Assembly (NCBI GenBank): GCA_017545245.1
Contig: JAFWPB010000022.1
Coordinates: 1-64,000, forward strand
Direction: 5' to 3'
Length of the DNA: 64,000 nt
Source: Clostridiales bacterium
GTDB taxonomy: Bacteria > Bacillota > Clostridia > Saccharofermentanales > Saccharofermentanaceae
The position numbers and the translations under genes are program-made. Below, one piece after another: positions 1-64,000 of this stretch (within the stretch, counting starts at the first letter, position 1; each line of letters begins with the position of its first letter). A model generated the notes under the pieces. The model worked only from the letters and a program-made list of their open reading frames with translations, made no database searches and was not told the origin of the DNA.

Positions 1-236
1 CCGACTGCTTTTTAAGTCGGAAAACCAATATTCACGAAAAACGACTTACTATTTTGACGCCTCGTAAGTCGGAAATTGGAAAAAGCCACTTTCCGACTGC
101 TTTTTTGACCTGTTTTTCAGTGATTTTAAGTCGGAAAATGAGAATTGCCGATTTCCGACTTACTTTCTCAAAAAAAGAATTGCTAAATGGCGCGATTTGT
201 AAGTCGTTTTCTGTGATTTCGACATTTACGACTTAC
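1..236. repeat. Array of alternating inverted repeats (core CCGACTTAC / GTAAGTCGG)
   Basis: Nine copies of a roughly 9-12 base core alternate strictly in orientation: forward at 1-6, 42-49, 91-98, 153-163 and 229-236; reverse at 14-23, 64-75, 128-137 and 199-206. Neighbouring copies can pair as hairpins 1-20, 42-71, 91-136 and 153-206; the ninth copy has no visible partner, and the array may continue left of the window. Spacers are T-rich and differ in length (7 to 36 bases), so this is not a CRISPR array. The rest of the gap to 415 (237-415) holds no gene I can support, only a weak extended -10 (TGGTATATA, 370-378) before the lipoprotein gene. Function unknown; candidates are a dispersed palindromic element or a structured RNA. 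Confidence 0.7.
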
Positions 237-415
237 CTGCCCTATCATACTGCTCGAAAAGCGCTGGCCCGCAGCTATCCCAATCACTTCGGGCAAATGC
301 CGGATACATGACCAAAATCAGGGACACAATGAAACAGATCAGTTTTGAAACAGTATTTTTTTTTGAATATGGTATATACTATTCGAAAATGGATTTCTAT
401 CAGGGAGGGAATCGT

Positions 416-1183
416 ATGAAGCGGACAATTCGAATCGGTATTGTTTATTGCATACTTACTTCTTTAGTAACTGCTTGTTCAAGTGTGTCTGCGAATGCTT
501 CAAATACTACTCTCATAAATGTCTCAAAGAATCAGGCATCAACAGAGATAGAAGAAAGTGTTTCTTTGTCAGGTAATGATAAAGTAACTCCAGCTGCGTC
601 TGTCGAGAATCCCTCTTCAAGAAATCTGTATTTTTATGTGAGCGCGCTTGCTGATGACGCCAAACTTTATAGCTCTGTTGATGAATTGAGTAATGATGCA
701 GACTTGATCATAACTGGAAAAGTAGTTAATCAAGAGAATTATTTCCATATGGATATGATATATCAATTGGCCTTTGTAAAAGTAGAGTCTGTGCGCAAGG
801 GCGGGATTCAAGTCGGCGATACAATTTTGGTTTCCCAGCGTGGCGGATATGCTACGTATAAAGAGTGGACAGAAGGTACTCATTTTGAACCAAAGGAAGG
901 AGATGGAGATCCAACAGTTGACATGGATCAGATTATTGCTTTCGGATATAACGGGTATTATCCTATAACAATGAGTGATGAAGTACTTCTGTTCTTGAAG
1001 GAAACGGACAATCCTTATGAAAATGAAAAAGGTGATATATATGCACCTTTGAGCGGATACTCTGGAGTGTTTTATCGATCCGGGGATGAATATGTTTTTC
1101 CAAGTGCTTTTCAAGAGAGTACGTGCAGCGCACAAGCATGGAAGGATCATCTGAAAAAGAATGCTTTGCTAAAGAGTAACTAG
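416..1183 (+). CDS. Hypothetical lipoprotein
   Basis: The protein has 255 residues when started at the ATG at 416, which sits behind a good Shine-Dalgarno (GGGAGGGA, 403-410); an open frame extends upstream to 308 but lacks such a site. The N-terminus is a type II signal peptide: basic residues, a hydrophobic stretch, and the lipobox Leu-Val-Thr-Ala-Cys with Cys at 21. A Ser/Asn/Thr-rich linker follows, then a globular part with the stretch IIAFGYNGYYP and no catalytic motif that I recognise. It should be anchored on the outer face of the membrane. The gene is visibly more AT-rich than its neighbours, which could mean recent acquisition. It stands alone, closed by its own terminator. Function not recognised. 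Confidence 0.75.
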   Translation: MKRTIRIGIVYCILTSLVTACSSVSANASNTTLINVSKNQASTEIEESVSLSGNDKVTPAASVENPSSRNLYFYVSALADDAKLYSSVDELSNDADLIITGKVVNQENYFHMDMIYQLAFVKVESVRKGGIQVGDTILVSQRGGYATYKEWTEGTHFEPKEGDGDPTVDMDQIIAFGYNGYYPITMSDEVLLFLKETDNPYENEKGDIYAPLSGYSGVFYRSGDEYVFPSAFQESTCSAQAWKDHLKKNALLKSN

Positions 1184-1222
1184 TAGTTCTGGGGTAGGAA
1201 TATGTGCACTTTGTTGAACATC

Positions 1223-1254
1223 AAGAGATTCGTCATTGACGAATCTCTTTCTTC
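1223..1254 (+). terminator. Rho-independent terminator after the lipoprotein gene
   Basis: A perfect 12-bp stem (AAGAGATTCGTC, 1223-1234, with GACGAATCTCTT, 1238-1249), a 3-base loop and a short pyrimidine/T tail. Confidence 0.8.
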
Positions 1255-1323
1255 ATCTTAAAATACCTATTGGTGTAATTATATTGCATATGTAAATATA
1301 TAATCATAAAGGAGAGATTCATT

Positions 1324-2292
1324 ATGGCATTAGTAACCACTACTGAAATGTTTAAGAAGGCCTATGATGGCGGTTATGCTGTTGGTGCTTTCAACGTAAA
1401 CAACATGGAGATCGTACAGGGTATCACAGAGGCTGCCGGCGAACTGAAGAGCCCGGTTATTCTTCAGGTAAGTAAGGGCGCGAGAGCCTATGCTAATCAC
1501 ACATATCTTGTAAAACTTGTTGAGGCTGCTGTAGCTGAGAATCCGGAGATCCCGATTGCTCTGCACCTTGACCACGGTGATTCTTTTGAACTTTGTAAGT
1601 CCTGCATCGATGGTGGTTTTACTTCCGTTATGATCGATGCTTCCTCCAAGTCTTTTGAGGACAACATCGCTCTCACAAAGCAGGTTGTTGAGTACGCTCA
1701 CGCTCATGGCGTAGTTGTTGAGGCTGAACTTGGTACTCTCGCTGGTATCGAGGATGAAGTAGTTGTTGAGGCTGGTCACGAGTCCTACACACGTCCGGAA
1801 GAAGTGGAAGAGTTCGTATCCAGAACAGGTTGTGACTCCCTGGCTATCGCTATCGGTACTTCCCATGGTGCTTACAAGTTCACAGCTGCTCAGTGCACAA
1901 GAAATGAGGAAGGTATCCTCGTTCCACCGCCGCTCCGTTTCGACGTTCTCGAAGAGTGCATGAAGAAGCTCCCTGGCTTCCCGATCGTACTCCACGGTTC
2001 TTCTTCCGTACCGCAAGAATTCGTTAAGATGGTTAACCAGTATGGCGGTAACATGCCGGATGCAGTTGGTATTCCGGAAGAACAGCTCCGTAAGGCAGCG
2101 ACCCTCGCTGTTTGCAAGATCAACATCGACTCCGATATCCGTCTTGCTATGACAGGTAACATCCGTAAGTACTTCGCAGAGCACCCGGATCACTTCGATC
2201 CTCGTCAATACCTCAAGCCGGCTCGTCAGGCGGTTAAGGATATGGTTGCTCATAAGATCCAGTACGTTCTGGGTTCTGATGGTAAGGCTTGA
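1324..2292 (+). CDS. fba: Class II fructose-1,6-bisphosphate aldolase
   Basis: The 322-residue protein catalyses the reversible cleavage of fructose-1,6-bisphosphate to DHAP and glyceraldehyde-3-phosphate in glycolysis, in the cytosol, with a zinc ion. Class II marks are all visible: HLDHGD (zinc His and catalytic Asp, about residues 81-86), DASS, the EAELGTLAG block, GTSHGAYK (zinc His and DHAP phosphate binding), LHGSSS and KINIDSDIRLA near the C-terminus. Length fits the FbaA-type subfamily. The ATG at 1324 has AGGAGAG 7 bases upstream. Codons are strongly biased (GCT, GTT, ATC, TCC), as expected for a highly expressed gene. It is monocistronic, with terminators on both sides. Very secure call. 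Confidence 0.97.
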   Translation: MALVTTTEMFKKAYDGGYAVGAFNVNNMEIVQGITEAAGELKSPVILQVSKGARAYANHTYLVKLVEAAVAENPEIPIALHLDHGDSFELCKSCIDGGFTSVMIDASSKSFEDNIALTKQVVEYAHAHGVVVEAELGTLAGIEDEVVVEAGHESYTRPEEVEEFVSRTGCDSLAIAIGTSHGAYKFTAAQCTRNEEGILVPPPLRFDVLEECMKKLPGFPIVLHGSSSVPQEFVKMVNQYGGNMPDAVGIPEEQLRKAATLAVCKINIDSDIRLAMTGNIRKYFAEHPDHFDPRQYLKPARQAVKDMVAHKIQYVLGSDGKA

Positions 2293-2319
2293 TCCACACC
2301 TAACTGAACAAATCACAAA

Positions 2320-2352
2320 AGAAGCTGTCCCGAGGGGCAGCTTCTTTTTTTC
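2320..2352 (+). terminator. fba: Rho-independent terminator after fba
   Basis: Stem GAAGCTGtCCC / GGgCAGCTTC followed by a run of eight T residues. Confidence 0.88.
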
Positions 2353-2392
2353 ATCTATGTGACAAAATAGTGATGGAAGTGCTTTTGCAGTG

Positions 2393-2418
2393 TTGTACTA
2401 TATAAAGTATGCTATAAT
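2393..2418 (+). promoter_or_regulatory. Extended -10 promoter of the polysaccharide deacetylase gene
   Basis: TGCTATAAT (2410-2418) is a perfect extended -10. A TTGTAC at 2393-2398 is the nearest -35-like element, but the 14-base spacing is short, so the extended -10 probably carries the promoter. Confidence 0.55.
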
Positions 2419-2461
2419 CAGACTGGAAAATAATGATTTAGGAATCTAGGAGGCTATTTCC

Positions 2462-3511
2462 ATGAGTTACTCACAAATGCCGCGTAATCCGAGTCCGAAT
2501 CCCAAGCGGACGCTGACGAAGCAGTTATATGCTTTGCGGAATACGGCGATGTGCCTTTCTGCCGTGTTTTTGATCCTTTTCTGTACTTTTGTGTTCCTTC
2601 TCGTATCGATCAACAAGGTATCGGCGAAGAACAATACTGCGACTACGACAACTACGAAGGCGGAGACGACTACGACGCCAACTGCACAGGAGGGTGAGGG
2701 AAGTTCTGTTGAACAGACAACGACCACCGAAGCTACTACTGCAGCAACTACAGCCGCGCAGCCTAAGACTACGTATCCGGAAGGAACCAAGCTGATTGCG
2801 TTGACATTTGATGACGGACCGAGCAAGTTTACCCCGGAAGTATTGGATACACTGAAAGCGGAAGGTATTCCGGCTACATTCTTTATGATCGGTCAGTGTG
2901 TCGAAGGAACCGATGCTTCTGTACTTCAGAGAATGCTCGATCAGGGTTGTGAGATCGGAAACCATACATGGAGTCACGCGACATTGACGAAAGTGGATGA
3001 AGAGGGTGCTTACGAGCAATTGAAAAAGTGCGATGATGTGATCATGAGTAAGATCGGTGTGAAGTCGACCGTTATTCGTCCGCCGACGGGTGCCGGAGCG
3101 AAACAGCCAGGGCTTTTTAAATATGCAAGAGAGAATAAGCAGTTTATCGTAAACTGGAACGATTCCAGTTGCCCGAGTGACTGGCAGAAACCGGCAAACG
3201 GAGATGCGGATTATACTGCAAAGTATGTTATCGATAACGCGATCGCCGGTGACTGTGTTCTTCTCCACGACGTGCATGAGTCTACGGTGAAATCCTTGCC
3301 GGCCATGATCAAGGGCTTGAAAGAGAAGGGATTTACTTTTGTAACGGTATCCGAACTTCTTGAGGCACAGACCCAGCTCGGCGTGGAACAGGCAAAAGCC
3401 GCAGGATGGTCTGATACCGAAGCTTTTGCAGGAGAAAATGGCGGCGTGATCGGAGTGCGTTATGTATATAGTTCCAATAAGATCTATATCGAGAAGAAAC
3501 TCTACAGCTAA
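2462..3511 (+). CDS. Membrane-anchored polysaccharide deacetylase (NodB domain)
   Basis: A 349-residue carbohydrate esterase family 4 protein that should remove N-acetyl groups from peptidoglycan or another surface glycan. Order: cytoplasmic Pro/Asn-rich head, one membrane segment (about 29-50), a Thr/Glu-rich extracellular linker (about 58-104), then the NodB domain with TFDDGP (115-120, catalytic Asp and metal Asp), NHTWSH (167-172, metal His pair) and LLHDVH near 276 (motif 5). The usual RPPYG motif reads RPPTG (206-210), with Thr for Tyr. A short C-terminal tail of about 45 residues follows the domain. The ATG at 2462 follows AGGAGG. The gene is alone between its promoter and a convergent terminator. 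Family secure; substrate inferred. Confidence 0.9.
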   Translation: MSYSQMPRNPSPNPKRTLTKQLYALRNTAMCLSAVFLILFCTFVFLLVSINKVSAKNNTATTTTTKAETTTTPTAQEGEGSSVEQTTTTEATTAATTAAQPKTTYPEGTKLIALTFDDGPSKFTPEVLDTLKAEGIPATFFMIGQCVEGTDASVLQRMLDQGCEIGNHTWSHATLTKVDEEGAYEQLKKCDDVIMSKIGVKSTVIRPPTGAGAKQPGLFKYARENKQFIVNWNDSSCPSDWQKPANGDADYTAKYVIDNAIAGDCVLLHDVHESTVKSLPAMIKGLKEKGFTFVTVSELLEAQTQLGVEQAKAAGWSDTEAFAGENGGVIGVRYVYSSNKIYIEKKLYS

Positions 3512-3544
3512 GCAAAAAGACGTGTAATAGTGTTACAAATACAG

Positions 3545-3579
3545 AAAAGACCGATGGTTTGTGCGCCGTCGGTCTTTTT
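3545..3579. terminator. Bidirectional terminator between convergent genes
   Basis: Stem AAAAGACCGA (3545-3554) with TCGGTCTTTT (3569-3578), A-run on one side and T-run on the other, so it can work for both the deacetylase gene (+) and the ABC-F gene (-). Confidence 0.85.
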
Positions 3580-3604
3580 GCTTGCAATTAAATAAGTATG
3601 CCTG

Positions 3605-5536
3605 TCAGGTACCTTCCAGTTCCATGTATTCAGCGTACATGTTTTCCAGTTCTTCGGAGTTTTTTGCGTATTTTTCGTAATCTTCCGGAGAAGTATCCGG
3701 GCCGAAAGAAGACTCAAGGGCTTTCTGTTCGTCTTCAAGTTCAGCGATGCGGTTTTCGAGAAAACGGATGCGCTCTTTACGCTTGGCATTTTCGCGTCGC
3801 TCCTGTGCACGGTTAAGAGACGGTGTGCGCTCTTTTGAAGTTTCGCGTTCCTGCGCTTTCTGCTCTTTTTCTGCGGCACGTGTCTCAGATAAGAGTTTGG
3901 CGCGGGCTTCATCTTCCGATGCAGTGAATGCTTTGAACTTCTTTCTGTACTGTTCGTAACTGTCAAGAAGCTCCACGTGGTCACCAAGGAAACCCAGGAT
4001 GGTGCTCTGGCATTTTTCGATGAAGTAGCGGTCGTGGCTGACAGCAAGGATTGCGCCGTTATATTCGGCAAGCGCATCCTCAAGCACTTCGCGCGACTCG
4101 ATATCCAGATGGTTCGTAGGTTCGTCGAGGAAAAGCAGCTCGGGCTTTTCTTCCAGCAGACAGCATAGATAAAGCCGGGAACGTTCACCACCAGAGAGGA
4201 CAGAGATCTCCTTATATACATCGATATCACGGAATCCAAAACGCGCCAGAAGATTTCTGGCATTTGTCTCGCTCAGGTCGCTTCGTGACATGAGTTCATC
4301 CAGGATCGTGCGGCTCTCATCATCAAAAGGCACGAACTGGCCCATGTAGCCGATCTCGGCGGAGCCTGAAATCAGCACGTCTCCGTCAAAATCATCGACC
4401 TTGCCGAGAAGAAGGGAAAGCATGGTCGTCTTTCCACAGCCATTTGGTCCGACAAGGAACATCTTATCGGAAGCCTTGATTTCAAAAGACACATCATGGA
4501 AAAGCACTTTGCCATCAGGGAATGTTTTCCCGATCTTTCTTGCTTCCAGAAGCCGCTTCTCGGAATCGCCGGTGCGCTCTTCGGGCATCAGTTTAAAACT
4601 CATGCGAAGAGGACCGCCGGAGATCTTCGCACGTTCTTCGGCCAGACGGTCGGAAAGCTTGGCCACGACTTTCTCGCGAGCGTGGTAGCCGGAGATATTT
4701 CTATGGGAGAGCATCGTCTGGGTTACCCCTTCCTGACGATGCAGTTCTTTTTCCAGATTCGCGATCAGCTGGCGCTGGTCATCCAGAAAACGCTGCTTTT
4801 GGTATTTATAGTCGGTATAGTTTCCACGATATGCCGTGATGTGGCCACCTTCGAGTTCGAAGACTTTGGATACGGTATGGTCGATGAAATAACGGTCATG
4901 CGAAATAAGAAGGACCGCGCCGCCGTAGGAACGGATGAAACCTTCCAGCCATTCCATCGCTTCTGTATCGAGATGGTTTGTGGGCTCGTCGAGAAGCAGG
5001 ATATCTGGACGGGAAACGATCAGTCTTGCAAGACAGATACGCATTTTCTCGCCACCCGAAAAGCTGGATACATCACGCGTCCAGTCGATATTGGCAAGAC
5101 CAAGTCCGGCAAGTGCCGCCTTCATTCTCGGTTCGTAGTCATATCCGCCGAGAGATTCAAAGCGGGTCGTCAACTGCTCATATTCACGAAGAAGCGATTG
5201 CGACTGCGCTGCATCGGTCGTGGAAAGCCGGTATTCTGCATCGTGCATCTGGTCCTGTATCTCGGCCAGTTCCTCGGAGATGAGAAGACTTCCGCCAAGT
5301 TCGAGTTCATCCATGTTTTGGGAAAGATATCCGCAGATCGCAGTGCCGTGGTGAAGGACTTCGCCTTCATCCGGTTCCACCTTTCCCTGGATCATCTTGA
5401 ACAGTGTAGTTTTTCCTGTTCCGTTATTACCGATCAGGGCAATCTTATCGCCGCGGTCGACAGAAAAAGACACGCCATCTAAAAGAAGGCGTGAGTGATA
5501 GGTTTTTGAAACCTTATTGATCGATAGTAAAGGCAT
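3605..5536 (-). CDS. ABC-F family ATPase (ribosome-associated type)
   Basis: A 643-residue soluble protein with two ABC domains and no membrane segment, the layout of the ABC-F family, which acts on the ribosomal E site (translation factors or antibiotic protection). Domain 1 has Walker A GNNGTGKTT (36-44), signature FSGGEKMR and Walker B LLLDEPTNHLD; domain 2 has GPNGCGKTT, LSGGERSR and LLFLDEPTNHLD. The interdomain linker is charged and helical; the C-terminal ~85 residues (about 555-643) are a Glu/Lys/Arg-rich coiled coil like that of Uup/YdiF. The ATG at 5536 is preceded by AGGAAGGA. It lies 29 bases behind the zinc-ribbon gene and is probably co-transcribed with it. Subfamily (housekeeping or resistance) cannot be decided by eye. 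Confidence 0.92.
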   Translation of the reverse strand: MPLLSINKVSKTYHSRLLLDGVSFSVDRGDKIALIGNNGTGKTTLFKMIQGKVEPDEGEVLHHGTAICGYLSQNMDELELGGSLLISEELAEIQDQMHDAEYRLSTTDAAQSQSLLREYEQLTTRFESLGGYDYEPRMKAALAGLGLANIDWTRDVSSFSGGEKMRICLARLIVSRPDILLLDEPTNHLDTEAMEWLEGFIRSYGGAVLLISHDRYFIDHTVSKVFELEGGHITAYRGNYTDYKYQKQRFLDDQRQLIANLEKELHRQEGVTQTMLSHRNISGYHAREKVVAKLSDRLAEERAKISGGPLRMSFKLMPEERTGDSEKRLLEARKIGKTFPDGKVLFHDVSFEIKASDKMFLVGPNGCGKTTMLSLLLGKVDDFDGDVLISGSAEIGYMGQFVPFDDESRTILDELMSRSDLSETNARNLLARFGFRDIDVYKEISVLSGGERSRLYLCCLLEEKPELLFLDEPTNHLDIESREVLEDALAEYNGAILAVSHDRYFIEKCQSTILGFLGDHVELLDSYEQYRKKFKAFTASEDEARAKLLSETRAAEKEQKAQERETSKERTPSLNRAQERRENAKRKERIRFLENRIAELEDEQKALESSFGPDTSPEDYEKYAKNSEELENMYAEYMELEGT

Positions 5537-5565
5537 GTATTTTCCTTCCTGAAAAAGAAAGAATT

Positions 5566-5943
5566 TTAGTTATCGAACGGGTTGCCGATGATCTCATGTC
5601 CGCAGTAGATGCAACGGTCGATGATCGAATCCGTGTTCTGAAGCGGAACATGGCAGTTCGGGCACTCTCTGCGCTTCGGAGTTTCTTCACCACTCTCAAT
5701 GGCTGCTTTCCGGGTTTTCTTGTTTGTATCCAGCTCGGAAAGGATGTCGATCAGTTCTTCTTCGGTATGTCCCTCATTTTTCAGAATCGTCCAAAGTCCC
5801 TCTGTGATCATGTTCAGGCGTGCTACCTGACCTTTCAGATGGGCGATTTCCTCGCCGTACTGACGGAAATCCATTGTTGATGCATTACTTACACCAGAAC
5901 CATTGTTGTAGTTGGAGTTAGTAGAGAAAAAACCGCGCGCCAT
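5566..5943 (-). CDS. Small zinc-ribbon protein, function unknown
   Basis: A 125-residue soluble protein. The first ~25 residues are Asn/Ser-rich, residues ~26-80 look helical (possible coiled coil), and the C-terminus has a zinc ribbon with CPNC (94-97) and CIYC (111-114), the second cysteine pair being followed by Gly-His. It heads a likely two-gene unit with the ABC-F ATPase and has an extended -10 on its strand. I do not recognise the family; the coiled-coil plus zinc ribbon suggests a nucleic-acid or protein-binding adaptor, which is inference only. Confidence 0.8.
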   Translation of the reverse strand: MARGFFSTNSNYNNGSGVSNASTMDFRQYGEEIAHLKGQVARLNMITEGLWTILKNEGHTEEELIDILSELDTNKKTRKAAIESGEETPKRRECPNCHVPLQNTDSIIDRCIYCGHEIIGNPFDN

Positions 5944-5976
5944 AAACCACCTCGTAAACCATTCGGAATTTTTCTC

Positions 5977-5985
5977 ATTATATCA
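5977..5985 (-). promoter_or_regulatory. Extended -10 promoter for the zinc-ribbon/ABC-F unit
   Basis: On the minus strand the sequence reads TGATATAAT, a full extended -10, about 34 bases before the start codon. Confidence 0.5.
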
Positions 5986-6013
5986 CAATGTAAAGAAAAT
6001 CTGCTACATATTC

Positions 6014-6042
6014 TTGCACGCTGCCGACTTTGCAAGTAACAT
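6014..6042 (+). promoter_or_regulatory. Possible leuCDB promoter
   Basis: TTGCAC (6014-6019), a 17-base spacer and TAACAT (6037-6042). The -10 is poor. No T-box, leader peptide or attenuator is visible between this site and leuC. Confidence 0.35.
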
Positions 6043-6077
6043 TAAATAGAAGACTTCCCGAAAGGATGGCGACGATT

Positions 6078-7367
6078 ATGGGTATTGGCATGACGATGAC
6101 ACAAAAGATCCTGGCCAAACATGCCGGAAGAGAGATGATCCGAGAAGGTGAGCTGATCGAAGCAAAACTGGACCTTCTTCTCGGAAACGATATTACGACC
6201 CCGCCCGCTATCGACTGCTTCCGGGACAGTGCTTTTGGATCGGTATTCGATAAAGATAAGATCGTATTGGTACCGGATCACTTTGCTCCAAACAAGGATA
6301 TCAAGAGTGCCGAGCAGTGCAGAAAGATGCGCGAATTTGCGCGTGAGCAGAATATCACCCACTACTTTGAACAGGGACAGGCCGGCATGGGTGTCGAGCA
6401 CGTCATTATCCCGGAGAATGGACTTGCCAGACCGGGGGACTGCATCATCGGCGCCGATTCGCATACCTGTACATATGGTGCGCTTGGTGCGTTCAGCACG
6501 GGCGTAGGTTCGACCGATCTTGCCTGTGCGATGGCGACGGGGACGACCTGGTTCCGTGTGCCGGGTGCGATCAAAGTAATACTTACGGGAAACCTGAATC
6601 CATACGTTTCAGGAAAAGACGTCATCTTATCCTTGATCGGAAAGATCGGTGTAGATGGAGCGCTTTACCGCTCGCTCGAGTTCTGTGGCGAAGGTGTCGC
6701 GGAGCTGACCATGGCGGACCGGCTTACGATCTGCAATATGGCGATCGAGTGTGGTGCGAAGAACGGCATCTTCCCGGTCGATGCGACGACGCTGGAATAT
6801 GTGAGAGAACGCGTTCCGGGATATGCGGATCAGCCAGAATGGCTTTTCCCGGACGAAGACGCGGTCTATGAGAGTATCCTGGAGATGGATCTTTCTTCGA
6901 TCCGTCCGGTGGTTTCTTTCCCGCATCTTCCTTCTAATACAAAAGAACTTGGGACGTTCGGTAAGATCCGGATCGATCAGGTCGTGGTGGGTTCTTGTAC
7001 CAACGGCCGTATTGAAGATATGCGAAAAGCAGCGGCGATCCTTAGAGGAAGAAAGGTGGCAGACGGTCTTCGTGCAATCATTCTGCCCGGATCCCAGAAA
7101 GTATATAAACAGGCTCTGGAGGAAGGACTGCTGGCAGTTTTTGTAGATGCCGGTTGTGTCGTATCTGCACCGACCTGCGGACCTTGTCTGGGTGGATATA
7201 TGGGAGTTCTGGCAAAAGGAGAAAAGTGTGTCTCGACAACAAACCGGAACTTCGTAGGACGTATGGGACACAAGGAATCGGAGGTGTATCTGGCCGGCGT
7301 GGAAGTTGCTGCGGCTTCGGCGGTACTGGGATACATCGGAAGTCCGGATGAGCTTTCCGAAGCATAG
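6078..7367 (+). CDS. leuC: 3-isopropylmalate dehydratase, large subunit
   Basis: The 429-residue subunit carries the [4Fe-4S] cluster of isopropylmalate isomerase and, with LeuD, converts 2- to 3-isopropylmalate in leucine synthesis. Aconitase-family signatures are [20 protein letters not shown] (about 304-310, first cluster Cys) and [12 protein letters not shown] (about 364-375, the other two Cys). The size is that of the short LeuC type shared by clostridia and archaea, not the ~465-residue enterobacterial type. I place the start at the ATG at 6078, behind AAAGGA (6061-6066); the frame is open to 6030 without a ribosome site. First gene of leuCDB; leuA is not in the window. Confidence 0.95.
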
Positions 7368-7428
7368 TTTTTTGGATTGCAGTCAAAGGGCGGAACATAG
7401 CGCTGAAACAGGCGGAAGGGATCAGAAA

Positions 7429-7923
7429 ATGAAAATAACGGGAAGAGCGATCAAGTATGGAGCAAATGTAGATACGGACGTGATCATTCCGGCCAGATAC
7501 CTGAATACATCGGATAAGAATGAACTGGCCAAGCATTGCATGGAGGATCTGGATCCGGATTTCGTGAACCGGGTAAAGCCGGGCGACATCATTGTGGCCG
7601 GACCGAATTTCGGCTGTGGTTCATCCCGTGAGCATGCTCCGGTTGCCATCAAAGCAAGCGGGATCGCCTGCGTGATCGCGCCATCTTTCGCAAGGATCTT
7701 CTATCGTAACAGCATCAATACGGGACTGGCGATTTTAGAATGTGAAGAAGCGTATAAAGATATCTGTGACGGCGATGAGCTGGAGATCGATTTTTCCTCC
7801 GGAATCATCACGGATCATACAGCCCATGTCGTTTTCCGGGCCAATGCTTTTCCGGAGTTTATCGCGGAGATCATTGAAGCAGACGGGCTGGTGGAGTATA
7901 CCAGGAAAAAACTAGGAAAATAA
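7429..7923 (+). CDS. leuD: 3-isopropylmalate dehydratase, small subunit
   Basis: A 164-residue swivel-domain subunit that pairs with LeuC. The family block [18 protein letters not shown] is intact at about residues 53-70, as is the N-terminal [16 protein letters not shown] stretch. The ATG at 7429 follows GGAAGGG; an upstream extension of the frame to 7306 overlaps leuC in another frame and is not used. There are 61 bases after leuC and 14 before leuB, so one transcript is likely. The short LeuD length matches the short LeuC type of this operon. Confidence 0.95.
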
Positions 7924-7937
7924 AGAGGGTGAATGCG

Positions 7938-9050
7938 ATGACCAAGTTCAATATATGTGTCATTCCCGGAGACGGGATCGGACCGGAAGTGACGAAGAGT
8001 GCTTGTGAAGTATTGGAAGCAGTAGGAAAGAAAAGCGGACACGAGTTTGTTTTTCAGGATGTCATCGCGGGTGGCTGTGCCATCGATCAGTGTGATGATC
8101 CGCTTCCTTCGGAAACCCTGGAAGCGGCGAAGAACAGCGATGCGGTCCTGCTCGGCGCCGTGGGCGGTCCGAAGTGGGACAATCTTCCGGGCAAGAAGCG
8201 TCCGGAGGCGGCGCTCCTTGGTCTTCGAAAAGGACTCGGGCTGTTTGCCAATCTCCGGTTGGCAGTGCTTTTCCCGGAGCTTCGGTCAGCCAGCCCGCTT
8301 CGTGAAGATATCGTAAAAGACGGTGTCGATATCATGATCGTAAGAGAACTTACCGGCGGTATCTATTTCGGAGAGAGAGGAACCGCGCCTTCTGACGGAG
8401 TACTGGAAGACGGGACGCCGAAGGGCATGGAAGCGTACGATGTGGAGCGTTACAGCGAAGCGGAGATCGAGCGTATCCTGAAGGTCGGATTCACGATCGC
8501 CATGCAGAGAAAAAAGCGCCTGATCGTGGTTGATAAGGCGAATATCCTGGAGACCTCACGGCTTTGGAGAAAGGTGACGGAGAAGATCGCGCCGTCTTTC
8601 CCGGAGGTCGCCTATGAATTCATGTATGTGGACAATGCATCGATGCAGCTTCTGAGACAGGCAGCGCAGATGGATGTGATCGTGACGAGCAATATGTTTG
8701 GAGATATTCTTTCCGATGAGGCGGGTATGATCACCGGGTCGATCGGAATGCTTCCGTCTGCTTCCCTGGGTGAACCGGGAAAGCCGGGCATGTACGAGCC
8801 GGTACATGGATCTGCACCGGATATCGCCGGAAAAGGAATTGCCAATCCTCTGGCGACGATCCTTTCTGCGGCTATGCTTCTTCGTTCTTCACTGGGGCTT
8901 TCCGATGAAGCGGCGAAAGTGGAACAGGCCGTGCGTGCAGTTCTTGCGGGCGGATATCGTACAGTCGACATTTCACTTTCCAAAGACGATACGATCCTGG
9001 GAACGAAAGAAATGACAGACAAAGTGATCGAGGCGTATCTGGATCTCTGA
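7938..9050 (+). CDS. leuB: 3-isopropylmalate dehydrogenase
   Basis: A 370-residue NAD-dependent enzyme that oxidises and decarboxylates 3-isopropylmalate to 2-oxoisocaproate. Bacterial LeuB marks: VIPGDGIGPEV at the N-terminus, LGAVGGPKWD (about 72-81), RELTGGIYFGERG, the catalytic Lys in VVDKANIL, and the NAD-binding EPVHGSAPDIAGKGIANP near 276-293. The start is the ATG at 7938, eight bases after AGAGGG; a GTG at 7929 lies within that site. LeuB normally ends the pathway segment; here it ends the operon. The substrate could in principle be another 3-alkylmalate, but the motifs are those of LeuB. Confidence 0.96.
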   Translation: MTKFNICVIPGDGIGPEVTKSACEVLEAVGKKSGHEFVFQDVIAGGCAIDQCDDPLPSETLEAAKNSDAVLLGAVGGPKWDNLPGKKRPEAALLGLRKGLGLFANLRLAVLFPELRSASPLREDIVKDGVDIMIVRELTGGIYFGERGTAPSDGVLEDGTPKGMEAYDVERYSEAEIERILKVGFTIAMQRKKRLIVVDKANILETSRLWRKVTEKIAPSFPEVAYEFMYVDNASMQLLRQAAQMDVIVTSNMFGDILSDEAGMITGSIGMLPSASLGEPGKPGMYEPVHGSAPDIAGKGIANPLATILSAAMLLRSSLGLSDEAAKVEQAVRAVLAGGYRTVDISLSKDDTILGTKEMTDKVIEAYLDL

Positions 9051-9119
9051 TAAATGTTAACGGAATAGCCATCTTTCCCGTTTATACTGGAAGAAATCAT
9101 TGACGATGAGGAGTGCTTC

Positions 9120-10667
9120 ATGAGTAAGAAGAGTTTACTGGCGGTCATCGATCTGGGATCGCTTTCTCTGAGACTGAAAATCTTCGAACTGGGTGATAAG
9201 AGTCTCCCGAAGGAGATCGAATCAGTCCGTAAATACCTGTCGCTTGTTTCCAAAGCGTATACCGAGGGCGTGATCTCCCAGGCGCAGACGACTGAACTGG
9301 TGGAGATCATGGAAGGGTTTGCCCAGAAGATCAAGGAATACAAAATCAAGGAAGTCATCTGCGTGGCGACAAGTGCTTTTCGCGAAGCCAGTAACCGCGC
9401 GATGGTCATTGAACAGATCCGCGTGCGGACGGGCATCAAGGTGAGTGTCCTGGATAATGCACGTGAACGGTATTTCCATAACCTGGCGGTAAAAGAGAGC
9501 CAGCCGAACTTCATGGGACTGGTCGCACAGGGCACGATGGTGCTCGATATCGGCTCCGGCAGTATGCAGGCGACCCTCTATGACAAATCGGAACTGGTCT
9601 TCAGCCAGAATACCATGCTTGGTTCACTTCGTGTCAGTGAACTTCTTTCAGACCTGGCCAAGCAGACGACGCACTATTCGGAGGTGCTGGAGGAATATGT
9701 TTCCCAGGACCTGGCTGAATATCACGCGATCGAACCGAAGAATATCCAGTATAAGAATCTGATCGTTTTCGGAAGTGATCTTGGTTTTATAAAAGCACTT
9801 GCGGGGGAGTCGCCGCGTGAGTATTGCTACCTGCCGAAAGAGAAATTCAATGAAGTTGTGCAGGCGCTTTTTAAGATGCATCCGGAAGAACTGGCGAGAA
9901 AACTGGATATCACACCGGCAACGGCGCCGCTCCTTCTTCCGACAGCGCTGATGGTGAAAAAGACTCTGGATTATACCGGCGTCGATGGCGTGCATATGCC
10001 TGATGCTTCGCTTACTGAAGGCGTGATGTATGACTATGCCTGGAACAACAAGCATTATGATCTTGTTGCCGATCCGAATGCGGATCTGGTATCGGCGGCA
10101 CGCCATGTGGCCAAGAGGTACAAGTCCGAGAAGAAACACATCATGTTTGTAGAAGGTGTGGCGATGGCGATCTTTGATGCGACAAAGAAGATCCACGGCA
10201 TGAGTTCGAGGGAGAGAACGCTTCTTAGGGTCGCGTCGATCTGCCATGAAGTCGGAAAGTTTATCAATATCTCTAATCCGAGCCCCTCAACTTACAGCAT
10301 TATTGACAGGACCGAGCTGATCGGTATTTCCGACAAGGAACGGAAGATCGCGGCTCTGGTCGCCCGTTTCTATGTGAACCCGGATTTCTATCTGGATGAG
10401 CGCTATAAAGAGATTCCGACGGAAGATCAGGTCCTGGTTTCCAAGCTGACGGCGATCCTGCGTCTTGCCGATGCGATCGATGCGTCCCATAAGCAGAAGC
10501 TTCGTGAGATCGTCGTGACACTGTCACCGGATGGTGTGATGACGGTGAGTGGCGATACCAATTACGATATGACTTATGACAAGTGGTTTTTTGAAAACCA
10601 TACCGATCTGTTCACGCAGTTTTTCTCGGTAAAAGCACTTCTTAAAGTACGGAGGCAGATTCGATGA
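9120..10667 (+). CDS. Divergent Ppx/GppA-family protein with HD-like C-terminal domain
   Basis: A 515-residue protein of the actin-like ASKHA fold that includes exopolyphosphatases and pppGpp phosphatases. The N-terminal phosphate loop reads DLGSLSLRLKIF (usual DIGSNS), and the second loop VLDIGSGSMQATL (usual DIGGGS). The block normally holding the catalytic Glu (S-G-E-E-A-R) reads LDNARERYFH, so hydrolytic activity is doubtful. The C-terminal half (about 330-515) resembles the HD domain of long Ppx proteins, but its HD is HE (CHEVGKFI). The stop overlaps the ppk start (ATGA), so the two are translationally coupled. The context says polyphosphate; the changed residues suggest a regulator or an enzyme with altered specificity. 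Confidence 0.85.
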   Translation: MSKKSLLAVIDLGSLSLRLKIFELGDKSLPKEIESVRKYLSLVSKAYTEGVISQAQTTELVEIMEGFAQKIKEYKIKEVICVATSAFREASNRAMVIEQIRVRTGIKVSVLDNARERYFHNLAVKESQPNFMGLVAQGTMVLDIGSGSMQATLYDKSELVFSQNTMLGSLRVSELLSDLAKQTTHYSEVLEEYVSQDLAEYHAIEPKNIQYKNLIVFGSDLGFIKALAGESPREYCYLPKEKFNEVVQALFKMHPEELARKLDITPATAPLLLPTALMVKKTLDYTGVDGVHMPDASLTEGVMYDYAWNNKHYDLVADPNADLVSAARHVAKRYKSEKKHIMFVEGVAMAIFDATKKIHGMSSRERTLLRVASICHEVGKFINISNPSPSTYSIIDRTELIGISDKERKIAALVARFYVNPDFYLDERYKEIPTEDQVLVSKLTAILRLADAIDASHKQKLREIVVTLSPDGVMTVSGDTNYDMTYDKWFFENHTDLFTQFFSVKALLKVRRQIR

Positions 10668-12949
10668 GTACCAAAAAAGATATGAACGCGAAAAAAGAGG
10701 TGAACCCGAAGAAGGATACGGGTGCCAAGAAAGAGGCAAATTCGAAAAAAGAAGCGGGCATAAAGAAAGAAGCCGGCTCGAAAAAAGAGAAAAAAGAGAA
10801 GATGCTGAAAGTGAAAGGCGTACGTCGTGAAGTTGCCCATTCCGCGATGGATAATGCAGATATCGAGGCAGATTCCGGACGGTATTTCAACCGTGAGCTG
10901 AGTTGGCTGGAATTCAATAACCGCATCCTTTTTGAGTCGAGAGATACGAAGAATCCGCTTCTCGAAAGATTGAAATTCCTGTCGATCACCGCATCGAACA
11001 TGGACGAGTTCTATATTGTCCGTGTGGCTTCACTCCGTGATCTTTCGAGTGTGGACTATAACGAGCGGGATATTTCCGGAAGAACCGTCCAGGAACAACT
11101 AGAGCAGATCGACGAAAAAGCAAGAAGTGCGATGGCGCTTATGTATTCGACCTACTCGAGATCCCTTGTTCCGTCCCTGAAGAACCACAACATCTTCATC
11201 AGCGATTACGCGGACCTGGATGAACATGCAAAAGAACTTTGTGACGAGTATTTCAAGTCGACACTGTACCCGATCCTGACACCGATGGGTGTAGATGCAT
11301 CGCGTCCTTTCCCATTGATCTATAACCGCCAGTTAAATCTCTGTGTGCTGATCGATGAGACCGAGGAGGATAAGCAGGCTAGACTTGCCAAGCAGGAAAA
11401 AAAGGGAAAGATCTACGAACCATACTACCGGTTCGCAACACTTCAGGTTCCGACCGTCGTGCCGAGGCTTTTCGAATTGCGTCTTTCGGCCGGCGTTTGT
11501 ATGGTGCCGATCGAGCAGATCATCCGCGCGAATCTTTCCTCGCTTTTTACCGGCGCATCTGTACTGGCATCCGGTTTCTATCGGGTCATGAGAAATGCCG
11601 ATCTGGATATTGATGAAGATGAAGCAGAAGACCTTCTGAAGGAAATCGAAGAGCAGGTGAGAAAGCGCCGTTTTGGTGAAATCATCCGCATGGAAGTCAA
11701 TGACGATATCGATCCTCGTCTTCTGAAACTGCTGACGACTTCCTTGAAGATCTCCAAGAAAGATGTCTTCGAGGTGAGCGGCCCGATCGACCTGACGTTC
11801 CTTATGAAAGTCTATTCGCGTGTCAGCGATGAGTTCCCGGCACTTTGCTACCACTCCTTCACACCGGCAAAGCCGAAGATGTTCCCGGATGGCGTGAATA
11901 TCTTTGATGCGATCCGTGAAAAGGACCGGCTTGTGCATCACCCGTATGAGTCTTTCGATCCGGTCGTTGAGTTTGTGAGACAAGCGGCTGTCGATCCCAA
12001 AGTACTCGCGATCAAGCAGACACTTTATCGTGTCAGCTCCAGTTCGCCGATCATCCGTTCTCTGGCGGAGGCGGCACAGAACGGAAAGCAGGTCATGGTG
12101 CTCGTTGAACTGAAAGCCCGCTTTGATGAAGAGAACAACATCAACTGGGCGAAGATGCTTGAAAAAGCCGGGTGCCATGTCATCTACGGTCTCGTTGGAT
12201 TAAAGACACATAGTAAGATCACTCTGGTCGTCCGTGATGAAGATGATGGAATTAGAAGATATCTACATCTTGCGACAGGAAACTATAACGACATTACGGC
12301 GAAGATATATACGGATATCGGTCTTTTCACGGCATCCGAGACTTTCGGTGTTGATGCGTCCGAATTCTTCAACACCTTGTCAGGATTCTCTGAACCACCG
12401 GAGTGGAAACGCCTGATCCCGGCTCCGACCCGGATGAAGAAATACTTCCTGGAGAAGATCCGTCATGAAGCCAAGAAAGCGCGCGAAGGAAAGAAGACAC
12501 GCATCATTGCGAAAATGAATTCTCTTGTTGATGCTAATATCATCGATGCCTTGTATGATGCTTCCTGTGCCGGTGTGCCGATCGATCTGATCATCCGAGG
12601 AATCTGCTGCCTGCGTCCTGGTGTTCCGGGTCTTTCCGAAAATATCACAGTGCGCTCGATCACGGGCCGTTTCCTGGAGCATTCCCGTATTTATTATTTC
12701 TATAACGAGGGACAGGAAGACATTTATCTTTCTTCGGCAGACTGGATGCCGAGAAATCTGATACGCCGCGTTGAGCTGCTTTTCCCGGTTGAAGATCCGG
12801 ATTGCAAGGCACGGGTAAAAGAAGTCCTTGATGTTGAACTGGAAGATACAGTCCGAAGTCATTTCCTGGATTCTAACGGTGATTACCATAAACTTGATCT
12901 TCGTGGAAAGAAAAAGGTCGACAGTCAGGAAGAACTGCAGATTTTATAA
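10664..12949 (+). CDS. ppk1: Polyphosphate kinase 1 with Lys-rich repeat N-terminal tail
   Basis: A 761-residue enzyme that reversibly transfers the gamma phosphate of ATP to growing polyphosphate. After the tail, the PPK1 domains begin at about residue 69 (RYFNRELSWLEFNNRIL) and continue through SNMDEFYIVRVASL, the PHPYESFDPV-like block HHPYESFDPVVEF, and the active-site THSKITLVVRDE (about 514-525), whose His is the expected phospho-acceptor. It is about 60 residues longer than usual because of a Lys/Glu tail built from hexapeptide units KK(D/E)xxx (residues 4 onward), encoded by an 18-bp tandem repeat. Starts inside the stop of the Ppx-like gene. Function secure; the role of the tail is unknown. 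Confidence 0.95.
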   Translation: MSTKKDMNAKKEVNPKKDTGAKKEANSKKEAGIKKEAGSKKEKKEKMLKVKGVRREVAHSAMDNADIEADSGRYFNRELSWLEFNNRILFESRDTKNPLLERLKFLSITASNMDEFYIVRVASLRDLSSVDYNERDISGRTVQEQLEQIDEKARSAMALMYSTYSRSLVPSLKNHNIFISDYADLDEHAKELCDEYFKSTLYPILTPMGVDASRPFPLIYNRQLNLCVLIDETEEDKQARLAKQEKKGKIYEPYYRFATLQVPTVVPRLFELRLSAGVCMVPIEQIIRANLSSLFTGASVLASGFYRVMRNADLDIDEDEAEDLLKEIEEQVRKRRFGEIIRMEVNDDIDPRLLKLLTTSLKISKKDVFEVSGPIDLTFLMKVYSRVSDEFPALCYHSFTPAKPKMFPDGVNIFDAIREKDRLVHHPYESFDPVVEFVRQAAVDPKVLAIKQTLYRVSSSSPIIRSLAEAAQNGKQVMVLVELKARFDEENNINWAKMLEKAGCHVIYGLVGLKTHSKITLVVRDEDDGIRRYLHLATGNYNDITAKIYTDIGLFTASETFGVDASEFFNTLSGFSEPPEWKRLIPAPTRMKKYFLEKIRHEAKKAREGKKTRIIAKMNSLVDANIIDALYDASCAGVPIDLIIRGICCLRPGVPGLSENITVRSITGRFLEHSRIYYFYNEGQEDIYLSSADWMPRNLIRRVELLFPVEDPDCKARVKEVLDVELEDTVRSHFLDSNGDYHKLDLRGKKKVDSQEELQIL
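10673..10797 (+). repeat. 18-bp tandem repeat inside ppk1
   Basis: Six consecutive 18-base units, each opening with two Lys codons and a GAT/GAA/GAG codon (10673, 10691, 10709, 10727, 10745, 10763), then a partial seventh from 10781. The unit length is a multiple of three, so gain or loss of units would keep the reading frame. Confidence 0.8.
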
Positions 12950-13153
12950 CAGTTTTATGTTCTTTTTGTCGATTAACTCTAACTATTTCCGAACGATTGT
13001 TCCTTGTCGCTTTGAAAAAGCGCCATTCTCGGAAGAGGTATATATTTAAGCCTTTTTCGAACTTTTTCGTGCTTCGGCTAATCAAACATTCGCAAAAATA
13101 CATTACACTTTTGTGTGAAAAGAACAAAAAACAGAGAAGAATTTTGAAATTCA

Positions 13154-13184
13154 TTGTGACAAGCGAATGATGATATGCTAAGAT
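13154..13184 (+). promoter_or_regulatory. Promoter of the sugar ABC transporter
   Basis: TTGTGA (13154-13159), 19 bases, then TGCTAAGAT (13176-13184) with an extended -10. The rest of the 279-base gap from 12950 shows only a 6-bp hairpin at 13012-13026 and no ORF worth calling. Confidence 0.45.
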
Positions 13185-13228
13185 GTACTTACGAAATTAT
13201 GGCGTAAAGCTAAAATCGGAGGTAAAAC

Positions 13229-14290
13229 ATGAAGAAGAGATTTATGAGTATGTTTCTTGCTGCAAGCATGATTCTGGCAGCTGGATTCGCTGGCTGTGCC
13301 AAGAAGTCCGACAGCAAGAAGATTGGCGTTGCAATGCCGACAAAGGATCTCCAGAGATGGAACCAGGACGGCGACAACATGAAGAAGAAGCTGGAAGCAG
13401 CTGGCTTCACGGTTGATCTGCAGTATGCAGGTAACGACATCCCGACACAGCAGAACCAGATCGAGAGTATGATCTCTGGTGGTTGTAAGGTTCTCGTTAT
13501 TGCATCTATCGAAGGTGACTCCCTCGGTACAGTTCTCGCAACTGCAAAAGAGAAGAACATCCCGGTAATTGCTTATGACCGTTTGATCATGAACACAGAC
13601 GCTGTTGCTTACTATGCTACATTCGACAACTACAAAGTTGGTCAGATCCAGGGTCAGTACATCATCGATACACTGAAGCTGGATTCCACATCTGGTCCTT
13701 ACAACATGGAGATCTTCACAGGTGACCCGGGTGATAACAACGCTCGTTTCTTCTATAACGGTGCTATGGATCTTCTGAAGCCTTATATTGAAGCCAAGAA
13801 GATCAATGTTAAGTCCGGTCAGATCGATTTCGACGTAGTTGCTACAGCTGAATGGTCTACAGCAAATGCTCAGGCTAGAATGGATGCTATCATTTCCGGT
13901 AACTATGCTGACGGCACAAAGCTCGACGCAGTTCTCTGCTCCAACGACTCTACCGCTCTTGGTGTTGCCAATGCTCTCGAAGCTGGTTACACAGGCGATT
14001 ATCCGATCATCACTGGTCAGGACTGTGATAAGCCGAACGTTAAGAACATGATCAATGGCAAGCAGTCCATGTCCGTATTCAAGGATACACGTACTCTGGC
14101 TGATCAGGTTGTTGAGATGGTTAAGGCTATCATGGATGGCAAGGCCGCTCCGGTTAACGATGAGAAGACATACAACAACGGTGTTAAGATTGTTCCGTCT
14201 TTCCTCTGCACACCTGTATTCGCAGATGCTGATAACTACAAGAAGATCCTTATCGATTCTGGTTATTACACAGAGGCAGATCTTGCTTAA
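13229..14290 (+). CDS. Sugar ABC transporter substrate-binding lipoprotein (ChvE type)
   Basis: A 353-residue periplasmic-binding-protein homologue tethered by a lipobox (GFAGC, Cys 23). The mature part is a type I sugar-binding fold: GVAMPTKDLQRWNQDG, the ISGGCKVLVIASIEGDSL hinge region, IPVIAYDRLI, and ITGQDCDKPNVKNMI, all typical of ChvE/multiple-monosaccharide binding proteins. The codon choice (GCT, GTT, AAC, CCG) is extreme, matching very high expression. It precedes its ATPase and permease, separated by an attenuator-like hairpin that should leave the binding protein in excess. The exact sugar (galactose, arabinose, xylose or glucose are usual for the group) cannot be told. Confidence 0.94.
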   Translation: MKKRFMSMFLAASMILAAGFAGCAKKSDSKKIGVAMPTKDLQRWNQDGDNMKKKLEAAGFTVDLQYAGNDIPTQQNQIESMISGGCKVLVIASIEGDSLGTVLATAKEKNIPVIAYDRLIMNTDAVAYYATFDNYKVGQIQGQYIIDTLKLDSTSGPYNMEIFTGDPGDNNARFFYNGAMDLLKPYIEAKKINVKSGQIDFDVVATAEWSTANAQARMDAIISGNYADGTKLDAVLCSNDSTALGVANALEAGYTGDYPIITGQDCDKPNVKNMINGKQSMSVFKDTRTLADQVVEMVKAIMDGKAAPVNDEKTYNNGVKIVPSFLCTPVFADADNYKKILIDSGYYTEADLA

Positions 14291-14329
14291 TTTCAACTGA
14301 ACATGATTAGTTGACAAATCTACATGTCG

Positions 14330-14366
14330 GGTCCCCTTATATCTTGGCAAGAGATTTAAGGGGACC
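14330..14366 (+). terminator. Attenuator-type hairpin between binding protein and ATPase genes
   Basis: GGTCCCCTTA (14330-14339) pairs perfectly with TAAGGGGACC (14357-14366); the following sequence is only TTGT, not a full U-run. It sits inside the operon, so it probably acts as a partial terminator or as a 3' stabiliser for the upstream message. Confidence 0.6.
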
Positions 14367-14416
14367 TTGTCATGTAAGCTATCAGAACGATACATGGATT
14401 ATTAGGAGGGATAACA

Positions 14417-16000
14417 TTGGCAAACATTTTGCTTGAAATGAAAAATATTACCAAAACCTTCCCAGGTGTAAAAGCACTGGATAATGTTAATCTTCAGGTC
14501 GAAGAAGGGGAAATCCATGCACTGGTTGGAGAAAATGGCGCCGGAAAATCTACGTTGATGAATGTTCTGTCTGGCATCTATCCGTATGGTTCATACGAAG
14601 GGCAGATTTTCTATAATGGTCAAGAGTGTCACTTTACAAACACAAAGGACAGCGAACGTAAGGGTATAGTTATTATTCATCAGGAACTGGCCCTGGTTCC
14701 CTACATGACGATCGGCGAGAATATGTTTCTTGGAAACGAAAGAGGTTCCCGCTTCAAGATTAATTGGAATGAAACATATGGTAAGGGAAATGAATATCTT
14801 CGTATTGTAGGTCTTTCAGAATCTTCCCGTACCTTGATCAAAGATATTGGTGTTGGTAAACAGCAATTGGTTGAAATTGCAAAAGCTTTGGCGAAGAATG
14901 CCAAGCTCCTCATTCTCGATGAGCCTACATCATCATTGAATGAATCCGAATCAAAACATCTTCTGGATCTTTTGCTGAAGTTTAAGGAAGAAGGCATGAC
15001 CTCGATCATCATCTCTCACAAGTTGAATGAGGTCTCCTACGTTGCAGATAAGATCACAGTTATTCGAGATGGTTCCACGATTGAGACTCTGGTCAAAGGT
15101 GTGGATGATTTCTCCGAACCGCGTATCATCAAAGGAATGGTTGGCCGTGAATTGTCTGACCGTTTCCCGAAGCGTGAATCGAATATCGGTGAAGTCTGCC
15201 TGGAGGTCCAGAACTGGACTGCATATCATCCGCTTTATTCCGAAAGAAAAATCGTGGACGATGTCAGTTTCAACCTGAGACGCGGCGAAGTGCTCGGTAT
15301 TTCTGGACTGATGGGTGCAGGACGTACTGAGCTGGCCATGAGTATGTTTGGTAAATCTTATGGTGAAAACATTTCCGGAACGCTCATCAAAGACGGGAAG
15401 GTTTTGCACCTGAATACGGTTGAGGATGCGATCAGAAACAAGATCGCATATGTTACAGAAGACAGAAAAGGAAATGGTTTGATCCTTTCCAATGCGATCA
15501 AGACCAATACCACTCTGGCAAACCTCAGAGGTGTTAGTAAGAACGGTATCATCAATCGCGATGAAGAATACCGTGTCGCAGTAGAGTACAAGGAAAAGCT
15601 TCGGACAAAGTGTCCGACAGTCGAGCAGCTGGTCGGCAACTTAAGTGGTGGTAACCAGCAGAAAGTACTCCTGGCGAAGTGGATGTTCGCAAACCCGGAT
15701 ATCCTGATCCTCGATGAACCAACGCGTGGTATCGATGTTGGTGCGAAGTACGAGATCTATTGTATTATCAACCAGCTCGTAAGCGAAGGTAAATCAGTTA
15801 TCATGATCTCTTCAGAAATGCCTGAACTGCTCGGAATGTGTGACCGTATCTACGTCATGAGCGAAGGTAAGTTTGTAGGCGAGCTTTCCGGTGAGGAAGC
15901 AACGCAGGAGAAGATCATGGCCATGATCATCGGTGGTGGTAACTCCGCAGATGAGAGTGTGGACGATGCAGAATATGAAGTTGTGGAAGGAGTGGAATGA
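14417..16000 (+). CDS. Sugar ABC transporter ATP-binding protein (MmsA/GguA type)
   Basis: A 527-residue double ABC protein of the monosaccharide importers. The first half has Walker [10 protein letters not shown] (about 38-46), and DEPTSSLN as Walker B; the second half has the degenerate Walker [10 protein letters not shown] typical of this family, signature LSGGNQQK and DEPTRGID. The start is a TTG at 14417, seven bases after GGAGGG; no ATG in frame lies near. The C-terminal tail is acidic. Its stop overlaps the permease start (ATGA). It energises transport with the permease encoded next and the lipoprotein encoded before. Confidence 0.94.
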
Positions 16001-17196
16001 TGAATAGTAATAACAAAGTACTCGAATTCGTCAAAAAGTACACCATGATCATCGTTTTGGTCTTGGTATTCGTTTTCTTCGGTATTCGTACGAATGGTCA
16101 GATCCTCTTACCAAGTAACGTAAGTAACCTGATCTCCCAGAACGCCTATGTATTTGTGTTGGCAACAGGTATGCTTCTTTGCATCCTGACCGGTGGTAAC
16201 ATCGATCTTTCTGTCGGATCGGTCGTATGTTTCGTTGGTGCTGTCGGTGCAAAACTCTTGGATGCAGCGCACTGGTCTGCTCCGGCAACCGTTCTGGTCA
16301 TGTTCGTGATCGGTACTGCAATCGGTGCATGGCAGGCTTTCTGGATCGCACATGTACGAATTCCTCCATTTATCGTTACCTTGTCCGGTATGTTGATCTT
16401 CCGCGGACTGAGTAACGTTGTACTGGATGGTCTTACAGTTTCACTTCAGAATTACACCGGCTTTGTTAAAACCTTCGGTGGTGGTGCAAACTGCTACATC
16501 CCGGACATTTTCGGAAATGACTCGATAAACCTCACATGTATCCTTGCGGCGGTCCTTGCCATTGTGATCTATGTGGGTATTTCCTTGAACAATAGAATCA
16601 AGCGCATTAAGAAGCAGTACGAAGTAGAGAACTTCACACCGTGGCTGGTCAAGCTGATCGTTATCTCTATTGTTATCGCCGCTTTCGGTATCCGTCTTGC
16701 CCAGCACAAGGGTATCCCGAACGTTCTTCTTATAGTAGTTGGCGTTGTATTGATCTATTCCTACATCACATCGAACACGACAACAGGTCGTTATTTCTAT
16801 GCTGTAGGTGGTAACGAGAAGGCTACCAAGCTTTCCGGTATCAACACAAACAAGGTATACTTCCTGGCCTACACGAACATGGGCTTCCTGGCGGCCCTTG
16901 CCGGCATGATCACCATTGCCCGTATGACATCGGCTCAGCCGACATATGGTCAGAACTACGAGATGGACGCGATCGCATCCTGCTTCATCGGTGGTGCTTC
17001 TGCTTACGGCGGAATCGGTACAGTTCCGGGCGTTATCATCGGTGCTCTCCTCATGGGTGTCATCAACCTCGGTATGTTCTCCATGGGCGTTGACCAGAAC
17101 ATGCAGAAGGTAGTTAAGGGTCTCGTACTTCTCGCTGCTGTAATCTTTGATGTAGTCAGTAAGCGTGGCGGTAAGCTTCTTGCGAAGAATACCTGA
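15997..17196 (+). CDS. Sugar ABC transporter permease (MmsB/XylH type)
   Basis: A 399-residue inner-membrane protein of the ribose/xylose permease family, with about ten hydrophobic segments. Recognisable blocks are [56 protein letters not shown] and the C-terminal [19 protein letters not shown] loop that contacts the ATPase. It presumably forms a homodimeric pore. Four-base overlap with the ATPase gene. A strong terminator follows, closing the three-gene operon. Confidence 0.94.
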
Positions 17197-17220
17197 TCCT
17201 TATCAAGTAAAGTCTTTATT

Positions 17221-17253
17221 ACGTCCCCGGGTTTTCCTCGGGGACGTTTTTTT
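17221..17253 (+). terminator. Terminator of the sugar transporter operon
   Basis: Stem ACGTCCCCGG / CCTCGGGGACGT with a T-rich loop and seven T residues after it. Confidence 0.9.
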
Positions 17254-17293
17254 ATGTGAAAAGCACTTGGTCCGATGGATTTGCCGTGAAGAA

Positions 17294-17322
17294 TTGCGAA
17301 AAGACGGGGAATAAGGTAAAAT
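17294..17322 (+). promoter_or_regulatory. Promoter of the glycosyltransferase-glf unit
   Basis: TTGCGA (17294-17299), an ideal 17-base spacer and TAAAAT (17317-17322), 59 bases before the ATG at 17382. Confidence 0.6.
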
Positions 17323-17381
17323 CTCATGTGGTATATAAGGTGGAGTCTGCCTTTACCATTTCGCAAAAAGGGAGTTATTCT

Positions 17382-18134
17382 ATGCATCTTTCGATCGTTA
17401 TGCCGGCATACAATGAGGGAGAACACATCTATGCGAACCTTCTCAAGACGAATGAGATCGTGTCGAAGTTCTGTGATTCATTCGAGATCGTCTGTGTAAA
17501 TGACGGAAGTAAAGATAATACACATGAGGAGATGGAACGTGCGAAGGCTGAGTGTGACCGCATCACGATCGTTTCCTATACTCCGAATGGCGGTAAGGGC
17601 AATGCGATCAAGGAAGGCGTGAAAGCTGCGCAGGGAGACCGCATTGCTTTTCTGGATTCGGATCTGGACCTTTCTCCGGATCACTTTGAAGACTTTCTGA
17701 AACACATGGATTCGGAAAATGCCGATGTCGTCATCGGTTCCAAAATGCATAAGGAATCACAGCTGGACTATCCGCCGCTTCGTAAATTCATCAGCTTCGG
17801 TTACTACGTGATGCTTAGAGTGCTTTTTCATCTGAAAGTGCACGATACCCAGACAGGAATCAAGTTGTTTTCGGCGAAGCTTCTGAAGACGATCATACCG
17901 GATGTTATGACAAAGGGATTTGCTTACGATATTGAGATCCTGGCCGTTGCCAATGAGATGGGGGCCAAGATCATCGAGCGTCCGATCCGTCTGGTATTCA
18001 CCCGTTCGGGCGGTTTTTCCCGTATCCGTTTTTCCGATATATGGTTGGTATTTAAGGATACCTTCAAGATAAGAAAAAAAGTCTCGGCTTTGAGAAAGGC
18101 CAGAAGAAAGGCGGCGAAGCAAAATGGAAACTAA
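17382..18134 (+). CDS. Family 2 glycosyltransferase (dolichyl-phosphate-glucose/mannose synthase-like)
   Basis: A 250-residue GT-A fold transferase. Motifs: VMPAYNEGEHIYANL at the N-terminus (nucleotide-sugar binding), VNDGSKDNT, NGGKGNAIKEG and DSDLD (about 90-94, the metal-binding DXD). It has no clear membrane helices, so it resembles soluble polyprenyl-phosphate sugar synthases. I use the ATG at 17382 behind AAGGGAG; the frame is open to 17256, which would add a non-homologous 42-residue head. The gene overlaps glf by 11 bases. Together with glf and the later GT2 it points to surface polysaccharide assembly. Donor and acceptor are not predictable. Confidence 0.88.
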   Translation: MHLSIVMPAYNEGEHIYANLLKTNEIVSKFCDSFEIVCVNDGSKDNTHEEMERAKAECDRITIVSYTPNGGKGNAIKEGVKAAQGDRIAFLDSDLDLSPDHFEDFLKHMDSENADVVIGSKMHKESQLDYPPLRKFISFGYYVMLRVLFHLKVHDTQTGIKLFSAKLLKTIIPDVMTKGFAYDIEILAVANEMGAKIIERPIRLVFTRSGGFSRIRFSDIWLVFKDTFKIRKKVSALRKARRKAAKQNGN

Positions 18135-19248
18135 GTACGATTATCTGGTAGTTGGTGCAGGTCTTTTTGGTTCTGTATTTGCGCATGAGGCCAAGGCGCG
18201 TGGCAAGAAGGTCCTCGTGATCGAGAAGCGTCCGCATATTGCAGGAAACGTCTACTGCGAGGATGTAGAAGGCATCAAGGTCCATACATATGGTGCGCAT
18301 ATTTTCCATACAAACAACGAAGAAGTATGGAACTACCTGAACCAGTTTACGACGTTTAACCGCTTCACGAACAGCCCGGTAGCCAACTATAAAGGTGAGC
18401 TGTACTCGCTTCCTTTCAATATGTATACGTTTAACAAGATGTGGGGTGTCGTTACTCCTGATGAAGCGAAAGCAAAGATTGAGGAGCAGAAAGCCGAGAT
18501 GGCTGGAAAAGAACCATCCAATCTCGAAGAGCAGGCGATCTCCTTGATCGGCCGCGATATTTTCGAGAAACTTGTCAAGGGTTACACCGAAAAGCAGTGG
18601 GGCCGTGACTGTAAGGATCTTCCGGCGTTTATCATCAAGCGCCTTCCGGTCCGTCTGACTTTCGACAACAACTATTTCAATGCACTGTATCAGGGCATTC
18701 CGACACATGGTTATACGAAGATGGTCGAGAATATGCTCGAGGGTATCGAGGTGAAGCTGAACACCAATTACCTCGATGACAAAGAAAAGTGGAATGCAAT
18801 CGCAGATAAAGTGCTTTTCACAGGGCCAATCGATGCATACTATGCATTCTCGCTTGGTTATCTGCAGTATCGTTCCGTGCGATTCGAGACTGAGCTTCTG
18901 GATATGCCGAACTTCCAGGGTAATGCTGCTGTCAACTATACTGACCGCGAGACGCCGTGGACCCGTATCATCGAGCATAAGTGGTTCACATTCGGTAAGG
19001 ATGAAGAGGGAAAAGATCTTCCCAAGACCGTGATCAGCCGTGAGTTCAGTTCGGAATGGCAGCCGGGCGACGAGCCGTATTATCCTGTCAACGATGAGGC
19101 AAACGGTAAGCTCTATGCGCAGTACAAAGCACTGGGTGAGAAAGAAGAGAAAGTGATCTTTGGCGGTCGCCTTGGCGAGTACAAGTATTACGATATGGAT
19201 GCGGTAGTTGCTTCGGCTCTTGACCTCGTGAAGAGAGAACTTGCCTGA
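18124..19248 (+). CDS. glf: UDP-galactopyranose mutase
   Basis: A 374-residue FAD enzyme that interconverts UDP-galactopyranose and UDP-galactofuranose, the donor for Galf-containing glycans. Visible: the FAD dinucleotide fold VVGAGLFGSVFAHEA (about 8-22), HIAGNVYCE, the loop GAHIFHTNNEEVWNYL, YTEKQWGRD with the Trp that stacks on the substrate, and the C-terminal GGRLGEYKYYDMDAVV. Length is exactly that of bacterial Glf. It overlaps the preceding GT2 gene. Galactofuranose is therefore probably a component of this organism's cell surface. Confidence 0.96.
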   Translation: METKYDYLVVGAGLFGSVFAHEAKARGKKVLVIEKRPHIAGNVYCEDVEGIKVHTYGAHIFHTNNEEVWNYLNQFTTFNRFTNSPVANYKGELYSLPFNMYTFNKMWGVVTPDEAKAKIEEQKAEMAGKEPSNLEEQAISLIGRDIFEKLVKGYTEKQWGRDCKDLPAFIIKRLPVRLTFDNNYFNALYQGIPTHGYTKMVENMLEGIEVKLNTNYLDDKEKWNAIADKVLFTGPIDAYYAFSLGYLQYRSVRFETELLDMPNFQGNAAVNYTDRETPWTRIIEHKWFTFGKDEEGKDLPKTVISREFSSEWQPGDEPYYPVNDEANGKLYAQYKALGEKEEKVIFGGRLGEYKYYDMDAVVASALDLVKRELA

Positions 19249-19266
19249 TACAAAATACCGATAGAA

Positions 19267-19275
19267 TGGTATAAT
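19267..19275 (+). promoter_or_regulatory. Extended -10 before the second glycosyltransferase gene
   Basis: TGGTATAAT, a perfect extended -10, 36 bases before the start codon; no convincing -35. Confidence 0.5.
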
Positions 19276-19310
19276 TAAAGGTACACTACATAGCTTAGGA
19301 GAGCGGAAAT

Positions 19311-20027
19311 ATGGATAATCTTTTTATTGTTATGCCGGCCTATAACGAAGAAGCGAACATTGAGAAAGTCGTTAGTGACTGGTACCCGATCCTGGAAGGA
19401 AAGGGCGAAGGTTCAAGAATGGTCGTGGCGGACAGTGGAAGTAGTGACAAGACACATGAGATCCTGGTTTCCCTCCAAGAGAAATTCCCGAAACTCGAGA
19501 TTATGTCCGACTGCTTGAAGCAGCATGGACCGAAGCTCATCGCGATGTATAAATACGCAATCGCAAATGGTGCAGACTGGATCTTCCAGACCGACTCGGA
19601 TGGACAGACCAATCCTGCTGAATTTGATGCTTTCTGGCAGCTTCGTACAAAGCATGATGCGATCCTGGGTAACCGTGTGGTCCGTGGTGATGGTAAGTCT
19701 AGAAAATTCGTCGAGAAGTTCCTGTGCTTCCTGCTTCGTCTCCACTTTGGCGTCAAGGTGCAGGATTCCAATGCTCCGTTCCGTCTCATGAAGAGTTCTT
19801 TGGTGAATAAGTATGTCGGACGTTTCAGAGAAGACTATAACCTTCCGAACGTAATGCTTACGACATTCTTTGCTTACTACAAAGAAAACTACACACTTCA
19901 GGTGATCACATTCAAGCCGCGTCAGGGTGGTAAGAATTCCATCAATATCAAGAAGATCATCAAGATCGGATGGGCAGCGCTTGCCGATTTCCGCGCTTTC
20001 AAGAGAGAAATGAAAGGAAAGAAGTGA
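19311..20027 (+). CDS. Family 2 glycosyltransferase
   Basis: A 238-residue GT-A enzyme with VMPAYNEEANIEKVV at the N-terminus, VADSGSSDKTHE, a DSDG metal motif in FQTDSDGQT (about 100), then VRGDGKSRK and the C-terminal FKPRQGGKNSINIKK block found in polyprenol-phosphate glycosyltransferases. No transmembrane helix. RBS TAGGAGAG. It follows glf by 62 bases with its own -10 element, so it may be both co-transcribed and independently expressed. The acceptor is unknown; a role in the same glycan as the glf-linked transferase is inference from position. Confidence 0.88.
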   Translation: MDNLFIVMPAYNEEANIEKVVSDWYPILEGKGEGSRMVVADSGSSDKTHEILVSLQEKFPKLEIMSDCLKQHGPKLIAMYKYAIANGADWIFQTDSDGQTNPAEFDAFWQLRTKHDAILGNRVVRGDGKSRKFVEKFLCFLLRLHFGVKVQDSNAPFRLMKSSLVNKYVGRFREDYNLPNVMLTTFFAYYKENYTLQVITFKPRQGGKNSINIKKIIKIGWAALADFRAFKREMKGKK

Positions 20028-20068
20028 TCCTTCATCAGGAAAAGCGCGTCATCTAAAATTGACATGAA

Positions 20069-21142
20069 ATGAGACATGACATGGCTGAAAAACAACCAGA
20101 AAAAAGTAATACCAATGAACCAAAAGAAGAAAAACAGGTGATCCTTCCAGATCCGAAGTTCGAGACCATGACCCGCGATGAAGCGATGGAATACTTCGAT
20201 CTTCCGGTCTGGGCAAAGAGGGAAGATCTGGACGACCGTTTCTGGAAACTGGGAAAGACATATCGGGCACAGAAAGATGAGCAGAAGCTTGCCGATCTTT
20301 CTGCTGCGTACAATATTGCAACAGGAAACAGAGACCGTATTATCGAAGAGAAGAAAGAAGAAGAAAACACCAAGCATTACTTTGGTAAAACGAAGAAGCA
20401 GTGGGGAGATTTTTTTCACTATGAGGGATGGAAATTCGTAGTCGCTTTTGCCGTACTGGTTTTCGCCATTGCTTTTGCCAAAGTGTTCATCTTCGCACCA
20501 AGACTTGATATCCGCGTGACAGGCGTTGGACATTTTGATCTGGATGAATCCCGATTGAATAATGTCGTTACTGATTATTCCTCTTTCAAGAATCCGGAAG
20601 TCGATTATGTTGACGTGGTTTCCGATAATGACGAAGGAGAAGAGGTCGACACGCTTGCATTGCAGAGAGAAATGACGCTTTTGGCGGTATATCCGACAGT
20701 TCTGATCCTGGATTCGTATACGGCACCCAGTTACGTTTCCGGTGAGACGCTTCTTCCTTTGGACGATATTTACGATGAAATGAAGCGTACCTGGACAGCG
20801 GAAGAACTGTCCCATATCGAACCGTATATCTATTCGAGAGCGCAGTTTGTCCGGGATTATGGCGATAAGATCCTGGCCGGCGGTGCCGAGCTTCCTGAAG
20901 AGGGCGAGGATGATGAGGCCGAGCATGTATATGGTTTTATCATACGTGACCGGATCGATCAGCTTGCTTTAGGTTTTAAAGTTAAGTGGAAAGAGTCCGA
21001 TTCTTCGATCGTGATCGGAATCAATGCCGGTGGAGAGAAGATCGACAAAGCCAAAGAAATGGAAAAGGCTTTTCTGAAAGATCTGGAAAATATCCGGGCA
21101 CAGTATTTGGAAGAATATCCGTACATTGAAGCGAACGATTAG
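20069..21142 (+). CDS. Membrane-anchored protein with J-domain-like N-terminus, function unknown
   Basis: A 357-residue single-pass protein. Residues ~34-95 (EAMEYFDLP...REDLDDRFWKLGKTYR...LADLSAAYNIATG) read like a J domain, with helix II and the helix IV tail, but the loop has no His-Pro-Asp, so DnaK stimulation is not expected. One membrane helix lies at about 122-143. The remaining ~210 residues should face outside and are acidic (EEGEDDEAEH near 280) with no domain that I recognise. The start is uncertain: no clear ribosome site precedes 20069, and the ATG at 20081 is an alternative. Placed after the glycan genes; a scaffolding role is speculation. Confidence 0.78.
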   Translation: MRHDMAEKQPEKSNTNEPKEEKQVILPDPKFETMTRDEAMEYFDLPVWAKREDLDDRFWKLGKTYRAQKDEQKLADLSAAYNIATGNRDRIIEEKKEEENTKHYFGKTKKQWGDFFHYEGWKFVVAFAVLVFAIAFAKVFIFAPRLDIRVTGVGHFDLDESRLNNVVTDYSSFKNPEVDYVDVVSDNDEGEEVDTLALQREMTLLAVYPTVLILDSYTAPSYVSGETLLPLDDIYDEMKRTWTAEELSHIEPYIYSRAQFVRDYGDKILAGGAELPEEGEDDEAEHVYGFIIRDRIDQLALGFKVKWKESDSSIVIGINAGGEKIDKAKEMEKAFLKDLENIRAQYLEEYPYIEAND

Positions 21143-21156
21143 TCCGCTTCTTTTTT
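21128..21156 (+). terminator. Terminator with the stop codon in its loop
   Basis: GAAGCG (21128-21133) pairs with CGCTTC (21145-21150), followed by six T. The 11-base loop contains the TAG of the preceding gene (21140-21142). Confidence 0.7.
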
Positions 21157-21165
21157 CCTAACAAA

Positions 21166-21882
21166 TCACTCTTTCAGTTGTGCGATCTCGTCTTCGCTGA
21201 GTGCATACATTTCTCCCGGTTTTTGTCCTTCATGAAGACATAGGGAGCCGATGCTTTCGCGATGAAGTGCGATGACACTTCGGCCCTGGGAAGCAAGCAT
21301 GCGCTTGACCTGGTGAGTCTTTCCTTCGGTCAGTATCAGACGGCACTGACCATCGGAGAGGAGGGTGAGCTGGGCAGGCTTGAGTTTTTCCGGTTCGTGG
21401 CCTTTCTCGTGCAAGGTGAATCCTTGCGCAAAAAGCTGTACTTCTTTTTCTGTGAGTGCCGGCCCTTCGTAGGTGACCAGATAGACTTTTTCTTTGTGCC
21501 ATTTCGGACTGGTGAGTTTGTGTGATAGATCACCTTCGTTCGTGATCAGAAGTACACCGGTCGTGTGATAATCAAGTCTTCCGACAGGGGCCAGTTTTTT
21601 CGTTTTCAAATGCTCGGGAAGGAGGTCGCCGACGCAAGGAAGATGATCATCTTTCATGGCAGTGACATACCCATCCGGCTTGTTCAGACAGAAATAAAGG
21701 TAGGAACCGGCGCGGATTGGAGAACCGTCCAGAGTAATAGAATCAAGGTCTTTGTCAAATACGGAAAAACCGGGGTCGGTGATGATCTGTCCATGAAGGC
21801 AGACGCGCCCTGAACGCAAGTATTCCTTGACTTGCGAGCGTGTACCGTAACCTGAATTTGCCAAAATTTTATCAATTCTCAT
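21166..21882 (-). CDS. rsuA: 16S rRNA pseudouridine synthase, RsuA family
   Basis: A 238-residue enzyme that isomerises a uridine of 16S rRNA (U516 in E. coli). Residues 1-60 are the S4 RNA-binding domain (MRIDKILANSGYGTRSQVKEYL at the start), followed by the catalytic domain with LNKPDGYVTAMKD and the active-site block GRLDYHTTGVLLITNEGDL (catalytic Asp, about 101-119), then EGKTHQVKRML near the C-terminus. RluB/RluE/RluF share the fold, but length and motifs favour RsuA. It is convergent with the J-like gene. The upstream gap to the Smr gene (on the other strand) holds a TATAAT on each strand. Confidence 0.92.
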   Translation of the reverse strand: MRIDKILANSGYGTRSQVKEYLRSGRVCLHGQIITDPGFSVFDKDLDSITLDGSPIRAGSYLYFCLNKPDGYVTAMKDDHLPCVGDLLPEHLKTKKLAPVGRLDYHTTGVLLITNEGDLSHKLTSPKWHKEKVYLVTYEGPALTEKEVQLFAQGFTLHEKGHEPEKLKPAQLTLLSDGQCRLILTEGKTHQVKRMLASQGRSVIALHRESIGSLCLHEGQKPGEMYALSEDEIAQLKE

Positions 21883-21976
21883 GTTTGCTATTATAGCAAA
21901 ATGTATACACTTTCAAACATGAAAAATGCGAATAATGTGATATAATAATGTTGTAAGTCTGGATAAGAGGTATATT

Positions 21977-22321
21977 ATGGCCGCTAGTATCATCAATATC
22001 AAAGAAGGTATGCCCAAAGTCGATGTTGCCGTGCGTAAGTTGCGCCTGGAACTGAATACTTTGCGTCGTGTCGGCGTGAATCAGGTCAAGGTGATCCATG
22101 GTTACGGTTCGACAGGCAAGGGCGGTGTGATCAAGTCGGCAACCCATGAGGTCCTGCGTACCATGAAAGATGAAGGACGTATCCGTGCGTTCTGTCCTGG
22201 TGAGCAGTTTGGACCTTTCGAGACTTTAGGCAGATCGATCGTAGAAGCGTGTCCTGCTTTCCGCAATGACCCGGACTGGGCGAAGGGAAATGACGGGATC
22301 ACAGTGGTAGTATTGCGTTGA
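21977..22321 (+). CDS. Smr-domain protein (stand-alone)
   Basis: A 114-residue protein consisting almost only of a small MutS-related domain: LxLHGLR-type opening IKEGMPKVDVAVRKLRLEL, the VIHGYGSTGKGGVIK loop (about 42-56) that marks Smr nucleases, and a C-terminal VVVLR strand. Smr domains nick or cleave DNA/RNA, or act in ribosome rescue. The ATG at 21977 follows AAGAGGT, and TATAAT lies at 21941-21946. The next gene, a uracil-DNA glycosylase, begins 15 bases later, so the two form an operon; that suggests nucleic-acid repair, without proof. Confidence 0.9.
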   Translation: MAASIINIKEGMPKVDVAVRKLRLELNTLRRVGVNQVKVIHGYGSTGKGGVIKSATHEVLRTMKDEGRIRAFCPGEQFGPFETLGRSIVEACPAFRNDPDWAKGNDGITVVVLR

Positions 22322-22336
22322 CCGGCCGGTGCATGT

Positions 22337-22954
22337 ATGAAGATATCCTGGAGTGATTTTGTAGAAGAATGTCGTAACTGTCAGGCGTGTCCTCTTTCGA
22401 AGACGCGTAAGAACGTTGTGATTTACCGCGGAAGCGTTGTCGCTCCGATCATGTTTGTCGGAGAAGGCCCCGGAGCAAACGAGGATGAGCAGGGATTGCC
22501 GTTTGTAGGTCAGGCCGGACAGCTTTTGCAGCTGCTTCTTGATGCCCAGGGATTTCAGATGGAAGATTTTCACATTGCCAATGTCGTGAAGTGCCGTCCT
22601 CCGGAGAACCGTGTCCCGACAGAAGCGGAAGCGAAGAGCTGCAAGGTGCTTCTTGGAAAGCAGATCCTGATCGCCAAGCCGAAGATCATCGTGCTTTTGG
22701 GTAAGACAGCGTATACTTTGTTTACCGGCGATAAGATGGCCAAGATGACAGAGATCCGCGGACATTTCTTTGAGAAGAACGGATACCTGATCCTTCCGAC
22801 ATTCCATCCCGCGTATATACTGAGGAATAACAACGAGCGGATCAAGTTATGGCAGGATATCGCGGCGGTTCGTGCCAAGGCAGAGGAGCTGGGTCTGATG
22901 CAGCCGCTGCCGTCTGTTCCGGATATGCCGACTTCACGTCCGTCCGGAAAATAA
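22337..22954 (+). CDS. Family 4 uracil-DNA glycosylase ([4Fe-4S])
   Basis: A 205-residue iron-sulfur glycosylase that removes uracil from DNA. Cysteines at 13, 16 and then in VVKCRPP and AKSCKVL give the four cluster ligands of the family. Other motifs: VGEGPGANEDEQGLPFVGQAGQLL (active-site loop with GEGPG), and TFHPAYILRNN, the minor-groove reading His-Pro motif. RBS is weak; the ATG at 22337 is 15 bases after the Smr stop. No terminator precedes the tRNA promoter downstream. Confidence 0.93.
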   Translation: MKISWSDFVEECRNCQACPLSKTRKNVVIYRGSVVAPIMFVGEGPGANEDEQGLPFVGQAGQLLQLLLDAQGFQMEDFHIANVVKCRPPENRVPTEAEAKSCKVLLGKQILIAKPKIIVLLGKTAYTLFTGDKMAKMTEIRGHFFEKNGYLILPTFHPAYILRNNNERIKLWQDIAAVRAKAEELGLMQPLPSVPDMPTSRPSGK

Positions 22955-22996
22955 AACTATTCTAGAAATCTTTACTTTACATCCTGCAAAAAAGTA

Positions 22997-23025
22997 TTGC
23001 ACTTGCTGAATTCTTTTGGTATACT
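22997..23025 (+). promoter_or_regulatory. tRNA-Gln promoter
   Basis: TTGCAC (22997-23002), a 17-base spacer and TATACT (23020-23025) preceded by TG, 22 bases before the mature 5' end. Confidence 0.75.
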
Positions 23026-23047
23026 TTCAAACGTTGATTAACAACAT

Positions 23048-23121
23048 TGCCGAATTGTGTAAGGGTAGCACTCCGGTTTCTGGCACCGTCTGTCTGGGTT
23101 CGAATCCTAGTTCGGCAGCCA
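23048..23121 (+). tRNA. tRNA-Gln (anticodon CUG)
   Basis: The 74-nt gene folds as a cloverleaf: acceptor TGCCGAA (23048-23054) with TTCGGCA (23111-23117), D stem GTGT/GCAC, anticodon loop TTCTGGC with CTG at 23080-23082, T arm CTGGG-TTCGAAT-CCTAG, and encoded CCA (23119-23121). The anticodon stem has only four good pairs, since position 27 C faces 43 U. Identity Gln follows from the CTG anticodon and the U1-A72 start typical of tRNA-Gln. It is a single-gene unit with its own promoter and terminator. Confidence 0.95.
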
Positions 23122-23124
23122 CAA

Positions 23125-23160
23125 GGCTGTTTCTCGAAAGAGAAACAGCCTGTTTTTTTG
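23125..23160 (+). terminator. tRNA-Gln terminator
   Basis: Perfect 11-bp stem GGCTGTTTCTC / GAGAAACAGCC with a GAAA tetraloop and a T-rich tail. Confidence 0.95.
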
Positions 23161-23190
23161 TTTCACTTGAAAGGAAATGAAAGAGAAACG

Positions 23191-23219
23191 TTGACAAATG
23201 ATAGTGAGGCGTTTATCAT
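23191..23219 (+). promoter_or_regulatory. Promoter of the DeoR-family gene
   Basis: TTGACA (23191-23196), a 17-base spacer, TATCAT (23214-23219). Near-consensus sigma-A promoter. Confidence 0.75.
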
Positions 23220-23260
23220 ATGACTCGTTCTGTACATATTGAACTGGGATGGGGGAAAAA

Positions 23261-24040
23261 ATGATCAATATCGATAGAAGAAAAAAGATCCTGGAAATAC
23301 TTGAAAAAGAAAACCGCGTAGCCACGACTGATCTTGAGGAAAGACTTGGCGTGACAGGTGCTACTGTACGTTCTGACCTTCGTGATCTGGAAAGAGAAGG
23401 GGCGATCGTCCGCTTCCATGGTGGTGCTTCGATCTCTGATTCGGTCAAGCAGTCTTCTACTCCTGAAAACTATATGCGCCGCAGTGTGATGAGCGTGGCG
23501 GAAAAGACGGCGATCGGCCGTGAAGCCAGTAAGTATGTGCGCGAGGGCGAGACGATCTTTATCGATGCCAGTTCGACGACTTTTCATATGATTCCGTTTA
23601 TCAGTAAACTGGAGAATCTGACGATCGTGACAAATGGTATCCATACTGCAATGGAGATCCAGAGATACAGTAATTTCCGTACCGTACTGGTGGGCGGTGT
23701 ATTGCGTCCGCATTCCGGTGCGATCGAAGGTCTTCTTTGCGAAGAAATGCTGAGAAGGATCAGCGGCGACAGTTATTTTGTTTCAGGTAACGGATTCTCG
23801 CTGACTTCCGGATTGACAGGTCATAACTTCTATGAGCTGGAACTGAAAAAGCGGTTTGCCGAGAAGTGTAAGAGAAGGATCGCATTGGTTGACTCTACGA
23901 AACTGAATGCTGATTCTACGTCTTCCTTTATTCCAGCGGATAAGATCGATGTCTTGATCACGGATTCCGGTATTTCGGAAGAGCAGGCACAGGAGATCCG
24001 CGACTTCGGGATCGAACTGGTGATCGCGCCTTTGGATTAA
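23261..24040 (+). CDS. DeoR-family transcriptional regulator
   Basis: A 260-residue regulator. The N-terminal winged helix (INIDRRKKILEILEKENRVATTDLEERLGVTGATVRSD, read in parts) is the DeoR HTH, with TVRSDLRDLEREGAIVRFHGGA as recognition helix and wing. The C-terminal part is the DeoRC sugar-phosphate sensor domain (about 75-235), with EGETIFIDASSTTFHMI and ALVDSTKLN. Family members usually repress sugar-use operons and are released by a sugar phosphate. No sugar operon is adjacent, so its target is unknown. I prefer the ATG at 23261 because GGGGGA lies 4-9 bases upstream; the ATG at 23249 is within that site. Confidence 0.92.
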   Translation: MINIDRRKKILEILEKENRVATTDLEERLGVTGATVRSDLRDLEREGAIVRFHGGASISDSVKQSSTPENYMRRSVMSVAEKTAIGREASKYVREGETIFIDASSTTFHMIPFISKLENLTIVTNGIHTAMEIQRYSNFRTVLVGGVLRPHSGAIEGLLCEEMLRRISGDSYFVSGNGFSLTSGLTGHNFYELELKKRFAEKCKRRIALVDSTKLNADSTSSFIPADKIDVLITDSGISEEQAQEIRDFGIELVIAPLD

Positions 24041-24085
24041 GATCAGGAGGAAGTGCTTTTTCCAAAGAATCTGATTTTAAAAAGT

Positions 24086-24150
24086 ATAATGCCGTGACCA
24101 GCGGATGTGATTTCATCTCATTCATGTAATAGCTGGATTCACGGCATTAT
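24086..24150. terminator. Long inverted repeat between convergent regulator genes
   Basis: ATAATGCCGTGA (24086-24097) pairs perfectly with TCACGGCATTAT (24139-24150); an inner CAGC/GCTG pair extends it. On the minus strand the stem is followed by a T-run, so it best terminates the XRE gene; on the plus strand the tail is only ATTGTTTG. Confidence 0.6.
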
Positions 24151-24194
24151 TGTTTGCATAGCATTTTCTGATTGTCCTTCTCTTTCTCCTAATG

Positions 24195-24470
24195 TCATAT
24201 CTCCTTATTAGTCACAGATAATGATGGACGTCTATCGACCATAGAATGCTTTTTTTCGAGCGCGACCAATTCCCAGTAATCTTCTGACGGGATACCTAAA
24301 GTCTCCAGTATCCTGCATACTGTTTTGACGGTCGGATTTCCTTCTCCTCGCTCGATCCGACTGTAAGTGGAAAGATTCATATCTGCTTTGTATGCGATTT
24401 CAATCTGGGATAATTCTCGTGCTCTGCGAAGTGCCTTCAATACTCTCCCCATACACACGATATCGTCCAC
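24195..24470 (-). CDS. XRE-family helix-turn-helix protein
   Basis: A 91-residue Cro/CI-type regulator: MGRVLKALRRARELSQIEIAYKADMNLSTYSRIERGEGNPTVKTVCRIL (read in parts) is a full HTH_3 domain, followed by ~25 residues ending in a basic tail. The start is a GTG at 24470, because AAAGGAGGTGA stands just before it; the frame is open further up through the ribosome site itself, so an earlier ATG is unlikely. TATACT on its strand (24511-24516) may be the -10. Solitary, no partner toxin gene. Target unknown. Confidence 0.85.
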   Translation of the reverse strand: MDDIVCMGRVLKALRRARELSQIEIAYKADMNLSTYSRIERGEGNPTVKTVCRILETLGIPSEDYWELVALEKKHSMVDRRPSLSVTNKEI

Positions 24471-24713
24471 GGATTCACCTCCTTTCATAAAAGATGCATC
24501 AGTCAAGAAAAGTATATAACGGGAAAGCACCTAACTAAAGATTATTTAACTTTATGACGTGGAAAAAGCACTGTCTGACCGAACATAGTGTACAGATTAT
24601 AATTTCTCTGCATATTCTCAGGATTATTACGGAAACACGCGAAAGTTTGGAAAAGTTGTCGTATAATAGGTAAGATAGACTTAATATGTTCAAAATTGAA
24701 AGGTGTCGATACT

Positions 24714-27197
24714 ATGACGCAAACAAATGATATTCGTCTTCCTTCGTGGATCTCACCGGGTATGGTTTTCCAGCAGGGGGTACCGGTCAAGCTTCGTGGA
24801 GAAGTGGGAAAACCGAATGTTCCGGTTACACTCGAGGTCATGAAGGATCCGACTGACGGTCGAAAAGTTTCCAAACTGGATACGGATTACGGTGTTATCC
24901 TGAGTTTGGAGACGACTTCCTCGGAAGACGGCAGTTTCCAGTTTGATCTTCCGCCGTACAAGTCTTCGACGGACGCATATACGCTTGTATTCCATTCACT
25001 GACAAATAACCTGACGATCGGCGACTGCCGATGCGGTGATGTCTGGGTCATGTTCGGCGGCAAGCCTTTTGGCATATCGATATCGGAGAGCGCTGCGCCA
25101 AGAACGCCTTTGAAAAAGACGGTCATGCCGTTGATCCGTTTTTATACGCCAGAGAGAAATGCGCTGACTGATATTGAAAAGATCTCCTATGAGCCGATCC
25201 TGACACAGCAGGACCATAACTGGATCCGTATCCGTGATACAAAAGAACTGGCGAAGGTTTCTTCGGTAGCGTTCTCTTTTGCCTATCATCTTGCGGAGCA
25301 GCTTCATTATCCGGTAGGCATCCTTGATCTGGCCGAAGACTATGCTCCGATCTATCGCTGGCTTTCTCATGACGGAATCGATAATAACGATACGATCCGC
25401 GAGTATCTTGACGAGCGGAACCTGTACTTTGATGAAGAGGGATTCCGTGCGAATATCCTGCGCTTGACGGAGAAGAAAAACGCGATCCTGACAGGCTCAC
25501 TTCTTAAGAAAGATGAAGTTGGAGAAGACGGCGAGGCAACAAGCGAAGAGTCTTTCGTCTTCGAAGATGAAGAGAAGTGTGATGTGCCGATCGATCCGGA
25601 AGGTGCACTGGCTTTTGAAGATGATGACGGGACGAAGAAAGAAGAAGCGGAAGAGAAAGAAGAAACCTCTGAGACGCCGGCTTCGGATGAAAGTGTTCCT
25701 GATGAAAATAAGGAAGAACCGAAAAAGAAAGAAGAACAGGCGGATCAGGAAGAGAAGGAAGAATCTTCAAGTGAAACTGAAGAGGATGCCGGCTTTAAAC
25801 TGACAGAGGATACAGAAGATCCGGAGGAGAAGGACGAAGCGCCGCTTCTTTTCCCGGATGAAGAAGTCGAAAAAGAGATCAAGAGCAATCACGATCTGAT
25901 CACCTCCATGTTGAAACTTGCGCCGGTTGAGAATGACACGCTGGTTTCCGAAGCGAGTCATAAGCCTCTGGTCGGACCGGAGGATCTGATGTCCGTGCTT
26001 TATAACCACAAACTGGCACCGCTTTGCGACAGCAGTATCCGTGGTATCGTCTTTGCGCCGGATGCATCCGATGCGCAGATCGGTAAGAGTTATACCATCA
26101 TGGTACGTCAGCTTCTGATCGATCTGGCCCGTGTATTTGGCCCTCGTACGATCGAGGATAAACTGCAGGTGCCGTCGTTCATTATTCTGGGATTGCACCC
26201 GGATGCGATGGACCCGGAGAAGCCGTATCAGCATGTTGAGTTTAATGAGAGACTTTCGGCGATCAGAAGGAGTTTCCCGATGCCGATCGGTATTTTGAGC
26301 CAGCACGATATGCTGCTTGCCGATCAGGCCGTTTCTTTTGCATTGGGACGCCGTCTCTCATGTATTGCCTTGGGTCTGCATTTTACGCCGAAGATGCCTT
26401 CGTCATCGCCGGAATGTGTTGGTGTCGAGGTGATCGGAAACAAGATCATGCTTTCCTTCGATAATACGGTCGATGGTTTGCGGCTTGCAGAGAACGAAGC
26501 GATCCTGAGAGGTTTCTCAATCTGTGATGAGAGCCGTGTATATGTGCCGGCACAGGCCAGGATCCTGCATGGCGTACGCGTCATGGTGTGGAACGATGAA
26601 ATCGAGAATCCGGTAGGAGTTACATATGGTTACAGCCCGATCCCGCATCAGGCGACATTCCGTAACCGTATCGATATTCCGGTACTGCCGTTCCGCTTTG
26701 ACCGTATTCCTTCCGAGTATTGTCCGGACCTGACATTTGCCGCATGTGAAGATCTTTCCTTTATCGGAAAAAGAACTTGGGAAGACAGTTTCGAAAAACT
26801 GCCGACGTACCAGGTAACGAAGGGCAAGGCGGAGATCTTCCGTGAAGTCATGAACAAGACGCAGGGCGCTGCTTCACTTCGAATCAAATATGAAACGGAG
26901 AACAGTCTTCTTTCTTTCGGACCGGTGCTCTCGTATGCATCCTGCATGGCACCGCTGCACTTCAGTAAAGCCAGAAGGATCTGCCTGGATGTGTTTAATC
27001 CGGATCAGGTGGAGAAGACCATGCAGATCTCCGGTTTCCGTGGAGAAGCGACGATCGCGATCGGGCTTCGCTGGCAGACGATCACATTGACCTGGTCTTC
27101 TTTCGATGAGATGGAAATCAGCGATCTGAAGTTCACGATTTTTGACAGACAGCGTTCCGGTGAGATTTATATAGATAACATACGATTCCTGACATAA
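24714..27197 (+). CDS. Cytoplasmic acetylesterase-like (SASA-family) protein lacking catalytic motifs
   Basis: An 827-residue protein with no signal peptide. The opening GMVFQQGVPVKLRG and GDVWVMFGG match the start of sialate O-acetylesterases (usual GDVWLCSGQSNM), but the Ser block is replaced by GGKPFGIS. A Glu/Lys-rich low-complexity insert spans about residues 262-385. After it, GIVFAPDASDAQIGKSY stands where GVIWYQGESN is expected, and the usual DIHP block reads SQHDML. The C-terminal ~130 residues look like a carbohydrate-binding beta sandwich. So the fold is probably SASA, the activity probably gone. Start ATG 24714, eight bases after GAAAGGTG. It precedes an AraC gene by 30 bases. Confidence 0.75.
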   Translation: MTQTNDIRLPSWISPGMVFQQGVPVKLRGEVGKPNVPVTLEVMKDPTDGRKVSKLDTDYGVILSLETTSSEDGSFQFDLPPYKSSTDAYTLVFHSLTNNLTIGDCRCGDVWVMFGGKPFGISISESAAPRTPLKKTVMPLIRFYTPERNALTDIEKISYEPILTQQDHNWIRIRDTKELAKVSSVAFSFAYHLAEQLHYPVGILDLAEDYAPIYRWLSHDGIDNNDTIREYLDERNLYFDEEGFRANILRLTEKKNAILTGSLLKKDEVGEDGEATSEESFVFEDEEKCDVPIDPEGALAFEDDDGTKKEEAEEKEETSETPASDESVPDENKEEPKKKEEQADQEEKEESSSETEEDAGFKLTEDTEDPEEKDEAPLLFPDEEVEKEIKSNHDLITSMLKLAPVENDTLVSEASHKPLVGPEDLMSVLYNHKLAPLCDSSIRGIVFAPDASDAQIGKSYTIMVRQLLIDLARVFGPRTIEDKLQVPSFIILGLHPDAMDPEKPYQHVEFNERLSAIRRSFPMPIGILSQHDMLLADQAVSFALGRRLSCIALGLHFTPKMPSSSPECVGVEVIGNKIMLSFDNTVDGLRLAENEAILRGFSICDESRVYVPAQARILHGVRVMVWNDEIENPVGVTYGYSPIPHQATFRNRIDIPVLPFRFDRIPSEYCPDLTFAACEDLSFIGKRTWEDSFEKLPTYQVTKGKAEIFREVMNKTQGAASLRIKYETENSLLSFGPVLSYASCMAPLHFSKARRICLDVFNPDQVEKTMQISGFRGEATIAIGLRWQTITLTWSSFDEMEISDLKFTIFDRQRSGEIYIDNIRFLT

Positions 27198-27227
27198 GGA
27201 ACGAAAACATAGGAGGTGACATGATAG

Positions 27228-28223
27228 ATGGTTGAAGATATACTGCCCGCATTTGAGAAAAGTCTTCTTGAGTTTTCAGGCTCGATTCCGGTCGTGTTTG
27301 AAGGCGTGGAACATTGTTACGAGACATCTACGCCCTTTCCGACAGCCAGCCGTCATACCTCCCACGAATTGATGTACCTTCGACAGGGCAAGTGTGAGTT
27401 CGTGATCAACGGGAAGACGGTCCAGGTGACGAAGGGCTCGACCCTCGTTATACGTCCGCAGGTCACGCATTCGGTAAAAGTACTTGAGGGCCCGGCAGAT
27501 ATGGTCGTGTTGTACTTTGGTTTTTCAAATGATCTGGAAAAGGCCAAAGAGGCGTTGCTTTCCAAACCGAAGGATGCCCAGCCGATGGATAACGGACGAT
27601 TGAAAGGTGGACCGACAGTTCCATTCCTTCAGGAGAATGTTTCGCAATTGCCGCTGGAATACTTCCTGGATTTTGCGCAGGGTGAAAAAGATGCGAAGAT
27701 CGATACGTCTTACCTGATCATCTCGGGAAAGAGCCGTCAGGCAATCGGAAGTCTGGCAGAGAGGATCATGCGTGAGAGCCGTCAGGATGCATATGCAAAA
27801 GATCTGATGATGCAGTTTTTGACGATGGAGCTCCTGATCACGCTTTCCCGTGCGCTTCGTGAAGAATGGGAAGAGAGTCTTCGTGTGAAGAATGGAAAAG
27901 CACGTGAGCTTGTCCTGATTGCAAGAGACTATCTGGACCAGAATTACGAGCGTGGTGTTACTGTGGCGGAAACGGCATCATATGTCTTCCTGAGCCAAGG
28001 TTACTTCACAAGAGCTTTTCGAGATGAATTCGGGATCAGTCCGATGAATTATCTGATGCAGATCCGTATCGAAGCAGCATGCCGGCTTCTGACGCAGAAA
28101 GAGATCAAGGTCAGCGGTATCGCGACGCAGGTGGGCTTTTCCAGTCCGCAGAGATTTAATGTGGCATTCCGTAAACAGAAGGGCATGACCCCGATGGAAT
28201 ACAGACATCAATATGGAGTTTGA
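27228..28223 (+). CDS. AraC-family regulator with cupin sensor domain
   Basis: A 331-residue transcription factor. Residues ~20-100 form a cupin-like ligand domain (HELMYLRQGKCEFVINGKTVQVTKGS), and the last ~100 residues hold the two AraC helix-turn-helix units: TVAETASYVFLSQGYFTRAFRDEFGISPMNYL and KVSGIATQVGFSSPQRFNVAFRKQKGMTPMEYR (read in parts). The ATG at 27228 follows AGGAGGTGA by eight bases. The folate genes start 12 bases after its stop, so it is co-transcribed with folE and with the SASA-like gene. It may control sugar genes elsewhere or its own operon; the inducer is unknown. Confidence 0.9.
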   Translation: MVEDILPAFEKSLLEFSGSIPVVFEGVEHCYETSTPFPTASRHTSHELMYLRQGKCEFVINGKTVQVTKGSTLVIRPQVTHSVKVLEGPADMVVLYFGFSNDLEKAKEALLSKPKDAQPMDNGRLKGGPTVPFLQENVSQLPLEYFLDFAQGEKDAKIDTSYLIISGKSRQAIGSLAERIMRESRQDAYAKDLMMQFLTMELLITLSRALREEWEESLRVKNGKARELVLIARDYLDQNYERGVTVAETASYVFLSQGYFTRAFRDEFGISPMNYLMQIRIEAACRLLTQKEIKVSGIATQVGFSSPQRFNVAFRKQKGMTPMEYRHQYGV

Positions 28224-28235
28224 GGAGATATAAAA

Positions 28236-28856
28236 ATGAGTGTGTATGATGATGATTTCCGTGTACCGGAGGAAAGCCGTAAGGGCATGGATCTGGAGAG
28301 GATCGAGAGAGCAGTAAGGGAGATCCTGATTGCCGTAGGTGAGGACCCGGACCGTGAAGGTTTGGTGGAGACCCCGAACCGCGTGGCCAGAATGTATGGC
28401 GAAGTGTTCTTCGGACTGCATCATGATATCCAGAAAGACATTAAAGTTTTCACGGAGACAGGAAATGATGAGATGATCCTGATCGGAGATATTCCGTTCT
28501 ATTCTATGTGTGAGCATCACCTGCTTCCGTTCCATGGCAAGGCGCACGTCGTCTATATTCCGAAGGACGGCAAGATCCTCGGTCTTTCCAAGGTGGCACG
28601 TATCGTGGATACACTTTCCAGAAAGCCGCAGCTGCAGGAGCGTCTTACAAAAGAGATCGCCAAGACGGTCGAGTCGGTCGTAGATGCGCAGGCGGTCTGT
28701 GTCGTAATCGAAGCCGAGCATTTGTGCATGACTATGCGTGGTATCAGAAAACCGGGATCAAAGACGATCACTTCTGCAATGCGTGGCGGATGCCGTTCCG
28801 ATGCAAGAACACGTTCCGAAGCACTTGCACTGATCAACCGGCCGAGAAATGCCTGA
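28236..28856 (+). CDS. folE: GTP cyclohydrolase I
   Basis: A 206-residue zinc enzyme, first step of folate synthesis (GTP to dihydroneopterin triphosphate). Family blocks: [18 protein letters not shown], the zinc site [22 protein letters not shown] (Cys and His ligands, about 90), [10 protein letters not shown], and [18 protein letters not shown] with the third ligand Cys. Length and motifs match the FolE1 type. Good RBS GAGGAGAT. First of four folate genes in a row, tightly packed. Confidence 0.97.
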
Positions 28857-28878
28857 TGAGAGGAAGCGCGAAGAGACG

Positions 28879-29751
28879 ATGATGACAGATATCGGGAAAA
28901 ACGGGCAAAGAACTGAAGAGACAAAAGGCGTGTGGACGTTTAGGGACAAAAGTCTTTCTTATCAGAACAGAACGCTGGTCATGGGGATCCTGAATGTAAC
29001 GATGGATTCCTTTTCGGATGGTGGCAGTTACTATACTCCGGAACTTGCTTTGGCTTGTGCTTTGGAAATGGAGAAAGATGGAGTCGATATTATCGATATC
29101 GGCGCAGAATCGACAAGACCGGGTGCCGAAGCAATCTCGGCAGACGAGGAATTGTCGCGTCTGATCCCGGCGTTGAAGCTGATCTCCCAGTATGTCTCTG
29201 TTCCTATCTCGGTAGATACATATAAGAGTAAGACGGCCAGAGAAGCGCTTGCTTTCGGTGCGTCGATCGTAAATGATGTTTGGGGCCTGATGTACGATCC
29301 GGATATGGCGAAGGTCGTTTCTGAGAACAATGCCGGTTTGGTTCTGATGGCGAATTATACTGATCCGAAGATCTTCAAAAAAGAAGGAGCGATCGTGGAA
29401 AACTGCCGTGCATTCTTTGAAATGGGAATGAAGAAAGCGCAGGAAGCAGGGATCCCGATGTCGAATATCCTTTTTGATCCGGGCATCGGATTTGGGACCG
29501 AAACAGATGAATCGATCGAACTGATCCGGAATACTTCGTATTTTCAAAAACACGGATATCCGATCCTGGTCGGGGCTTCGCGGAAGCGCTTTGTCGGTGC
29601 GACACTTGGTGGTGTGCCGGTGGAAGACAGGGATGCAGGTACGCTTTCCGTATCCTGCTATTGCGCCAAGGAACACGCTGCTGCTGTCCGCGTACATGAT
29701 GTGCACGGGACGGTGCAGGGCATGAAGATGTGGCAGGCGTTGGAGGGCTGA
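28879..29751 (+). CDS. folP: Dihydropteroate synthase
   Basis: The enzyme condenses pterin pyrophosphate with p-aminobenzoate and is the target of sulfonamides. TIM-barrel marks: VMGILNVTMDSFSDGG, DIGAESTRPGAE, SVDTYKSKTAREAL, NDVWGLMYDP, ILFDPGIGFGTETDE, and GASRKRF in loop 6-7, ending in RVHDVHGT. I start at 28879 (290 residues); the ATG at 28849 (300 residues) overlaps the folE stop and lacks a ribosome site, but cannot be excluded. Folate operon, third folate step. Confidence 0.95.
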   Translation: MMTDIGKNGQRTEETKGVWTFRDKSLSYQNRTLVMGILNVTMDSFSDGGSYYTPELALACALEMEKDGVDIIDIGAESTRPGAEAISADEELSRLIPALKLISQYVSVPISVDTYKSKTAREALAFGASIVNDVWGLMYDPDMAKVVSENNAGLVLMANYTDPKIFKKEGAIVENCRAFFEMGMKKAQEAGIPMSNILFDPGIGFGTETDESIELIRNTSYFQKHGYPILVGASRKRFVGATLGGVPVEDRDAGTLSVSCYCAKEHAAAVRVHDVHGTVQGMKMWQALEG

Positions 29752-29754
29752 TCC

Positions 29755-30135
29755 ATGGATAAGATTCTTCTGAACAATATGCGATTCATCAGCCACAGCG
29801 GAGTCCTGGAAGAAGAGAAGAAGAACGGGCAGACGTTTGTGGTCTCTATGGAACTGGATCTTCCGGAAGTGAAGGCCTGGAAAACAGATGCACTTGAAGA
29901 TACGATCGACTACAGCAAGGTGTTTGAGATCGTTAGAAAAACAGTCGAAGAGATCCAGTGTGATTTGATCGAATACATGGCAGGTAGAATCATCAGAAAC
30001 GTGATGAGTGCTTTTGGCGAAGTAGAGAGAATCAAAGTAAAGATTGAAAAACCACTTGCACCGATCGAGGGCGACTTTGAATCTATGGGTGTCGAGATCG
30101 CGCGCAGCCGAAAAGACCTGGAGGGGCTTGCATGA
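29755..30135 (+). CDS. folB: Dihydroneopterin aldolase
   Basis: A 126-residue tunnel-fold enzyme that splits dihydroneopterin to 6-hydroxymethyl-dihydropterin and glycolaldehyde. Recognisable stretches are MDKILLNNMRFISHSGVLEEEKKNGQ (substrate-binding Glu, read in parts), DTIDYSKVFEIV, and VKIEKPLAPIEG. It begins three bases after the folP stop, and its stop overlaps folK (ATGA). Order folE-folP-folB-folK places the four core enzymes in one unit. Confidence 0.95.
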   Translation: MDKILLNNMRFISHSGVLEEEKKNGQTFVVSMELDLPEVKAWKTDALEDTIDYSKVFEIVRKTVEEIQCDLIEYMAGRIIRNVMSAFGEVERIKVKIEKPLAPIEGDFESMGVEIARSRKDLEGLA

Positions 30136-30602
30136 GTGTCGCGTACCTTTCTTTGGGGAGCAATATGGGAGACCGTCTCGAAAATCTTATGGAGGCGGTG
30201 CGGCTCCTGAAGGCAGATCCGAAGATCACGGAGATTTCCTGTTCCCCGGTTTTTGAAACCGAACCGGTCGGCTATACGGAGCAGGACCTTTTCCTGAATA
30301 TATGTGTGAAGATCGAGACAAAGTATTCCCCGGTCGCACTTCTGGATAAGTGCCAGGAGATCGAGCAGGCTTTGCATAGAGTGCGGAAGATCCACTGGGG
30401 ACCGAGAACGATCGACCTGGATATACTGACCTTTGACGACAGGAAAATCGATACGAAGAGATTGACGATCCCGCATCCGAGAATGGAGGAGAGAGGCTTT
30501 GTCCAGGTGCCGTTGCTTTTCCTTTCCGGGGAGACGGAGATCCCGGAAAAATGGAAGACGGATGTCCGCTACTTCGGACCTATGCCTGACATTGACAGTT
30601 GA
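30132..30602 (+). CDS. folK: 6-hydroxymethyl-7,8-dihydropterin pyrophosphokinase
   Basis: A 156-residue kinase that transfers pyrophosphate from ATP to hydroxymethyl-dihydropterin, making the substrate of FolP. N-terminal YLSLGSNMGDRLENL, SPVFETEPVGYTEQDLFLN, and the catalytic WGPRTIDLDIL (about 94-104) with metal Asp residues are intact, followed by PHPRMEERGFVQVPL. Translationally coupled to folB. No terminator follows; a separate promoter for the next gene begins at its stop. Confidence 0.96.
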   Translation: MSVAYLSLGSNMGDRLENLMEAVRLLKADPKITEISCSPVFETEPVGYTEQDLFLNICVKIETKYSPVALLDKCQEIEQALHRVRKIHWGPRTIDLDILTFDDRKIDTKRLTIPHPRMEERGFVQVPLLFLSGETEIPEKWKTDVRYFGPMPDIDS

Positions 30603-30626
30603 TAGAAGTACGAAAACCGATATAAT
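30599..30626 (+). promoter_or_regulatory. Promoter of the Arg/Asn-rich protein gene
   Basis: TTGATA (30599-30604), 16-base spacer, TATAAT (30621-30626). The -35 overlaps the folK stop. Confidence 0.65.
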
Positions 30627-30664
30627 AAAGATGTTCAGTTCGTGATTACGATGGGAGGAAAAGA

Positions 30665-31186
30665 ATGGGCGAGCAAGAGAATAACAAGCCGAATCATCCG
30701 AATCAACCGAATCAGCCGGTAGCGACCAACGGAAACCAGACACCGAGAAGTGGAAACGGTAACCATGGCCGTAGAAGAAAATCAGGAAATCATGGCGGTA
30801 ACCAGAACCGTAATGGCGGCTATCGCGGCGGTAATAACCGTTCCGGAAACGAAGGCGGCGTTTCAAAGGAAAGAGACGAGAGACGTTCTGACAATCGTGA
30901 GCGCAATAACGATAAGAATCAGGAGAAGAACCCTGAGAGAAATAACGAAAAGAGAAACGAGCGTAATCAGGAAAGACGCGAATACCGTTCCAACAAGAGA
31001 GATTACGATCGGAATCAGGAGCCACGGGAGAACCGTGATGGTGAAGGCCGTTCCCGCAAGAACTGGAACCGCGCACCAAGACGCCCTGCAGAGGAGACGC
31101 TCGAGGATATCAAGAAAGATAATGAGCGGATCGAAAAAGATATCTGGCTTGAAATCGCCAGCATCCATTCTGTGAAATTGGATTGA
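30665..31186 (+). CDS. Intrinsically disordered Arg/Asn/Gly-rich protein
   Basis: A 173-residue protein with strong RBS (GGGAGG). Residues 1-~28 are Asn/Pro/Gln-rich (NHPNQPNQP), ~29-68 Gly/Asn/Arg-rich with RGG-like patches (GGYRGGNN), ~69-~135 Arg/Asn/Glu/Asp-rich with repeated NxERNxE patterns, and only the last ~30 residues (ETLEDIKKDNERIEKDIWLEIASI) could form a helix. No homologous domain that I recognise. The composition is like RNA-binding disordered proteins and linkers of RNA helicases, but no such enzyme is attached. It lies between the folate operon and tmk, with its own promoter. Function unknown. Confidence 0.82.
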   Translation: MGEQENNKPNHPNQPNQPVATNGNQTPRSGNGNHGRRRKSGNHGGNQNRNGGYRGGNNRSGNEGGVSKERDERRSDNRERNNDKNQEKNPERNNEKRNERNQERREYRSNKRDYDRNQEPRENRDGEGRSRKNWNRAPRRPAEETLEDIKKDNERIEKDIWLEIASIHSVKLD

Positions 31187-31194
31187 TTATGTTA

Positions 31195-31200
31195 TATAAT
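31195..31200 (+). promoter_or_regulatory. -10 element before tmk
   Basis: TATAAT at 31195-31200, 36 bases ahead of the tmk ATG; no clear -35 is seen, so it could be read-through only. Confidence 0.4.
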
Positions 31201-31235
31201 AAAAAGGTAAGGACGAAGGAGGTCAGAAGAAGCGC

Positions 31236-31859
31236 ATGAAGGGTCTGTTTGTAACCTTTGAGGGAATCGATGGTTCCGGAAAATCCACGCAGATCTCGAT
31301 GCTTTCGGAAGACTTAAAGAAGGAAGGGATTCCTTTTATCCTGATCCGTGAACCTGGAGCGACACCGATCGGTGAGAAGATCCGGACGATCCTTCTGGAT
31401 AAGGCGAACAGCAAGATGCATGCCCGCACCGAGCTTCTTCTTTATGAAGCAGCACGTGCGCAGATCGTAGAAGAGAGGATCCGGCCGGAACTTGAAAAGG
31501 GAACAGTAGTGATCTGTGACCGTTTCTACGATTCGACTGTTGCCTATCAGGGATATGCGAGAGGCCTTGATCTTGATGCGATCGGGTATCTGAACCGTTG
31601 GAGCACGGATGATCTAAAACCGGATATTACGTTTCTTTTCGATCTGCCGGAAGAGGTGGCATATCAGAGAAGAAATGGCCGTGAAGGCGCAGAGGACCGT
31701 CTGGAAGCAGAAGGTCTGGCATTTATGAAGAAAGTCCGTGACGGGTATCTTGAGATGGCCAAAGCGGAGAAGAGAATACATTGTATCTGTGCGTTGGACG
31801 AACCGGAGAAGATATATGAGAAGGTTCGTCTTGCTGTATGGGAGGTGTTAAGAAGATGA
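31236..31859 (+). CDS. tmk: Thymidylate kinase
   Basis: A 207-residue kinase converting dTMP to dTDP. P-loop FEGIDGSGKSTQ (8-19), the DRx motif in VICDRFYDSTVAYQGYARGL (about 93-112), and the lid RRNGREGAEDRLE (about 147-159). An Arg-poor P-loop and basic lid are of the bacterial type. RBS GGAGG. It opens the conserved tmk-darA-holB-ricT block and overlaps darA by four bases (ATGA). Confidence 0.96.
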   Translation: MKGLFVTFEGIDGSGKSTQISMLSEDLKKEGIPFILIREPGATPIGEKIRTILLDKANSKMHARTELLLYEAARAQIVEERIRPELEKGTVVICDRFYDSTVAYQGYARGLDLDAIGYLNRWSTDDLKPDITFLFDLPEEVAYQRRNGREGAEDRLEAEGLAFMKKVRDGYLEMAKAEKRIHCICALDEPEKIYEKVRLAVWEVLRR

Positions 31860-32185
31860 AACTGATTTTTGCAATTGTTCATGATGAGGATACGCCTCGT
31901 TTGATGGCAGAATTGAATAAAGCCGGTTTTCGTGTAACGAAACTGAATTCTTCCGGCGGATTCCTGAGATCCGGGAATACGACATTGATGATCGTGGTGG
32001 AAGAAGAAAAGAAGCAGGAGGTACTGGACCTGATCCGCAAGTATTCCTCCAGCCGTCAGTCGGCGATCAACACGAATGTGACTCCATCTGCAATGGGCGG
32101 AACCTATGTACCTTATCCGGTCGATGTAACGGTCGGCGGTGCGACGGTTTTCGTTGTGAACGTAGAGCAGTTTGAAAAGATGTGA
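31856..32185 (+). CDS. darA: Cyclic di-AMP receptor, PII-like
   Basis: A 109-residue protein identical in length to DarA/PstA (YaaQ) of Bacillus. Blocks seen: MKLIFAIVHDEDTPRLMAEL, KLNSSGGFLRSGNTTLMIVVEE (the c-di-AMP-binding turn with Gly-Gly-Phe), and the C-terminal GATVFVVNVEQFEKM. It forms homotrimers that bind c-di-AMP. The start at 31856 overlaps the tmk stop; an in-frame TTG/ATG further up lies inside tmk. Its place between tmk and holB is the classic one. It shows that the organism uses c-di-AMP. Confidence 0.95.
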   Translation: MKLIFAIVHDEDTPRLMAELNKAGFRVTKLNSSGGFLRSGNTTLMIVVEEEKKQEVLDLIRKYSSSRQSAINTNVTPSAMGGTYVPYPVDVTVGGATVFVVNVEQFEKM

Positions 32186-32188
32186 GTT

Positions 32189-33199
32189 ATGGCATTTTCT
32201 GAACTGATCGGACAATCTGAAGCAAAAGAGCGCCTCGGGAATTCCCTTCTTGGTGAACCGGGGCATGCTTTTTTATTTGTCGGTCCTTCCGGGATCGGCA
32301 AGAAGAGCCTGGCTCGTGAATTTGCAAAAGGGCTGCTTTGCAGTCATCCGACAAAAGAGGGCGGGTGTGGAACCTGCCCGAATTGTATTTATATGCGTGA
32401 GCACACCCACCCGGATTACAGGGAGCTTCTGCTTCCTTCCGGAGAGAAGAATATCAAGGTGGCAGATGTACGCTCGAAGATTCTCTCGGATGTGGGGATC
32501 CTTTCACAAATCGCGGAAAGAAAAGTATACCTGATCGATGCGGACGGTCTTGCCGAAGAGGGACAGAATGCTCTTCTGAAGACTTTGGAGGAACCGCCGA
32601 AGCATGTGGTGTTCCTGCTTACGGTCTCGGATGATTCGAAACTTCTCCCGACTGTGCTTTCCAGAACTGTATCGATCCGAATGACACCCAACCAGGAAAA
32701 TGAAGTGATCGCGCTTCTGAAGAGCAAAAACCCGGATATCCTGGACGATGAGGCGCAGCTTTATGCGCGCTTCTCCGGAGGAATCATCGGCTATGCCCTG
32801 ACACTGATGGAGACGACGTGGCTGGTTGATGCTTGGGAAGAACTGCTCGATCTGATCCTTCGTTTTCCAGAATTGTCGCGGACGGATCTTCTTACGGATA
32901 CCTATGCTTTCTTCGATGAAGAAAAAGAGCATTTCCTGGATCTGATCGCTCTCATGAATATGCTTTACGATGAACTGGCGATCCTGATCGTGGATCCGGA
33001 TTCGCCAAACTTGCATGGCGAGAGCAAAAAAGATAAGATGATTAGCATGATTAAGAAGTATAAGCTGGAAGTGAGCCAGGTCGAGAAGTGTTCGCATATT
33101 CTTGCGACGGCGGCAAAGGCTTCCCGCGCTAACGCGAATTATGAAATCATGGTGTGCCGGATGCTTCTGGCACTGAAAAAGGAGTATATACATGGCTAA
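32189..33199 (+). CDS. holB: DNA polymerase III subunit delta'
   Basis: A 336-residue AAA+ clamp-loader subunit. N-terminal FSELIGQSEAKERL, P-loop-like GPSGIGKKS (about 32-40), the zinc knuckle of four Cys in CSHPTKEGGCGTCPNC (about 51-66), then DADGLAEEGQNALLKTLEEPP (sensor/Walker B area) and SRT in LPTVLSRTVSIRM. Being delta' it is not expected to hydrolyse ATP. It overlaps ricT by eight bases. Some members of this cluster carry yaaR between darA and holB; it is missing here. Confidence 0.94.
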   Translation: MAFSELIGQSEAKERLGNSLLGEPGHAFLFVGPSGIGKKSLAREFAKGLLCSHPTKEGGCGTCPNCIYMREHTHPDYRELLLPSGEKNIKVADVRSKILSDVGILSQIAERKVYLIDADGLAEEGQNALLKTLEEPPKHVVFLLTVSDDSKLLPTVLSRTVSIRMTPNQENEVIALLKSKNPDILDDEAQLYARFSGGIIGYALTLMETTWLVDAWEELLDLILRFPELSRTDLLTDTYAFFDEEKEHFLDLIALMNMLYDELAILIVDPDSPNLHGESKKDKMISMIKKYKLEVSQVEKCSHILATAAKASRANANYEIMVCRMLLALKKEYIHG

Positions 33200-34103
33200 A
33201 GTAGTAAACCTGCGATTCCACGATGCCGGAAAGCCGTACCGCTTCCTGGCAGGAGAACTGAAACTGAAAGTCGGTGATGCCGTTATGGTCAACACCGCTC
33301 TCGGTCAGGATATCGCATTTGTAGTAGATGAACCATTTGAGCTTCCGGATGAGAAGCTTGACGATACGATCCTTCCGGTCCTTCGTATGGCGAATCAATC
33401 CGAGATGGAACACTATAGTGAAAAGAAAGAACGCGAGCAGAGTGCTTTTATCAAGTGCCTGGAATTCATTGAAAAACGAGAGCTTCCGATGACTTTGGTC
33501 GAAGCGGTATATACTTTCGATGGCAAGAAACTGACTTTCTATTTCACAGCGGAGAAACGCGTCGATTTCCGTGAACTGGTCAAAGACCTTACATCGTGTT
33601 TCAGAACGAGGATCGAGCTTCGTCAGATCGGTTCAAGAGAGCAGGCGAAGATGGTTGGCGGACTGGGTATCTGTGGACGTGAGCTTTGCTGCTGTTCCTA
33701 TCTCGACCAGTTCCTGCCGGTAACGATCCGTATGGCGAAAGACCAGGGCCTTTCCATGAATCCGGCAAAACTAACGGGAACCTGTGGCCGTCTGATGTGC
33801 TGCCTGTCTTATGAGGAAGCAGCATATGAGGATGCAAACAAGCGTGTACCTAAGGTAGGTAAGAAGGTCAAGACACCGAATGGTATCGGTGTGGTCATGT
33901 ATTCTGATCTTTTGAGGGAACGTGTGACAGTTCGCTTTGAAAAAGAAGAGGAAACAGAAATGGAAGTGTTTGATGCTTCCGAAGTCACGCTTCTCAACCC
34001 TCCGCAGCCGCAGCCGAAGTGCAAAGAAGACTGTCCGAGAAAGAAAAACCAGAACCAGCCTAAAGAGAGTGAGAAAGCGCCGGAAAGCCCGGATGCCGAG
34101 TAA
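33192..34103 (+). CDS. ricT: RicT (YaaT), PSP1-domain protein
   Basis: A 303-residue PSP1 protein. In Bacillus it forms the Ric/Y complex with RicA and RicF, which carries two [4Fe-4S] clusters and steers RNase Y processing, biofilm and sporulation. Conserved Cys blocks stand out: GGLGICGRELCCCSYLDQF and GTCGRLMCCLSYEEA (about 155-210). The final ~50 residues are a Pro/Lys/Gln-rich tail. Start overlaps holB. RicA/RicF genes are not in the window. Confidence 0.94.
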   Translation: MAKVVNLRFHDAGKPYRFLAGELKLKVGDAVMVNTALGQDIAFVVDEPFELPDEKLDDTILPVLRMANQSEMEHYSEKKEREQSAFIKCLEFIEKRELPMTLVEAVYTFDGKKLTFYFTAEKRVDFRELVKDLTSCFRTRIELRQIGSREQAKMVGGLGICGRELCCCSYLDQFLPVTIRMAKDQGLSMNPAKLTGTCGRLMCCLSYEEAAYEDANKRVPKVGKKVKTPNGIGVVMYSDLLRERVTVRFEKEEETEMEVFDASEVTLLNPPQPQPKCKEDCPRKKNQNQPKESEKAPESPDAE

Positions 34104-34147
34104 AGAGTTCTTTTTCCGTCTGATAAAATACAATACCAAAAGCAACG

Positions 34148-34179
34148 GAGTGTTCCTTCAGAAGGGGCACTCTTTTTTT
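34148..34179 (+). terminator. Terminator after ricT
   Basis: Stem GAGTGttCCT / AGGggCACTC with two G-T pairs, then seven T. The remainder of the 294-base gap to 34397 holds a TATAAT at 34316-34321 with TTTACA 15 bases before it, and nothing else that I can support. Confidence 0.85.
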
Positions 34180-34397
34180 CGTTGAGATTTTTCCAAAATC
34201 ACAAGAACTCTTTCAAAGACATGGGTATTTGCCAGAAATATCTGCCCTGTACCCGGAGAGATTTGTTGATAAGAGAAAAGATTTATTTTTGTACTTTACA
34301 TTTCAGTCTTTTATCTATAATATACCGACCTTGGGTTATATAAGTAGAAATGATATAAGAAAAAGACGCAGAGGGCGTTTTATGAATGGAGGTATTT

Positions 34398-35189
34398 ATG
34401 AGTAAAGAACTGAGTTCCAACACCTTTGGTTCAGAAATGAAAAAGTACGCAAAATGCACAATGATCGCTTCCGTGATCACATTGATCCTGGGCGCGGTAC
34501 TTCAATATCTTTGGTTCAAGTATGATGCGATCCTTCGTGAAGGATGGCTGCGTATCTCCTATGAGGGATATACTAGTGACGAAGAGGCCTGGGTTTCTTT
34601 CTTCCAGTCTCCGATCCTCGATAAGATCATCCCGATCTGCTCTTTTATTACTCTCGGTATTCTCCTGTTCTATATGGTTTACGATGTGCTGAAGGATGTA
34701 CATGCCAATGAGACTTCTTTGGACCGCTTCCTTGCTAAGTTTGCCGCAGTAGGAATCTTCTCCGCTGTTTCTTCTGCAATTCTGGCACTGGCTGCTTTCT
34801 GGGGCAACGGATGTCTGACATACAATAACGGATTCTTCCAGTTGGAGGAGAGATGCTTTCTTCCGATCGGCGGATATACTTACGATCAAGTTTGGTCGAA
34901 GCATCCGTCCGTAAACGTGAAGTATTATGTCTATGCTTTCCTCATGGTACTGTTTGTTTTCCTTTGCCTGTATCTGACAGCTACATTGGTTTCCGCGATC
35001 GTTACTCTTTCTGAAAGAGTGGAGAATGCATCGGTTCTGGGTATCCTGGCTGTAGCGGCAACAATCGTTCTTGCCGCTCGTACATCCATTCTCGTGGTCA
35101 TTCTCCTGGTTGCTGTTCTTCTTGCTGCAAATATCGCTATGCAGGTCATTTCCGCGAAGAGATTGGAAAACCGTCATCAGATGGTCTGA
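34398..35189 (+). CDS. Multi-pass membrane protein, function unknown
   Basis: A 263-residue protein with about five hydrophobic segments: ~21-40, ~75-95, ~118-140, ~185-210 and a last long one ~225-252. The loop between the third and fourth segments holds a Cys pair (GNGCLTYNN and EERCFLP) that could form a disulfide outside. The ATG at 34398 follows GGAGG; the ATG at 34386 is within that site. No family recognised. It splits the usual ricT-trmN6 neighbourhood. Confidence 0.78.
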   Translation: MSKELSSNTFGSEMKKYAKCTMIASVITLILGAVLQYLWFKYDAILREGWLRISYEGYTSDEEAWVSFFQSPILDKIIPICSFITLGILLFYMVYDVLKDVHANETSLDRFLAKFAAVGIFSAVSSAILALAAFWGNGCLTYNNGFFQLEERCFLPIGGYTYDQVWSKHPSVNVKYYVYAFLMVLFVFLCLYLTATLVSAIVTLSERVENASVLGILAVAATIVLAARTSILVVILLVAVLLAANIAMQVISAKRLENRHQMV

Positions 35190-35240
35190 TGCCCCCGAAA
35201 ATGCTTGTTGTAATTCGCAAAAGCGACAGCATTTGTGATG

Positions 35241-35269
35241 TTTACAAAAAGAAAAAAATAGTGTTTAAT
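35241..35269 (+). promoter_or_regulatory. Ferredoxin promoter
   Basis: TTTACA (35241-35246), 17 bases, TTTAAT (35264-35269). Confidence 0.55.
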
Positions 35270-35301
35270 GAAATCATAGACCAGAAAAGGAGGATATTAA
35301 T

Positions 35302-35472
35302 ATGGCATATGTAATTTCTGATGCATGTCTTTCTTGCGGTAGCTGCGAGGGTGAGTGCCCGGTAGGCGCTATTTCTCAGGGCGACGGTAAGTATGAGATC
35401 AACCCAGATCTTTGTCTGGAATGTGGTTCTTGTGAAGCAGCTTGCCCGGCAGGTGCAATTTCACAGGGCTGA
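35302..35472 (+). CDS. 2[4Fe-4S] clostridial-type ferredoxin
   Basis: A 56-residue electron carrier. Two CxxCxxCxxxCP motifs: CLSCGSCEGECP (9-20) and CLECGSCEAACP (38-49), each followed by (V/A)GAISQG, show an internal duplication. It serves low-potential redox enzymes such as pyruvate:ferredoxin oxidoreductase and hydrogenase in anaerobes. RBS AAAGGAGG. Own promoter and a terminator after it, so monocistronic; codons are those of a highly expressed gene. Confidence 0.96.
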   Translation: MAYVISDACLSCGSCEGECPVGAISQGDGKYEINPDLCLECGSCEAACPAGAISQG

Positions 35473-35494
35473 TAAGTGAATGTGATTTGAATGG

Positions 35495-35533
35495 AAGAGA
35501 TCTGTACCCGTTAAGGATGCAGATCTCTTTTTA
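35495..35533 (+). terminator. Ferredoxin gene terminator
   Basis: Stem AAGAGATCTG (35495-35504) with CAGATCTCTT (35520-35529), followed by T residues. Confidence 0.88.
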
Positions 35534-35548
35534 TGAGCAGGAGGTATC

Positions 35549-36325
35549 GTGGAGATCTTTGATCCTGAAAAAGAAACGATGGAAGACCTTGGCCGGGGAG
35601 GGCTGCGCCTGATCCAGAGCAAGGAGGGCTTCCGTTTTGGCGAAGACACGGTACTTCTTTCCTGGTTTGTTGCGGAGCGTGCGCGTTTCCGGACTAAAGA
35701 TCCGGTGCGTGCTTTGGAACTGGGTACGAATTGTGGCGCAGCTTCGATCCTTCTGGCCGGAAGAAGAAGTGATATCCGAATTGACGGTGTGGAACGGCAA
35801 CGCGAAGCGGCAGCGCTTTTCGCACGGAATATTGAACTCAACGGCCTCTCGGACAGAGTGCGGGGGGAGAATGTGGATCTTCGTGATCTTCCGACGGAGA
35901 AGTTTCCGAAAAACTATTACGATGTTGTCTATGCCAATCCTCCTTTCCGGAAAGCCGACAGCGGACCTGTCACGGAGACGGATGTCCATGGTCAGGCGCT
36001 TCTTGAGGCCAGGTTTGCGATGCATGGTGAAGTGGAGGATTTCATCTCTTGTGCGGCGAAGATGCTTGTGCCGAAGGGAGATCTTTTCCTGGTTGACCGG
36101 GCCGATACTGCATCGGAAGTGCTGAAGGCGTGTTTTCAGGCTGATCTTGCTCCAAAAGTACTTACTTTCGTCCATCCTTTTTCGGACCGGCCGGCAACAC
36201 TGTTCCTTCTTCAGGCGAAGAAGAACGGGAAGACTGCTAAACTTGAAGTTACGGCGCCCTTGATCCTTCGGGGTGCAGATAAGAAATATACTGAAATCGT
36301 AGAACAAATCTATAGTGAGGAATAA
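35549..36325 (+). CDS. trmN6: tRNA1(Val) A37 N6-methyltransferase (TrmN6/YabB type)
   Basis: A 258-residue SAM-dependent methyltransferase. The N-terminal IQSKEGFRFGEDTVLLSWF opening is typical of TrmN6, ALELGTNCGAASILLAG is motif I (SAM), GVERQREAAALFARNIELNGL motif II, and VYANPPF (motif IV, NPPY/F) marks N6-adenine methylation. The start is a GTG at 35549 right after CAGGAGG. It is followed after three bases by rsmI, in the order known from Bacillus (yabB-yazA-yabC), without yazA. Confidence 0.9.
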   Translation: MEIFDPEKETMEDLGRGGLRLIQSKEGFRFGEDTVLLSWFVAERARFRTKDPVRALELGTNCGAASILLAGRRSDIRIDGVERQREAAALFARNIELNGLSDRVRGENVDLRDLPTEKFPKNYYDVVYANPPFRKADSGPVTETDVHGQALLEARFAMHGEVEDFISCAAKMLVPKGDLFLVDRADTASEVLKACFQADLAPKVLTFVHPFSDRPATLFLLQAKKNGKTAKLEVTAPLILRGADKKYTEIVEQIYSEE

Positions 36326-36328
36326 AAC

Positions 36329-37156
36329 ATGTTATATCTGGTAGGTACGCCGATCGGCAATATGGGGGATCTTTCCCCGAGAGCGGTCGAAGTGTTAAAG
36401 AGCGTGGATCATGTAGCTTGTGAGGATACAAGAAGGACCGGGCTTTTGTTGGCGCACTTCGGGATCGAGGCGCACCTGATCAGCTACCATGAACATAATA
36501 AGGCGTCCCATGGGGAGAAACTTCTTGAACTTCTTCGAAGCGGTGCAAATGTAGCGCTTGTATCGGATGCAGGTATGCCGAGTATTTCGGATCCGGGTGA
36601 GGATCTGGTCAAGGCATGTATCGAGGAGAATCTGGAAGTAACAGCCATCCCGGGTCCGGTTGCCGGAATCACGGCTCTGGTCCTTTCCGGTATGGATACG
36701 CGTCATTACTATTTCGAAGGGTTTCTGCCCGTGGAAACGAAAGAGCGAAAAGAACGGCTCGCGGTGGTCAGTTCGATGGAAATGACCACGATCCTGTACG
36801 AAGCACCGCACCGATTCCTGAAAACACTGACTGATCTGGTGGAAAACGGAAATGGGGAGAGACGGGCGGCTGCCTGCAGGGAACTGACCAAGCGCTACGA
36901 AGAGGTAGTGCGAGGCACGGTCGAGGAGCTGCTAAAGCATTTTCAGGAAGTGCCGCCAAAAGGCGAGTTTGTGCTGATCCTGGAGGGCGCCAGAAAAAAA
37001 GAAAAGGCTGTCCTTACCAAGCCGGAACGTGAAAAAGTGATCCATGAACTGCTCGGACAAGGGCTTTCGACGAAGGAAATCGCCAAGAAGCTTTCAGAAG
37101 AATGGGGAGAAAGCAAAAAAGCACTATACGCCGAGGTGCTTGAGATGATAAAATAA
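36329..37156 (+). CDS. rsmI: 16S rRNA (cytidine1402-2'-O)-methyltransferase
   Basis: A 275-residue tetrapyrrole-methylase-fold enzyme that methylates the ribose of C1402 in the decoding centre. Blocks: LYLVGTPIGNMGDLSPRAV, ACEDTRRTGLLLAHFGI, YHEHNKASHGEKLL, VALVSDAGMPSISDPGEDLV, IPGPVAG and FYFEGFLP-like YYFEGFLPV, plus a C-terminal helical LGQGLSTKEIAKKLSEEWG. Co-transcribed with trmN6. No terminator before the next gene, 30 bases on. Confidence 0.95.
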   Translation: MLYLVGTPIGNMGDLSPRAVEVLKSVDHVACEDTRRTGLLLAHFGIEAHLISYHEHNKASHGEKLLELLRSGANVALVSDAGMPSISDPGEDLVKACIEENLEVTAIPGPVAGITALVLSGMDTRHYYFEGFLPVETKERKERLAVVSSMEMTTILYEAPHRFLKTLTDLVENGNGERRAAACRELTKRYEEVVRGTVEELLKHFQEVPPKGEFVLILEGARKKEKAVLTKPEREKVIHELLGQGLSTKEIAKKLSEEWGESKKALYAEVLEMIK

Positions 37157-37185
37157 AGGGAGTAATTGCGTCAGGGGATGAAAGT

Positions 37186-39702
37186 ATGGTAGCAGACGAT
37201 TCAGGATTTGCGTCCGAGTTATTTGACTCGTCGATCTGTCTGGATCCGCAGCTTTTGGAACAGGCGGACGGCTTGTTTGAAAAAGTTGCTTTATGTACGT
37301 TTGTGGTTTTTCCGAAGGAAAAGCGCTTCTTCTTTTCACAGGGGATGATACAAGTCCTCGGACCTGTCGCGTCCCAGGGCATGATCATGGATGCCTATCT
37401 GCAGTATACTGACCCGACGGAAACTTTTAGTATCCAAAAGCGCTATGAAGAAGCTTTCTATACTCTGATCGCAGATAACAGCAGGGTCGTTTCAATCGAA
37501 CACAATCTGATTTCTGCCAATGGCCATATCTATCACATGCGTGTCAGCATGCAGAAAGTGAAGAAAGATAACCACGTCCTGATCTATGGTATGTTCGAGG
37601 ATCAGACGCAGAGCTTTGGCGCGATCGTGTTTGATAAACTCATGAGTGATTCCATCGATGGTTATGTACTCTGTTATAACGAGACAGAAGATACATGCCG
37701 TTTTAACACATCCTTATCGCAGTTGATCGAACTTCCGAATCATGAGCTTTTGCATGCATCCCGTGAACTGAGTAACTATGTTCATCCGGATGACTATGCC
37801 GCATTTGTTTCAGTTCTGGAAAACCAGGCGCCGAGCAAGAATTCCCGGGCCCGTGACTTCCGAGTCTTTTCTCCGTCAAAAGGAGAGGTGTGGGTACATT
37901 CCTGCGGCGTATTCCGTTTTGTATCTCCAGATCAGAAGAGGTACCTGATCGGTATCTTCGTAGATGTGACGGACCGGAAAGTTGCTGATTCTTTCCAGCG
38001 TATCATCATCGATGGTTCTGAAGCGATCACATTTACCGCCGATATGAAGCGTGGCACGATCACGTTCTCCAAGAACCTGCAGACCATGTTCCCGGATATG
38101 GAACTGACCTATTCTGGCGATATTATCAACCGCATGGCGGAAGAGGTCATCGAGGATGACCGCCGCCGCTTTATCGAGACGTTTGCCTATCTGGTCGAAG
38201 AAGAGAAGGATACCTTCTCGATCGAGTTCCGTGTATGGGGAAAAGACGATCAGATCCGCTGGCTGGCATGTCGTGGTAAGACTGTCTACGACAGCAGTAA
38301 ACAGGCTCTACTTCTGATCGGTACGATCTTTGACCTGACCGGTATGAATGAAGTCCGTGAGAATGTAGAGAAGAATTCGACCCGCAATGAACTGACCGGC
38401 CTTCCTGTTCGTGGCCGTCTTCTGGCGGATGCAGAAGACCTGATCCATAACCGTGATGTACTTTCGGCTGCGATGGTTATTGTCGATATCAAGGATTTCC
38501 ATGTATTTAATGACCGTTACGGCAGATCGACAGGTGAGAAACTTCTGGTTGCCGTAGCGAAGAAACTGCGTGACAGTCTTCCGAAAGATGGTGCACTGTA
38601 TCAGATCGGTGTAGATGCGTTCTGTGTCCTCTGGCCGCATGCTTCGCGGGTACAGGTCGAAAACTTCATGAAGACCTTCAAGGAAGAAATGAATGCGCCG
38701 ATGACGCTCGATAGAAGTTCGATCTATATCTCGTTGTCCATGAGTGCATCTCTTTTCCCATCTTGCGGAAACAGCGCAGAAGAACTGCTTGTAAATGCTG
38801 AGATCGCTCTTCATAAGGTCAAGCAGGATGCAAGGATCGCCTATTCGATCTATACACCGCAATATAAGGTAGAACTGAAAGAGAGACTGGACTTTGAATT
38901 CCAGATTTCCAAGTCGATCCGTGAAGGCAACAAGAATTTCCTTTTGTATTTCCAGCCGCTGGTTGATGCGCGCTCCGAGCGTCTTGTAGGTTGTGAGGCG
39001 CTTCTCCGCTGGATCTCACCATCCGGTAACCTGATCAGTCCGGAAAAAGTAATTGCGGCAGTTACGGCAACCGGTCAGATGAATGTTGTCGGAGACTGGA
39101 TCCTCCGTACGGCGATGGCGCAGTGTAAGGACTGGATCGACAGTGGTGTCTCCGAGGACTTCTATGTACATATCAACGTAACCGCGGAAGACATGGCAAG
39201 AATCGATTTTGCAGATTATGTAATCGAGCTTCTCGGTGAATACGGATTGAAACCGAAGAACGTACTGCTTGAGATCACTGAGACGACGTTGATGAAGAAC
39301 CTGGCGATCTGCCGTCAGAACATGACCAAGTTAAGAAATAACGGTATCCGTATCGCGCTCGATGACTTCGGAACCGGCTACTCGTCCTTTAACTATCTGC
39401 GTGAATTCCCAGTTGACGAGATCAAGATCGACCGTGCTTTTGTCGATCAGGATGACCGTTTCAATACATCGTTTATCTCCGCTATCGTACTTCTGACCCG
39501 AACGATCGGCATGACCGTGTGCGTAGAGGGAATCGAGACAGCACAGAAAGCTTCCCGTATCCGTGCACTGGGCGTAGATATTTTCCAGGGCTATTACTTT
39601 GCGAAGCCGCTCTCACCGATCGACTTTGAGAGAAAGTATTTCTCAGGCCCGAAGTTCCGCCCGACCAATGCTCCTCGCGAGAGGACCAAGCGCGGCGAGT
39701 AA
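37186..39702 (+). CDS. EAL-domain phosphodiesterase with PAS-like sensors and degenerate GGDEF
   Basis: An 838-residue soluble signalling protein. Residues ~1-390 hold PAS-like sensor folds (repeated FxVRxxxPDxxR-type blocks and VDVTDRKVADSF, IFDLTGMNEV). The GGDEF domain (~395-560) is degenerate: the signature reads GVDAF at about 474, so diguanylate cyclase activity is unlikely. The EAL domain (~570-830) is intact: CEALLRW (EAL), the metal Asn/Glu sites in LLEITETTLM, LDDFGTGYSSFNYLREFPVDEIKID, and VEGIET. It should cleave c-di-GMP, with the GGDEF as regulator. ATG at 37186 has AGGGGAT seven bases ahead. Orphan position. Confidence 0.92.
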   Translation: MVADDSGFASELFDSSICLDPQLLEQADGLFEKVALCTFVVFPKEKRFFFSQGMIQVLGPVASQGMIMDAYLQYTDPTETFSIQKRYEEAFYTLIADNSRVVSIEHNLISANGHIYHMRVSMQKVKKDNHVLIYGMFEDQTQSFGAIVFDKLMSDSIDGYVLCYNETEDTCRFNTSLSQLIELPNHELLHASRELSNYVHPDDYAAFVSVLENQAPSKNSRARDFRVFSPSKGEVWVHSCGVFRFVSPDQKRYLIGIFVDVTDRKVADSFQRIIIDGSEAITFTADMKRGTITFSKNLQTMFPDMELTYSGDIINRMAEEVIEDDRRRFIETFAYLVEEEKDTFSIEFRVWGKDDQIRWLACRGKTVYDSSKQALLLIGTIFDLTGMNEVRENVEKNSTRNELTGLPVRGRLLADAEDLIHNRDVLSAAMVIVDIKDFHVFNDRYGRSTGEKLLVAVAKKLRDSLPKDGALYQIGVDAFCVLWPHASRVQVENFMKTFKEEMNAPMTLDRSSIYISLSMSASLFPSCGNSAEELLVNAEIALHKVKQDARIAYSIYTPQYKVELKERLDFEFQISKSIREGNKNFLLYFQPLVDARSERLVGCEALLRWISPSGNLISPEKVIAAVTATGQMNVVGDWILRTAMAQCKDWIDSGVSEDFYVHINVTAEDMARIDFADYVIELLGEYGLKPKNVLLEITETTLMKNLAICRQNMTKLRNNGIRIALDDFGTGYSSFNYLREFPVDEIKIDRAFVDQDDRFNTSFISAIVLLTRTIGMTVCVEGIETAQKASRIRALGVDIFQGYYFAKPLSPIDFERKYFSGPKFRPTNAPRERTKRGE

Positions 39703-39765
39703 CCGTCTAAACAGACACCCTTCCCGGATTATTACAGTATTGTAAGAACGAAGCAGAATCTGCTG

Positions 39766-39774
39766 TGCTATACT
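39766..39774 (+). promoter_or_regulatory. Extended -10 of the Thr/Glu-rich lipoprotein gene
   Basis: TGCTATACT, 27 bases before the start codon; TTGTAA at 39740 is too far (23 bases) to be a normal -35. Confidence 0.5.
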
Positions 39775-39801
39775 GTGTCGACAAGGAAAAGAAGGTGTGT
39801 T

Positions 39802-40872
39802 ATGAAAAATTCAAATCGTTTATTATCAGGATTATTGGGGCTCCTTGTTCTTTCCGGTTGCAGTTCGGAAACGACAAAGAGTAAAGCAACAAGATGGACT
39901 TCGGAAGATACTTCGACGAAGACAGAAACAACAAAAGAGACGGAGCCGGAAGAAACAACAACTTCCGAAGAAACCACTACAACAGTTCCAGAAACTTCCG
40001 CATCGGAGTCTTCTGAAGAGACGACAACAGAAACAGAAGAAACGACGGAACCCATACAGGTGACGATTCCGGATCTTACGGAAAAAGGACTGGCCAGTAA
40101 GAGTGCCTATGAGAGCTTCCTGAAGGATGAAATCAAGGTGGATATCAGTCCTCTGGATGACAAGGCGACTTCCATCAATGCAGCAATAATCGGGACCGAT
40201 GTGCGAAATCAAGAGATGACTTGTACAGATCTCGTTTCTTATTTCAAAGAAAAAGCATCGGCAGACGAAGCAGATCAAACTGATGTGGCTTATGGATACC
40301 TGGATTGCGGCCTCGATGGCGATCCGGAACTAGTAGTCAGGATCCGTGGGCTTGGACCTTATGAGGAACAGTTGCTTTTCAAGTATGAAAATGAAAAGGT
40401 CGTTCTTAAGGACGCCTATGAATCATGGGATAGAAGCCAGACTTTGCTTAATGTGGCCGGAGGATTACAATCCAGTGGTTCAGGCGGAGCTGCGATGCAC
40501 ATATTCTTTATGGGATATCTGGATAATACGGCGACACTGAACAAGCTCTGTGAAGTAGTCGAGCAGTATGACTCCTATGCTTCTCTGGATCCCAAACTGG
40601 AAGTGATGGATATGTATGTCAAACAGAATGGATTGACGTCCAATTGCGTGATCATGCAGATCGCAAGACCCAATCACGAGTATGAGTATACATATGCGAT
40701 CTTGAATGAGGATGCCGATCCTTCAATCTATACCAGCGGCAAGATGCATGAAGTGTTTACGAATACGAAACTTCCATATCAGGCCTATCCTGATTTTGAA
40801 AAGCAGTTGAAAGAATGGGAAGAGCAATCGTTCTCAACTGCACCTGAGATCGAATGGATTGAGAGGAGCTGA
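39802..40872 (+). CDS. Lipoprotein with Thr/Glu-rich linker, function unknown
   Basis: A 356-residue protein. The signal LLSGLLGLLVLSGC is a clear lipobox (Cys about 20). Residues ~22-85 are Thr/Glu/Ser low-complexity, like a wall-spanning linker, then a globular domain of ~260 residues that includes VAYGYLDCGLDGDPELVVRI, a motif like the repeat-type VDLDGDGxxEL seen in surface proteins, and two later Cys. RBS GAAGGTG. The stop lies only seven bases from the convergent luxC stop, with no terminator between. No known family. Confidence 0.82.
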   Translation: MKNSNRLLSGLLGLLVLSGCSSETTKSKATRWTSEDTSTKTETTKETEPEETTTSEETTTTVPETSASESSEETTTETEETTEPIQVTIPDLTEKGLASKSAYESFLKDEIKVDISPLDDKATSINAAIIGTDVRNQEMTCTDLVSYFKEKASADEADQTDVAYGYLDCGLDGDPELVVRIRGLGPYEEQLLFKYENEKVVLKDAYESWDRSQTLLNVAGGLQSSGSGGAAMHIFFMGYLDNTATLNKLCEVVEQYDSYASLDPKLEVMDMYVKQNGLTSNCVIMQIARPNHEYEYTYAILNEDADPSIYTSGKMHEVFTNTKLPYQAYPDFEKQLKEWEEQSFSTAPEIEWIERS

Positions 40873-40879
40873 AAAGGAC

Positions 40880-42154
40880 TTAGTTCTCAATGTTTATGAA
40901 ACGACTGTAACGTGCGAGTGCAAACTCGCCGTCATGCGCTTCTCCTTCAAAAAGACTCGACATGTGTCCGGCACGTGTGACGCGCTGGACACCGCAACGG
41001 GTCAATTGAAGGGTGAGCGCATCTCTTTTTTCAGGACTGCAGATCAGGCCTGCTGTCTGAAGATATCCTTTGCTTTTCCGGAGTACATCGGCCAGGTTCT
41101 TAGCGGGGAGAGGTTTCACGATTACGTTTCCGTACATGTATGACAATTCCAGGTCCGGATCTTTTTTGACCGTAACGCTTGTATGCTGGCCCTGAAAACG
41201 GGATCTCTTATCTTCCGATGCTTCGTCGCCGTGAAGATGTTTTTCGATCCTTTCCTCATACCGTCTGAGTGTAAGCTCCGCTACACCACCGATCTCCCGG
41301 ATCGGGTGCTTTTCGAATGCGCGTTCCAGATAGGGGAGAAATCTTCCGGCAAATGACAACGCCTCGTCATATTTGTCTGTATCGATATAAATGACCTGGC
41401 AGGAACTGCACAGCAACTGGCGGGTCATCAGGATGTGTTCCGCAAGTTCGGTAAGTTCTGTCTCTTCGTTTTCATATCCGGAGATATAGGCAAATCCAAG
41501 TTTGTGACCCCATTCGATCAGCCTTGTTCCCGGTTTGGCAAAAGCTCTTACTGCGTGCACGACTTCGTCGCCACCCCAAATGGCGATGCCGTCAGAAAGA
41601 TCGGCCAGCTTTTTCATAGCTGCGATATCTGAGGAAGGCGTATCAAAGACATAGATGAAGTCCTTCAACGCCGGTTCGGCATCGACAAGCATCTTGAGTG
41701 CCTGGATCGTAAGGCCGCGGTCGACACTTGGAAGTTTAAGAATGTTAATGTTTCCGGCAAGAAGACCTTCTCCGATACTGGCGATCGGAAGCACGTCCAT
41801 ATTACCCGCAGCAATATGGAAAATTACACCAAGCGGAACTTCCTGCGTCTGGATCTTTTCGTTGTCGTTTCTTACACCGTGAAACTCGATCTCGGTTTTC
41901 TTCTGGAGATAATCACGGCTCATCATGCGGACGATCTGATCCATGTAGAGAGAAGCAGAATCCGGATCTACAGACTGAAGAAGTGATTCAAATTCACCGG
42001 CGGCCAGCCGCTGGCTGATATTGTCAAAAGCCCGTATTACATTTTCACGGTCGAGCGTCTGGTGAAGGAGAGTGTCTGTCAGTTTCGAAGGCAGTTCGTC
42101 AAGAAGACGGTTCTGCTCTTTTGTCTCGAAAAGAGTTCCGTTGAAAAGGATCAT
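40880..42154 (-). CDS. luxC: LuxC-type acyl-CoA/acyl-protein reductase
   Basis: A 424-residue protein of the aldehyde dehydrogenase-like LuxC family, which reduces an activated fatty acyl group to an aldehyde with NADPH. Visible: VPLGVIFHIAAGNMDVLPIASI (nucleotide site), GGDEVVHAVRAFAKPGTRLIEWGHKLGFAYIS, and QLLCSSCQVIY, whose Cys pair (about 250) supplies the acyl-thioester nucleophile. The start overlaps the luxE stop (ATGA), so the products are made together. In luminous bacteria LuxC and LuxE make luciferase aldehyde; no luxA/B occurs here. Substrate unknown. Confidence 0.9.
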   Translation of the reverse strand: MILFNGTLFETKEQNRLLDELPSKLTDTLLHQTLDRENVIRAFDNISQRLAAGEFESLLQSVDPDSASLYMDQIVRMMSRDYLQKKTEIEFHGVRNDNEKIQTQEVPLGVIFHIAAGNMDVLPIASIGEGLLAGNINILKLPSVDRGLTIQALKMLVDAEPALKDFIYVFDTPSSDIAAMKKLADLSDGIAIWGGDEVVHAVRAFAKPGTRLIEWGHKLGFAYISGYENEETELTELAEHILMTRQLLCSSCQVIYIDTDKYDEALSFAGRFLPYLERAFEKHPIREIGGVAELTLRRYEERIEKHLHGDEASEDKRSRFQGQHTSVTVKKDPDLELSYMYGNVIVKPLPAKNLADVLRKSKGYLQTAGLICSPEKRDALTLQLTRCGVQRVTRAGHMSSLFEGEAHDGEFALARYSRFINIEN

Positions 42155-43275
42155 TTCAGGCCTCCTTTATCCAGATATTCTGCTGCACCTGCCGCACAGG
42201 TCTTGATGTCTTTCAGACCGACACGGCCAAGGATCTCGAGGTACGGGGAATTCTGTCCACAGGGGCATGTGCTGCCGTCATGCAGTATCCCAAGATCGTC
42301 TGTCATGACGCTTGTTAACGGTGTACCTTTTACAAGCGGCGTCAGTAGATTCACAAGACCCGGCGTGCCATTGGGGACAGGTTCCAGAGTATTGACGTCC
42401 CGGATCAGGACACGGCCATAAACGGGAACATGGAAATGGTGGTGCGGGCAGTCGCAATAGAGGATCGGATGTTCAACCGCACCGAAAAACTCGACGATGT
42501 TATCATCTGTGATTCCAAGCACGCGCTTGGCCAGATCATAGAAGACGCTCTTTTCCACTTCCTCGGCATAGAACTGTTTCCAGCCGCCGGCGAGCATGAT
42601 CTTGGATCCCTTGGGAAGCTGTACAAATGCTTTTCGATCTTCCATCATCTGCATGACAAAAGTCGTATAGGAAGGAAATCCCATGAAGCGGACAGGTGTC
42701 TTCTTTTTCGCATATTTTTCAATAGCCTTGATCACGCCTTCCAGATCCGGTTCGTATTTTCCATCGTGGTATTTCAAAGCATAGGTACGATGCCGGGCCG
42801 GTGCCAGAAGTGTCGTTATAAAGGCGGTCTTGGTAACACCTGTTTTGTTGTGGCGGTTTGGTTTGTATCCGAAAACTATATAGTTGCATGGACGAAGAGA
42901 AATCAGATGACGCTTGCTTACTACCCGCAGCGACATCTTCAGTGCATACCAAAGCTCGCTCCATGCAAATCCCATGCGGCTGAAATGACCGCTTGTTCCG
43001 GACGAAGTGACCTTGATCGAAAGACGCCGGTTCGGAAGAGAATAGATGTGGTGCTTTTTGAAGAAAAGCGTGGGCAGGAAAGGAAGCTTTGCAAGATCAG
43101 AAAAAGAGGCGAGGTCTTCCGGAGAAAAACCCTCGCCATCTAATACTTTTCTGTATTCTTCACAATGCGCATAATGGAACGCACAGTTTTCTTTCATAGC
43201 ACGCAAAAATAACTCGTTTGTCGGTTCGAGATTATAGATCTTCTTTTGTGAGAAAAGCTTGCTTCGAAAACTCAT
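42151..43275 (-). CDS. luxE: LuxE-type acyl-protein synthetase
   Basis: A 374-residue adenylating enzyme. It activates a fatty acid as acyl-AMP and holds it as a thioester for LuxC. Marks: FSDLAKLPFLPTLFFKKHHIYS, the ATP-binding TSSGTSGHFSRMG (about 94), NYIVFGYKPNRHNKTG, and a C-terminal Cys (360, in KTCAAGAA) in the position where LuxE proteins are acylated. Start ATG 43275 lies 23 bases behind the leuS stop, so it belongs to the leuS transcript. The combination luxE-luxC without luciferase implies a different use of the aldehyde. Confidence 0.9.
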   Translation of the reverse strand: MSFRSKLFSQKKIYNLEPTNELFLRAMKENCAFHYAHCEEYRKVLDGEGFSPEDLASFSDLAKLPFLPTLFFKKHHIYSLPNRRLSIKVTSSGTSGHFSRMGFAWSELWYALKMSLRVVSKRHLISLRPCNYIVFGYKPNRHNKTGVTKTAFITTLLAPARHRTYALKYHDGKYEPDLEGVIKAIEKYAKKKTPVRFMGFPSYTTFVMQMMEDRKAFVQLPKGSKIMLAGGWKQFYAEEVEKSVFYDLAKRVLGITDDNIVEFFGAVEHPILYCDCPHHHFHVPVYGRVLIRDVNTLEPVPNGTPGLVNLLTPLVKGTPLTSVMTDDLGILHDGSTCPCGQNSPYLEILGRVGLKDIKTCAAGAAEYLDKGGLK

Positions 43276-43298
43276 GCTTCCTCCATCCGGCGTTGACT

Positions 43299-45773
43299 TT
43301 ATTTTGCTACGATGTTTGCCAATCTTCCTTTTACGTAAATGAACTTCACGATATTTCTGCCAGCCAGTGCCGGTTCGAGGTGGCTGTCTTCATGGACGAG
43401 TTTCTCGACTTCTTCAGAAGTAGCATCCGGGCTGATGTTGAGCTTGAACTTCACCTGACCATTGATCTGGACAGCGATCTCGATCGTATCTTTTACGAGC
43501 TTGCTCTCATCGCATACCGGCCAGGGCTGATTGAAGATAGAGTATTCATTGCCCATTCTCTCCCAGAGCTCTTCCGTAAAGTGCGGAGCATAAGGAGCAT
43601 ACAGGAGCAGGAAAGTCTCTACCGTCGATCTCAGAAGTGCATCGTTCTTGTTCGAAGCGCCCTGGTATTTACCGATAGCATTCAAAAGCTCCATCAGACG
43701 TGCGATCGAAGTATTAAACTGGAACTTTTCCGTATCTGTTGTGACGGCCTTGATCGTGTAGTTCAGGCTGTAAAGAAGAGCCTTGTCTTCTTCGCTGAGG
43801 TCTGTCGGAAGAGCCTGATCCTTCGCGATGTCTTTTACCTCTTCTACCAGACGGTCGATACGTCCGGTGAACTTAACGATCGCCTGAAGTCCGCTTTCGC
43901 TCCATGGACCACCATCGGTGTATGCAAAACCAAATGCAAGGTATGTTCTGAATACGTCAGAACCATACTTCTGGATGTACGGATCCGGTGCAACGGTGTT
44001 GCCTCTGGACTTACTCATTCTGTTTCCGTCAGGTCCGAGGATGATACCCTGGTGAACGAGGGAAGTAAACGGCTCGTCGAAATCGAGGTAACCCATGTCA
44101 CGGAGTGCCTTACAGAAGAAGCGCGTGTACAGGAGATGCATTGCCGCATGCTCTGGACCACCGACGTACTTATCAACCGGGCACATCTTATCGATGAGCT
44201 CTCTGTTGAAAGGCTCCTTATCGTTCTTGTTATCCGGGTAACGCAGCTGATACCAGGAAGAGTCAACGAATGTATCCATGGTATCCGGATCACGCTTGGC
44301 CGGTGCGCCACACTTCGGACAGGTTGTGTTCATGAACTCCGCGCACTTGGCAAGAGGAGATTCTCCATCCGGACGGAACTCTACGTCGTAAGGGAGCAGT
44401 ACCGGGAGCTGGTCATCCGGAACCGGAACGACGCCGCACTTTTCACAGTGTACGACCGGGATCGGTGTACCCCAGTAACGCTGACGGGAGATCAGCCAGT
44501 CACGGAGACGGTAGTTGATCTTTCTCTCTGCCATGCCCTGTGGAGCAAGCTTTTCAATAATTGCATCGATAGCGGTCTTGAAATTCAAACCGTCAAATTC
44601 GCCGCTGTTGACCAGAACGCCTTTTTCGATGAACGGGAGTTCATCCTCAGCGTCAGGAGCAGAAGCAATAACTCTCTGGATCGGCAGATCGAACTTCTTT
44701 GCGAATTCATAGTCTCTTTCATCGTGAGCCGGAACCGCCATAACCACGCCGGTACCATATGTTGCGATAACATAGTCGGAAGCCCAGATCGGAACCTTCT
44801 TTCCGGTGATCGGGTGGATCGCATAGGAACCTGTGAATACACCGGTCTTTTCACGTGTGGTGGACATTCTGTCGATATCGGAAGCTTTCTTGGTGAAAGC
44901 CTGGTATTCTTCAACTTTTTCTCTGCACTCGTCTGTGGTGAGCAGTGTGCACAGCGGGGATTCCGGTGCTACAACTACGTAGGAAACACCCATCAGGGTA
45001 TCGGCACGTGTTGTAAATACAGAGAGTTTCAGATCATCGCCGTTTTCGTCTTTCAGGCGCTCACCGTTTTTCTCGCAGAGGAAGGAGATCTGTGTACCTT
45101 CGGAACGGCCGATCCAGTTGGTCTGGATCTTCTTTGTCTTTTCCGGCCAGTCAAGCTGCGGCAGGCAGTCAAGAAGTTCCTGGGCATAGGCAGTGATCTT
45201 GAAGAACCACTGTGTCATGTTCTTGTGTTCTACTTCGGTGTGGCAACGCTCACATGCACCATCGATAACCTGCTCGTTGGCAAGTACCGTGTTACACTGC
45301 GGGCACCAGTTGACCGGAGCATTCTTTCTATAAGCCAGGCCCTTTTCGAGGAGTCTCAGGAAGATCCACTGGTTCCACTTATAATATTCCGGTTTGCAGG
45401 TTGCGATCTCGTAATCCCAGTCATAGGTCGCGCCCATGTTCTTAAGCTGCTGTTCCATGATCTCAATGTTATGCAGTGTGGAATCCTTCGGGTGGATACC
45501 GGTCTTGATGGCGTAGTTTTCTGCCGGAAGACCGAACGAGTCGAAACCCATCGGATGGAATACGTTAAAGCCCTGCATACGCTTCATACGGGACCAGGAG
45601 TCTGTCAGAGAGTAGTTGTACCAGTGACCAAGATGTAGGTTAGCTGCGGAAGGGTAGGAGAACATCTCCAAAACGTATAGTTTCTCACCCTTTTTATCCG
45701 GGTCAAACTTATAAAGTTTGGTTTCCTCCCATTTTTTCTGCCACTTACGGTCAATGTCTGTTGAATACGCCAT
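43299..45773 (-). CDS. leuS: Leucyl-tRNA synthetase
   Basis: A class I aminoacyl-tRNA synthetase of 824 residues. HIGH motif as [12 protein letters not shown], zinc site CPQCNTVL...CERCH, the CP1 editing insert with [12 protein letters not shown], the second Cys4 knuckle CEKCG...CPKCGAP, and KMSKS as RMSKSRGN, followed by the tRNA-binding C-terminal region. I start at 45773 because AGAGAGGT is seven bases ahead; an ATG at 45779 is too close to it. TGCTATAAT lies upstream on its strand; no T-box could be found. luxE and luxC follow. Confidence 0.96.
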
Positions 45774-46092
45774 ATGCATACCTCTCTTTATATAGAAACT
45801 TACAAACAGTCATTATAGCAGATTTTGTCACTATAGTCTCTTGTTTTGTAGTTCTTGCCAAACTTAGTGGGTTCTTTTGAAGCGTCCTTAAGATGATGCA
45901 ACTTGTTTTCATGCTGGAAAGAAAATAGAATTATCGATACTTTTTTCAGCATCGGCCTATTACCCGTTATAGTGTCACGAACAATAAATAAACAGTCTTA
46001 TTCGGATTCAGAAACACTTGATATGTCTTTGCCTTTTCTATATAGTCGACTTAAAGTATTAGGCTTTTAGGCCGTAAGGGAGGTGTTTGGAA
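45774..46092. promoter_or_regulatory. Divergent intergenic region leuS / zinc-ribbon gene
   Basis: This gap of 319 bases carries the leuS extended -10 on the minus strand (TGCTATAAT, reading 45820 to 45812) and, for the plus-strand gene, TTGATA (46018-46023), 17 bases, TATAGT (46041-46046). Between them I see no ORF, hairpin with U-run, or T-box element. Confidence 0.55.
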
Positions 46093-47523
46093 ATGACACT
46101 GATCAAGAAGCATACATGTACGAATTGCGGAGGACCACTCATTATCCATAATGACCGTCAGCAGTATGAATGCCCGTATTGCAATGTCTTCTTTGATTAT
46201 GAGTACTTCCGGTCCCGCGATATTCTTGAGCAGGCTGCCTCCTCCCAAAAGATGTTACAATACGATTCGGCCAAGGAAAAATATGAATTTATCCTGAATA
46301 AAGAGCCTCACAATTTTCTGGCACTTCGGGGGAAACTTCTCTGTGAAGTCAAACTTAACCGTCCGGAAGAACTCAAAAAGCCGGAGAACGTACTGCTCAT
46401 TTCGCCTGATGCTCTGCTTCAGGCCGAGGAAGCCTGCAGTCCGGAAGGAAAGACATATTTCTCAAAGTTGCGTCTTCTATATGAACTCGCGGGATATATC
46501 CGTGTGAATGATCGGGAAAGAGAATGTATCGAAAAAGGTAGAATACAGGATACGGATAATCCGTATGCCTCAATACGGATCGATGGTGTTGAAAAATCCC
46601 ATTTGTTGGTCAAAAACAGAGAAAAACGCCAGAAGTTCGATGAGGAGTTTTCCAAACTCTATTCCCAGTTAGAGGCATTAAATCCGAAAGAAATAAAAGC
46701 CGATCGTTCTCCGAAAGATACATCATCGGTAATAAACTTTGTAACTTCGGCTTCCTGCCCTTCGTGCAGTAGCGAGCTGATCGTAAATCTGGACAGACAG
46801 TTGTACGAATGCCCATACTGCGGAGTCACATACGATTTCGATTTTATCCGTGATGAAACGGCTCTTGCCGAGGCAGAAGAGGCGCTCTCAGAATCCCAGT
46901 TTATCAAGGCGGATTCTATGTACTCATATATATTAGCTATCGATCCGAAGAACTTTGAAGCACTTCGTGGACGTATCCTCTGCGCAGCGAAATGGACAGA
47001 TCTGAAGATTGCTTTGCAAAGCGCAGAACTGTATATGAGGAAAGCGCATATTCCGACGATCAAAACACGCATCGAAGAGGCGATTGGCGCTTGTGAAGAA
47101 TCTGATAGGCCTTATTTTGAAGAGTTTTTAGAGATCATCCCGGCATATGAAGAGTTTGTCAAGCAGAGTAGCCCGTCAAACGAATCCAGAAGAAATAAAA
47201 ACCGTCTTGTCAACGAGAAAAACACAATGAATACGGAATATAACCAGATGGCAAAAGAATTAGCCAAACTACGTCAGAGGTTATTATCAGACACTAATCC
47301 CCTAAGTCCTGATGAAATAGGCCGGATGGGAGTTCTTTCGCGGGATATGCGGGAAATCAAGAAGAGCAGAAGATTTCTCGATGAGTGTATAAATGAAAAA
47401 TCAAATATCGTCATTCAACTGAATCATATCAGTGAGAAAGCGATGGAAAGTATCAAAAGGAATATCAAAAATCTGGTCAGTTTCGAGTCAGAAAAGTATC
47501 AGAAAGAGGGGACTGCGGAATAA
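46093..47523 (+). CDS. Protein with two zinc-ribbon/helical-repeat modules, function unknown
   Basis: A 476-residue soluble protein made by internal duplication. Module 1: zinc ribbon CTNC...YECPYC (about 9-36), then ~80 helical residues with KYEFILNKEPHNFLALRGKLLC, a TPR-like pattern. Module 2: CPSC...YECPYC (about 221-248), then YSYILAIDPKNFEALRGRILC, closely alike. The C-terminus (~360-476) is a Glu/Lys/Asn-rich coiled coil. RBS GGGAGGTG before the ATG at 46093; a TTG at 46087 is within it. I do not know the family; the pattern suggests protein-protein contacts. Its terminator stem embraces the stop codon. Confidence 0.8.
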   Translation: MTLIKKHTCTNCGGPLIIHNDRQQYECPYCNVFFDYEYFRSRDILEQAASSQKMLQYDSAKEKYEFILNKEPHNFLALRGKLLCEVKLNRPEELKKPENVLLISPDALLQAEEACSPEGKTYFSKLRLLYELAGYIRVNDRERECIEKGRIQDTDNPYASIRIDGVEKSHLLVKNREKRQKFDEEFSKLYSQLEALNPKEIKADRSPKDTSSVINFVTSASCPSCSSELIVNLDRQLYECPYCGVTYDFDFIRDETALAEAEEALSESQFIKADSMYSYILAIDPKNFEALRGRILCAAKWTDLKIALQSAELYMRKAHIPTIKTRIEEAIGACEESDRPYFEEFLEIIPAYEEFVKQSSPSNESRRNKNRLVNEKNTMNTEYNQMAKELAKLRQRLLSDTNPLSPDEIGRMGVLSRDMREIKKSRRFLDECINEKSNIVIQLNHISEKAMESIKRNIKNLVSFESEKYQKEGTAE

Positions 47524-47536
47524 CGCAGTCCTTTTT
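47510..47536 (+). terminator. Terminator with the stop codon in its loop
   Basis: GGACTGCG (47510-47517) pairs with CGCAGTCC (47524-47531); the six-base loop contains the TAA of the zinc-ribbon gene, and five T follow. Confidence 0.85.
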
Positions 47537-47537
47537 C

Positions 47538-48380
47538 TTAACTGACCAGGTATGAAGCGGTTGCACAGACAGCGATCGTAAGCGGGTAGAAGAGATAGAA
47601 CGCACGATAAAACCATTTGGATTTTTTCCGCTTTTTGCTTGGTAGAAGAAGGCAAAGGAAAAAGCCGATCAGCGAGACCCCTTCCCAGGTAATGATCCCT
47701 GTCATGCGAAAATAAAGATATGTGTAGCATGCGGCAAAAGCGGCGAAGAAAACCGTTGCCACAAAGACACGGTTATCGATTTTCCAGCGATGCAAAAAAT
47801 AAAACATCAGTACACACATAATAGACATTAGCGACATCGTCAGTGGAAGAAATGTGACCAGTACCATGCAGATTGCAAAAAGAAGGATCGCAAACCCATG
47901 AAGTGTAGTGCGTGGCCACTCCGGAATCTTCATGCCATGGGGAAGATTATTGGCTTCCGCGCTGGAAACAATGACACCATAGCGTGTGCTTTGGGATGAA
48001 GCATTTGGCTCGATAAGATTCATCGAAGCGACCCGGTCCCGCGGAAGAGAAACAAGAAGTTCCACGGCAAAAAGAATAGACAATGTGATCATCCAGGTGA
48101 AAACGATGTTGAGACGTAACGGCTTCGGTGAACTATCCCACAGAAGATACACGAGCAGAAATGCGGCCTGAGCCAGATAAGCGGTCAATGAGATACGAAG
48201 AAAATACTTGTAGATATTTTTAGTCAGAAAAAAGCCTTCCACAACCGCCTGGGCAAAGAAAGGCATGGAGATATACCCTAGTATCTGAAGAGGAAAAAGC
48301 ACACAAATCGGCAGGATCCCGTCGAAGAAATAGGCGGTGACACCACAGATCATGAATAAATATGCCAATATCTTCTTCAC
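47538..48380 (-). CDS. TraX-like integral membrane protein
   Basis: A 280-residue protein with about eight hydrophobic segments. The N-terminus VKKILAYLFMICGVTAYFF, followed by LQILGYISMPFFAQAVVEGFFLTKNIYKYFLRISL, strongly resembles the TraX family (F-pilin acetylase and its chromosomal relatives in Bacillota). The start is a GTG at 48380 because GGAGTGG lies five bases ahead; the frame is open up to 48422 without such a site. The relatives outside conjugation systems are probably membrane acyltransferases of unknown substrate. No conjugation genes nearby. Confidence 0.78.
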   Translation of the reverse strand: MKKILAYLFMICGVTAYFFDGILPICVLFPLQILGYISMPFFAQAVVEGFFLTKNIYKYFLRISLTAYLAQAAFLLVYLLWDSSPKPLRLNIVFTWMITLSILFAVELLVSLPRDRVASMNLIEPNASSQSTRYGVIVSSAEANNLPHGMKIPEWPRTTLHGFAILLFAICMVLVTFLPLTMSLMSIMCVLMFYFLHRWKIDNRVFVATVFFAAFAACYTYLYFRMTGIITWEGVSLIGFFLCLLLPSKKRKKSKWFYRAFYLFYPLTIAVCATASYLVS

Positions 48381-48516
48381 AATTCCACTCCGATTTGTAA
48401 AATGAATGCAAACTTGCAACATTGAAAGATAAGCTCTTTTATTGTATCATTAACGTGCTTATTTGTGTGCATAACAATACGCAGAGCGTATTTCTTTATA
48501 TTATGAGGTGTTGATC

Positions 48517-49527
48517 ATGGGCTTAGGATTAGATATCGGAATTGATCTGGGCACAAGTAGTGTCCTTATTTATGTACGAGGTAAAGGCGTTGTGCTCAAG
48601 GAGCCATCTGTCGTTGCCGTAAATACAAAGACGGGAACCGTACTTGCCGTAGGAGAGAGCGCCAGCCTGATGCTTGGCCGTACACCGGGCGTTGTAGAAG
48701 CGATCCGTCCTCTCCGTGATGGTGTTATTTCTGACTTTAAGGTTACCGAGGTCATGCTGAAAGCGTTCATCGGCCGTGTTTGCCAGGGTATCCGCGCGAC
48801 CTATTTCCGTCCGACGATCGTTGTCTGTGTACCGTCTGTTATTACGCCGGTTGAACAGAAGGCTGTAGAAGATGCCTGCCGTCATGCCGGTGCGAAGGAT
48901 GTATTCCTGATCCGTGAGCCGATTGCGGCTGCGATCGGTGCAGGTATCGATATCACGAAGGCATGTGGTTCCATGATCGTAGATATCGGTGGTGGTACGA
49001 CAGATATCGCGGTTATCTCCCTTTGCGAGCCGGTAGTAGACTTCTCCTTGAAGGTTGCCGGTGACAAGTTTGACGAAGCGATCGTCAAGCACGTCCGTCG
49101 TAAGCACAATGTTCTCATTGGTGAGAAGACGGCAGAAGAACTTAAGATCAATATCGGATGCGCATATCCGAGAGAAGAAGAAATGACGATGGATGTACGT
49201 GGCCGTAACCTGATCACAGGTCTTCCGGCAACCGTTACGGTATCCTCCACAGAGATGCTCGAAGCATTGGAAGAACCGGTTGCAGCAATCTTTGATGCTG
49301 TTCACTCCGTTCTTGAGAGAACCCCTCCGGAGCTGATGGCGGATATCTCCCAGCGCGGTATCGTTATGACCGGTGGTGGTGCTCTTCTTTATGGTCTCGA
49401 CAGAATGCTTGCTACCAAGATCGGTATCGATGTTTATGTTGCAGAAGATACAGTCAGCTGCGTAGCGATCGGTACAGGTAAAGCACTCAGCATGATGGAC
49501 AAGTTTGCTGCTCTTGGCGATACTTGA
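48517..49527 (+). CDS. mreB: MreB-family actin homologue
   Basis: A 336-residue bacterial actin. Phosphate and nucleotide loops: DIGIDLGTSSVLIYVRGKG (phosphate 1), VDIGGGTTDIAVISL (phosphate 2), GIVMTGGGALLYGLDRML (adenosine), and the linking EPSVVAVN and RPLRDGVISDF blocks of MreB/Mbl. It organises cell-wall synthesis along the membrane in rod cells. ATG at 48517 follows GAGGTG. mreC/mreD are not next to it; a terminator ends it, so it is a solitary Mbl-like copy. Confidence 0.95.
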   Translation: MGLGLDIGIDLGTSSVLIYVRGKGVVLKEPSVVAVNTKTGTVLAVGESASLMLGRTPGVVEAIRPLRDGVISDFKVTEVMLKAFIGRVCQGIRATYFRPTIVVCVPSVITPVEQKAVEDACRHAGAKDVFLIREPIAAAIGAGIDITKACGSMIVDIGGGTTDIAVISLCEPVVDFSLKVAGDKFDEAIVKHVRRKHNVLIGEKTAEELKINIGCAYPREEEMTMDVRGRNLITGLPATVTVSSTEMLEALEEPVAAIFDAVHSVLERTPPELMADISQRGIVMTGGGALLYGLDRMLATKIGIDVYVAEDTVSCVAIGTGKALSMMDKFAALGDT

Positions 49528-49558
49528 TTCATTGGAAAAAGAACTTGATCCAGACAGA

Positions 49559-49590
49559 GGAACTGCCTCATCGGGGCAGTTCCTTTTTTA
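49559..49590 (+). terminator. Terminator after mreB
   Basis: Stem GGAACTGCC (49559-49567) with GGCAGTTCC (49575-49583), then six T. Confidence 0.9.
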
Positions 49591-49621
49591 TCTGTAATTG
49601 CGGAAATAAGGGCAATGCCAG

Positions 49622-49651
49622 TTGACAATCAGACGGACTTCAATTTATAAT
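49622..49651 (+). promoter_or_regulatory. rho promoter with long leader
   Basis: TTGACA (49622-49627), 18 bases, TATAAT (49646-49651): near-perfect. It leaves a leader of roughly 155 bases to the GTG at 49816, with T-rich stretches and no obvious strong hairpin, which would suit autoregulation by Rho. Confidence 0.75.
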
Positions 49652-49815
49652 GACATCGGTTTAGTGAATGTATTCTTTCTGCGAAGAAGCAGACATGTTG
49701 AATACTGATGAGGTGTAATTAGATTTTCATTTTTTTCAATCCATAGTTTTTGTTTTGAGAAGGGGATACTTCTCTGTTCAAATATAAACCGATTTCATTT
49801 TAACGAGGTAATTTT

Positions 49816-52041
49816 GTGTCAAAAGACGATTTTTCTTCTAAGAGTAAAGAAGCGCTTGCTACGATCGCAGTGACCTTTAATCTGGTGTCTGCCGAACAAG
49901 CGGAAGCAATGAGTCAGAAGCAGCTTGCCGATCTTTTGAACCGCGAACAGAAAATGTCTGAAGCGGTAGAGAAAACTGCGGAACCTCCGAAAGCCGAGAA
50001 AACTGAGAAAGTTGAGAAACCAGTCAAAGCAGCAAAGAAACCTGCTGCAAAGAAGACTGCTTCCAAAGCTTCCAAGGAGGCTCCGGTGAAGGAAGAAGCA
50101 GTTAAGGAAGAGAAGGCTTCTGAAGAACCAAAAGAGGAAAAGACGGAGAAAACTTCCCGTCGTTCTACTAAGAAAGAAACCAAGGCGGATTCCGGAAAAA
50201 AGAAGACTGCGAAGAAGAAAGAGACCACTTCCGAGACGCTTCCAATCGAAGAACTGATTGAGAAGAAGACAGAGGCGGAGCCCGAAAAACCAGCTTCGGA
50301 AGAAGCAGTCTCTGAAAAGGAAGAAGCGCCGAAAAAGCGTGAGAAGAAGCCTTCGAAGACGGCAAAAGCATCTAAGACCGCAAAGACGGAAAAACAGCAA
50401 GAGAAAGAAGTTCCTGCTTCTGAAGAGAAGAAGGAAGAGGTAGTTGCGGAAAAGAGTGCGGAGGAAAAGACGGAAAAGTCTTTCGAAAAAGAAGAGAAGA
50501 AAGACGAGAAACTTTCTTCGAAGAACCGTTCGAAAAAGGCGAAAAAAGACGTAAAGAAAGAAGAGAAAAAAGACGAGGCAAAGGCCGAGACAGAGGAAGC
50601 TCCCAAGCAGGAGAAAGCACCGGAAGAGGTGAACGCTGAATCAAAGCCTGAAGCGGAGAAGAAGGAAGAAATAAAGAGAAATCCTTCTGAAAAACCGTCC
50701 AAGAATAACAAGCAGAAATCCCGTCATAGAAGTGTAGAGATCCGTCCGGCAGGAGAACCTGCGCCAAGTGCTGAGAATGCTTCTTCGGATGAGAATGCTG
50801 CATCTGATGGAGAAGCGGCACCACAGGAACCGCAGAGACCACAGATCGAACCTGTCGAGTTTACCGGCGTTCTTGAGATCGTCTCGGAAGGCGGATATGG
50901 TTTTGTTAGAAGAGAAAACTATCTGCCGTCTCCTCAGGATATTTTCGTTCCGAATAATATCATCAGAAGATTCGGACTTCGTATGGGCGACCAGATCCAT
51001 GGCTTTGCCCTACCGAAGAAGAATCAGGATAAGAACCTGGCGTTAAGCTATATCACGACAGTCAACGATGTCGAACTGGATAAGCTCGGCAAGCGTCCGC
51101 ATTTTGAGAGACTGACTCCGATCTACCCGGATGAAAGATTCCGTCTGGAAACCGGAAAACAGGAACTCAGTACACGTATCATCGACCTGGTTTCTCCAAT
51201 TGGTAAAGGCCAGCGTGGTATGATCGTTTCCCCGCCGAAAGCAGGTAAGACGATCCTTTTGCAGAAGATTGCAAATGCCATCTCCCAGAACAGCCCGAAG
51301 ACGAAGCTGATCGTGCTCCTCATCGACGAGCGTCCGGAGGAAGTTACCGATATGCAGCGCTCCATCAAGGGTGAAGTTGTGTACTCCACATTCGATAAAA
51401 AGCCGGAGAACCATACAAGAGTTACAGAACTGGTTCTCGAGCGTGCCATGCGTCTTGTTGAGATGGGTGAGGATGTCGTAATCCTTCTTGACTCCATGAC
51501 CCGTCTGGCCCGTGCTTATAACCTGACGATTACACCTACAGGAAGAACGTTGTCCGGTGGTCTGGATCCGGGATCTCTCTATGGTCCGAAGCGTTTCTTC
51601 GGTGCTGCGAGAAATATAGAGAACGGCGGAAGTTTGACGATCGTTGCGACTTCTCTCATTGAGACCGGTTCCCGAATGGACGAAGTTATCTTCGAGGAAT
51701 TCAAGGGTACAGGTAACATGGAAGTTTACCTCGACAGAAAGCTCTCCGAGAAGCGTATCTTCCCGGCAATCGATATCAACAAATCCGGTACGCGTCGTGA
51801 GGATCTCCTCATGTCCCAGGAAGAACTCGATGCCGTATGGACGATCCGAAAGGCTTTCTCCCAGATGGAGACCGCACCGGTTACCGAGACGATCATCAAT
51901 CTGCTTCTGCGTACCAATTCGAATGATCATTTTATCCGTTCTGTAAAGGTCTCCTTTGCGGATAAAGAAGTATTCGATGCGATGCGTGGATCCGGTGCCA
52001 ACGGAACTGCAAACGGCAATGGAAACAATAACGGAAACTGA
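49816..52041 (+). CDS. rho: Transcription termination factor Rho with ~300-residue disordered insertion
   Basis: A 741-residue hexameric RNA helicase. Residues ~1-45 resemble the Rho N-terminal helical domain. Residues ~46-340 are an extremely Lys/Glu/Ala/Ser-rich low-complexity segment. The cold-shock RNA-binding domain begins at about 345 ([18 protein letters not shown]), then Walker [10 protein letters not shown] (about 472), [16 protein letters not shown]-loop/R-loop block [30 protein letters not shown], and SGTRREDLL. The core is complete. The start is GTG after GAGGTA. Typical length without the insert is ~420. The stop codon abuts that of the convergent SDR gene. Confidence 0.95.
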
Positions 52042-52048
52042 TCAGTTT
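52035..52048. other. 14-bp palindrome spanning two abutting stop codons
   Basis: AAACTGATCAGTTT is perfectly self-complementary. The TGA of rho (52039-52041) and, on the other strand, the TGA of the dehydrogenase (52044-52042) touch without a base between. A perfect palindrome without loop is not a normal terminator. Confidence 0.8.
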
Positions 52049-52746
52049 TTCTTTTCGATGCGGTGAAGCTGCGGACGGACGGTATACTCCGTGATGACCA
52101 GATGTGGATCCGCTTCCAGAATATGACGAACAGCATGCGCGATATCCTCAGGCAGGAGTCGCGCATCTTCGTCTTTGGAGCATGTAAAATCCGCATTTCT
52201 GTAGAGATTGGTATCCGTCATGTCCGGAAGGATCGTAGTTACCTTTACACCATGCTTTCTTGCTTCGTCGAATACACTTCTTGAAAAGCTCTGAAGCCCG
52301 GCTTTGGTTGCGCCATATGCGGCGCCGTGCGGGTTGTTCTGGTTCGCGGTAATAGAAGCAATGTTGAGGATCGTGCCCTGGCTCTCTTTCAGTTTTCTAA
52401 GAAGAAGATTTGTCAGGATCATCGGAACTTCCAGATTTACTCGGACCATCTCGGAGATGGCCTTTGTGGAGAGTTCCTCATGAAGACCATAGTAACCGAC
52501 GCCGGCACAGTTGAGAAGAAGGTCGATGCTTCTTCCTTTGCTGATCGAGCGGATCTCGTTTTCCAGTTTTCCTGTTTCAAGAAGATCCATTTCGACTTTG
52601 TGAAAAGCACTGTTCTCCGTAAGGAGGGAGGCATCTGAAAAATCTCTCCCGAACCCGTAGATTTCATAATCCATCTGAAGTAATGTAGCACAGATTGCTT
52701 TTCCGATTCCGGATGATGCACCTGTCACGATCGCTGTCTTTTTCAT
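52042..52746 (-). CDS. Short-chain dehydrogenase/reductase
   Basis: A 234-residue classical SDR. Cofactor motif TGASSGIGKA (8-17), LLNCAGVGYYG (NNAG variant), and the catalytic Ser...Tyr-x-x-x-Lys in SITANQNNPHGAAYGATKAG (about 130-150). An Arg after the glycine motif region (GFGRD) suits NADP(H). The substrate is unpredictable. Its ATG follows AGGAAGGA, 18 bases after the SPL-like stop, so it is the last gene of that operon. Confidence 0.9.
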   Translation of the reverse strand: MKKTAIVTGASSGIGKAICATLLQMDYEIYGFGRDFSDASLLTENSAFHKVEMDLLETGKLENEIRSISKGRSIDLLLNCAGVGYYGLHEELSTKAISEMVRVNLEVPMILTNLLLRKLKESQGTILNIASITANQNNPHGAAYGATKAGLQSFSRSVFDEARKHGVKVTTILPDMTDTNLYRNADFTCSKDEDARLLPEDIAHAVRHILEADPHLVITEYTVRPQLHRIEKKN

Positions 52747-52764
52747 GTTGCTGTCCTTCCTTTT

Positions 52765-53787
52765 TTATTCATCAACGTCAATTCTATAGATCTTTTCTTT
52801 GGGGACCAGACTCTGCAGTTTAGTTACCAGGGTATCTTCCATCTCAGCCTGAAGTGCGGCGGAATACTGGAATACCCCGTTACGGTTCTCGTACGGGAAC
52901 TGGCAGATCGGGGAGTCCGGGAAGTCCTTGCGGAGTTTCTTGATGTAATCCGCAGGGATACGGAAAGAGCCGATGCTGACATCTTTTAATTGATGGGTGT
53001 CGATATGTTTCTGCACCTGATCAAACATAGATAAGTATGAATCTTTCCAGTTTTCGCAATAAATGACAGGATCGAAACAGAGACGTACCGGGAATCCTTT
53101 CTTCATGGCATAGGCGGCCGCCTCAAGACGTTCAGTAAGGGCAGCAGTTCTTTTCTCGTGCTTTTCAATGATCTCATCCGGTGAAATCGTATAGGCAAAG
53201 ATCACACGGTCACAGGGTTCGATCCTGTCGTAGATGTCTTTTCGGAAAGACTTGGTGCGGATCTCGATCGTGAGATCCTCGTGGTTCTTCGTGAATTCCG
53301 CCCAGCGTGCAGTAAATCCGGTCAGGGATTCGAGCGCGATGAGATCTGTATCGTAGGAAACGCAAAGATATACCGGGTGCTTGGCAAGCAATGCTTCCAG
53401 TTCGGCAAATGTGTCTTCCAGATTGACGAAGACAACGATATTTCCGGAACCATACATGCCTTTTAAGAAACAGTATTCGCAGTCAAAGATGCAGTTTCGG
53501 ATCGAGCTGGCATAGTAGAAGTGGTCATAGCCGAAGTCCTGGCAGACAGGGGCACCGGGGAAGATCGATTCTCCCGTGTTCTTCGCGAGGATCAGTGCCT
53601 GGGAAGATTTTTGAAGTCCGAAACTCTGGCGGCTCCGGTTGAACACGTCTTTGTAGTGGTTGATGGGAATCACGACCGATTTGGAAAAACGTGCAAGAAT
53701 GCTGCGGGTCAATTCCATGTCCCGGACCGAATCCTCAACATAGATATGCGAGAAGGGGTAGTTAAATAAGCTTTTGCCGGATTGCAT
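52765..53787 (-). CDS. Spore photoproduct lyase family radical SAM protein
   Basis: A 340-residue radical SAM enzyme. The cluster motif CIFDCEYC (CxxxCxxC) lies at about residue 98-105 after the family-typical FYYASSIRN; earlier blocks FSHIYVEDSV, CQDFGYDHFYYAS and later VSYDTDLIALE, RTKSF, FAYTISPDEI match SPL. Length equals that of B. subtilis SplB (about 340). In spores the enzyme reverses the 5-thyminyl-5,6-dihydrothymine lesion. Start: ATG 53787, behind AAAGGTGG, inside the upstream gene by 26 bases. Whether the H-donor Cys is present cannot be settled by eye. Confidence 0.85.
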   Translation of the reverse strand: MQSGKSLFNYPFSHIYVEDSVRDMELTRSILARFSKSVVIPINHYKDVFNRSRQSFGLQKSSQALILAKNTGESIFPGAPVCQDFGYDHFYYASSIRNCIFDCEYCFLKGMYGSGNIVVFVNLEDTFAELEALLAKHPVYLCVSYDTDLIALESLTGFTARWAEFTKNHEDLTIEIRTKSFRKDIYDRIEPCDRVIFAYTISPDEIIEKHEKRTAALTERLEAAAYAMKKGFPVRLCFDPVIYCENWKDSYLSMFDQVQKHIDTHQLKDVSIGSFRIPADYIKKLRKDFPDSPICQFPYENRNGVFQYSAALQAEMEDTLVTKLQSLVPKEKIYRIDVDE

Positions 53788-54595
53788 CGAGCACCACCTT
53801 TCCCTCCCGCTTGGAGGAAACATCCAGTTTCCCGTCCGCATCCAGATCGTTCAGGATCTTTTCCATGTTCTTTCCGGATGCATTTGCATACATGAAGAGC
53901 TGACGGAGTTCAAAACGCAATGTCTCGCTCAAATGGAGAGCGTATGAAGTAGAAAGGAGAAGTTCCTCGTCAATGGAAGGCTTTTCCTCGCATGCTTCCT
54001 CCAGTTTCTTCAAAACAGAGAGAACAGCAGGAAGATACTTCTCGGAACAGGAAGAGAGGTATTCGGCGGTGACTGCCTTGGCGTTCTCTACACCCGCATC
54101 AGAGACATACTTCAGGAAAAGCATCCGGTGTGGCGGCAGAACATGCGAAGCCGCCTGGAAAATGCCTGATGCTTCCATCTCGTATAAAGATTCCGGATCC
54201 TCCAGAGAAGAAACCACGCGGGGAACGGTCACCAGTGCTTTTTCCGAAGAAGAAGGGAGACCGCAGTCCGAAAGGTCGTAGAGCATGTCCGGATAGAAGG
54301 TCCGGCCGGAAGCGTTGTCCGTGATTTTGTTGATCAGGTATAGTCCGGGATCTTTTCCTGCACAGGAACCAAAGTTGATGAGAAAGTCCTTTTCGCTACG
54401 AAAGCCAAAACGGGTAAGAAGATAGCTGGAAGCAGCAGCTCCGGCGATCGGGCCCATTCCTGAAATAGTGAGAACGACGGAACTGTCTTCGGAAAAATAC
54501 GTGTCGTATGGGCATGAAAACGCGTCTTTCCTGAGCGAAAGTGCGGAAATGAGAGGTTTTGCCTCGGCGTAAAGCGCACATACAAAGTAGAACAT
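53762..54595 (-). CDS. Nucleoside phosphorylase/nucleosidase-like protein
   Basis: A 277-residue protein with the PNP/MTAN fold pattern: MFYFVCALYAEAKPLI, the glycine loop LTISGMGPIAGAAASSYLL, LINFGSCAGKDPGLYL (phosphate/substrate loop), and YEMEASGIFQAAS (about 140-152), which corresponds to the MEGAAIAQ block that binds the ribose in MTA/SAH nucleosidases. Further ~100 residues at the C-terminus (FELRQLFMYANASGKNMEKI) are helical and not part of MTAN. It overlaps the SPL-like gene; such a pair may link SAM breakdown (5'-deoxyadenosine) to the radical enzyme, which is inference. Confidence 0.75.
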   Translation of the reverse strand: MFYFVCALYAEAKPLISALSLRKDAFSCPYDTYFSEDSSVVLTISGMGPIAGAAASSYLLTRFGFRSEKDFLINFGSCAGKDPGLYLINKITDNASGRTFYPDMLYDLSDCGLPSSSEKALVTVPRVVSSLEDPESLYEMEASGIFQAASHVLPPHRMLFLKYVSDAGVENAKAVTAEYLSSCSEKYLPAVLSVLKKLEEACEEKPSIDEELLLSTSYALHLSETLRFELRQLFMYANASGKNMEKILNDLDADGKLDVSSKREGKVVLDAIRQKLI

Positions 54596-54635
54596 TGTAT
54601 AAGATTAAACTCCTAGTCTATCTTTCTAATATTCA

Positions 54636-54665
54636 TTGATTTTATCATCATAATGTTGCTATAAT
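54636..54665 (+). promoter_or_regulatory. metG promoter
   Basis: TTGATT (54636-54641), 18 bases, TGCTATAAT ending in TATAAT (54660-54665). No T-box or S-box leader is seen in the 40 bases to the ATG. Confidence 0.65.
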
Positions 54666-54705
54666 CAATAAATGCATTCAGCAAAGATAGGAGGCGCATA
54701 GAACT

Positions 54706-56649
54706 ATGTGCAATAAAGAGAAGTATTACATTACGACACCGATTTATTATCCATCCGGCAATCCACACGTTGGTCACTGCTACACAACACTTGCCTGCGA
54801 TGTGGTCTCCAGATTTAAGCGAATGCAGGGCTACGATGTAATGTTTTTGACAGGAACCGATGAGCATGGCCAGAAGATCGAGAAGAAGGCTCTGGAAGTA
54901 GGTACTACTCCACAAGCCTATGTTGATGAGATCGTCGCAAATTTCAAGAAACTCTGGAAGCGCCTGGACATTACATATGACCGTTTTATCCGTACTACAG
55001 ACCCGTATCATGTAGAGTCCGTGCAGAAGATTTTCAAGGATCTCTACGACAAGGGCTACATCTATAAGAGCAAATATGTCGGCAAATACTGTACGCCGTG
55101 TGAGTCTTTCTGGACAGAGAGCCAGCTCAAGGACGGCAAATGCCCGGACTGTGGACGTGACGTTATCGATGCAGAAGAAGAGGCTTACTTCTTTAAGCTC
55201 TCTGAATTCAGCGATAAACTCGAAGCACTGCTTCTTGACGAGGAGAGAAATTTCCTCGAGCCGAAGTCCCGTGTGAACGAGATGATCAACAACTTCATCA
55301 AGCCTGGCCTGGAGGATCTTTGCGTATCCCGTACAAGCTTTAAGTGGGGCATCCCGGTCACTTTCGATGAGAAGCATGTCGTCTATGTATGGATCGACGC
55401 GCTCAGTAACTATATCACGGCACTCGGATACGGCAACTCGACTTACAATGATTTCGAGAAGTACTGGCCGGCAGACATTCACGTCATGGCCAAGGAGATC
55501 GTGCGTTTCCATACGCTTATCTGGCCGGCTATGCTGATGGCGCTGGATCTTCCACTTCCGAAACATGTCTATGGTCATGGCTGGATCACGTTCGGTGGTG
55601 CCAAGATGGGCAAGTCCACGGGTAACGTTATCGATCCGTTTATTCTTGCTGACCGTTATGGTGTGGACGCCGTCCGTTATCATCTCCTCCGTGAGATGCC
55701 TTTTGGCGCAGACTGCCCGTTCAGCAATGAGCAGATGGTCCAGAGGATCAATAACGACCTGGCCAATGACCTCGGAAACCTCGTTTCCAGAACGGTGGCC
55801 ATGGCGATCAAGTATTTCGACGGAACACTTCCTGTTGAACGTGAGACCGATCCGCTTGATGATGAGCTTCTTAATATGGCAAAAGCACTGAAGCCGTTTG
55901 TTGAGCAGAACTATGGTGATCTGCATATCGCCAATGCTTTGGCCGAGATCTTTAAGGTTATCGCACGTGCCAACAAGTACATCGATGAGACCGCTCCGTG
56001 GGTACTGGCTAAGGACGAGAGCAAGAAAGCAAGACTGGCAACCGTTCTTTATAACCTGCTTGATACCGTCCGTATCTGCTCGATCCTTTTGAATCCGGTA
56101 ATGCCGAACACATGCCCGGAGATCTGGAGACAGATCGGTGCGGCCGCAGAGCAGACTTCATGGGAGAAATCCGGTGAAGTGGGTGCACTCGCTTCCGATG
56201 TAACGGTACAGAAGGGGGAAGTTCTTTTCCCGCGTCTGGATATGGAAAAAGAAATGGAAGAATTGAGCCAGATCTCTGCTGCTGCAGAAGCTGCAGCCAA
56301 GGGTAAGGTCCTCGAGCATAAAGATGAGATCGTCTATGACGATTTTGCTAAACTGGAGCTTCGTGCGGCAAAAGTACTGGAGTGCGAGAAAGTCCCGAAG
56401 GCGGACAAGCTTCTCCGCATGCAGCTGGATGTCGGTGACAGAAAGATGCAGGTGCTCTCCGGTATCGCGCAGTACTATACACCGGAAGAGATGGTCGGAA
56501 AGATGGTCGTCTGGGTGGCAAACCTTGCACCGAGAAAACTTCGTGGATTCGACTCTTACGGCATGATCCTCTGCGCCGAGAAGCCAAATGGCGATTATGC
56601 ACTTCTTTCTGTACCGGAAGGAGTAGAGCCGGGAGCGGAGGTTTCCTGA
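54706..56649 (+). CDS. metG: Methionyl-tRNA synthetase
   Basis: A 647-residue class I synthetase. HIGH as HVGH in YPSGNPHVGHCYTT, zinc knuckle CTPCESFW...CPDCGRDV, KMSKS as KMGKSTGN (about 300), anticodon domain, and a C-terminal Trbp111-type tRNA-binding OB domain (DFAKLELRAAKVLECEKVP...VANLAPRKLRGFDSYGMILC, ~545-647). This layout is typical of Bacillota. RBS AGGAGG. tatD follows after 3 bases. Confidence 0.96.
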   Translation: MCNKEKYYITTPIYYPSGNPHVGHCYTTLACDVVSRFKRMQGYDVMFLTGTDEHGQKIEKKALEVGTTPQAYVDEIVANFKKLWKRLDITYDRFIRTTDPYHVESVQKIFKDLYDKGYIYKSKYVGKYCTPCESFWTESQLKDGKCPDCGRDVIDAEEEAYFFKLSEFSDKLEALLLDEERNFLEPKSRVNEMINNFIKPGLEDLCVSRTSFKWGIPVTFDEKHVVYVWIDALSNYITALGYGNSTYNDFEKYWPADIHVMAKEIVRFHTLIWPAMLMALDLPLPKHVYGHGWITFGGAKMGKSTGNVIDPFILADRYGVDAVRYHLLREMPFGADCPFSNEQMVQRINNDLANDLGNLVSRTVAMAIKYFDGTLPVERETDPLDDELLNMAKALKPFVEQNYGDLHIANALAEIFKVIARANKYIDETAPWVLAKDESKKARLATVLYNLLDTVRICSILLNPVMPNTCPEIWRQIGAAAEQTSWEKSGEVGALASDVTVQKGEVLFPRLDMEKEMEELSQISAAAEAAAKGKVLEHKDEIVYDDFAKLELRAAKVLECEKVPKADKLLRMQLDVGDRKMQVLSGIAQYYTPEEMVGKMVVWVANLAPRKLRGFDSYGMILCAEKPNGDYALLSVPEGVEPGAEVS

Positions 56650-56652
56650 TCC

Positions 56653-57462
56653 ATGGAGATGTTTGATACCCATGCACATCTGAATTGGCGTGAGGAGTAT
56701 AAAGATGACATCGACCAGGTCCTGAAGAATGCGAAGGAGGCCGGCGTGACACATATCATGCTGGCCAGTTCGGATATCCGCGACAGCCAGATCTCACTGG
56801 ATGTGCATGAAGCAAAGAAAGACTGCGGTGTAAAGCTTTCCTGTATGGTCGGCGTGCACCCGGAAACGGCTTCTTCTTTTGATGATGCGGCAAAGTTTCA
56901 GCTCGAGACATGGCTTTCCAAAAAAGAAGAACTGGGTATTGTAGCGGTTGGTGAGATCGGTATGGATTACCATTACGACGATGCGTCACCGGTGGCCGAG
57001 GCAACGGCTTTCATCTATCAGATGGGCCTTGCATACCGTCACGACCTGCCAGCCGTGATTCACGAGCGCGATGCCTGCGAAGATACGCTTTTCATCTTGC
57101 GGTCGCTTTATGAGCAGAAACTCCTACGTGAAGTTCCTGGCGTGCTGCATTGCTTCTCGGGGAGTGTCGAAACGGCGAAGATCCTTCTTGATATGGGATT
57201 CTATCTCGGCTTTGATGGCCCGATTACTTTCAAGAATGCGCGAAAAGCACCGGACGTCATCCGGATGTGCCCGCTTGAACGGCTTCTGGTGGAGACCGAT
57301 TCGCCTTATATGGCTCCGGTTCCTTTCCGCGGCCATAGAAATGAGCCGGCATATGTGAAGTATGTAGTAGAAGAGATGGCGCGCCTGAAGGAGATCTCTC
57401 CGGAAGAAATGGCGAAGATCACGACAGAGAATGCACAAAGACTCTTTGGGAGGAACACATAA
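56653..57462 (+). CDS. tatD: TatD-family metal-dependent DNase
   Basis: A 269-residue amidohydrolase-fold nuclease. DTHAHLN (N-terminal HxH metal motif), GVHPETA, VGEIGMDYHY, AVIHERDA, GVLHCFSGSVETAK, and LLVETDSPYMAPVPFRGHRNEPAY with catalytic Asp. Places metG-tatD as in many Bacillota (yabD near metS). One base overlap with the next ORF. Confidence 0.95.
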   Translation: MEMFDTHAHLNWREEYKDDIDQVLKNAKEAGVTHIMLASSDIRDSQISLDVHEAKKDCGVKLSCMVGVHPETASSFDDAAKFQLETWLSKKEELGIVAVGEIGMDYHYDDASPVAEATAFIYQMGLAYRHDLPAVIHERDACEDTLFILRSLYEQKLLREVPGVLHCFSGSVETAKILLDMGFYLGFDGPITFKNARKAPDVIRMCPLERLLVETDSPYMAPVPFRGHRNEPAYVKYVVEEMARLKEISPEEMAKITTENAQRLFGRNT

Positions 57463-57920
57463 TGCGTAGTGAGAATAAGAAGACGCTGATCATCGTAGTG
57501 GTCATGGTGGTCCTGGCCGCTGTTCTGGCTGTATTCTACATTCGTGACACGAAGAAGAGCGTGATCAAGAGAAAGACCAATTTTGAGGTTCCGTCTTACT
57601 GTGATATCGTGGATTACTACGCATACGGATCCATCTTCAAAAGAACTGGTTTTGAGGCGAAGATCAAGATCGATACGGTCGATCACATGAATGAAGTGAT
57701 CGGCACCGCCCATGAATTGTATGGTGATGATTTCCATGAAATCTCTGTATACGATTTTGCTATCCAGAAGTATTCTTTGTTTTCCGGACAGAAGCTGATC
57801 CCGAACCCGACTGTTGTTTCCTGGGTGATCGTGGGCAAGGTAGGAAGTGGTTCTGTGGTCATGTTTGTTGACGTGGAAGAAAACAACATTCCGTACGCTT
57901 ATCTATATTATGCTGAATGA
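57462..57920 (+). CDS. Small membrane-anchored protein, function unknown
   Basis: A 152-residue protein with one N-terminal membrane anchor (~8-27) and an extracytoplasmic domain of ~120 residues without Cys besides one (SYCDIV). No motif is recognised. Its ATG shares one base with the tatD stop TAA, so it is translated from the metG-tatD transcript. No RBS of note beyond GGGAGGAA inside tatD. Confidence 0.75.
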   Translation: MRSENKKTLIIVVVMVVLAAVLAVFYIRDTKKSVIKRKTNFEVPSYCDIVDYYAYGSIFKRTGFEAKIKIDTVDHMNEVIGTAHELYGDDFHEISVYDFAIQKYSLFSGQKLIPNPTVVSWVIVGKVGSGSVVMFVDVEENNIPYAYLYYAE

Positions 57921-58047
57921 TTTCGTACCAAAAGTAGTAAAATTTCGTGTAAATTTATACTGCCAGTATACTGACAAATGAAATTCATAGTGGTAAAGTA
58001 ACAGCATAGCAAAACAAATCAAACTAAAAGAAAGGAGTGTTTCACAA

Positions 58048-58206
58048 ATGAAATCTGTAAATAATGTAATTTGGAACTTTACATCTACATACATTACAGC
58101 AGCCGCAGGCATGTATGATTCCGTCGTGCATGATAAAAAGCGTGCCGTCTCTATTACAGAGATTTTCAATCCAGGAAAAGCAGGCGTGGGACACTTCATC
58201 CGGTAG
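58048..58206 (+). CDS. Small ORF of 52 codons, function unknown
   Basis: The peptide starts MKSVNNVIWNFTSTYITAAAG and ends GKAGVGHFIR, with no Cys or membrane helix. An excellent ribosome site, AAAGGAG (58031-58037), precedes the ATG, and a strong terminator stands 27 bases after the stop. The codon choice (GTT is scarce, ACA/GCA/ATT common) is unlike housekeeping genes. A TATACT near 57966 could be its -10. The gene is too short for routine ORF calling. I regard it as probably expressed; product unknown. Confidence 0.6.
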   Translation: MKSVNNVIWNFTSTYITAAAGMYDSVVHDKKRAVSITEIFNPGKAGVGHFIR

Positions 58207-58233
58207 TTCCCGCGATAAAATATTAAGTTCTTG

Positions 58234-58269
58234 CCGCTTTTCTTGGAATGTCAAGGAAAGCGGTTTTTT
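58234..58269 (+). terminator. Terminator between the small ORF and the XRE gene
   Basis: CCGCTTTTCTTG (58234-58245) with CAAGGAAAGCGG (58252-58263), one mismatch, and six T. Confidence 0.88.
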
Positions 58270-58306
58270 ATTAGAAGTTTTTAAACGTAGAATGGAGGAA
58301 TGACCT

Positions 58307-58537
58307 ATGTTACCAATCATCAACATGGAAGAAACAGGAAGTAACATCGTACGGCTTCGTGAAAGAGCAGGAATGTCCGTACGTGAACTTCAAGACATTT
58401 TCGGATTTGCCACTCCTCAGGCCATTTACAAGTGGCAGCGTGGTGTGTCAATGCCAACGATCGATAATCTGGTTGTACTTTCCGTTACTTTCCAGGTACC
58501 TATTGAGAGAATCCTGGTTGTGGATCAGGTTGGATGA
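58307..58537 (+). CDS. XRE-family helix-turn-helix protein
   Basis: A 76-residue Cro/CI-type DNA-binding protein: NIVRLRERAGMSVRELQDIFGF (helices 1-2), ATPQAIYKWQRGVSMPTIDNLVVLSVTF (recognition helix with Gln-Ala-Ile-Tyr-Lys-Trp), ending IERILVVDQVG. This ~70-residue type is common in clostridia. RBS GGAGG (58294-58298). It lies just behind the small ORF's terminator; it may regulate that ORF, which is inference. Confidence 0.88.
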   Translation: MLPIINMEETGSNIVRLRERAGMSVRELQDIFGFATPQAIYKWQRGVSMPTIDNLVVLSVTFQVPIERILVVDQVG

Positions 58538-58580
58538 TCCTGACGGGTTAACCGGAACTATGAATAATATGAAAAAGTAG

Positions 58581-58609
58581 TTCCGCTTTCTGATCAGATG
58601 TGCTATACT
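58581..58609 (+). promoter_or_regulatory. uvrB promoter
   Basis: TGCTATACT (58601-58609), an extended -10, with TTCCGC (58581-58586) at 17-base spacing. Confidence 0.6.
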
Positions 58610-58617
58610 GAACTGAG

Positions 58618-58631
58618 CGAAAATATGTTCG
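58618..58631 (+). promoter_or_regulatory. LexA-type SOS operator of uvrB
   Basis: CGAAAATATGTTCG matches the Bacillus/Clostridium SOS box CGAAC-N4-GTTCG at nine of ten fixed positions, and sits just downstream of the -10, where a repressor would block the start. uvrB is a usual LexA target. Confidence 0.7.
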
Positions 58632-58682
58632 TATATTTTCGGAAGTCAGGATAGTCATCTTGGTGGAAGGCGGAATTTTTTT

Positions 58683-60686
58683 ATGGATTTTAAGATTCAT
58701 TCTGAATATGTACCGACCGGTGATCAGCCGCAGGCAATCGAGAAACTAGTCGAGGGACTGAATGCCGGTATGCGCGGGCAGACGCTTCTTGGTGTCACCG
58801 GTTCAGGTAAGACTTTCACGATGGCGAATATTATCGAGAAGACCCAGCGTCCGACTCTGGTCATTGCTCCGAATAAGACCCTTGCCGCCCAGCTGGCTGC
58901 GGAATTCAAGGCGTTCTTTCCGGAAAATGCAGTCGAGTTTTTCGTTTCCTACTATGACTATTATCAGCCGGAAGCCTATATTTCTTCGACTGATACCTAT
59001 ATTGAGAAAGACTGTGATATTAACGACGAGATCGACCGTATGCGCCACAGTGCGACCAGTTCGCTTCTGGAAAGAAGAGACGTGATCGTTGTGGCATCGG
59101 TTTCCTGTATTTACGGCCTGGGTGACCCGGCTGACTATAAGGACCTGATGATCAATCTGCGTGTGGGAATGGAGAAATCCAGAGATGAAGTGATCCGGCA
59201 GTTGATCGATCTTCAATATGTCCGAAATGACTTTGAGATCACGAGAGGTGCTTTCCGCGTTAAGGGCGATACGCTGGATATTTTCCCGCCATCTTCAGAA
59301 GAACTGCTGACAAGAGTCACTTTCTTTGGAGATGAAATCGAGAAGATCACGGAAGTACACTATCTGACAGGCAAGGTCGTATGGGGCAGAAACTATGCCG
59401 TGATCTTTCCGGCATCCCACTATGCGACGACAAAGGAGAAACTGGATCACGCCTTAGTGACGATCGAAGAAGAACTCGACGAGCGTCTGGCCGAGCTCCG
59501 GGGCGAAGGTAAGCTCATCGAAGCCTACCGTCTGGAGCAGAAGACCCGCTATGATCTGGAGATGCTGCATGAGACCGGTTTTGTAAAGGGAATCGAGAAC
59601 TATTCCCGCCATCTGACCCAGAGAAAACCGGGCATGCCTCCTTACACATTGATGGACTTTATGCCGGATGACTATCTTCTCATGATCGATGAATCGCATG
59701 TTACCGTGCCGCAGGTTGGAGCGATGTATAACGGCGACCGTTCCAGAAAAACCTCCCTGGTGGACTATGGTTTCCGTCTGCCTTCTGCATTTGACAACCG
59801 GCCGCTTAAGTTTGATGAATTTGAGAAGAAGATGGGGCAGACGATCTTTGTTTCGGCGACCCCGTCCACATATGAAGCGGAACACAGTGAACAGACAGTA
59901 GAACAGATCATCCGACCTACCGGACTTCTGGATCCGGAGATCGCAATACGTCCTGTTGACGGACAGATGGAAGATATTCTTTCGGAGATCCGTGAGACGG
60001 TCAAGAAGGGCGAACGTGCCTTGATCCTGACTTTGACGAAGAAGATGAGTGAAGATCTGACCGCCTATCTGAAGCAGGAAGATATCCGCGTGAAATATCT
60101 CCACTCTGACATCGAGACAGTCGATCGTATGAAGATCCTTCGCTCGCTCCGTCAAGGTGAATTCGATGTGCTTGTCGGTATCAACCTTCTCCGTGAAGGC
60201 CTTGATATACCGGAGGTCTCGCTGCTCATGATCCTGGATGCGGATAAGGAAGGTTTCCTGCGTTCCACACGTTCTCTCATCCAGATGATCGGCCGTGCAG
60301 CACGTAACGTAAACGGACGGGTCATTTTCTATGCGGATGAAGTGACGGATTCAATGTTTGCAGCGGTTTCCGAGACGAACCGTCGTCGTGAGATCCAGAT
60401 CAAGTATAATGAAGAACATCACATTACACCGAAGAGCGTAACGAAGGAAGTCAGGGATGTTCTCGAGACGATCGAGGAAGTTAGTCAGGAAGACAATATC
60501 GATATCAGGGAATTGTCGAATCTGGTCGATCAGAAGAAGACGAAGATGTCCAGGAAAGAACTGGAAAAACTGGCAGCCCGCCTGGAGAAAGATATGAAGA
60601 CCGCGGCAAAAGAACTGGCTTTCGAAGAGGCGGCGCGGCTTCGTGACTTACTTGTGGTGGTGAAGGGAAAACTAAGTGACACATGA
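58683..60686 (+). CDS. uvrB: UvrABC system protein B
   Basis: A 667-residue helicase-like damage-verification subunit of nucleotide excision repair. Walker [10 protein letters not shown] (about 38-46), the beta-hairpin block [16 protein letters not shown] (Walker B), helicase motifs V/VI ([28 protein letters not shown]), and the C-terminal UVR domain ([15 protein letters not shown], about 645) that binds UvrC. RBS GGAAGGCGG. uvrA, often adjacent, does not follow; dnaE does. SOS control is read from the operator upstream. Confidence 0.97.
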
Positions 60687-60735
60687 GTTTTTCATAGTGT
60701 AAGATAATACCGAGAACACTCTGGAGAGGAAACTT

Positions 60736-63700
60736 ATGGCAGAAGAAGCAAATAAAGGTTTTGTACACCTTCATTTACATACGGAATACAGCCTTCTGGA
60801 TGGTGCGATCCGCATCAAGCGCCTGGCAGCGCGTCTACGCGAACTGGGCATGACTTCCTGTGCCATTACTGATCACGGTGTCATGTATGGTGCCGTCGAG
60901 TTCTACAAAGCCATGACGGAAGAAGGCATTCACCCGATCATCGGATGTGAAGTATATGTTGCTCCCCGAGGACGTTTCATGAAAGAAGCGGAAGACCGCT
61001 ACTATTATCACCTGGTATTACTGGCAAAGAATGATGAAGGCCTGAAGAATCTGAACCGCCTTGTTTCTGCCGGTTTTACGGAAGGTTTCTACTATAAACC
61101 AAGGATCGACCACGAGCTTCTGGAGAAGTATTCCGACGGGCTGATCGCGTTGTCTGCATGTATTTCCGGTGAAGTGGCGACACATATCCTGAATGGAAAA
61201 TTAGAAGAAGCGAAGAAGAGTGCTCTTTGGTATGACCGTGTTTTCGGACGAGGTAATTACTATCTCGAGATCCAGAGTAACCAGATCCCGGATCAGGCCA
61301 GAGTAAACCAGCACATGATCCTGCTTTCCAATGAAACTGGCATCCCGCTTGTGGCTACAAATGACTGCCATTACATGTATCACGAAGACAGTGCCGCGCA
61401 CGATGTTCTGCTTTGTATGCAGACCGGAAAGCGTATCAGCGATCCGGACCGTATGCGCATGCCATGTGATGATTTCTATATCAAATCCGAGACGGAAATG
61501 CGTTCCTATTTTGCCTCTGTTCCGTCAGCCATCGAAAATACGACGAAGATAGCCAGTATGTGCCATGCAGGCTATACTTTCGATCAGATCCATCTTCCGG
61601 CTTTTGACGTTCCTCTGGAATACGCCAATGCAGAAGAGTATCTCCGTTATCTGTGCGAGGAAGGATTGAAGAAGCGCCTTTCCTGGTGTGATGATGAGGA
61701 ACTCCGTGCCAAGTATTATGAGCGTGCCGAGTACGAACTTTCCGTCATCATCTCCATGGGGTATACCGATTATTATCTGATCGTCTGGGACTTTATCCAT
61801 TTTGCAAAAGAAAATCAGATCATGGTTGGACCGGGCCGTGGTTCCGGTGCAGGATCTCTTGTTGCGTATGCACTTGCCATCACGAATATTGATCCGATCA
61901 AGTATGGCTTGATCTTTGAACGTTTCCTGAATAGTGAACGTGTCAGCATGCCTGACTTTGACGTTGACTTCTGTTATGAGAGAAGACAGGAAGTCATTGA
62001 TTATGTAACGAGAAAATACGGTGAAGACCGCGTGGCGCAGGTTATCACGTTCGGAACACTGGCAGCGAAAGCCTGTATCCGTGATGTTGCGCGTGCGCTG
62101 GATGTCCCTTATGCGGACAGTGACCGTATTGCGAAAATGATCCCGAACAGTCTTGGAATCACGATTGCCGATGCATTAAAGAATTCATCTGAACTGAAAG
62201 CTGAATATGATAACTCACCGGTTGTGAAACAGGTGCTTGATACGGCGATGCTTTTTGAGGGGATGCCGCGTCATGCCTCGACCCATGCGGCCGGTGTCAT
62301 CATCTCGGCCAAACCACTTACGGAGATCGCACCGCTTGCCAAGAATGACGAGTCGGTAGTTGTACAGTTTGCTAAGGCTAACTCAGAAGAAATCGGACTT
62401 TTGAAGTTCGACTTCCTGGGACTCCGTACACTTACAGTACTTCGGGATACGGCACAGATGGTATTTGAGAATCAAGGTGTCGAGATCGATTTTGACCGAA
62501 TTCCGATGGATGAGCCGGTGATTTTTGACATGATCAGCCGTGGTGAGACAGAGGGTGTATTCCAGCTTGAAAGCGGCGGCATGACTTCTTTTATGATGGA
62601 TCTGAAGCCGTCCTCCCTGGAGGATATTATCGCAGGTATTTCCCTCTATCGTCCGGGCCCGATGGACCAGATCCCGAAATATGTTGCGGCAAGACATGAT
62701 CCGACGTTGATCCGTTACGATCATCCGTTACTTGAACCGATTCTGAACATGACATATGGATGTATGATCTATCAGGAGCAGGTCATGCAGATCGTCCGGG
62801 ATCTTGCCGGTTTCTCGATGGGCCAGTCTGATAACATCCGTCGTGCCATGGCAAAGAAGAAAGCGTCGTTGATGGAAAAATACCGTCAGACATTTATCTA
62901 TGGCGGAAAAGATGAAAAGGGAAGAGAAGTCAGCGGTGCAATCGCGCATGGCGTTTCTGAAGCAGTCGCCAGAAAGATCTTCGATGACGTGACCCAGTTT
63001 GCCGGCTATGCCTTCAACAAATCCCATGCGGCTGCCTATGCCGTAGTCGGATACTACACGGCTTATCTAAAGTACCATTATCCGACGGAGTTTATGGCGG
63101 CAATGCTGAACAGTTTCCTGGGCAATCAGTCGCAGTCTGCCTGGTATACGAGCTGTGCAAAAAAGATGGGTATTTCCATTCTTCCGCCTTCTGTGAACAA
63201 GAGTGTTGTGAAGTTTGCAACCGAAGGTGATAAGGCGATCCGTATTGGCCTTACTGCCGTTAAGAATGTAGGTGAAGGCGCGGTCGAGAAGATCGTGATC
63301 GACCGTGAACTGAATGGACCATTTGTCTCCTTTGGAGATTTTCTTAGAAGATCGGAAAAACTCGACATCAATAAGAAGATGATCGAGAGCCTTATCTATG
63401 CATCAGCACTGGATGAATTTGGTATCCCCCGTGCTCAGATGCTTGGCGCCGCCGAGCCTTATCTGAACCGTCTTTCTTCCATGAAGCATCAGGCGATGGA
63501 AGGACAGATCTCGATCTTCAGTCTGATGGGTGGCGGAAATGATGCATCTATGCAGGATGAGCCGATCCTTCCGAATGTCAGCGAATTTCCTCTGGAAGAA
63601 CGCCTGATGAAGGAAAAAGAGATGATTGGTCTTTATGTATCCGGTCATCCTCTGGAAAATTATAAGAAAGCGATCGAGGCAAGATCCAACACGGACAGCA

Positions 63701-64000
63701 CATCGTTCCTGAAAACATTGGGAGAAGATGTGGCCAGCGGCCGCATACTGAAGGATAAAGAACAGGTCATCATGGCCGGCCTTGTTGTTTCCAGAAAACA
63801 GAAAACGACGAAAACAGGAAAAGCGATGTGTATCCTTCGTGTGGAGGATTTCTACGGAGACTACGAAGTGCTCGCTTTCTCAGGTGCTTTTGCCAAGTAT
63901 GGGACGGTGATTCTATCTGCCAGAGCACTTCTGATGCGTGGTACGGTACAGGTGGAAGAGGAAGAGATCAAGCTTATTCTGGAAGATGCCGTGCCGCTGA
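60736..64000 (+). CDS. dnaE: DNA polymerase III alpha subunit, DnaE type (5' part, cut by window edge)
   Basis: The first 1088 codons are open to the right edge. N-terminal PHP domain: HLHLHTEYSLLDG (about 11-23) and ITDHGVMYG; palm motifs GPGRGSGAGSLVAYAL and PDFDVDFCYERR (catalytic Asp pair, about 406-417); THAAGVIIS; FNKSHAAAYAVVGYYTAYLK; then an OB-fold (MAGLVVSRKQKTTKTGKAMCILRVEDF, read in parts). No exonuclease domain is inserted in PHP, so it is DnaE, not PolC. ATG 60736 follows GAGAGGA. Its own -10 (GATAAT-like, 60703) or read-through from uvrB may drive it. Confidence 0.95.
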   Translation, partial: MAEEANKGFVHLHLHTEYSLLDGAIRIKRLAARLRELGMTSCAITDHGVMYGAVEFYKAMTEEGIHPIIGCEVYVAPRGRFMKEAEDRYYYHLVLLAKNDEGLKNLNRLVSAGFTEGFYYKPRIDHELLEKYSDGLIALSACISGEVATHILNGKLEEAKKSALWYDRVFGRGNYYLEIQSNQIPDQARVNQHMILLSNETGIPLVATNDCHYMYHEDSAAHDVLLCMQTGKRISDPDRMRMPCDDFYIKSETEMRSYFASVPSAIENTTKIASMCHAGYTFDQIHLPAFDVPLEYANAEEYLRYLCEEGLKKRLSWCDDEELRAKYYERAEYELSVIISMGYTDYYLIVWDFIHFAKENQIMVGPGRGSGAGSLVAYALAITNIDPIKYGLIFERFLNSERVSMPDFDVDFCYERRQEVIDYVTRKYGEDRVAQVITFGTLAAKACIRDVARALDVPYADSDRIAKMIPNSLGITIADALKNSSELKAEYDNSPVVKQVLDTAMLFEGMPRHASTHAAGVIISAKPLTEIAPLAKNDESVVVQFAKANSEEIGLLKFDFLGLRTLTVLRDTAQMVFENQGVEIDFDRIPMDEPVIFDMISRGETEGVFQLESGGMTSFMMDLKPSSLEDIIAGISLYRPGPMDQIPKYVAARHDPTLIRYDHPLLEPILNMTYGCMIYQEQVMQIVRDLAGFSMGQSDNIRRAMAKKKASLMEKYRQTFIYGGKDEKGREVSGAIAHGVSEAVARKIFDDVTQFAGYAFNKSHAAAYAVVGYYTAYLKYHYPTEFMAAMLNSFLGNQSQSAWYTSCAKKMGISILPPSVNKSVVKFATEGDKAIRIGLTAVKNVGEGAVEKIVIDRELNGPFVSFGDFLRRSEKLDINKKMIESLIYASALDEFGIPRAQMLGAAEPYLNRLSSMKHQAMEGQISIFSLMGGGNDASMQDEPILPNVSEFPLEERLMKEKEMIGLYVSGHPLENYKKAIEARSNTDSTSFLKTLGEDVASGRILKDKEQVIMAGLVVSRKQKTTKTGKAMCILRVEDFYGDYEVLAFSGAFAKYGTVILSARALLMRGTVQVEEEEIKLILEDAVPL

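Follow-up and report, generated by a model that had tools for sequence, protein, structure and literature searches.

The luxE-luxC pair of the window (the whole 64,000-nucleotide stretch of Clostridiales DNA analysed here) belongs to a well-separated LuxE/LuxC clade, hereafter called family A. By analogy with characterized systems, we consider it probable (about 0.72) that the two proteins of the family A pair together reduce a carboxylic acid to the aldehyde at the expense of ATP and NAD(P)H, whatever the acid. The aldehyde is very probably made for a purpose unrelated to light, since the pair is kept intact, always paired and apparently moved as a unit, in a host that does not glow. LuxC and LuxE have so far been met chiefly in light emission and, at the sequence level, in flagellin-glycan islands. 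Family A would be a third, stand-alone lineage, under selection and apparently traded among gut anaerobes. The domains, the conservation of catalytic residues, the folds, the pairing and the selection reported below were computed here.

The initial annotation described a luxE-luxC pair behind leuS whose genes overlap by ATGA; both open reading frames and the overlap are indeed present on the minus strand, 23 nt past leuS (Table 1). A strong ribosome-binding site precedes each gene. The Pfam scores of both proteins pass the curated cut-offs (24.9 bits for LuxE, PF04443; 21 bits for LuxC, PF05893). The equivalog cut-offs of the luminous proteins are missed, with 46.3 of 750 bits for LuxC and 84.6 of 550 bits for LuxE (NCBIfam NF052251 and NF052244). 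In the promoter and terminator scan the number of matches was not above that of shuffled sequence.

Table 1. Features of the luxE-luxC unit and of its junction with leuS (window coordinates; residue numbers for protein motifs)
Feature	Position	Strand	Description and basis
luxE-like acyl-protein synthetase	42151..43275	-	374 aa; Pfam LuxE 139.5 bits, E=1.8e-40
luxE motifs	residues 90-96; 230-233; 360		ATP loop TSSGTSG; GGWK; acyl-accepting Cys360 (KTCAAG); residue alignment
luxE Cys/His motif	C276, H279, H282, C337, C339		residue alignment
luxC-like acyl-protein reductase	40880..42154	-	424 aa; aldehyde-dehydrogenase fold; Pfam LuxC 179.7 bits, E=1.1e-52
luxC catalytic Cys	residue 249		Cys249 in CSSCQ; residue alignment
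ATGA overlap, luxE stop/luxC start	42151..42154	-	translational coupling; AAAGGAGG before it; sequence
leuS-luxE junction	43276..43298	-	23 nt; GGAGGA ribosome-binding site of luxE; without terminator-like hairpin
leuS, leucyl-tRNA synthetase	43299..45779	-	neighbour through insertion, outside the luxE-luxC unit

The catalytic residues were followed in an alignment of 140 homologous pairs. The LuxC motif reads CSSCQ in 139 pairs and CNSCQ in the remaining one. The C-terminal Cys of LuxE is found in all 140, within KTCAAG, VTCAAG, QTCAAG or RTCAAG. For the ATP loop 137 rows are listed, and every variant among them retains SSGT as its core. The key residues, which had been said to look intact in the window, are thus conserved across the family as well. 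Profiles built from the window proteins cover the LuxC-LuxE complex of P. phosphoreum (PDB 7xc6) almost end to end, with the catalytic Cys of both aligned (LuxC against 7xc6_A, E=1.1e-19; LuxE against 7xc6_E, E=4.4e-35, versus 9.8e-8 against PaaK). AlphaFold2 models of the two proteins are fairly confident (mean pLDDT 83-84). With Foldseek, the top match of the LuxC model is 7xc6_A, at 17% identity over the structural alignment, followed by aldehyde dehydrogenases. The nearest folds of the LuxE model are PaaK-type ligases, and 7xc6_E lies outside its top 50 structural matches.

The acyl-accepting Cys and the GGWK motif are found in all LuxE homologues aligned and are both missing from the genome's own PaaK-like ligase, so that by its anatomy the window LuxE is a LuxE-type acyl-protein synthetase rather than a CoA ligase. 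As in the luminous homologues, LuxE would adenylate a free carboxylic acid with ATP to give an acyl-AMP, and the acyl group would pass to Cys360 near its C-terminus. Fourteen residues remain after this Cys, and the model has low confidence around it (354-363), which is consistent with a flexible swinging arm without proving one. The acyl group would then be transferred to Cys249 of LuxC, where NAD(P)H-dependent reduction of the thioester would free the aldehyde. The likeliest substrate would be a free fatty acid, possibly supplied by the acyl-ACP thioesterase present in the genome (PF01643, E=1.6e-20). Subsequent conversion of the aldehyde to an alcohol, or its entry into a lipid, is a guess. 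Several observations count against the acid-reductase reading: the scores far below the luminous cut-offs, the long branch of family A, the PaaK-like fold of LuxE (many PaaK-type ligases act on aromatic acids), and the fact that no neighbour gene points to a pathway.

The same two-step chemistry might have a non-fatty substrate (an aromatic acid, a plant phenolic, a short branched acid or an amino acid) and serve detoxification or signalling in gut or rumen anaerobes. This alternative, which we regard as possible but doubtful, contests the fatty substrate and leaves the reaction type as it is. An aromatic substrate is to be taken seriously because both the fold of LuxE and its Cys/His motif (C276, H279, H282 and CxCG at 337-340) resemble those of aryl-acid ligases; these residues are largely common to PaaK and partly missing in the luminous LuxE of 7xc6. 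They are also found, however, in the LuxE group of the glycan islands, and the window LuxE is by sequence nearer to LuxE than to PaaK, as the E-values given above indicate. The origin of most carriers of the pair, which are gut or rumen metagenome-assembled genomes (MAGs) judging by their titles, fits a non-fatty acid, as does a stand-alone mobile cassette, which would suit a self-sufficient, selectable trait. Either way, the acid-reductase pair with intact catalytic residues, in a genome without luciferase, is supported as far as the sequence goes.

Absence of luciferase was looked for in the whole assembly (3.15 Mb, completeness 95%). No match to Bac_luciferase (PF00296) was obtained, while 10 of 14 control genomes gave matches. 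The claim that luxA/B are lacking therefore extends from the window to the assembly. For LuxD, also reported as absent, no match to PF02273 was found in the assembly, but the control genomes were silent as well, which makes this absence weaker than that of luciferase. Elsewhere in the genome a truncated second LuxC is present (contig 23, 2557-3102), consisting of the C-terminal part only and about 40% identical to the window LuxC. No LuxE match was found within the 12 kb examined around it, and it is likely a remnant of another copy of the luxE-luxC pair. This fragment is what could suggest that the window pair itself is a decaying lux operon. Such an origin is refuted by the conservation of the pair: the window genes are intact and under purifying selection, the catalytic residues are kept in 140 loci and the genome has no luciferase, so that we give this origin practically no credit. 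A PADLOC search for anti-phage defence gave no match.

The two genes behave as a unit. The order luxE then luxC, on one strand, holds at each of the 140 loci, and the 4-nt overlap is found in 119 of them. Pairwise distances of LuxE and LuxC are strongly correlated (r = 0.87, a value reached by none of 500 permutations), common ancestry adding to the correlation. Between close relatives dN/dS is about 0.02-0.07, that is, purifying selection. It had been proposed to look for a third conserved neighbour. Clustering of the neighbours around the roughly 140 pairs brought out none beyond genus-level synteny: neighbours recur only inside a genus, through shared synteny, as CorA, a methyltransferase and an ABC ATPase do in one of them. 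In nine genomes of a sister genus (loci L052, L053, L054, L056, L058, L059, L064, L065 and L075) luxC is immediately followed by a gene for a putative membrane protein of about 150 aa that bears a conserved HEYGH motif, in some cases with a 4-nt overlap; the one tested had no Pfam match.

Using the family profile, a close match to family A was found in 68 of the 115 genomes of the window's bacterial family, mostly as a single copy, and in none of the 73 other genomes of the order at the same level. In a phylum-wide sample of 399 genomes the only close match was the window's own genome. Among 84,980 species genomes scanned, 341 relatives came up. The best 80 of these are nearly all MAGs of Clostridia; a few Mollicutes are among them, as are isolates, for example Eisenbergiella tayi DSM 26961. 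No family A gene was found in viral contigs. Distant matches occur in 39 plasmid records; of the ones included in the tree, a Chloroflexota plasmid alone is close to family A, and it bears the same isolated luxE-luxC pair. Our search found no literature on LuxE/LuxC in Clostridia.

The initial annotation mentioned a plasmalogen-type lipid as one possible product, and supply of aldehyde for ether lipids or plasmalogens is a conceivable role, as a fatty aldehyde or alcohol would be a reasonable precursor and the pair is present in Anaeroplasma and in many Clostridia. Against it, PF09989, a rough marker of PlsA, is found in 105 of the 115 genomes of the family, including that of the window, regardless of the pair. 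Moreover, bacterial plasmalogens are made by PlsA/PlsR from diacyl lipids (PMC9702350). A marker that is nearly universal with or without the pair, together with this diacyl origin, weakens the proposal, and we consider such a role unlikely.

The position behind leuS is a local feature. It is shared by three close relatives only (the window genome, G094 and G100). The site is empty in at least nine congeners (G093, G095, G096, G097, G101, G102, G105, G107 and G111): there the GGDEF-EAL gene known from the window, convergent with leuS, comes after it without the pair between them. In many congeners a hairpin and a T-run, judged by eye, directly follow leuS; they are missing in the window. Since the hairpin is absent and the gap is only 23 nt, read-through from leuS into luxE-luxC is plausible in the window. 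Family A as a whole cannot be expressed in this way, so that of the earlier suggestion of expression from leuS only the part concerning the window stands. In the window, a gene at 39775-40872 (+), between luxC and the GGDEF-EAL gene, encodes a putative lipoprotein of 365 aa, which contains a stretch rich in Thr, Glu and Ser and has no Pfam match; it is not present there in G100.

In the concatenated LuxE and LuxC tree, the window's genus appears in four separate places, three of which recur in the LuxE tree. This scattering suggests that the pair was gained horizontally several times, or else that diverged copies were lost, and on these phylogenetic grounds the pair probably travels between genomes as a two-gene cassette. 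One may go further and picture a self-sufficient, horizontally traded carboxylate reductase that releases one particular aromatic or fatty aldehyde or alcohol, which acts on competitors, on the host or on the membrane. LuxE-LuxC chemistry would then have a non-luminous physiology without partner genes, so far undescribed; we put this forward tentatively, at less than even odds. A stand-alone lineage such as family A would in itself imply an aldehyde-forming chemistry in gut and rumen, which is absent from the literature searched. With only two genes, the substrate could be found by a single in vitro screen, and biotechnology would also gain a compact carboxylic acid reductase made of two proteins.

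Family A forms a separate clade with 100/100 support, on a long branch; the deeper branching order is unsure owing to the long branches of 7xc6 and of a Priestia sequence. Plasmid p5_CACC119 of Priestia megaterium (L212) carries a LuxE without annotated LuxC; genes for a fatty acyl-AMP ligase, a carrier protein, a cysteine desulfurase and a scaffold protein lie in the same cluster, which may encode a pathway to a sulfur-containing lipid or peptide. A second LuxE/LuxC group, group B, occurs in the same bacterial family as the window. Group B clusters contain genes for an AMP-ligase, an SDR and a thiamine enzyme (transketolase-like halves), and possibly join an aldehyde to a sugar-like carbon chain. 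At five of these loci (L037, L039, L040, L041 and L042), where LuxE and LuxC are partly fused (about 785 aa), the neighbours are a thiamine-diphosphate enzyme, an SDR and an AMP-ligase. A related, annotated cluster on a Rhizobium plasmid contains two transketolase halves, a glycosyltransferase and an AMP-binding protein. Both sets resemble published flagellin glycosylation islands, in which LuxE/LuxC genes are known (PMC4875605, PMC7874193). These likenesses could suggest that the window pair also takes part in surface-glycan or flagellin-glycan synthesis. We find this very improbable: the pair lies outside the group B clade and has no sugar, AMP-ligase, SDR or transketolase neighbours, such neighbours are missing from the family A loci examined, and A and B co-occur in some genomes.

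The family A pair can thus be set against three known systems. With the luminous LuxC-LuxE(-LuxD) system (PDB 7xc6) it shares the two domains, the ATP loop, GGWK, the C-terminal acyl-accepting Cys of LuxE and the catalytic Cys of LuxC. It differs by the low identity of LuxC (17%), by scores far under the equivalog cut-offs and by the lack of luxA/B and of a luxD match; the window LuxE has the CxCG Cys/His residues, the window LuxC has an extra Cys (Cys252), and the pair stands alone. The glycan-island LuxE/LuxC of Enterobacteriaceae and Aeromonas, together with group B, are alike in the adjacency of the two genes and in the catalytic residues of LuxE, whereas they lie inside sugar clusters (AMP-ligase, SDR, transketolase-like), are sometimes fused and occupy a separate branch of the tree. 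The PaaK-type aryl-acid CoA ligases have in common with the window LuxE the fold of the large domain, the ATP loop and the CxCG motif; the window LuxE is shorter (374 versus about 440 aa) and, unlike PaaK, ends in a segment bearing an acyl-accepting Cys.
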